From Paramacrobiotus metropolitanus (lineage: Eukaryota > Tardigrada > Eutardigrada > Parachela > Macrobiotidae): a stretch of 33,193 nucleotides of DNA. The DNA lies in the NCBI RefSeq assembly GCF_019649055.1, contig NW_026570595.1, positions 1 to 33,193 of the forward strand, written 5' to 3'. The translations under genes and the position numbers were made by a program. Below, one piece after another: positions 1 to 33,193 of this stretch (positions within the stretch are counted from its first letter, which is position 1; each line of letters begins with the position of its first letter). The notes under the pieces are model-generated. The model searched no databases and was not told the origin of the DNA. It saw only the letters and a list, made by a program, of their open reading frames with translations.

Positions 1-24
1 AACTGTGCTGCGAACTGTGCTGCG
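1..24. repeat. Two direct copies of a 12-bp word
   Basis: The window opens with aactgtgctgcg twice in tandem. It lies downstream of the zinc-finger gene that ends at 95. More copies may lie to the left of the window. Confidence 0.6.
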
Positions 25-94
25 AATGAACAAGGTACTGCAAACCGCACCGGAAATCCTAATTTCCAGCTGGAGAAGATAAAATGATCATATG

Positions 95-2617
95 TTATGG
101 TTGAGGGAGCGCGCCGTGATTCCAGTCTTTCTCGTGATCAGCGCCGATGTGCCAGACAATGTGGTCATGCTGCTCATATTCAACGCGGCAATCCTGCAAA
201 ATTCAGCAAAGATGCGCCAATTTCGGAGAAGCAATCACTCAGAAATTACAGAAAACAAAGAAACTGGTATTTTGCATGTAATACAAATGAGAAGCAAATA
301 CAATTAAGTCCAGTTTATATAAAATTAAACTGGAAAGAAAAAACAGCCAACGCACACTAGCTTACCGGCACGGGACATTGGAAACTGCGGAGAAAACAGT
401 CGGACGTTTCCTGGGTGTCGACGCTGCTGCTTATGGTCTCCCCGAGGCGCCGCTCCGTGATCCTCGCTTCCAGCGCCGCCCGGTGCTATTAATCCACATC
501 CACACTAACCGATCCTCGACATTATTCAGTAGCTACAACGATGGAACGCACCTGCATCGCCGCTACTGAAAAAGTGACATCCGGATCGAGAAGCTGCGGA
601 TGCTCGGCCTTGATATGCGCCTCCATCTGGTCGTCGATGTCCGACGTGCGCACCCTACAGTTCTAAAAATTACGGTTAGCAACCAGAACCCCATTGGAAA
701 ATCAGGAATGCGCCAAGTGTGTCGGGCACGTACCTTGTCAACGCAGGCGTAATAGAATTTTGTCGGCAGACCGTAGCGATGGCTATGATGCTGCTGGAAG
801 TGCAGATAAAGGAAGCCGGAATGAGGGAACGACACATCGGCCTCAGCACACGACTCCACGTTGCAGACGTACTCCACTTTTCCCCCCTGCCAACATATTG
901 TTTCATTAGTCTGCATTCGTACTATAGCGATTCAGTTATTCAAACAACTGAGTGAACTGGATGATAAAGCCAAATCTAAATATTGCAAACAAATAAAAAT
1001 AACGCAAATAATTTCGGTTATCATCAGAGCGCAATTGTGCAGTATCTGTGTGCGGTATAACTAACGAAGAAATTAGTAAACGAACAAATAAAATAATTTT
1101 AAATATTCTTCGACGCTTTTCGCATTCCGGATAATATCACAATAGTCAATATGGATTTGCGTTCCGCACACCATAGACACCGTACTGTGCCACATGGAAA
1201 AACTTTTCGAAAATCCATTACATAATAATATTTTACAAATCTGCACACAATAATAATATTAATAAAAAATTATCAAGATCTCTAATGTGATACAGCGCAG
1301 AGAATACCGTGACTCTGGTGTCTGGCGCACAAATCATACCGCGAAAGTTTCCGGAATTCGAAAAACGTCGAAGTGTATATCGAATGCATTGCGCTGTATT
1401 ATACAGAATTTTATAGGCACATCGAAAACGTCGAACTGTTCACCACGTTGCTCACCTTGATAACGGTGGGGGTTATGATCTTGTCGGGAATGATCTGGCT
1501 GGGGAAGAGCTGCGTCAAATCGCTGGTCCACTCGGGGAACATCTTGTTCCTCTCTTTGCGCACGATTTTAAGATTCATCTACAACGGCGGGAGTCGTAGT
1601 GCACATACTGCTGCATGCAGGTAGAAGCTCGAAAGCACCTTACCGGACCGCTTCTCTTCTTCCACTGCTTGCACAGCGCCTCGAACATCCTCTCGTAGTA
1701 CACCGGATGGGTGGTATAAATGTGGTGGTCTAAAATGTCTCCGAACGGGTCGAACGCGACGAAGGTACAGGGGATGCCGTTGTTGTGCTCGGCCGGACAG
1801 AGACAGTGGAAATTCAGCTGTACGTTGTGCAGTTCGTGTTGACTGCCCTCCAGATGGGCCTTAGACCCTGCGGGAAGCCCGCGTGGAATTTCTTACACTC
1901 GTCCGCGGCGTTCTCCGTGAAACGAAACGGACAGCGAAATGGCTCGATCATGCACTGAAAAAACATTAAGCTGAATACGAATAAGTAAGTCCATGAGCGG
2001 ATGGCCCAGTACTTACTCCGAGGGTGGCCCGCATCAGCACATGCGTGGTGCGGTCCTCGGACTCGGAGACGCGAATCAGCAGCATCTCGCGATTCTTGTT
2101 GCCAAAGTCACGCACCTCCCTATCCGGCCGTTTCAGCGCCTCAAAATACTCCTGCATATTAGGCACAATCTCAACAATGCCAAACAACTTGTAGATGCAG
2201 TGAATAAAGAATAAAGCGGAGTAACGCACAGGGAATAAACAGGAGCAAGGCTTGGTTACGTAGGAGAAAACATAGAACAAAAAAATGGATAATTCTGATA
2301 CACTCTGATTTTCCAGTACTTCGTACACAACAAAAGTATTTCTTCAGCTGGTCGCCATAGTGGGCGGTTGCAGTATACACCGGGACACCCAGATCGATGA
2401 TTCCCACGAAATTACTTACTGGGGCGTCAAACTCGGCGATTCCCAGACGATCGTGGGTGAGGCGCCTAACCAAATTATTGTCAATGTAGGCGAAGTGGAG
2501 CGATTATCGGAGACCTTGAAAAACAGATGGAATGTGGGTGCAGAGGATGAAGGTGCCGCAGTGGACGGAGAAGAAGAGTCCGACCGACTTTGACGGGAAA
2601 CCACTGGATGATGTCAT
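95..2617 (-). CDS. C2H2 zinc-finger protein, family not recognised
   Basis: Eight exons on the minus strand: 2617-2327, 2151-2017, 1954-1644, 1578-1340, 886-734, 662-552, 485-366 and 193-95 (stop 97-95). All junctions are GT-AG and phase 0. The C-terminal third carries three classical C2H2 fingers: CNVESC...HFQQHH, CVDKNC...HIKAEH and CPVPDC...HIGADH. The exon 1954-1644 holds further Cys/His clusters (FHCLCPAEH, C...DHHIYTTH). The N-terminal part is Ser-rich, then contains SDNRS and a segment starting FAYIDNNLVRRLTHDRLGIA. It is probably a nuclear nucleic-acid-binding protein, but no family or target can be named. Exons 1954-1644 and 1578-1340 are each one base short of a multiple of three, and the first exon needs two compensating shifts (near 2560 and 2497), so the ATG at 2617 is tentative. 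The largest intron, 887-1339, shows no feature. Confidence 0.7.
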
Positions 2618-3279
2618 CGCCGACCCCGATTACTCGCCGGAAAAGGGGCCCTATAAGCATTTAAACATTTAAAGCGAAACTATGTGCATTTATTTGATGT
2701 GATTTGTTTGTTTCGCGGTGACTGAGTACAGTGCCTTTTTGTCGATGCAAACAATACAGCAGTTCATACTGAATACTCGTATTATTGTTGCAAGTACTAC
2801 TCGAACAGTTGCTGACATTTTCATTCAGAGACCACTTGGTGAACTGAAATGTGGCGGTAAAACTTTGCAGCAGCGGATGCGGGAATAAGTACAAGTACTG
2901 TACGTTTAGTCGTTTATAACCATGAAAAAGTCGGGTTTCTTGGACAACAAATCGTCAACACATAGTCGCACGGCACAGATGTTGTTTTCATTGTACTTGT
3001 ATTGGGATTATCCAGCTGTATGCAAACAAACAATACAAACAAACATACGCCGATTCACGCGTGGTAATAAAATTACGAAATATTAGTACTGCATAAACGC
3101 CTGCGAAAAACAGCAAACATGATTAACGAACAATAAAACAAATACCAGCGACAACAAACGTTTAAATACACACCAGCAACTTAGCAAGGTAAACATTAAT
3201 TATACAATTATACACACCACAAGTAAAACCAACCCTAACCGGCACAATAAGAGAAAAAGACACAAACACCCAGCTACAT
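2618..3279. other. Intergenic spacer between polybromo 3' end and zinc-finger gene 5' end
   Basis: AT-rich, no convincing exon on either strand. It should contain the polybromo 3' UTR and the zinc-finger promoter. The ACAAACA-rich stretch around 3020-3050 is low complexity. An antisense open frame overlaps the left edge (2530-2671, plus strand) and is discussed among the findings. Confidence 0.6.
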
Positions 3280-6200
3280 TCACCTGCGACTGGACGCCGC
3301 CCGTCGCAGAGCGCTGCGGCCCATTCCCACGCCCATTCCCCCCGTGGGCGGTCCCATGCTCTGCGCCGCGGTCATGGCAGCCGGCGGCGCACTGACACTC
3401 ACTTCCGGCATGGCCGGCAGGCCGCACATCCCGGTGAACATGAGATTCCGCGTATTCCACAGCTTATTCACCAGCTCCATCCCTTTGTTCTTCGTCGCCG
3501 CGTCAATCTGCAACAAAGACGGCCAATAATCCGGGGATCGTGGCAGGCAGCGGCGTGTTCTCCGGGTGGCCTGTAACTGCCGCTTCCATGCTGGCACCGC
3601 CGGACGGGACCCTCCCGCCATCCCGTTATTCTCCAGATATTTCAGGAAGACCTCGGTGTGCAGGGCGCGTTTGACCTTTGGAGGCTCCGGAGGCAGGGTT
3701 AAGAACAGCGGCCGATGAATCTGCTGCTGCTGGCGGATTAAATTCTGGATCTGCTGTTGTTGTGCCTGCATGATGGCCAGCGCTTGTGGCGGGATAGGGG
3801 TGGGGCCGGTGGGAGCGGCGGGTTCCGTTGAAGGCGCCGGGGTCGGTTCCGGTGGGGGTGGCGGGGCCGGCTGCGGTGGAGGCGGTTGGACGGCCTTGGC
3901 TGCCGCGGCTTCCAGTTCCGCTTGTGCTTTCACCTGCGACTGCCGCTCCAGAATGCGTTTTTCCAGTTCATCCACCAGGTCCAAATCGGGTTTGGAGCCG
4001 AGGCCTTTAAAGGAGATTCCCTCCAGGTATGTCAGACCGCGTTTCTTCAGTTCATCGTTGATGAACTGGCTCTTCCGTCGGGCCTCGCCGTCCCAGTACT
4101 TCCGGTCGGGAGCCGAGAGTTTTTTCCACATATCGGAAATTACGCGGCTGATTTCCTGTGAATAATGTCAACAAAGGATAAGAAACATACTCTACCGATG
4201 CAGACTAAATGAAGTACGTAACAGTAAGTGTTGTAGTACTTACCGGAAACGACAATCCCGGATGAGTTTCTTTAATCGTTTTGCGGTTCTCCGCTCCGTA
4301 CAAAATAAATCCGGACACTGTATATTTGGATTTCTTCGGGCTTTTCTTTCCCAACCGCCGGCCGCGTTTGGGTATTGCTTCCAGTGCAGAAGCAGCGGGC
4401 GATAACGGCGTCGCAAAGGAGGATATTTCGTCGGTGTCGTTGGTGGCACTCATCACGTCGTCGTCGTAACTTTGCACAGTTGGAGGAGATTCCTGAAAAA
4501 AGGGTACGAAATTAAAACAAATTGGGTTTGACTGCAAAATTATCCACTCCAGCCAGCAACAGAAGTGTGGTGTACGTACAAACTTTCAACAACCGAAATA
4601 AATTTTTATGGGATACTGCTAAACACAAAACCTAGAGTTCAATTCGTCTATGTAATTATGTGCTCAAATCACCCACTCAAGTACACATCAATAAAAATAA
4701 TCAGATGCTCAAAGAAGTCGAATTTCTTATAGCAAAATCGTACCTGGCCGTCTGTATCGCTTTCCACCAGTCGGCCACTCAATGCGGCCTCCAAGAACGG
4801 CGACACCACGCGCTTCGGATTGACGGGCTTATCGAAGAAGTACAGTTCATCCTCCGTCGCATGCGATGAACTCGTCGTAGATACATTTAGAAACCGTGCT
4901 CCCCGGTGCCGTTTAAACAGCTGACCATTCTCCTGGATCTTGGCCTCCATAATGTACACCTGGTCCTCGGGGATCTCCGTTTGCCGGCATGTGGAGAAAT
5001 CTTTCAGCGTCAACACAGCACACCGGCTGGTTAACTCTTCCACGGGATGCGATGCCTCCGTCACTTTCTGGTACACTTCATTGGCGTAGAATAATTTAGC
5101 CGGAGAGTGCTTTTCCAGATCTTTGGGGAAGATGAATACCGTTCCCGATACGAATGTTTGACTCCTGAAGTGAAAAGTGTATGCTGTAACGCGCGTCAGA
5201 CTATTGGATTTTTAGTTATTGTTAAAAATAAAAACTGTTTGAAAACGCAGACCACCAAACAGTTACAGACTGGCGACTACACTAGAATGACTCCCGAATT
5301 TAAGCAGTCAATTTTATAGCACTAAACGGAATGAAACCACAAGCCAAAATTCTACAATTTGCTTCAAAACGACAAGTTCAAAGATCAAGGAAACATTATG
5401 GACAGTTTGGGCAAAATGCGGCAGTAGCGATACCAATGACTGTAGCAATAGCCGTCCCGTGGTCCGTCTACGAGACGGCTATGGCTATAGCAAACTGTCT
5501 TATAACTCAAGCAAATGATTTCGTTAATTTACATCAGCTAAAAACCTGCCAGCCAGCGAAAATGTACATCTCAGTTTTCTGAACTTACAGCTTGGAATAA
5601 ATCTTGTCAATTTTGATGATGTGGTGCGTGGTTTCGTTCTTGACCAGTACGCAGTCGCCAATCTTCAAGAAGCCCAACGGTGAATCCTTCTGTTCATAAA
5701 AGGTGTAATCCGGATCGGGACTGGCACTTTTGGCCAATACAGGCTCGCGGAATATATCGATAACCTCTGAGTCTGGGCACTGCGCTAGGTCCTGCTCACC
5801 AGCACCCGCGAAGACCGAAGGAACGCGGCCAGCCGTCAACGGCTTCTCCCGTGCCACCAGAACAACCCGCGAATTCTCCGGCATTTTCCATACCTACAAA
5901 AACAAACTTATCCATAAACTTAATGCAGACATGCCTGATAAAAACGTCACGCTAACAATGAACACATGCCGTTGGCCTTCATAATCACAATTTACTGAAT
6001 ATGGAGCATGATCTCACAAAACTAAACAATGTTTGCAGTCACAACCACAGACGAAACGCAATGGACGTGCTGTTAACAAAGAGTTATTTTTTAATTTAAG
6101 CGTGCGAATTGCAAAGGGTCAAGTTAACTTAGACTTGCAACAAGTAAAGCTTTTCCCATTATTGCTTTTACTTTGTATTCAACGTAATTAAATCTTTCAT

Positions 6201-9200
6201 TCTAATTAAAATCTCAATACTTTATTTTAATTATTGTGAATATTTAATAGATTACGCAGTACGCACCTTGATCTTCCGGAATGTCTTTAGCTTGGTAACG
6301 TACCGCGCATCGCATACATACACGTCCTTATAATCAAACCCGACCGGTTTCATCTTAAAGTAGTCCTTCGCTCCCATAACGTAGCATTTGCCGATAATCC
6401 GACTGGGTACATGCGTCTCCACCATATCGCTCTTGAACACCTCCTTCTCGTAGAACTTCCGCGAGGCCACATGGAACGTCTCATACGGGCGCAACATATA
6501 CGACCCTTTGATCAACATTACCCCGCTGCCGTCGCCACTCATCAGCAGCTCTTCAATACAGACGATCAGCGGCTGCTTCAGTTTTTCATACGGTTCAACA
6601 TAGACAAAATCCCCGACGAAGTACTGTTCTGCCCCCACGCTGACGGAAAGGGCCTTCCGATTTTGATTCCGAGGTTCCGGCGGAATCGGATGCCGGTGGC
6701 GGGGTTTTCGGCGGTTCCGCGGAGACCGGTCGGCGTTTAGCCTCCTTCCGTTCTTGCTCAGTGGATTGCTGGAATTGGCGTTTAGTGTAGAGAACGGCCG
6801 GGGAGACAAATTTCTCGCCTTTAGCACCGCATAGCTCATCGCGTTTGTTGATGAAATGCTCGTGCAGGGCGACCGCGTCCTCGTAGGTCGAGGAGTCTGG
6901 CTGGGCGCTGAAGCGGATATTTTCCAGGCAGCGGAAGACATCGTCCTGTAAACGGTCCAGACGGCGGTAACGGCCGTGGTAAACGTTGGAGCGGATGTTT
7001 TCCAATGTTAAAGGCGGTCTAAAACCAACAACATTTATTTAAACAGTGCAGAAAACAGAAGTATGCCCACTGTCTATTCTGTCTACATTGTACAGTACAT
7101 AAAGCATTTTGTAGTTCTACCCTTATTATTCGTAAGAAGTATATGGAGACACAAAAATTTGAGCTATTTTAATCAGTGCACCTCAGCGCAGGCAAATCGA
7201 TATGTGGAGTACATGGCTTCTGTTGAATAATTTAATGGACAAAAGTTTTTTTTAAAAAAACCGGAAAATGTTATGCTCAACGGGTCTTACGTAGATTCAT
7301 CCACACTGCCTTCACTGCCGCATTCCGATTCCGCGTCGACACAATCTCCAAGGAGTTCAGCTAAATTCCGACCATTGGCATCTTCGAATTTCATCAAGCT
7401 ATCCATAAGAATTTGCAGCATCTCCTGCACTTTCTGGCGCATTCGGCACCTCCGAAGCGAAGATGCCCATATTGCGTGCTTTTCCATGGTCGCATCCAGC
7501 AGGACCAGTGCATCCTAAACGTTTAAAGTTCTGCCAACCACCGCCAGAAACTGTAATAGTTTCATGCTTTCGTGTTACATACATTGTAAATCTGCGATTT
7601 CGGTGAATTAAACGTTGCCGCGTTTTCAAACATTTGTCCAAAGTCTTCAATAATGTCGTCCATCGTCGGGTACTGATTCTGCTGGATGCGGCTGTAGATC
7701 TTATCCAAATCTACCGGCTTCTTAATAACATCGTAATACGCTGGTAATTCCTGTTCCATGAGTAACGAAATATATTAACAAGAGCGCCTTATTAAAAATA
7801 TAAAAATAAAGGTAAAAGATAAACGTATATTAACCGAATGAAGATGCAATACTAATTTGGATGTAAAGGCATGCACTCTACTTCGAAATTTACTGTAGGA
7901 TAAAATGACTTTATTTACCGCTTTCAGTGGCAAAGTCTGAAACATTTCACTTCGCTGTCTTCCGGTTTCATCCGTTAATTCGCACACGTATTCGTACAGT
8001 TCGATCAACGAGGCCTGCAGCGGCGACGTTGGAGTGGAGAACTTTGAGATCTGTAGAATGTAAGTAAAAGTTCCATTCATCTTGTAACGTACTGTAGTAT
8101 AAAAATTTTACTCATACTTTCGTGCGCTGGAAGTATGTCGGCGCTGACTGCCACTGCTTCCGCTTTCTTCTGTCGGCGACACGCCAATGACGCGCAAGGA
8201 TTTCTTCACAATTTCTTCAAATTTCACTGCATCGTTATAAATGTCGCTTCCTTTAAAGATAAGCAATCCAGTTACACTGGCAAAGCAGAAGAACACAAGA
8301 CACCAAATCAAGTTAGCATTTATCTTACCTTCTTCGTTATACTGTTTTGCGTTGTCACATAAAAGTTGGATGTCCGCCAGCAACACCTCTTCCGTCCCAA
8401 ACTGCAAAATGAAGGAAACCATGCCGATAACTAATTTTACAAAAACAACAAATCAAAACATTCCAATAAGTCTTTCGAACGAATGAATAGAGCATCAACT
8501 GAGATCGACATTTCAAGACAAAGAAAAATTACCGATATTTGACAAATTACACCATAAAAGAGGAAAACTCACGTTACTTTACCTTGTCATTCTGGACTTT
8601 GTTAACCAGTGTTTTGATGTCAATAGGCTGCGAGATAACGTTATAATAATCCGGATAATCCTTTCTTCAGCGGCTTCTCCAGGAACATTTCCACCGGATA
8701 GATGCCCTTATCCTTGTATTCCAGGATGCCGCGCAATAAAAATTTCATACGCTTACGCAGTGACGAGTCATCGTATTCCGGCAGTAGTTTCTCACTGAGT
8801 GACGTTCTCAAAGGCGAACTGTTTTTATCAATTTCCTATCAAAGCAGACAATATAACTGGCAAGGAAAGACAAACATTTGCACCAACCGACGTACTTGTT
8901 GGAATTCTTTCAGTCGTCCTTCTACAAAATTTTTTATCCGCTCCGAATCGCGATAGATGGAAGACTTTTCGTTGTTGAAGATCTGCGCATTCTGACACAT
9001 GAGTTGCAGATCAAGGATCATTTCATCCAATGCAATATACAATCCCTTCTGCGAATTTCATTTAACAAAAACCATAAATTATGCTCTAACAAATGTTACT
9101 GAACATAAACAAACTACGAGTACCTTAATTTTCCTCTTGATCTGGGACAAAGCGACTGGCGATCGGATAACGGTGTAATATTCCGGATAGATCCTGTAAA

Positions 9201-11291
9201 GCGACACCACATATTTCAATCACAATGTCAGAAAACAAGGTTGGTCTTTAACCGAAACTTTTCACGGATTAAACGCTGTTCATCCTGATTTTAGCAAATC
9301 ATGAAATGCATGTTCATATTTATGTAATACAACGTACTTTAATCGAACATGATAGCTGCAAAAAATACGAAAAAAATTCCAAACCGTACTTTTTGCTGGG
9401 CAGTTTGAGGAACGGATTGCATATAATCCGCCCACCAGGGCCCTTCAATTTGGTGACCGCATCATACAGCTCCTCCATGGCCGCCGAATTGTTGCCTTCA
9501 CTGGTCGGCTCCACCTGACCGGACTCGTCATCGGAATCCCCGGCCATCACTTCATCCGCCACCTCATCGACTTCCTCCGCAACCCCTTCCCGCACTCCAT
9601 CCTCCTCGCCGTACTCCAGTGCGGCGTAGATGGCCGATGCCAGCTGCGTCTGTCTGCGTGTCCTTCAGCAAAATCACGATCAGTGCGGTATCTCACGGTA
9701 TATAACCAACTCAAAGATCACCAACAACACAAACAGAACACCCAGAAAGATTTGAGAAGAGAGAAGAGTCAACTCACCGTTCCTCGCTAAAATATATCCC
9801 ACACGGAAACATGAAGAAACAAGAAGGCTTGGTAAGAAACAATGAGATAAAAACAAACATATCATGCACGCCAGCACAGTTGTCCAGACTGCTGAACACC
9901 AACGGCTTTCATGAACATAAACTGGGTAATAAACTGTGCAACATACCTGACTGTACGCTCGGTCGTGCGAGCTGATTCTCGTACATCGAATTCGTTTTTC
10001 TTGTTCAGTGTTAAGCGTTTCAACATTGCAGCATCCTGAAAAGGCAAATGTGTGTTCATCAAACGTTTTACTGAATAAAAATGGGCTAACGTAAATTAAT
10101 TATGGTACGATTCTATGCAGCGAAAGATTGTATAAAAGTTTATATCATCTGTTCAATGAACAGAAATTAAGTTTTCCAGTGAACTCAAGGGTAATTGTCT
10201 TTCGTATTAGCAATTAATGCACAAGAAGAGCGCAAACTGCAAAACAACAAAACTGTAAATGCAAACTTTACTTATAAAACAACAAAAATCATAAGTACTC
10301 GTACTTACGACTTAAGAATCACCATTCTATAAAGAACTGAAGGATTCTTTTAAGTCTGAGCCATTTGTCAAAAGAAAATAACAGCGTGAAAAATACTAAC
10401 AGCGTGCATAAAAATGATCTATAAAAATGTAAAAATTCTGGAAACTTGGCAAGCAACAACTAATCCACCAACCTTATGGATCTGCGATGCTGGCGAGTTG
10501 TAGTCGAGTGCATTGTTGAACATCTGCACCAGATCCTCCACCAGTGCATCCAGCGTCCGATACTTTCCAGCCTGAATCTTCATGGCAATCTGCTTGAGAT
10601 CGATGGGATTACTGATGACTCCATAATAATCCGGGTAGATGGTGCGCGAAGGGAGCAGGGTGAATTCGGTGCTCATCTGTGCGCCTTTTTCGTCGGTGTG
10701 CTGCACGACAACAGTGAAGAGCTCCTCCAGTAAATCTTGCGAATTGGGCGATGGAGGCTGTACAATACCGCACAAAATGAATTAATTAACTATTTAACTA
10801 TAACGAAAACTAAATAAGCAAAATTACAAATCAGCTAACTGCTAATACCAAAAAAAACTTACATATTAATGGTTCTACTAAAATCAATCAATCAATTTTA
10901 AAAGTTAAAGTATGAATGAAAAGGGAATAAATGCACAAAGTAGGAATAAAATTGATCGTGGAAATCACCAGGAAATGGCATAATGGCTTTGCAGTTAGCA
11001 TTTGCAAGCATCTGTTATTTTCTTGCAGTTAGTTATTAGTATGGAAACGTGAACGGCGACGTCTACCAGGACCAGATGCAATTTATTAAATTCACAAAGA
11101 ATGAAGTTCTTTATGCATCCTACCTGAACATCGGAGGACGCCGTGGACGCCTCCCGTGCCTCCTCCTTGCGCATGCGTTTCGGCCGCGTTGTCGCCGTTG
11201 TGGTGTTGGATGTGGAGCTCGTGGAAGCATTGGTGTCTTCGCTGGCACGATCGTTCGTTGAGCTGCGTCGAGCTCGCTTGGTACGGTTCAT
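3280..11291 (-). CDS. PBRM1: Polybromo, PBAF chromatin-remodelling subunit (PBRM1/BAF180)
   Basis: Seventeen exons: 11291-11124, 10757-10473, 10035-9947, 9653-9390, 9193-9124, 9048-8896, 8835-8583, 8401-8329, 8250-8118, 8050-7919, 7750-7583, 7514-7291, 7018-6267, 5893-5589, 5164-4744, 4492-4244, 4155-3280; about 1537 residues. After a basic Ser/Thr-rich N-terminus come five bromodomains (YPDYYGVISNPIDLKQIA, YPEYYTVIRSPVAL, YPDYYNVISQPIDIK, LPAYYDVIKKPVDLDKIY, and a sixth-type domain with PPLTLENIRSNV and YRRLDRLQDDVF). They are followed by BAH1 (VGDFVYVEPYEKLKQP, FYEKEVFKSD), BAH2 (LKIGDCVLVKNET, EIPEDQVYIMEAK), an HMG box (SGFILYGAENRKTI, MWKKLSAPDRKYWDGEARRK), a Pro/Gln-rich linker and the C-terminal LHTEVFLKYLENN domain. 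In this family the bromodomains bind acetyl-lysine and target the PBAF SWI/SNF complex. The first domain aligns with human bromodomain 2, so bromodomain 1 is absent. Single-base indels: an extra base at 8660-8661 and at 6632-6636, and a one-base phase mismatch between exons 9 and 10. Introns of 300-440 bp show nothing else. Confidence 0.95.
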
Positions 11292-12246
11292 TTTGGGCGT
11301 CAAAAGATCCGACAAAAAACTGAGAAAGAAAATTCAATTCATAACTGATCTACACTTCAGTCAGTCATAATAATAATAATCACAAATCAACAATCCGACG
11401 CTCCAAACTGCAGTTTACCAAGGATCAATGCCACTCATGCTGCAGCATTTGCGTCAGACGATATTCACGGTGCAAATTCATCCGTCAAACTCGCGCCAGG
11501 ATTCGCAACACTCAACGAGATCTCGGACAATCACCCTGCAGGATACGGATTTTCTGGAGAGGATCTTGAGAAAAAGGCGAAATTATTCAGGATAACGTCA
11601 AAACATTCAAAATTCAAATGATCAAATCAATTTTGACTGAAAAAGTGAAATCAATCCACCATGATCTTGCCAACATTTTTCAGATCTGTTGATTTCCATC
11701 GGGATATGCACTGGAATCCAGGAGACAATGAAAATGGAATTCCATTCCGTGAGGAGAAATGGATGAACAAATTAGTGGGATTCCATTTTAACTTGTGCTA
11801 AGCCTGGATGGCGCGAACGCTCGTGCGCTTCCTTTGAAAGTCTGCAGACTTGTTTAAACGTGCCTTGGAGATTTCAAATTTGGACTGAATCCAGTCGGTT
11901 GGCATCTGAGCATCTCATAACGTTGAGAATTGAGAATTGATTGTTTACAGTTTTTTACAGTAACAAATTGTTTTCGAATCTCCAGTGTTTCAGATTTTCT
12001 TTTTTTCTAACGTGTTCAACCTGTCAGTCCGTTATTCTGTAGTATTCTTATGTTATGCACGGGATACAGTCTTCACTCTTCAGTGGATTGCTAATACTTG
12101 TTGTTGAATTCGCCGTTGATTTGTGAAGCGCAGGATGCAGTGGATGCTTTGGATTTTGAAGTCTTGAATCTTTGTGACTTTGCCATTTTGACTTAGTATC
12201 ATAGTATGGGATGTGATTGGGACATTGTCTAGCACTGCCATTCAGA
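11292..12246. promoter_or_regulatory. Divergent promoter region between polybromo and the KNL1-like gene
   Basis: The two start codons face away from each other 955 bp apart, so both 5' UTRs and promoters must lie here, unless there are distal non-coding exons. I see no TATA box at a convincing distance and no coding exon. The polybromo ATG at 11291-11289 was preferred over the in-frame non-ATG extension to 11315. Confidence 0.6.
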
Positions 12247-15200
12247 ATGGATACTTTGTAAGTATTCATACGTTTAAGTGCGTTCTTGAAGGTCGAATTG
12301 TTGAGTATTTGTGATGGTGTCACTGCAGACCAGCACCCAGCGGATTGCCACCTGATGGACCTCGTCGAGGACGCAGGTCGTCGGTAGGTGTTTGTAATCA
12401 TCGTTTCCTGCTTTATGTTTGAGCTATCGTCTAGTTTGCAATGTGATCTAATGAATAAGCAAGCATAATAATTCGTTTCCAGATTATGAAACCGTTCTCT
12501 GTATTTGGAAATGATGGAGAAAAGTTCAGCTTTAACGCAGAAGCTGCGGACGCCAAAAAACGACGGCGCGTCAGTTTCGCTGCTAATTATGAACTCAGGT
12601 GAGTGTAGTGTTTTTTGAAAAACTGTTTGAAACCAAGAAACTCGCGAACAAAATTTTGTGCAAAAAGCGTAGAGTGTTGAACTTCGAAATTTCATTGGAG
12701 CTATTAGTATTATATCTCGATCACGACGTCATGTAACACAGTACTGTAACAGTTGAGTAACTTTCAGTGTCAAAAATTGAAATACAGTAGTTTTCGCTTG
12801 CGTGTATAAAATATCTGTAATTTATGACAGTTTCTGTTTTCAGATTATTTTCTGTAGTTACAGTGTTGTTTGGTGAAACTTTTTTAAATCTGTACATCAA
12901 GCATGAGAGTTAATATGTTTGTGTGCGCTGTTGTAATGTGCAGAAAACGTACTTCTGCTTTAATTTGTTTAAATTAACGATTATATTTTGGTATTTACAT
13001 TGATAACAGTTGGCGCTGTTTGTTAAGTTCGGGCTGTTAAATAAAATTCAATCTTTCTTTGTCACAGGAACTACTGCAAGGAACAACCTGGACTGGAAGA
13101 GGATACGGCAACATTGCCCGTCAGTGATCTGGACCGAGTGTCCCCGCTACCCGAATCGGAGCGGAATGAAGCCAGCCCCATGAAAATCCACCACAACAAC
13201 GACGACACCTCGCCGCTGCCGGACGAGAACGATTCCCCGGATCCAACGGTTACGCCATGCAGTCGCGCATGTCCTCCGTCACCTTCATGGATCTGTCCAC
13301 GCTGACGGATGGCCAAGTGGTGGAGCGGCGTCTGGAGCACACCCGCCACAGCATCCATGACATGAGCATCTCCGACAATGGAGGTAACTGACTAGGGATG
13401 CAAGCATAATTTCAGTTTCATTCCATATGCATTTTATGATGACGCGTGGCTCCGTGCGCGTATAAAATGAAAATAATTTTAGCTGAATGCAGTTAAAACG
13501 AAGAAAGTAAAGAAGAAAGGAAAAGAATTTAGGTTAATGCAGTGGAAAACAGGATAACCGTACGAAGAATTAGTTCTTTTTACGTACTCTTCATATTTCA
13601 GTTACATTTGTTTGTGTGTCAAACTGGTAAAAACTCTGAAGAACTCATAAACTTTTTCGTAAACGTGCCTAGACCGCATGCATCTCATCTGTAGGTGATA
13701 CATCCAGCAATAGCAGCTGTGATATGCACAACACCAGCTTGTACCATCACATGAGCATGGAGATCTCCACAGATTCCCTGTCCGATACGAAACCGCATTC
13801 TCCGCTGGTGGGAAAAGGGATGTTTGAGGAGCAGACGGGGTTGGGTGGCGACGGCAACGATTTCAGCCTGTTCGGCTTCGGTTCACCTAAACCGGAATCG
13901 CATTCCTTTGTCATGGCGACGGAGATGGACACGCGCCGGAAAACCTCCTTGGAATCGCATTTCTTGGAATCGAATTCTTTTGTCGTCGCGTCGGAGGTGG
14001 ATGTGAGGAGAAAGCCGTCGTTAGAGTCCGATTCCTTTGTAGCTGCTTCCGAAGCTATGACAGTTCGGCAGGCTTCGTTGGAATATCAGAAAGATCGTAC
14101 GAGTGAGTTAATTTTGTCGCTTAATGATTTTGTTAAAAGTTGGATAACCGCTGGTTTGAAGTTAAGACGCCAGTGTATCAGGAAATTGGAATTATCAGGA
14201 TGTGCAGCCTTGATTTTGTACAACTTTATTTTGGGAAGAGTATTCCGATTTGTTTTATGGATTTTTAGTTGCTATTCATCACGAAAAAGAGTTGACCTTG
14301 TTGAACGATATGCCCCCGGAGTCCACTTCCTTTATACTTGCTTCGGAAATTGTGACCAGTCGGAAGTCATCGTTAGAATATCACAAAGATCGTACAAGTA
14401 AGTTAATTTTATCACCATGTTGTTGAATACTCAGTAGACGATCTGCTGCTTTAACATTTTGCAGTTTTGTTTCGCGATTTGTTTGTATAATTATCGGTTA
14501 CTATTCACAACTGGAAAAAAACTAAATCTGTTAACGTTAGTAGCTTTAGCCGACAAATTTTAAAATAAAAGAAACGTAAGGACTGGCACATGCTGCTGGA
14601 CAAATGTCCGACGATTGCAGACAGCCGCCGTTACTTTGTGCAGTTTGTTTCTGAAGTGATACCCAGTGAGTATATAGTCTTTTCTTGTTATTATCAGTTA
14701 CTACTAAACACGAAAAGGAGCTGACCATGTTGAATGACATGCCGTTTTCAATTGCTTCGGAAATTGCGACGAGCAGAAAACCATCGTTGGAATACCAGAA
14801 AGATCGAACAAGTAACCCAAGTTTGTCACCTAATGTTGTTGAAGGCTCACCATCAGTAGATAACCTGCTGCCTTACTTTATGATTTTATTTCGTGAGTGA
14901 GTACTCATTGTTTTAATAACCATCGGTTACCATTCACCACGGAAAAAAAACTAATTTGTTATAATGTTAGTAGGTTCAGCCGACAAATTTTAACAAATTA
15001 AAAGAAGCGTGAGAATTTAAACATGCTGCTGGACAAAGTTGTCGGACGATTGCAGCCAGTCGCCTTTACTTTGTGTAGAAGTAGTTTTGTTTTCGGAAGT
15101 GAGGACCAATATTCAGCTGTTTTCTTGTTATTATATTCAGTTACTATTAAAAACGAAAAGGAGTTGTCCATGTTGAATGACATGCCCCTGGATTCCAATT

Positions 15201-18200
15201 CGTTTTCAATTGCTTCGGAAATTGCGACGAGCAGAAAGCCTTCGTTGGAATACCAGAAAGATCGTACAAGTAGGTTAAGTTCACCACCTAATTTTTTTGA
15301 ATGTTGAACAAGTTTGTTAAACAATTGTGCAGCCAACAGCCTTTACTTTGTGTTTGTGCAGTTTGTTTCGAACGACTATCATTCTTCCGTAGTACAGATT
15401 TTTTTGTTTCTTATCAGTTACTGTTAAACATGAAAGGAGGCGACCCTGTTGAATGATATGCTCCTGGATTCCAATTCGTTCCTCATTGCTTCGGAAATTG
15501 TGACGACCAGAAAACCGTCTCTGGAATGCAAAAACAATTTGGAGAGTAGGTTGATTTCGTCATAGTTACACTTTTCAAAATGCTAACAGAATGCTAAACG
15601 CCTTACCATAATATTTTAAAGTTAGGCTAAAGCAAGGTTATAAGAAAAAACGGAAGCATAAAGAACTGAAGGCGTGCGCCCCGAGAATGCGCGCATCTTC
15701 CACAGCATTGACGTGTGTATGTCGCAAGACTCGAAACTACTGTACACTCGTCAAATTCTAACATTTTTTACATAGGCTTCAGTCAATCTTTTTTTAACTC
15801 TTTTCCATTTGAATTGTCAGTTGCTGCTCATTCGGAAAAAGAAGTGACGATGGTCAACGATATGTCGCTGGAAGTAACCGCACTTTCACCAAGTGCTGTC
15901 GACATTCCTGTGCCGGCAACGTCTGGAATGGACATTTCCATTGAAACTGCCACAAACCCTGCAAGTTCGGCGTCTCCATTACCATTGTTGGACGCAGTTT
16001 TCGCCGGTTAGTTAGAAACTCTGTCATAAATGACATATAATGCATAGATTAATTTTTACCAATTTCCTTATTCGCTAAAGGTCATAGGATCAGCTTATAC
16101 TTAAGTTTACGCACTTCGTACAGGTACTAGTGCAGTATAATTGTCCGTTTCAGAAAAACGGCAGCATGAGCACAGCCAGTCACCTCGAACATCGGAATCT
16201 CTCAACCAGTCAATCACCTCGGAACAGAATCGGACACCCGACGAACAGTCGTCACGGCTCAGTGTTCATGATATGAGCATATCGGATAGTGGCGGTGAAG
16301 CTAGCATCTCCTGTGTTAGCCTGCAGAACACCACTTTACATCAGGACATCAGCAGCAGTATGGAGATTTCCACCGAATCCACGCCCGTCTCAGACTCGAA
16401 GCGCCATTCGTCTCCCGGCGTCACGCAAAACGGGCTGATCGGTGCGGGAAATGAAGGGAACGATTTCAGCCTCTTCGGACTGGGCTCTCCCAGACTGGAC
16501 TCCTTGTCCTTTTGTCATGGCTTCCGAAATGGATCCGCGACGCAAATCGTCTGTGCCAACGGACTTTGTGCAATCTGATTCATTTCTCGTTGCATCCAAA
16601 GTGGATGATCGGAGAAAACCTTCACTGGAATCACAAACTACTCCGCGTGTTTCTGATACTTCAGGAAAGTTCTCGTTGGAGCGCAAAAACTCATCTGCTA
16701 CTGGAGACGAAAATCCGAGCAAACCCTCACGAGATTCGCAATCTATTTTCTGATTGCTTCTGAAACTCTAAGAAAATCCCTTGTTGGAATGCCAGAAAAC
16801 ACCGACATGTGAGTTATTCGCTGTTTTTGCTGTTTTGTACACCCCGCTGCCAGTTGAAGTTCCGTCTCAGTTATTGCAGTCTGGTTTTGTTTTATTTTTT
16901 AGTGACTATTCATCAGGAACCAGAGCTGACGATGATGACCATACCTCCGGAGGACATCACGTCCAGACTAGCAGATGTCGAATTTGATGCGCCGGAACAG
17001 TTTGAGATACCGGAGCCATCGGGAATCTATACTGCTAACAAAACATTACAGACCAGCTATGAGGATGACGATGGCCGGGAATCTCCATTGCCCTCTTTTA
17101 CCACATTTTTCCAAAGTATTTATACCAGCATTATTGATATTATCATAGTACTTTTAAAAGAAGGAGTTTTGTATAATTTTACTGGTATTATTTAATTGTT
17201 AAGATTACTGGAAATTATTATTATTCTTGCAAGTAGTATTCTTTCAAACGAAGGAAGGCAAATTTGGGCTGTTCTGTATTTTTTGACGTACATCCATCGT
17301 AAACTTGAACTGAAATCATCTGTTTCAAATTTTTAGGGCAATACCAACGTGACAACAGCTTGTCTCCAGTTAACAGCCGGACATTTGTCGAGTACTCATC
17401 ACCATCATCCAACGACACACTGTCTTCCCTGGACACCACCGTATCCGAGCCGCGTTCGGGAGATTCCGATGAAGTCATCCCGCGGAACACCCGAAACGTT
17501 CTACTCGATTTGGAGAAGAGTCTTGTGCAAGGTAAAATTTAGTAGCGGACAATCAGCGTTATTTTTATCGGTTTTGGAATATGTTGGTCTTTTAGAAAGC
17601 GTTCAGGAAGACAGTGGGCCATTGTCGCTGGCCTCTTTATTGAAAAGTGTCCGTGGATTGGGTGTCACTGTAACAGAGAACGGTAGCGGTCCGGTACCAT
17701 CTCAGTCGTCTCTCGCTGTGGATGCCGGGCGCTCTTCGCCGTCCGTGCAAAGTATTAACTTTAACTGGAACCGTTACAATTCTTTAATGTTTTTAATTAT
17801 GGGAAATTATTTTAGATGAGGCGCAGCTTCAGAGTGGTCCGTCGTTTGTCCGCCGGCGAACGTTTGTTGACCTTCCTACGCCAGTCTCCAGCAACGATTC
17901 GTTCACCTCGTTGGAAACCACGTTAGTTGAGCCGAATCAGGAGCTGTCTGAAGATGAAGAAAAGCCGGAAGATGTACGTTTAACGTTGATTTGATAAAAG
18001 TTGTTATATATGTTGTCATAGCAGTGCGTTACGTTTCAGAGTGAATTCCTGAAATTCTTCCGCTTGCAAATTGCCCGTGCCTTCCTGTTGTGCGATGTAG
18101 TGCGACGAGATCCAGCACGGTATTTATAATTTCATTAATTTGGTTATATTAACAAGCCTAGTGTGTCGCTTAGAGATGATGTTATTGACGTATTTTGATG

Positions 18201-19141
18201 GTGACTTCAGGTATTTTTTGACAATAACCGGACAGCGATCGGTGCTGGTTTTATTCCTCCATATCCCGTTGGCCGTGCCCACCACTGCGGATGCTCTGCG
18301 GCTTATCCACTGGGACTTGCAGAAATTGACTGGTCGAATCAGGTGAGTACTTATTTTACGATTGCATGCGAAAGAAAAGGAAATATAACTTGTAGCATAC
18401 AAACTTGTAGCATTTCACGGACCGCAAAACTGCATTTCACGGATTCTGTTTTGTGTTTAACAAATACGTCGATTTATGATGGTTGCATCGTTCATTTCGT
18501 GAAGTGTGAACTAGGGATGATTTATAGCTGAGCCAGAGCAAGTATTTTTGTAATCGGAACAATACTGGCGTTCCTTCCAGGTTACTGGTAGCAGCAGACA
18601 ACTTTCCTGTATTATTTTGTTGCTAGCTGCAGCCGAATGATTTAAACATACCCATTTTATCATATTATATTACGTTGGTATTTCAAATGCATGTTTGTTA
18701 CTGTTGGTCAGTTACACAAAATATCATGATGGATATTAAGCCGGCTGTTGCGGCGGTTTTAATTCATAATGTTGATATATCTATACCTTCGTCGCGGTGG
18801 TTGATTTCGGGTGTTGTTATTATCGTTTAGTTTAGTTATCATTTTGTATTGATAACTAAACAAAACGATAATAACAACACCTGAAATCAACCACCACGAT
18901 GAAGGTACTGTATCATGTTGTATGACTTTATCCTTCTGACAGTTACCTTCCTCGGTTTGCAGGTTGGACAAGAGTTCATAAGGCAGCATCGTCGATACCG
19001 CGTAAAGGTGATTTCGTGGTGCGTCTGGTGGAGAAGATCATAGCTGCGCAGCGGTCGGAGGAACAACTGATTCCCCCTCGACTACCTCCCCCACAGGAAC
19101 CCCCACCATTTTTGGCGGAATGGCTAGGGAAGAAGAACTAA
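12247..19141 (+). CDS. KNL1: KNL1/Spc105-like kinetochore scaffold with MELT-repeat exon array
   Basis: Eighteen exons: 12247-12257, 12329-12383, 12483-12598, 13068-13383, 13695-14102, 14269-14397, 14698-14811, 15141-15269, 15418-15545, 15821-16006, 16154-16808, 16903-17115, 17337-17531, 17596-17751, 17816-17973, 18040-18119, 18211-18342, 18943-19141; about 1126 residues once the indels are allowed for. The N-terminus reads MDTLPAPSGLPPDGPRRGRR followed by SSIMKP and RRRVSFA, matching the SILK and RVSF PP1-docking motifs of KNL1. The middle holds about ten MELT-like motifs (MDLST, MEIST, KELT, EVT, MDIS, PELT), which in this family are phosphorylated by MPS1 to recruit BUB3-BUB1. Exons 5-14 have phase 1 introns on both sides, which permits exon duplication. 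Exons 13 and 15 carry a second repeat (RTFVEY...SLDTTVSEP and RTFVDL...SLETTLVEP). The C-terminal ~130 residues (FLKFFRLQIARAFLLCDVV, VLVLFLHIPLAVPTTADALR) are where an RWD domain would be expected, but I do not recognise one, nor a long coiled coil. Frame breaks: 13235-13238, 15433-15435, 16510-16513, 16746-16749, 16781-16782. Confidence 0.85.
12368..12581 (+). other. Bipartite PP1-docking region: SILK-like and RVSF motifs
   Basis: RGRRSS ends the exon at 12383, and IMKP opens the next exon at 12483, giving RRSSIMKP. RRRVSFA follows at about 12558-12581. Human KNL1 has RRRHSSILKP followed by SRRVSFAD at the same relative positions. In that family both motifs recruit protein phosphatase 1, and the RVSF serine is an Aurora B target. 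The match covers order, spacing and flanking arginines, and it is the best single argument for the gene's identity. Confidence 0.85.
14269..15545 (+). repeat. Four tandem exon-intron units of the KNL1-like gene
   Basis: Exons 14269-14397, 14698-14811, 15141-15269 and 15418-15545 are copies of one 129-bp unit; the second lacks 15 bp. The unit reads HEKELTMLNDMP, then SNSFxIASEIATS, then RKPSLEYQKDRT. The introns are copied too: the words ccgacaaatttta and catgctgctggacaaa recur in the first two at a spacing near 430 bp. The duplications therefore took exon and intron together. The fourth copy is the most divergent (KEAT, SLECKNN) and has lost one A at 15433-15435. Confidence 0.9.
18786..18905. 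mobile_element. Short foldback MITE in the last KNL1 intron
   Basis: A 56-bp left arm (18786-18841) and a 56-bp right arm (18850-18905) are reverse complements with about four mismatches, around an 8-bp spacer. TA flanks both ends (18784-18785 and 18906-18907), as expected for a TA target-site duplication. There is no coding capacity. The element is in intron 17 of the KNL1-like gene and does not touch its splice sites. Confidence 0.8.
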
Positions 19142-19829
19142 TGCTTTTCTTTCTACGCTTTCCATGTTTTTCATTTATTCTTCACAAGTACGGTTTTAAC
19201 ATTCAAGAGTTACTCGTTTTATTTGTACTGCAAGTTGCAACAGGCTTCGTATGATCTGTCGTATTTTAATGTAGAAGCCTGGCGTTATAACACAGCATAT
19301 TTTTTTTGCACGTTTAATTTAAAAGTTTGCGGAATGCAAAGGTCCTCCTTTTGCCATGTATTCGATGCAAACGAATTGCTATGGAATAATAATAAAATGA
19401 ATGCAATTTTGACACGAAAGCGATTTGATTGTTGCGAAAAACATCTAAGCAGCGATTCCTGATCGTTTTCTTCGTTTTTCGAAATCGTTAGCTACCAGAA
19501 TTTTTAATTTTCTGTTCTTCAAATAGGCGATCGATATTTACGAGACTTTTATGACGATATTATTTTACGAGACTCGTTTTCAAATCCGGTAAACATTACA
19601 TATCAACAACAGCACAAGTAAAAATCAAAGCTCAAAATATAAAAGAGGTGAAAAACATATCTGTAAGTCAAGTATTAACAAAATACAGAATACCAACACA
19701 GTATTTCCAACATTGTTTGTGGTGTTGTGCCTGGTAATTTACTACAGTATTTCCACCGAGTCTAAGTCACTGATAACGTAAAAACCAGTTATCCGCAATT
19801 TAAAACAAAATGTCTAACATAGTTAACTT
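19142..19829. other. Convergent 3' region of KNL1-like and tail-anchored genes
   Basis: No further exon is seen. It holds the 3' UTRs of two convergent genes. An AATAAA at 19391-19396 is a candidate polyadenylation signal for the KNL1-like gene, 250 bp after its stop. The rest is AT-rich. Confidence 0.5.
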
Positions 19830-21021
19830 CTATTTCCGCAAAAAGTATACGCCGAGCAGCACTGCCACCGGTATCATCACCATTCCAGTGTAGCGGATAA
19901 TTCGCGCAACGGTAAACCGCTCGGGCTTTCCCTGGCAAATCTGTCTGCTCCACTTTGACTTCTTTCAGTTTGCGGCTTTCCAAGGCATCATCGGCAAACT
20001 GCAGTATCTCCTTGGCATCGCATCCGATCTGGTCCACCTGCGCGATCAGTGCATCGAGGATGTCCTTTGACTGTGCCACAAAGCGCCAATCGTATTCAGG
20101 GTATGCACGGCAGATCTCCTGAGTGGTCAGCTGGGCCAAGCCCTGAAAGTAGCGCTCAGCTGTCTCCATTTGCAGCAACTCCCGACCGCTCGTTTCGCGG
20201 ATAGCCCGCATATTGATAGCGGTTTCCTACAATAATCCAATCGACATCATTAGACATTTTTACTAAACATTTCAAAAAAATACTGAAAAGTTAGTTTCCA
20301 TTTTCCAGGCGTTCTATCTTAAGAACAAACAGGTTATGCAGAATAAAAGCTTAATAACCAAATAATAATTATGATAGTTCCGATACTAAAACAGAGTAAT
20401 TCCATACGTTGCCTTTTCACAAATAATTTGTAAATAGTTTTCACATTTTTCCACAGTTTAGTAAAATATTTTCAAATTAAAGATCAAAACACTGAACGTA
20501 GAAAGAACGTCTAATTCCACACAAAACACATCAATATGTATAATATGCTGATTCAATTTGTTATTATTACTTATTTATACTCGACATTTTACAATTCATT
20601 TTACAGTGTTAAGTTAACAGCCAAACGATATCCATTATCCATACGAGACTACGAGTACTTCACGCTTTCTTCTTCACTGGAAAATTTCCACATTAAACTG
20701 ATTAAAGCGGAAAATAGACGTGTATTTTCTACATATAAAAAAGATTCAAACCTGCAAGTCATCGCGATCAGTGCGTTCCTGAGCGTCCAATGCCATCTGC
20801 AGTTTCCGCTGACTTTGTTCCGTACAGAACCGCTGCAGTGCCCAGCGCAGATCCACTTCTCCGGCCTTTTCCAGCGTGGATACCTGGTCGACGGGTCCGT
20901 ATTCCCGTGGAACGAACGCCCGTCGGACCACGTCCACGTCGCCCATTGCGGCGCCGTCCACGATACCCCCGCCGTCCTCCACGAAAACGACCGCGCTCAC
21001 CGCGAGCATACGGATTCTCAT
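19830..21021 (-). CDS. Tail-anchored helical protein, family not recognised
   Basis: Two exons: 21021-20752 and 20226-19830, joined in phase 0 (DRDDLQ / ETAINMRAIRE), about 221 residues. The body is rich in charged helix-forming residues (EVDLRWALQRFCTEQSQRK, RELLQMETAERYFQGL, KDILDALIAQVDQIGCDAK). It ends with one hydrophobic stretch, GMVMIPVAVLLGVYFLRK, followed immediately by the stop, which is the layout of a C-terminal membrane anchor (mitochondrial outer membrane or ER). Exon 2 is one base too long. The extra base is probably in the GG at 19934-19935, and as written it throws the anchor out of frame. The start is uncertain: ATG at 21021 or the in-frame ATG at 20946; a longer open frame in another phase begins near 21069. 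The function is unknown. Confidence 0.65.
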
Positions 21022-21154
21022 TGAGCTGCTGCTCGGTGTCACGTTGAAAGCCGAACTGCTGCTGCCACATGATCACCCAGGAATTCAATCTAGTTCCCTC
21101 TATAACTTCTCCACTGTCCACACAGAACTGATGTAATTTGCTGGGAAAATTTGC

Positions 21155-21825
21155 AAAAATTATCAGTGTGATCCTAATCTAATCATAAGGTAAACTGTTA
21201 AACAATCCTAAAAGAAATCAGAAATCCAGGCGAGCGTCGTGCAGACTCGAGCTGACCGTATGCGTGCTCAGCGTGCATCATTGTGCCGTGTCAGTGTCGA
21301 GCCGAGGTGGTACAAAATTTACGAGTCCATTACGAATTTACGTTTGTATTCTGTAATCTGTAGTGTAAAAAAGGTGCATTAGAAACCATGGCTAATGGCG
21401 TGCAACACAAAATATTTTTTGCTTCACATTAATTTTAATTTCCATATTCTGCATCTTCAGCATACGCAATTTGAAAACCAATAAAATCATATAAAAAATT
21501 ATCAGTGTGATCCTAATCTAATCATAAGGTAAACTGTTAAACAATCCTAAAAGAAATCAGAAATCCAGGCGAGCGTCGTGCAGACTCGAGCTGACCGTAT
21601 GCGTGCTCAGCGTGCATCATTGTGCCGTGTCAGTGTCGAGCCGAGGTAGTACAAAATTTACGAGTCCATTACGAATTTACGTTTGTATTCCGTAATCTGT
21701 AGTGTAAAAAGGTGCAATAGAAACCATGGCTAATGGCGTGCAACACAAAATATTTTTTGCTTCACATTTCCATATTCTGCATCTTCAGCATACGCAATTT
21801 GAAAACCAATAAAATCATATAAAAA
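21155..21825. repeat. Tandem duplication, period 339 bp, two copies
   Basis: The sequence from about 21155 recurs from about 21494 with only a few substitutions, one missing A, and a 10-bp deletion in the second copy (after cttcacat). Copy 2 ends near 21825. Neither copy contains a convincing ORF. Each has a GC-richer core (tgaccgtatgcgtgctcagc). The near identity implies a recent event or an assembly artefact. Confidence 0.9.
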
Positions 21826-22059
21826 CTCAATACACCAGTCTGCATGTACGTACGCATACATAATGTCGTTCAAAAACTTAAAAACCGCAGACAGAAGATA
21901 ATTCTATCCACCAAAGACAGTCAGTAAAACAAATTTCCCAGACACGGAATACGAACAAAGTACGTACAAACTTAAAAAAAGTTCATAAAAACTTTCAAAA
22001 ATACGCTCATTTCATAATCTGGAACAAGTAACCAATGCCAGCAATCCGGCCGCGACAAT

Positions 22060-23286
22060 TTACATGGAGCGTTCATCCTCGTTCTCCTGCGGCAGCGTCG
22101 GCAACTGCGTCACATCAAAGCGCACCTTCTTCGGCCGACACCAATCCGAGTCTACCTGACTGGCTACACTGGGATTGCGGACTTTACCGTGCCGTTTATC
22201 CTGCTCCAAAAAACCTCGAAAATTCAGGCGTGCCGAGGCGTTGGACGCGTTCGAAGGCACGTCCTGACTGCACCCGGCCTCCGTTTCCTCCTTCCCAGCC
22301 GACATGCGGAACGTCCGCGTCGTATCGTGGAAGCGCACCGGCGAGAAGTTCTCCCCCACCACGGACGACCAGTCAACGGTCGGCAGGGCATCACTGCCCG
22401 TTGCCGGGGAGAAGAGGACTTCGGCGGCGCGACGACGGGGCGATGGCACACGGTGACAGCTTGCAGTGTCTTTGTATACCAGTTCACAGTGCGCAGACGT
22501 CTTGGATGCTTCTTGGGCGTCTTCTTGGGCCCACCAGTGGCAGCGTCAGGACGATCCGTCGCCATCTTTTTGTGCGCGCCAATCGGAGCTCTGGGATGTT
22601 TGCCAGCCGTTGGTCGATGTTTAGGCAGCGCCGTCGGTTCCAGCATGGCAAGACGGCTCATTGTGGATAACTCGTCATCCACGAAGCATTTCCAGTCCAT
22701 CGGAAATCCGCACTGAAACAGGTGAGTACAAGCCGCCGAGAATCCGTTCTCCCTCATTTGCGTTTTGTCACAGGGGCCATCTAGTTGGTACAGTGATCCG
22801 CTAGCTACCAAAGAGTCAAAGACACAGACAACGTCAGTTTAAGAATGCAACGCCAATCTGTCCACAGCTTATGCGGACAGGTTAGTTATATCATGCGCAC
22901 CAGAATTACTCGTACAAGTACAATTTAAGGTAATTACAAAATTAATCAGGTAAGGTACGCGCCTATGAATAACATCAAACGTCAAGATGTCGAATCCTCC
23001 AATTTTCGAAAATAAAATAGCTACGAGTACATTAAAGCTCGTCTTCGCGTTATTACATAAGCCAGTGCAGTTACGTACTTACTGGTTTGATTGTCTGCTT
23101 GCTGATGCGCTTGGACACTCGGCCAGCCGTGATCTTATGTTGCTTCTGGTCCGGTCCAGCGGGAATCCATCCACACAGTCGTGGATACTTCTTGTATCCT
23201 TGCGGCAGAAGATACCAGTCACGTACTGATCGGGAGACGCGTTCCGTGGGTACCATCACGGATTCTGGATCCATATTCGTCAACAT
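22060..23286 (-). CDS. Basic protein with an RVxF-type motif, family not recognised
   Basis: Two exons: 23286-23083 and 22712-22060, joined in phase 0, about 285 residues. The N-terminal exon contains VRDWYLLPQGYKKYPRLCGW and a basic segment ending KRISKQTIKP. The second starts CGFPMDWKCFVDDEL and then carries a Lys/Pro tract (GGPKKTPKKHP) that could act as a nuclear localisation signal. Near the C-terminus KKVRFDV fits the PP1-docking consensus RVxF. The protein is otherwise low complexity (Ser, Pro, Arg). Exon 2 is one base short; the missing base lies near the GG at 22504-22505. Because the gene lies 3 kb from a PP1-binding kinetochore protein, the RVxF match is worth noting, but short motifs occur by chance. 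No function is assigned. Confidence 0.6.
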
Positions 23287-24466
23287 ATGGCATGAGAAGC
23301 AATGAAATCAACAATCAAAGCACCATGCAGTGGAACGAGCGTGAATGCTAGCCTGTTAGAAAGAAAAACAAAATCTAAATTTATAACAGCAACTGAGGGC
23401 ATGAATTTAGGTAGGGTTAGTAAGAGGAACAAATTGTCCTACCAAAAACAAATTCTTGATTTTCAGTAGTACCGAAGGAAAAAACATTACGCAAAATATA
23501 AAGCAGGGCAAAAGCAATGCGGAGCCAGCGAAGGCAGACGGTTTACAAATCAACTTGCACACAGCGAAGTTCTATTTCAGTGCAAAACGTACATACTGCA
23601 TTGTAATTATCTGTATTAATGACCGTGGTCCAACTCCACCAACTGCGTACGTACAAGTACAGTTGCACAGTACTGTATTAAACAGTACTGTGTATTTAAC
23701 TGAAACGTGCTCAACAGCTGCGAAGTATAAATAATAATAATTGTGTATCATTATTGTATGTATGTATTAAGTTATGGCACGTGCGTTATCATTAACTGAG
23801 GGTTAGACTAAACATTCCATCAGTTATCAAGGAGAAAACATTTTGCAACCACGCACTTGTTGATCTGTTCAATCAAGTGTGTTTAGGCAGTATGTCACCC
23901 TTATAAACAGCTGGGTGGTGGTGTTCTTCTCAAAAATCGCTTATCAGTTTAATTTGGTTACAAATAAATACTAAATAGGTAATAACATTCACCACCGGCA
24001 TACATTGAAAACTATATGGGATTTTCGATTAGTTTGCTCTGTTTTGCAGCGATGTCGCCCAGATAGAGCCGAAAATATAGATATACTTTAGAAGGTAGGA
24101 CGACCAGCATCGAGTTTAAGTACATTATCGTAAAAATTTATTTATTTGACAATAAGTAGTGCCGCACTACGAAAACACAACAACAATACGGTATGGCACT
24201 TTTTATAAAATATGTTCGCAAATTAACTGTTAATCTAAATTGTCGAACTGCCGGTGTCAGTGTGACCTTTGGTCGCCGGTAATAAACATGTTGATAAACA
24301 TAGGCTCTTTCCGCTTTGCATACCGTTGCAATGAACCCGGCGATCATCTGCGATAAGACCTCTTCGGGGAAATATATGTATTTCCACTGGTGACGATGAA
24401 TTAACCAACTCGATGAGATTGGTATCGCTGCAGTTGCCATATACAGTACCCTACTAGTAGGAGTCC
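23287..24466. other. Intergenic region without recognisable genes
   Basis: No coding exon, RNA gene or long repeat found. GTAC-containing words are common (tactcgtacaagtac near 22911 and the run around 23645-23690). It should contain the promoter of the minus-strand gene on its left. Confidence 0.5.
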
Positions 24467-24474
24467 TATAAAAG
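24467..24474 (+). promoter_or_regulatory. TATA box of the Cys-rich peptide gene
   Basis: TATAAAAG sits 176 bp upstream of the start codon. Transcription starting about 30 bp downstream would give a leader of roughly 150 nt. It is the clearest core-promoter element in the window. Confidence 0.6.
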
Positions 24475-24649
24475 CCGCTCAGTTTTCGGGAGTTAAACAC
24501 AAATGAAGTACTGTAGTCATTCGCTTTCCAGTGTCGCGTCTTCTTGTACCTTGATCCCACATTTTTCCCCGTCAAACGCTAGATAAAGCGCTGCGGACCG
24601 TGACCTTTTCATCCCCTCGGTTCTCAAGGACGTCCATTTCATCGTAGCC

Positions 24650-24892
24650 ATGCATCGCCAGTGTCTCGGCATTCTTCTGCTGCTGTGCTGCGCGGCCATC
24701 ACCAGTGCCCTGGACCACGACGTGTGCAAGGATTTCGGGGACTGCTGCGGCCTGTGCTATACGGGTGGTGGTGAGAGTGCTCCGAATGCGTGCAATTCGT
24801 GCTGCAAGCAGCCCATGCATGGACAGGGCAAGGACTGGAAGTTCAACAACGGCCACTGCAGTGACGCCGGAGCGTGCTGGTGCCGCGTTTAG
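24650..24892 (+). CDS. Secreted ten-cysteine peptide, macin/defensin-like
   Basis: A single exon of 80 codons. MHRQCLGILLLLCCAAITSA is a typical signal peptide. The mature part of about 60 residues has ten cysteines in the order C, CC, C, C, CC, C, C, C. The CxxCC step, the later GxC and the terminal CxC (GACWC) fit a cysteine-stabilised alpha-beta fold. The GGGE segment followed by ACNSCCK resembles the macin group (theromacin, hydramacin). Such peptides are secreted and usually antimicrobial. The assignment rests on spacing only; another secreted Cys-rich family is possible. The gene has its own TATA box and an AATAAA at 25046-25051, and it shows no frame damage. Confidence 0.75.
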   Translation: MHRQCLGILLLLCCAAITSALDHDVCKDFGDCCGLCYTGGGESAPNACNSCCKQPMHGQGKDWKFNNGHCSDAGACWCRV

Positions 24893-25045
24893 TACGTTGT
24901 GCCAGTATGTATGCTTTATGTACGTAAAACTGTAAATTCAGTATGACCGCTGTAATGTTGTTTATTATATAATTATAGCATTCCTGACGTTAAAACTGGT
25001 ATACGTTAATGTTTACAAAATCGTTTCAATGTTTCAAGGAGCACG

Positions 25046-25051
25046 AATAAA
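25046..25051 (+). terminator. Polyadenylation signal AATAAA
   Basis: AATAAA 154 bp after the peptide gene's stop codon; further AATAAA words follow near 25070. Confidence 0.5.
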
Positions 25052-25146
25052 GCTCTGTACTCGTTGTAAATAATAAATAAATATGGTTTGTTCCGTGGAC
25101 TGTATCGGTTCTGCTAAGTAATTTAGTAGCCCTATTCCATTAAGTA

Positions 25147-26145
25147 CGAGGAGGGGGTAAATGAGCTCGATGCACCCGAGCAAGGGGTAATAGAGCTCGT
25201 TATCTGTCACCGTGCCTGTGCAACACGGCCAGCCACCAAGAGACGGCAGCCCGTGCTATCACGCAGAACACCTGCAGCAGTAGTGATGTGCTACTACAGC
25301 TTCCTGCTACCTTACTTACTATTTACTAATCTTCCAAAACTTTTACTTACTATTACTTACTATTAACCTCAAAAATTTTTCAAATGCACTATTACTTACT
25401 ATTCCCATTTTTCCCAACCCTTACTTACTAATTATACTAAATAAATTTAATTTAATTTGTAACTCAATGTTATTATCATACTGAGACGGCTTGCATTTCA
25501 TGAAGGAATTAAAGTTACTGTACTTTATGCGAATATATGGTCTGTAAAAGGCAAAATGTAACAATTACAACTGTGCTTTAACACAAATCGGCTTGCCGGG
25601 CTGTGCTGCATTTCACTGTGTTTCAAATGCCTATAATTATACGTAACGTAACCGCAGTTTCGGGTTGGCGGTACATTGCGTTTACGTGAACAGCACTACC
25701 ACCGTCTGCTAGAGCACCAACTTTAGTATGCAAAGCCGTTAATGATGAACCCACCCAAGTACAGCAATGAGTTTTTTATCTGGTTATTCGCTAAATTTCT
25801 ATTAGTAAATGAATTAGTAAATAACTTTTATTTAACGAAAGCTAAATCTTACAATTTACTTACTATTTACTATTGTAGCTGAATATCTACTTACTTTTAC
25901 TAATTTTGCCTCATAAACTTTACTGTTTACTACATTTAATTTTAGGGAAGCTTTTACTAATTAAATAGCATTTATTTAGTTTTATTTAGTAGCACATCAC
26001 TATGCAGCAGTCACTGAGCCCGATAGATTTTTGTATAGCACGGGCTGCCGTCTCTTGGTGGCTGGCCGTGTTGCACAGGCACGGTATTGACAGAAGCTCT
26101 ATTACCCCTTGCTCGGGTGCATCGAGCTCATTTACCCCCTCCTCG
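25147..26145. mobile_element. Palindromic MITE copy 1, split by a nested element
   Basis: The ends are long inverted repeats starting cgaggagggggtaaatgagc, flanked by TA at 25145-25146 and 26146-26147. Without the nested insertion (25281-26002 plus one 8-bp duplication) the element is 269 bp, like the 270-bp copy at 27331-27600. It has no coding capacity. A TA target and foldback structure suggest mobilisation by a Tc1/mariner-type transposase, but the family is inferred only from the TA. The right arm has decayed relative to copy 2 (around 26085-26095), so this copy is older. Confidence 0.85.
25281..26002. mobile_element. Non-autonomous hAT-like element nested in MITE copy 1
   Basis: A 722-bp insertion with perfect 16-bp terminal inverted repeats (TAGTGATGTGCTACTA at 25281-25296 and its complement at 25987-26002). 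It is flanked by the 8-bp direct repeat TGCAGCAG at 25273-25280 and 26003-26010. Eight-bp duplications and ends beginning TAGTG are characteristic of hAT transposons. The interior is AT-rich with repeated TTACTTACTATT words and has no transposase frame. The other MITE copy has the uninterrupted TGCAGCAG site. Confidence 0.88.
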
Positions 26146-26147
26146 TA

Positions 26148-26731
26148 TATAAAATAAATTCAGGTTATTGTTTGTGCAGCCAGTAGAAACTTCCAGATTG
26201 TAAATTTTTACGGTGGTCGATATAACGCAAAAACTAAAGTCAATAGTGTGGAAAACTTCCGTTAATCAGATAGCACGAACTTGACTGAATTACGAACATA
26301 TGTTGGCGTGGAAAATGGCAGCAAAAATGCTCTATGCGTATCTAGGCACTACTGCAAACGACTTCTAAACACCGGAAATAAGCATGTTTTATGCAGAGTT
26401 GTACCCTTAAGGGTACAACTCGATGCCCAAGATCGGGCATCGGTCCATCTCTAAAAAGTAAGACATTCACTTCCTGGAACAGTATCAATACGGCTGAAGC
26501 CCTGCAGAGTTTTTCGATCGTATCATTTTTTTGGCTTGAAAACGACCTTCGAAAGCGCACAATTAACCGAGTGCCTGTACAGATAAAGCTAAAGACATGC
26601 ACAAGTTCTATATAAAATCTATATATGTCAGCAGCGAAGGAAGTAATTTGGCTAATATTGTTCTGTGAGGGCATGGTCTTTAAAATTTCTATTTGTATAC
26701 GTATACACGTAGATATAAAAGCTGAATTAAA
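26148..26731. other. Upstream region of the LRR gene
   Basis: No gene seen. A short perfect inverted repeat (agttgtacccttaagggtacaact, 26397-26420) is the only notable structure. An ATATAAAA at about 26713 is too close to the start codon to be a convincing TATA box. Confidence 0.45.
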
Positions 26732-27348
26732 ATGGCCGCAATTCATTGTGTAACCGGTCTTTTTTTAGCAGTTCTTATTTATCAAGTCAATTTAAACCAA
26801 GCTGCATCTGGTAAGCCCCATTCGTCGTGCCGGTATTATTCGCCAGACCTCAGATACCAGATCAATTTAAATTTACAAAGTTCGATGTTAGCCAAATACC
26901 TACTGACGTTCGCACTATACGTCTGACCTGTCCGAACAGTCACCATGCGGGTGTTTACTGCAATACGCTGAAGCGGAACGCACAGCCGTTTCCTGGGCGG
27001 TCACAATTGCACTCAGTGGCATTGTATGGATTCCAGCTGGACGATGGTGCCAAATTTCTCACGACGGCTTTACTTGGGAACGTCAAGCAGCAGATAGATA
27101 AACTGGACATTCGCTATTCCAAATTTAATAAGCTGGATGCGGAAAGCTTTAGAGGATTCAGTGCACTGAAGACTTTAATAGTCGAAGGAAATGAATTAGT
27201 CGACATCGCGGCGGATACCTTCCAGTTTTTGGGCGCCAGGTCACCGATTTTGTCTGACATCAGTTTAGGAAGCAATCGCATTGTGTCATTTGACTGGTCT
27301 ACCTTGAAGCCTATGGCTGATTCTTTGGTACGAGGAGGGGGTAAATGA
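26732..27348 (+). pseudogene. Secreted leucine-rich-repeat protein, interrupted by a MITE
   Basis: The start codon opens a signal peptide (VTGLFLAVLIYQVNL). Exon 1 is 26732-26810. A phase-1 GT-AG intron of 50 bp (26811-26860) then joins in frame to IPTDVRTIRLTCP. If that intron is not real, a one-base frame shift would be needed instead. Leucine-rich repeats follow (IDKLDIRYSKFNKL, FRGFSALKTLIVEGNEL, SDISLGSNRIVSFDW). The frame then enters the MITE at 27331 and ends at TGA 27346-27348. Right of the element the same frame continues for about 15 codons to TAA at 27648-27650. The domain is short for this class, so the coding 3' end may have been lost. It could also still be translated as a slightly altered protein. 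Confidence 0.65.
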
Positions 27349-27600
27349 GCTCGATGCACCCGAGCAAGGGGTAATAGAGCTCGTTATCTGTCACCGTGCC
27401 TGTGCAACACGGCCAGCCACCAGAGACGGCAGCCCGTGCTATACAAAAATCTATCGGGCTCAGTGACTGCTGCAGGTGTTCTGCGTGATAGCACGGGCTG
27501 CCGTCTCTTGGTGGCTGGCCGTGTTGCACAGGCACGGTGACAGATAACGAGCTCTATTACCCCTTGCTCGGGTGCATCGAGCTCATTTACCCCCTCCTCG
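27331..27600. mobile_element. Palindromic MITE copy 2, intact, in the LRR exon
   Basis: A 270-bp foldback element flanked by TA (27329-27330, 27601-27602). The arms of about 110 bp are almost identical inverted repeats (the left lacks one A in the ccaccaagagac word), around a 50-bp centre containing tgcagcag. The arms of this copy match each other more closely than those of copy 1, so it is the younger insertion. Confidence 0.9.
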
Positions 27601-27650
27601 TACGCTTTAATCTGTCTGCAAAGTGGTGCAAACCGTACAGTATATTGTAA

Positions 27651-28414
27651 ATGTATTGTGCTAATAGGGAACGTAGTAGCAATGGAAATGAACAGTTTAA
27701 AGGTATAAAATGTTCTGTTATTAAACCGCCACAATATATAAATATTTATGTTGTAAAACACAAGACAATGTACAGGCAAAGAAAAACGTACTTTTAATGA
27801 GCAACAAGTGGTACCATACCAATCGTACACCGCTATCAGAGACGGAGAGATACAGTAATTAACAGCGGTAAATCATCATCATGGTTACAGGCTTCTTGGT
27901 ACTTTAGCTGGCCACATTAGTATTGCATAAAGGCTTCCGATATACTTTTTGTGGCCGTGAATCTCTGACAGTACAAGTAGTAAATTCACAGTATATATCC
28001 CAACAGTTATAACTGAATAGCCAATAGCTTAAAACAGTACAGGGCAGGCGCAGTCAAATTTGCTGTACGTAATTTGTTTCTGGAGCGGGATGAAGGCAAA
28101 ATGAGCTTAATTAAGTAAATCCACTGGACATTTTGACACGAAGACATTCCATCACCGTATTTATTCAGCTACGTACGTTCGCTGCTCTGCTTCCTGCTGA
28201 ATTTGACCTGGCATGACGATGGCGGGTATTACTGGAAATGGCATATCGAGTATAACGTTGCAGAGCTCTTCGATTCCGGTTTGCAGTAACACAAGTAACT
28301 GCAAAATATTTAACGCGCTACCAGTTTTCTTATTTAATTTACGAAATATGAATACATTATTAAATATTTATTTCATAAAAGGCTAATAGTGCATGGTAAT
28401 ATTGACCGCTCACA
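27651..28414. other. Intergenic region, no feature seen
   Basis: AT-rich, no plausible exon on either strand. It must hold the promoter of the first receptor gene; no clear TATA box is seen within 60 bp of the start. Confidence 0.45.
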
Positions 28415-29367
28415 ATGAATATCGAATCCGTGCCGTGTTTACGAAACGCTAATTTTTCCACTGATGTAATCGTACCGGCACCCACTGCGTTAGCAATATT
28501 TGCATCAATCAACGTTGTTTCCGATATTATTTGTCTCTACGTCCTGTCACAGTGGAAGAAACCGTCTCCGCCATCTGTACTGATCAATATTGCGGGTTGC
28601 ACTGGTCAGTTGCTCTACGGCATCGCTTTATTCTGCCTCACCATTGCTGACCTTTCGCTAACTAATCCGCCAACGTGGATTTCCTCAGCAGTACCGTCGG
28701 CAATAATCTTTTTCCAAATCTACCAAAGTGCTTCCGTCCTGTTAATTGTTATTGACCGGTGGTCAAGCTTAGAGTTTCCAGTATTTTATGTCGGTCACGT
28801 GTCCCACCGCGCCATTGCTGTCTTAACCGCTGTAATAGTGCTGTCAAACTTATTTATCTACGCACTGATTTTTTCAGTATATCAAAACCAGTTTTACTTT
28901 TCCACGCAAATTCATCTGACGATATTTTGTCTGCAAGAAACCTGGTGGATTGTTTACACTGCCCTTTATTACGCTGCTTGTTGTATGCTCACCGCGACCT
29001 TTCAAGTGCGAATTCTTGTGCTGGCAGCACGTCAACGTCGTAAGCGGAACAAGGGCAAAAACAACGCACCACAGTTGCTCGTATCGCACACCCAATGCGA
29101 TGCTTTTAAGAAAAACGTTGCGGTATCTGTTCACGTCGTCGTGATGATGCTTCTAAATTTTCCTTTCGGATATTGATCATGTCATGGTACATTCTTACCG
29201 GTTTAGGGTACTTAACACCAGTGGAGCATTTGCTGCTCTTATATTGCATAATGCTAAAAGACGTAATCATTATTCCTGTGTTCGTTATTGTGTATCCTCA
29301 GTTTCGCAAAATTTGTCGGAGAGTATTGAAAAATTTTTACAGACGATTGTTACAATTTACTGTCTAA
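28415..29367 (+). CDS. Seven-transmembrane receptor 1, rhodopsin-type, orphan
   Basis: Single exon, about 317 residues. Hydrophobic segments are visible at about 20-46 (FASINVVSDIICLYVLSQW), 56-80, 93-116, 133-156, 178-203 and two more after residue 235. DRW at 114-116 (LLIVIDRWSS) occupies the E/DRY position at the end of helix 3, and a Lys/Arg-rich loop (AARQRRKRNKGK) precedes helix 6. Helix 7 reads IIIPVFVIVYPQFRKI: the NPxxY asparagine is absent, and the Pro-x-x-x-x-Tyr pattern is only similar. The ligand is unknown. One T is missing at 29158-29161, and the frame resumes at once with LTGLGYLTP, matching receptor 2. The 3' end lies in a 139-bp tandem duplication. Confidence 0.8.
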
Positions 29368-29585
29368 CGTTATTGACCGCAGTACCAGTCAATATCGACG
29401 AACTGTGCTTTTCTTGCTCTGAATTAAAAACGTTGCACTGCTGACTAAAATTTGTCGGAGAGTATTGAAAAATTTTTACAGACGATTGTTACAATTTACT
29501 GTCTAACGTTATTGACCGCAGTACCAGTCAATATCGACGAACTGTGCTTTTCTTGCTCTGAATTAAAAACGTTGCACTGCTGACT
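29308..29585 (+). repeat. Tandem duplication, 139 bp x 2, at the receptor 1 3' end
   Basis: 29308-29446 and 29447-29585 look identical. The first copy contains the last ~20 codons and the stop of receptor 1. The second repeats them after the stop, so the protein is unchanged and the copy lies in the 3' UTR. Confidence 0.9.
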
Positions 29586-30279
29586 AATACGCTAAACTTG
29601 ACTAGACCACGATAACTATGGTACTGGTATGTTTTGCAGATAATTACCGATGTATTAGGTTAAAACCGCTACTTGTATTTTGCAAGTATCCACAATTACA
29701 TCACATGAGACTAAGCGAACTGACTAGGTGAAAGGTCACCCGTAATGCATCTGTACAGACCAACATATTATTGTTTTCTTCAAATTAGACTATTCTAAAG
29801 GTTCGTGAGAGCAAGTTGTAGCTTGCACGCAAGATTTTACAGTTGGTTCAAGCTGTTCGGAAAAACTAGAACGATCAGTTGCGTACCGAAACTGGAACAT
29901 CAGTGCATTGTGTGTATTTCAGCTGACAGTTTATATCAAAAATGACAAGTGCAAACTGCAACACATTTTTCAGCTTTCTGTCGGACAAGATGATTTGCAT
30001 TTTGTTTTGCCCAGAGTATCATTAATACAACCGATCTTCCAACCGTCATGAAATTGTCCCAGTTGCGCACTATTTTAGCTTATCAACCTAATACAACGAA
30101 GGTATCGTGAATCACGGATCGTCTCCCATTAAATCGTTCGAATTCGGCATTCACTTATAACTGTATATCTGCCGCCGATCTGCAAGTCATCGTCGACGTA
30201 GAAGGGCGTATGGCACGTTTATGCAGATTTTATTATTGAGTTCTGGTATCAAAAATAGGAAAACAAAACTTTCGAAATT
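29586..30279. other. Spacer between the two receptor genes
   Basis: No gene, repeat or RNA seen. It presumably contains the receptor 2 promoter. Confidence 0.45.
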
Positions 30280-31264
30280 ATGTCTTGTCTTCTGCCTTCT
30301 AATTCTTCACTAGTCAAGCCTTCGTCGATCTCAACCGCATTATCTGTATTCGCGTCCTTTAACCTTGTTTCGGATATTGTATGCTTATACATTCTTTCGC
30401 AATGGAAAAATCCTGTACCGGCTGCCGTGACCACTAACGTCGCTACCTGCGCTTTGCAATTGATATATGGGATTACGTTACTGAGCGTTAATGTTGTTAC
30501 TATGTTCTACGATAACGCTAATACACCCACCTGGATTCCTTATGTTTTTCCCATCGCAGCGACATTTTTTCAAGCTTGCTATAGTACTTCGCTGCTGTTC
30601 GCCATCACCGATCGATGGATCAGCGTAGAATTTCCTGTGATTTTATACCGGACACGTTTCTCATCGATTTGTCATTGTTGCTAACATAATCAACATTGCA
30701 TTCAATCTGACTGCGTGTGCGATAATGTTTTCAGCTGGTCGAGATAAATTAGATTTTTCTTCGGAAATGCGGTTAATGATTATCTGCTTACGTGAACCAT
30801 GGTGGATTGGTTACAACGCGGTATATTACGGTGCCAGTTCCTTGCTAACCTTGACCTTTCAGCTTCGTGTTCTCGTACTGGCTGCACGAGCGCGTCGTAA
30901 GAGGAACAGGATTAACTTCAGCGATAAAAATACTGCAGCTTCATCCGTTAAATCTACAAGTGTTCGGGCAATAGTGGTGGAAGCGATTACCGCATCCATA
31001 CGTTTCCTTATCATGATTGTTCTGAACATGAGCTTTCGGACAATGGTGGCATTATGGTATATTTTAACCGGCATCGGTTATTTGACTCAAGAGCAACATT
31101 TGATTCTCATGTACTGTTCTATGGTCAAGGATATTCTGATTATCCCGGTCTTGTTCCTCATATATCCTCCGTTTCGCAAAATATCGTGGAATGTCTGGAC
31201 GCGAATTTATGGTGTCCTGGGCCAACAGTTGCCATTGCTTTTCCAAACCAAAAAGGGAACGTAA
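30280..31264 (+). CDS. Seven-transmembrane receptor 2, paralogue of receptor 1
   Basis: Single exon, about 327 residues, clearly homologous to receptor 1 along its length: FASFNLVSDIVCLYILSQWK, PTWIP, TDRWISVEFPV, a loop starting GHVSHRF, LRVLVLAARARRKRNR, LWYILTGIGYLT and KDILIIPVLFLIYPPFRKIS. DRW lies at residues 111-113, and again there is no NPxxY asparagine. It is an orphan receptor, probably from a local gene duplication, and divergent enough to be old. One T too many at 30641-30644 breaks the frame between helices 3 and 4; both flanks match the paralogue. Confidence 0.8.
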
Positions 31265-31970
31265 CTCTGCTTCAACACAGCAACAGATATAACTGACTCG
31301 TCGAAATTCTGTATAAAAGGTTTTGTTCTCGGGTTTGCCATGGATGTATTAAGTAGTACCTTTTCCTACTTCCTTTTTGTTATTTAGTTTATTTTTCTAT
31401 TCTTTCATATTTTTAAATATACTTATTGAACTTCCAAAATACAGTACTCAATGTCCGTGTAATGTTTTCCATTAATATCGCCTTGTTGTGTGTTCAGCTT
31501 TCTTCCGTTTCTTTGCAATTATTTTATGCGTCTAATGTACAATACGCCATTGCTGTGTATGGTTGTTTCTCATGTAAAAAGAACCATTTCGCTTTTCGTA
31601 TGTTATGCCTAATAATATTCGCCATTTGGAGTACGTATTGTGTAAGTTAAACACCCAGTACGAGTACCGTTTTGTGCTGCGGTGTTTGCTGGCTAATGTT
31701 GGTACTTTTTGGTGCTAGTATTGACATTATGCCCGAAGCAAAAATTGTCTGCAGAGTAAAACGTTAAATCATGGATCTGGTAACAGATTGTTCGAAAACG
31801 TTGCCGCTGTTTGTGATGAAAGGCAAAAAGTGCTCTGGAGCAGAAGCTATCGTAGAAGTGCTCTAGTAGTTAAACAGGGCTGTGGTAGTCATTAGTCGTG
31901 TTGTAGCAAAACTGATGGTGAGGAGCTCTAATGGTAAGCTATGCGAGGTTTAAATCAGTTTTACAAAACT
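31265..31970. other. Intergenic region, no convincing gene
   Basis: AT-rich. A hydrophobic open frame at 31459-31650 has no homology to the receptors and no good initiation or splice context, so it is not annotated. Confidence 0.4.
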
Positions 31971-32788
31971 ATGTGTGCTTACACAATGTCTCGGACAGCT
32001 GCGTGTCTTCTTGTAGGAATTCTTTGCGCAGGTAAAAATTAACCATTAATTTAGTAACTCTGTTGACTGTGATCAGCTGAACGTACCGTACAAATGCAAA
32101 AATAATTTTATACAATAACAACCCTAACTATGTGCTTGTAATACTTATACAAGTATAATAGTTGGTCCACCGACCAGAAAACTGTATGGCCGGAAAACTG
32201 TATACAGATACAATCGTTTCCTGATTGTGAGCTTCAGTTTTAACGTATGTAATATTGCCCTATAATTTGATATTAAAAGTATTAAGTATGTATGGGTTTT
32301 TACATGGCTAATTTAGCAAATACTGCAATTAAACAATAAAAATTAAGTTATAATCTTATGGTAAAAGTGAAATTGATGCAAATTGCAGCGACTACAGTCT
32401 ACAGGCATGCACAGACGTGTGCATGCAGAATATACTAAATTTAGCTTTGGAAACGGTTTCGATTCTTTTAGGGCCTATCGATAGTACAATGTTTGGATTC
32501 AACACAAGCCCCATGACCCTTCCAGAATGCAACGCTCGACCTATGAATAACTGCGGTTCGTTCTCTCTGGATAAGTCGGACTGCGCATTTCTCAGAAAAT
32601 ATTCCCCATCACGCCATCGGATCAGGCGACGACAAGCAGATAAAATGGTGACATCAACCGCCGCTGCGAGAGTTGCATTGCCAACTGGACCCAGCCATGG
32701 TTTTATTATCACCCATGTCAATCTGTATTGTAGTAATTATTCGAACGACCGAACTGCGAATCAATTGCCGACAGCACAGGTACTTGTA
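31971..32788 (+). CDS. Secreted-protein precursor, 5' part (partial)
   Basis: Exon 1, 31971-32031, encodes a signal peptide (MSRTAACLLVGILCAG from the second in-frame ATG at 31986). A phase-1 donor (gtaaaa) joins to an acceptor at 32414. Exon 2, 32415-32788, is open (DVCMQNILNLALET, TLPECNARPMNNC, then the basic run SRHRIRRRQADK) and ends at the donor CAG/gtactt. The basic run could be a processing site. The Cys spacing loosely recalls a protease pro-region, but I cannot name the family. The opposite strand is also open across exon 2; the signal peptide and matching intron phase favour the plus strand. The continuation should lie beyond the right edge. Confidence 0.45.
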
Positions 32789-33193
32789 TAACTATTGTAG
32801 CGTATATAAATATATATACTCAAACATATTGGACAAAATTAAACATTAATATTCACCTAACCCGTAATGTAACTGAGACGTGTTATACTGTAACTATACT
32901 AGTACCTAATACTTGTACTGACGTCGAGTTTGTTAACCTTCAAGGCCTTAACCGCTAATGAGATGATTTTGCGCTTGAACTTTGTTTAAAGTACAAATAG
33001 CCACCATTTACAAACGTTACGTTACAGCTTTGGTTGCTCGCTTTTTTCAGTGAAGTATATTGTTAGTTTATCATATGCAGTATTTTGTTCGTCATGTAGT
33101 TTGATTTGTATTACACAATAACGCCATAATTTCTGTCTATGTATGTATGATATATTGTACGTAAATGGAACTGATGAAGTCCGAGCAACTCTA
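32789..33193. other. Right-edge intron or intergenic sequence
   Basis: No exon recognised. It is probably intron of the partial secreted-protein gene. Confidence 0.4.

Follow-up and report, generated by a model that had tools for sequence, protein, structure and literature searches.

A KNL1-like gene with tandemly duplicated symmetric exons in the tardigrade Paramacrobiotus metropolitanus

Introduction

The number and sequence of MELT motifs in the kinetochore scaffold KNL1 (Spc105/CASC5) are reported to set the strength and responsiveness of the checkpoint (PMC7292645). BUB3 is described as burying the MELT methionine in a deep pocket (PMC3779320), and a divergent yeast motif, IDLT, as still recruiting Bub1 weakly (PMC7292645). 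Papers citing Tromer 2015 credit it with the recurrent gain, loss and divergence of KNL1 repeats (PMC7292645, PMC10577578). Human KNL1 is reported to carry a coiled coil and a tandem RWD, and C. elegans KNL-1 is described in the same source as having no tandem RWD (PMC5371998); C. elegans is also described as having no MPS1 and as using PLK1 in its checkpoint (PMC5949338). A literature search found no paper on a KNL1 with tandem exon duplication, and none treating tardigrades, the kinetochore and KNL1 together.

The gene described here lies on the + strand of a 33,193-nucleotide stretch of P. metropolitanus DNA, hereafter the window. With a probability of roughly 0.6 it is read as a KNL1 with M-[ED]-[LI]-S motifs (M-sites), a block duplication, and duplicated symmetric exons (K exons) whose KELT heads form a second class of site.

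Results

Gene model and identity

The exon-chain model spans positions 12247-19141 of the window (Table 1). Ten symmetric phase 1 exons follow one another from E5 to M2, with one base allowed in each of E4, K4 and L2. The frame is broken by one base at five points, once in E4, once in K4 and three times in L2. A break of the same kind is found in the neighbouring bromodomain/BAH gene, so these could be assembly error.

Table 1. Exons of the KNL1-like gene, in positions of the window.
Exon	Position	Strand	Phase	Content
E1	12247..12257	+		Start codon (MDT); ATG, then GTAAGT donor; in-frame join to E2
E2	12329..12383	+		...RRGRRSS, 5' half of SILK-like PP1 site
E3	12483..12598	+		IMKP...KKRRRVSFAANYELR; completes SIMK, carries RVSF PP1 site
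E4	13068..13383	+		VTFMDLST and IHDMSISDNGG; frame break at ~13262
E5	13695..14102	+	1-1	TSLYHHMSMEIST (TxxY and MEIS), GNDFSLFG block; three SFxxA[ST]E units ending RRKTSLE, RRKPSLE, RQASLE
K1	14269..14397	+	1-1	KELT head and SFILASE-RKSSLE
K2	14698..14811	+	1-1	Five codons shorter; KELT head and FSIASE-RKPSLE
K3	15141..15269	+	1-1	KELS head and SFSIASE-RKPSLE
K4	15418..15545	+		EAT head one base off frame, preceding codon unreadable; SFLIASE-RKPSLE
K5	15821..16006	+	1-1	KEVT head, then GMDISIET (M-site)
L2	16154..16808	+		Second copy of E4-end/E5 block: HDMSISDSGG, TTLHQDISSSMEIST, GNDFSLFG, RRKSSVP, RRKPSLE; three one-base frame breaks
K6	16903..17115	+	1-1	PELT head, acidic tail
M1	17337..17531	+		SRTFVEYSSPSSNDTLSSLDTT; duplicate of M3
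M2	17596..17751	+		PLSLASLLKSVRGLGVTV
M3	17816..17973	+		RRTFVDLPTPVSSNDSFTSLETT; duplicate of M1
M4	18040..18119	+		Opens C-terminal stretch, ordered-looking by eye
M5	18211..18342	+		YFLTITGQRSVLVLFLHIPL...
M6	18943..19141	+		Stop codon; SSIPRKGDFVVRLVEKI; frame kept by acceptor at 18942

Human KNL1/CASC5 is represented by PDB 8ppr chain K and 6czo chain B, the letters of residues 17-1231 being confirmed against 8ppr. In the protein model SSIMKP occupies residues 21-26 and RRVSF residues 50-54, a SILK-type and then an RVSF-type PP1 docking site in the order, context and N-terminal position seen in human KNL1. This N-terminus (RRSSIMKP, then RRVSFA) aligns with human residues 17-69 at a score of 49 (shuffle maximum 47, 0/2000 shuffles). 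Because of this match to the human SILK/RVSF pair, KNL1 is the best identification of the gene and very probably the correct one, as the original prediction had proposed; M[ED][LIVM][ST] motifs also point to it, with four in the model against 0.20 expected (0/2000 shuffles).

Family searches were negative. A Pfam scan of five protein pieces did not match the KNL1 family, and two weak DUF matches to K1-K3, below cut-off, were dismissed as chance. A PDB sequence search with the N- and C-termini gave best E values of 0.28 and 0.13, both to unrelated molecules. Genome-wide, Pfam RWD_C, MELT and Spc7 gave nothing over cut-off and did not match this locus; the human KNL1 N-terminus also missed it, the motif being intron-split here, and had its sole match at C27 (E 5.6). 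Human RWD-C had no match in the genome, an empty result that is uninformative by itself, and its pairwise score against the model C-terminus was reached by 377/2000 shuffles. No coiled coil is apparent by eye in that C-terminus. A likeness by eye between SSIPRKGDFVVRLVEKI and human SKVPLENNYLKNVVKQI is not claimed, as the alignment test against human RWD-C failed. The missing RWD and Pfam support and the five frame breaks would suit a copy of KNL1 in decay, or some other serine-rich protein that docks PP1 and has MEIS motifs by chance, but the placement of SIMK and RVSF argues against both, and assembly error could explain the breaks. Together with the selection and genome-search results on the K exons given below, this makes such an origin quite improbable.

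M-sites and the block duplication

The four M-sites lie one each in E4, E5, K5 and L2, of which E5 and L2 are large exons. Two are preceded by a T-x-x-[YH] stretch, and T..[FYWHLI] followed by an M-site occurs twice, as many being found in 1/2000 shuffles. Strict M-[ED]-[LIVM]-T is absent from the protein model, all four acceptors being serine. Since divergent sites are reported to be common in the family (PMC7292645, PMC10577578), this is treated as a deviation and not an exclusion from KNL1. The block formed by the end of E4 and E5 is homologous to L2 (score 303, shuffle maximum 67).

Tandem duplication of K1-K4

As first predicted, K1-K4 are four head-to-tail copies of one exon, each lying between AG and GT and in phase 1 at both ends (K4 with one base allowed), with K5 (KEVT) and K6 (PELT) as later relatives that have only the head in common with them. 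A search of the 169.8 Mb genome with K1 DNA gave four matches, all at this locus: itself, K3 (80%, E 2.7e-25), K4 (81% over 72 nt, E 7.5e-11) and K2 (70%, E 1.4e-10). The introns were said to have been copied too. Whole-exon duplication did take at least one of them along: the intron between K1 and K2 and the one between K2 and K3 are duplicates (72.5% over 324 nt, E 2e-44). Full-length homology is limited to this pair, and in the K3-K4 intron it is reduced to two stretches, 42 and 26 nt long. A dead K exon inside the K1-K2 or K2-K3 introns was not accepted (best 1, 2 and 3 of 300 shuffles, in 36 comparisons). The unit sequence attributed to every copy, RKPSLEYQKDRT, is exact in K2 and K3; K1 has RKSSLEYHKDRT and K4 RKPSLECKNNLE.

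The expansion had been called unusually recent, which is not supported by dS among K1-K4 of 0.25 (K2-K3) to 1.37 (K1-K4). Over the six pairs (37-43 codons) dN/dS is 0.13-0.40, with bootstrap upper bounds of 0.48-0.93 when replicates with zero or saturated dS are left out. The copies are under purifying selection, constrained rather than new. That dN/dS is well below 1, K4 comparisons included, and that K1 DNA has no match outside the locus, both count against the decaying-copy and non-KNL1 explanations.

KELT heads and basophilic units

All six heads have E at -2, an S/T acceptor and a hydrophobic +1 residue, K4 being read past its frame break. To judge by these residues, this is a PLK1-type pattern. 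Position 1 is K in K1, K2, K3 and K5 and P in K6; the K4 head is closed in the assembly, its codon before E unreadable because the exon is one base off frame. Methionine is thus present in none of the five readable heads. Protein comparisons of KELT heads with M-sites (15) reached at lowest 78/500 shuffles, and DNA comparisons (10) at lowest 7/300 (L2 against K6). The compared stretches are short and divergent, so the missing signal is weak evidence of absence; descent of the heads from MEIS segments was not accepted, there being no signal in protein or DNA. On these comparisons KELT is no more than a look-alike of classical MELT, the candidate classical sites being the M-[ED]-[LI]-S motifs. 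The proposal that KELT is the MELT of this protein is not borne out: methionine is missing from the readable heads, M-bearing sites lie elsewhere, and no convincing relation joins the two.

The array has eight RKxS[LV] sites, four in K1-K4 and four in E5/L2. Nine aligned SFxxASE-RKxSLE units share four invariant columns (F, A, R and S). RKxSLE had been described as the constant partner of KELT, which is true of K1-K4. Elsewhere the two occur apart: three units in E5 and two in L2 have no KELT, and K5 and K6 have KELT-like heads with no unit. A second, basophilic phosphosite per unit is plausible for K1-K4.

The invariant columns would also fit K exons that dock another partner through a core of SFxxASE and RKxSLE, the KELT likeness having arisen by chance in the founder exon. 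The heads go back to one founder, which makes KELT one event and not several, and they show no convincing ancestry with M-sites. Against this, all six heads retain E-x-[ST]-[LM] (K4 past the break) amid diverging surroundings, and the host protein is KNL1-like. Docking of another partner is rather unlikely, though it overlaps with the preferred reading and the odds of the two are not exclusive.

BUB3 and checkpoint kinases

A BUB3 was identified at C10 from its 57% identity to human BUB3 over 127 aa, and the binding residues are kept (RVAVEY, YAFKCHR, VWDVAHKK). Its PDB match to yeast BUB3 starts at residue 217, and PDB scores do not separate BUB3 from RAE1: an 'mRNA export factor' scores above yeast BUB3, and human BUB3 is absent among the 60 of 173 matches listed. 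Two loci exceed the Pfam cut-off for the MadBub TPR. PLK1-like pieces (58% and 63%, the latter with one internal stop) and Aurora-like pieces (56-62%) are present.

For MPS1, the human kinase domain was used as query and 140 of 487 candidates were scored, with at least 134 kinase matches at E <= 1e-6. The best had E 1.4e-15 and 31% identity. None was recognised as MPS1 when the best two of the 134 were read by letters, and such a result is not absence. The candidates L006 (HLDLKPED, inside a run of Ig-like domains) and L007 (HRDLKCQN) are not MPS1-like by eye. The degenerate pattern HSDLKPxNF has no match in the genome, which is likewise no proof of absence. For MPS1 as kinase of the array, part of the original prediction, no orthologue was recognised among the two matches read.

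These results bear on the idea that the K exons are all genuine MELT units, each with KELT as MELT, an MPS1 target and an obligate Aurora B site, expanded recently. The conserved E at -2 and S/T of all six heads (K4 past the break), RKxSLE in all of K1-K4, and the weak Bub1 recruitment reported for yeast IDLT (PMC7292645) agree with it. It is nevertheless improbable: no readable head has the methionine that BUB3 is described as burying (PMC3779320), although the binding residues are kept; KELT heads lack convincing homology to M-sites; KELT and RKxSLE each occur alone; MPS1 was not recognised among the two kinase matches read; and dS is not that of a recent expansion.

Discussion

In the preferred reading, that of a KNL1 with two classes of site, a symmetric exon joining an E-[LVA]-[TS]-[LM] head to one SFxxASE...RKxSLE unit was tandemly duplicated to give K1-K4. 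Phosphorylated M-sites would dock BUB3-BUB1 as in other KNL1s, given that the binding residues are conserved in the tardigrade BUB3. The KELT heads may be acid-directed sites for PLK1, or for MPS1 if present, and might act as weak, Met-less BUB3 sites or else serve something other than BUB3. The SFxxASE-RKxSLE units would be Aurora- or PKA-type basophilic sites that modulate neighbouring sites. These kinase roles are drawn solely from sequence patterns. With phase 1 at both ends of all the exons E5 to M2, any of them could be duplicated or skipped with no loss of frame. This would allow copy number to rise, and splicing might tune the number of sites. A bolder version, a split MELT code, is doubtful: M-sites would have lost the threonine and the exon-multiplied KELT the methionine, each paired with a basophilic site, PLK1 and Aurora reading them without MPS1 and splicing setting site number.

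In a KNL1 with its site-bearing units on separate, frame-neutral exons, site number would be open to adjustment by splicing. Such a gene would also be a natural experiment on the residues that BUB3 truly needs. If MPS1 were absent outside nematodes as well, this would be relevant to how far the kinase can be dispensed with.

Human KNL1 and the tardigrade gene share the N-terminal SILK/RVSF pair and M-[ED]-[LI]-[ST] motifs, some of which follow TxxΩ. The strict form M-[ED]-[LIVM]-T occurs 11 times in human residues 17-1231 and not in the tardigrade model. In both, basophilic R-K-x?-S-[LV] sites occur at a distance of some 20-25 residues from MELT- or KELT-type motifs, RKS in human and RKxS in the tardigrade. 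Human residues 17-1231 hold four R-[RK]-[ST]-[LIV] sites against 0.19 expected (1/2000 shuffles), three of them 21-25 residues ahead of a MELT-type motif; the tardigrade pattern R[RK]x[ST][LIV] occurs once against 0.17 expected (314/2000) and is not enriched. The basic motif, put forward as a contrast to known KNL1, is not supported as one, RKS[LV] near MELTs being found in human as well. The human coiled coil and tandem RWD have no counterpart detected in the tardigrade model by Pfam, PDB or pairwise RWD-C comparison (coiled coil by eye). C. elegans KNL-1 offers a likeness here, as RWD was not detected in the tardigrade searches and MPS1 was not recognised among the kinase matches read. Human MELTs lie mostly within one large exon, unlike the tardigrade array, part of which is spread across separate symmetric exons. 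Recurrent repeat change is common to this gene and to KNL1 evolution in general, and here the duplicated unit is a whole exon.

Identity and structure of the gene

The plus-strand gene that runs from an ATG at 12247 to a stop at 19141 is very probably KNL1 (about 0.85, judged from sequence). Its N-terminus, MDTLPAPSGLPPDGPRRGRRSSIMKPF...KKRRRVSFAANYELR, keeps the human KNL1 motif order, SILK-like and then RVSF, and aligns with human KNL1 17-69 at a local score of 49 (shuffle maximum 47; reached by 0 of 2000 shuffles). Four M-[ED]-[LIVM]-[ST] motifs (M-sites: MDLS, MEIS, MDIS and MEIS) are present vs 0.20 expected. No evidence of an RWD was found at the C-terminus with Pfam, PDB sequence search or human comparison; in C. 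elegans, KNL-1 is without RWD (PMC5371998).

The model has 18 exons, with splice sites picked by hand to keep the frame, and 17/17 introns start with GT and end with AG. Five one-base frame breaks are left (one each in exons E4 and K4, three in L2), and the neighbouring Polybromo-like gene has a similar one near 6650, by eye without an evident intron. As K4 is under constraint when its dN/dS is taken against the other K copies, assembly error is the simplest reading of the breaks. Window GC is 42.8%.

Features of the window
Feature	Position	Strand	Remark
Polybromo-like gene	3280-11333	minus	head to head with KNL1-like gene
Its bromodomains	10419-10781, 6595-7038	minus
Its BAH	6252-7007, 4669-5211	minus
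Its HMG	3280-4167	minus	weak match below cut-off
KNL1-like gene	12247-19141	plus
Exon E5	13695-14102	plus
Exon L2	16154-16808	plus
Exon M1	17337-17531	plus
Exon M3	17816-17973	plus
Hairpin	18784-18907		last intron of KNL1-like gene; near-perfect, arms 58 nt, 93% complementary, loop 8 nt; resembles small inverted-repeat element
Receptor-like genes	28406-29176, 30259-31264		neighbouring, alike by eye; first has weak match to nematode chemoreceptor family Srbc, below cut-off
139-bp repeat	29308-29587		two copies, 100% identity, in or just past 7TM-like gene end; either very recent or an assembly duplicate

Duplication history

Exons K1-K4 are tandem copies, as originally noted: K1 as a DNA query matched four places in the genome (169.8 Mb, 533 contigs, with the window as C375, 1-33193), all at this locus. 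Copying of the introns, also noted, is seen for K1-K2 and K2-K3 (72.5% over 324 nt), while for K3-K4 the match to these is broken up into stretches of 42 and 26 nt. Inside the K1-K2 and K2-K3 introns (14490-14539 and 14884-14939) are weak K-head traces, perhaps dead copies, which are unconvincing over 36 comparisons. NG86 dS ranges from 0.25 (K2-K3) to 1.37 (K1-K4) and dN/dS over the six pairs from 0.13 to 0.40 (bootstrap upper bounds 0.48-0.93); thus, the copies are constrained and not, as had been proposed, unusually recent.

K5 and K6 carry the head of K1-K4 (repeat family D3), and the end of E5 is homologous to the 3' half of the K exons, donor included (79% over 95 nt). The end of E4 with E5 forms a larger block duplicated as L2 (score 303, shuffle maximum 67), and M1 and M3 (RTFV...SSND...SL[DE]TT) are a third internal duplication (score 76, shuffle maximum 50).

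KELT heads and basophilic units

The heads of K1-K6 read KELT-L, KELT-M, KELS-M, EAT-L (K4, past its break), KEVT-M and PELT-M, all 6 with E at -2, an S/T acceptor and L or M at +1. Their equation with MELT holds for the acidic residue and acceptor but not for Met, absent from 5/5 readable heads (the K4 codon is broken). The pattern fits the classic PLK1 motif, given in PMC3076450 as D/E-X-S/T-hydrophobic, with the -2 preference common to Mps1. KELT-like matches number 5 vs 0.33 expected, although all trace to one founder and so are not independent.

R[RK]x[ST][LIV] occurs 9 times vs 0.28 expected (0/2000 shuffles), counts that are not independent events because the units are copies. One site is N-terminal (RRSSI) and eight are in the array: 4 in K1-K4, 2 in E5 and 2 in L2. 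RKxSLE is present in K1-K4 but is not a constant partner confined to KELT. A further E5 unit, RQASLE, deviates from the pattern, and L2 has weaker relatives (GKFSLERK, FLIASETLRKS). Across nine aligned units the invariant residues are F, A, R and S, so SFxxASE is as much part of the unit as RKxSLE.

Proposed mechanism and partners

Most likely, phosphorylated M-sites would dock BUB3-BUB1, KELT heads would be acid-directed sites that are weaker or of another kind, and the SFxxASE-RKxSLE units would be basophilic modulators; of this scheme, only the anatomy, the constraint and the existence of some of the partners are observed. E5-M2 are ten consecutive symmetric phase-1 exons, allowing one base in each of E4, K4 and L2. 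Exon gain, loss or skipping would therefore be frame-neutral, and splicing control is predicted.

In the BUB3 of this genome (C10), RVAVEY...YAFKCHR...VWDVAHKK fits the spacing of the yeast binding residues, which PMC3779320 gives as Phe236, Phe238, Trp278 and Arg283 (Met pocket) and Arg217, Arg239 and Arg242 (acidic side). By hand mapping (the PDB match starts at yeast residue 217), it keeps residues that bind Met and phosphothreonine in yeast, with Tyr, Lys and Lys for Phe236, Arg239 and Arg283. The genome has two MadBub TPR loci. Human PLK1 found pieces that are 58% and 63% identical to it (the latter with one internal stop), its best-scoring match being a 38% kinase, and human Aurora found pieces at 56-62%. 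Human MPS1 gave 134 kinase matches (best 31% identity), of which the best 2 have letters that are not MPS1-like, and HSDLKPxNF has no match in the genome. MPS1 was not recognised in these genome searches, which is no proof of absence. C. elegans is without MPS1, and Plk1 acts in its checkpoint, as stated in PMC5949338.

Comparison with human KNL1

Human KNL1 17-1231 has 11 strict MELTs and four R[RK][ST][LIV] sites (0.19 expected, reached by 1/2000 shuffles), three of them 21-25 residues ahead of an M-site. Thus, basic-S-L beside MELT is not peculiar to this animal, contrary to the contrast first drawn with known KNL1 proteins. The spacing differs, being RKS in human and RKxS here; R[RK]x[ST][LIV] is not enriched in the same human region (1 vs 0.17, 314/2000 shuffles). 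Human repeats carry TxxΩ and SHT flanks, with SHT priming thought to be vertebrate-only in PMC7614552. In the protein model here, T-x-x-[YH] precedes two of the M-sites; no SHT was seen.
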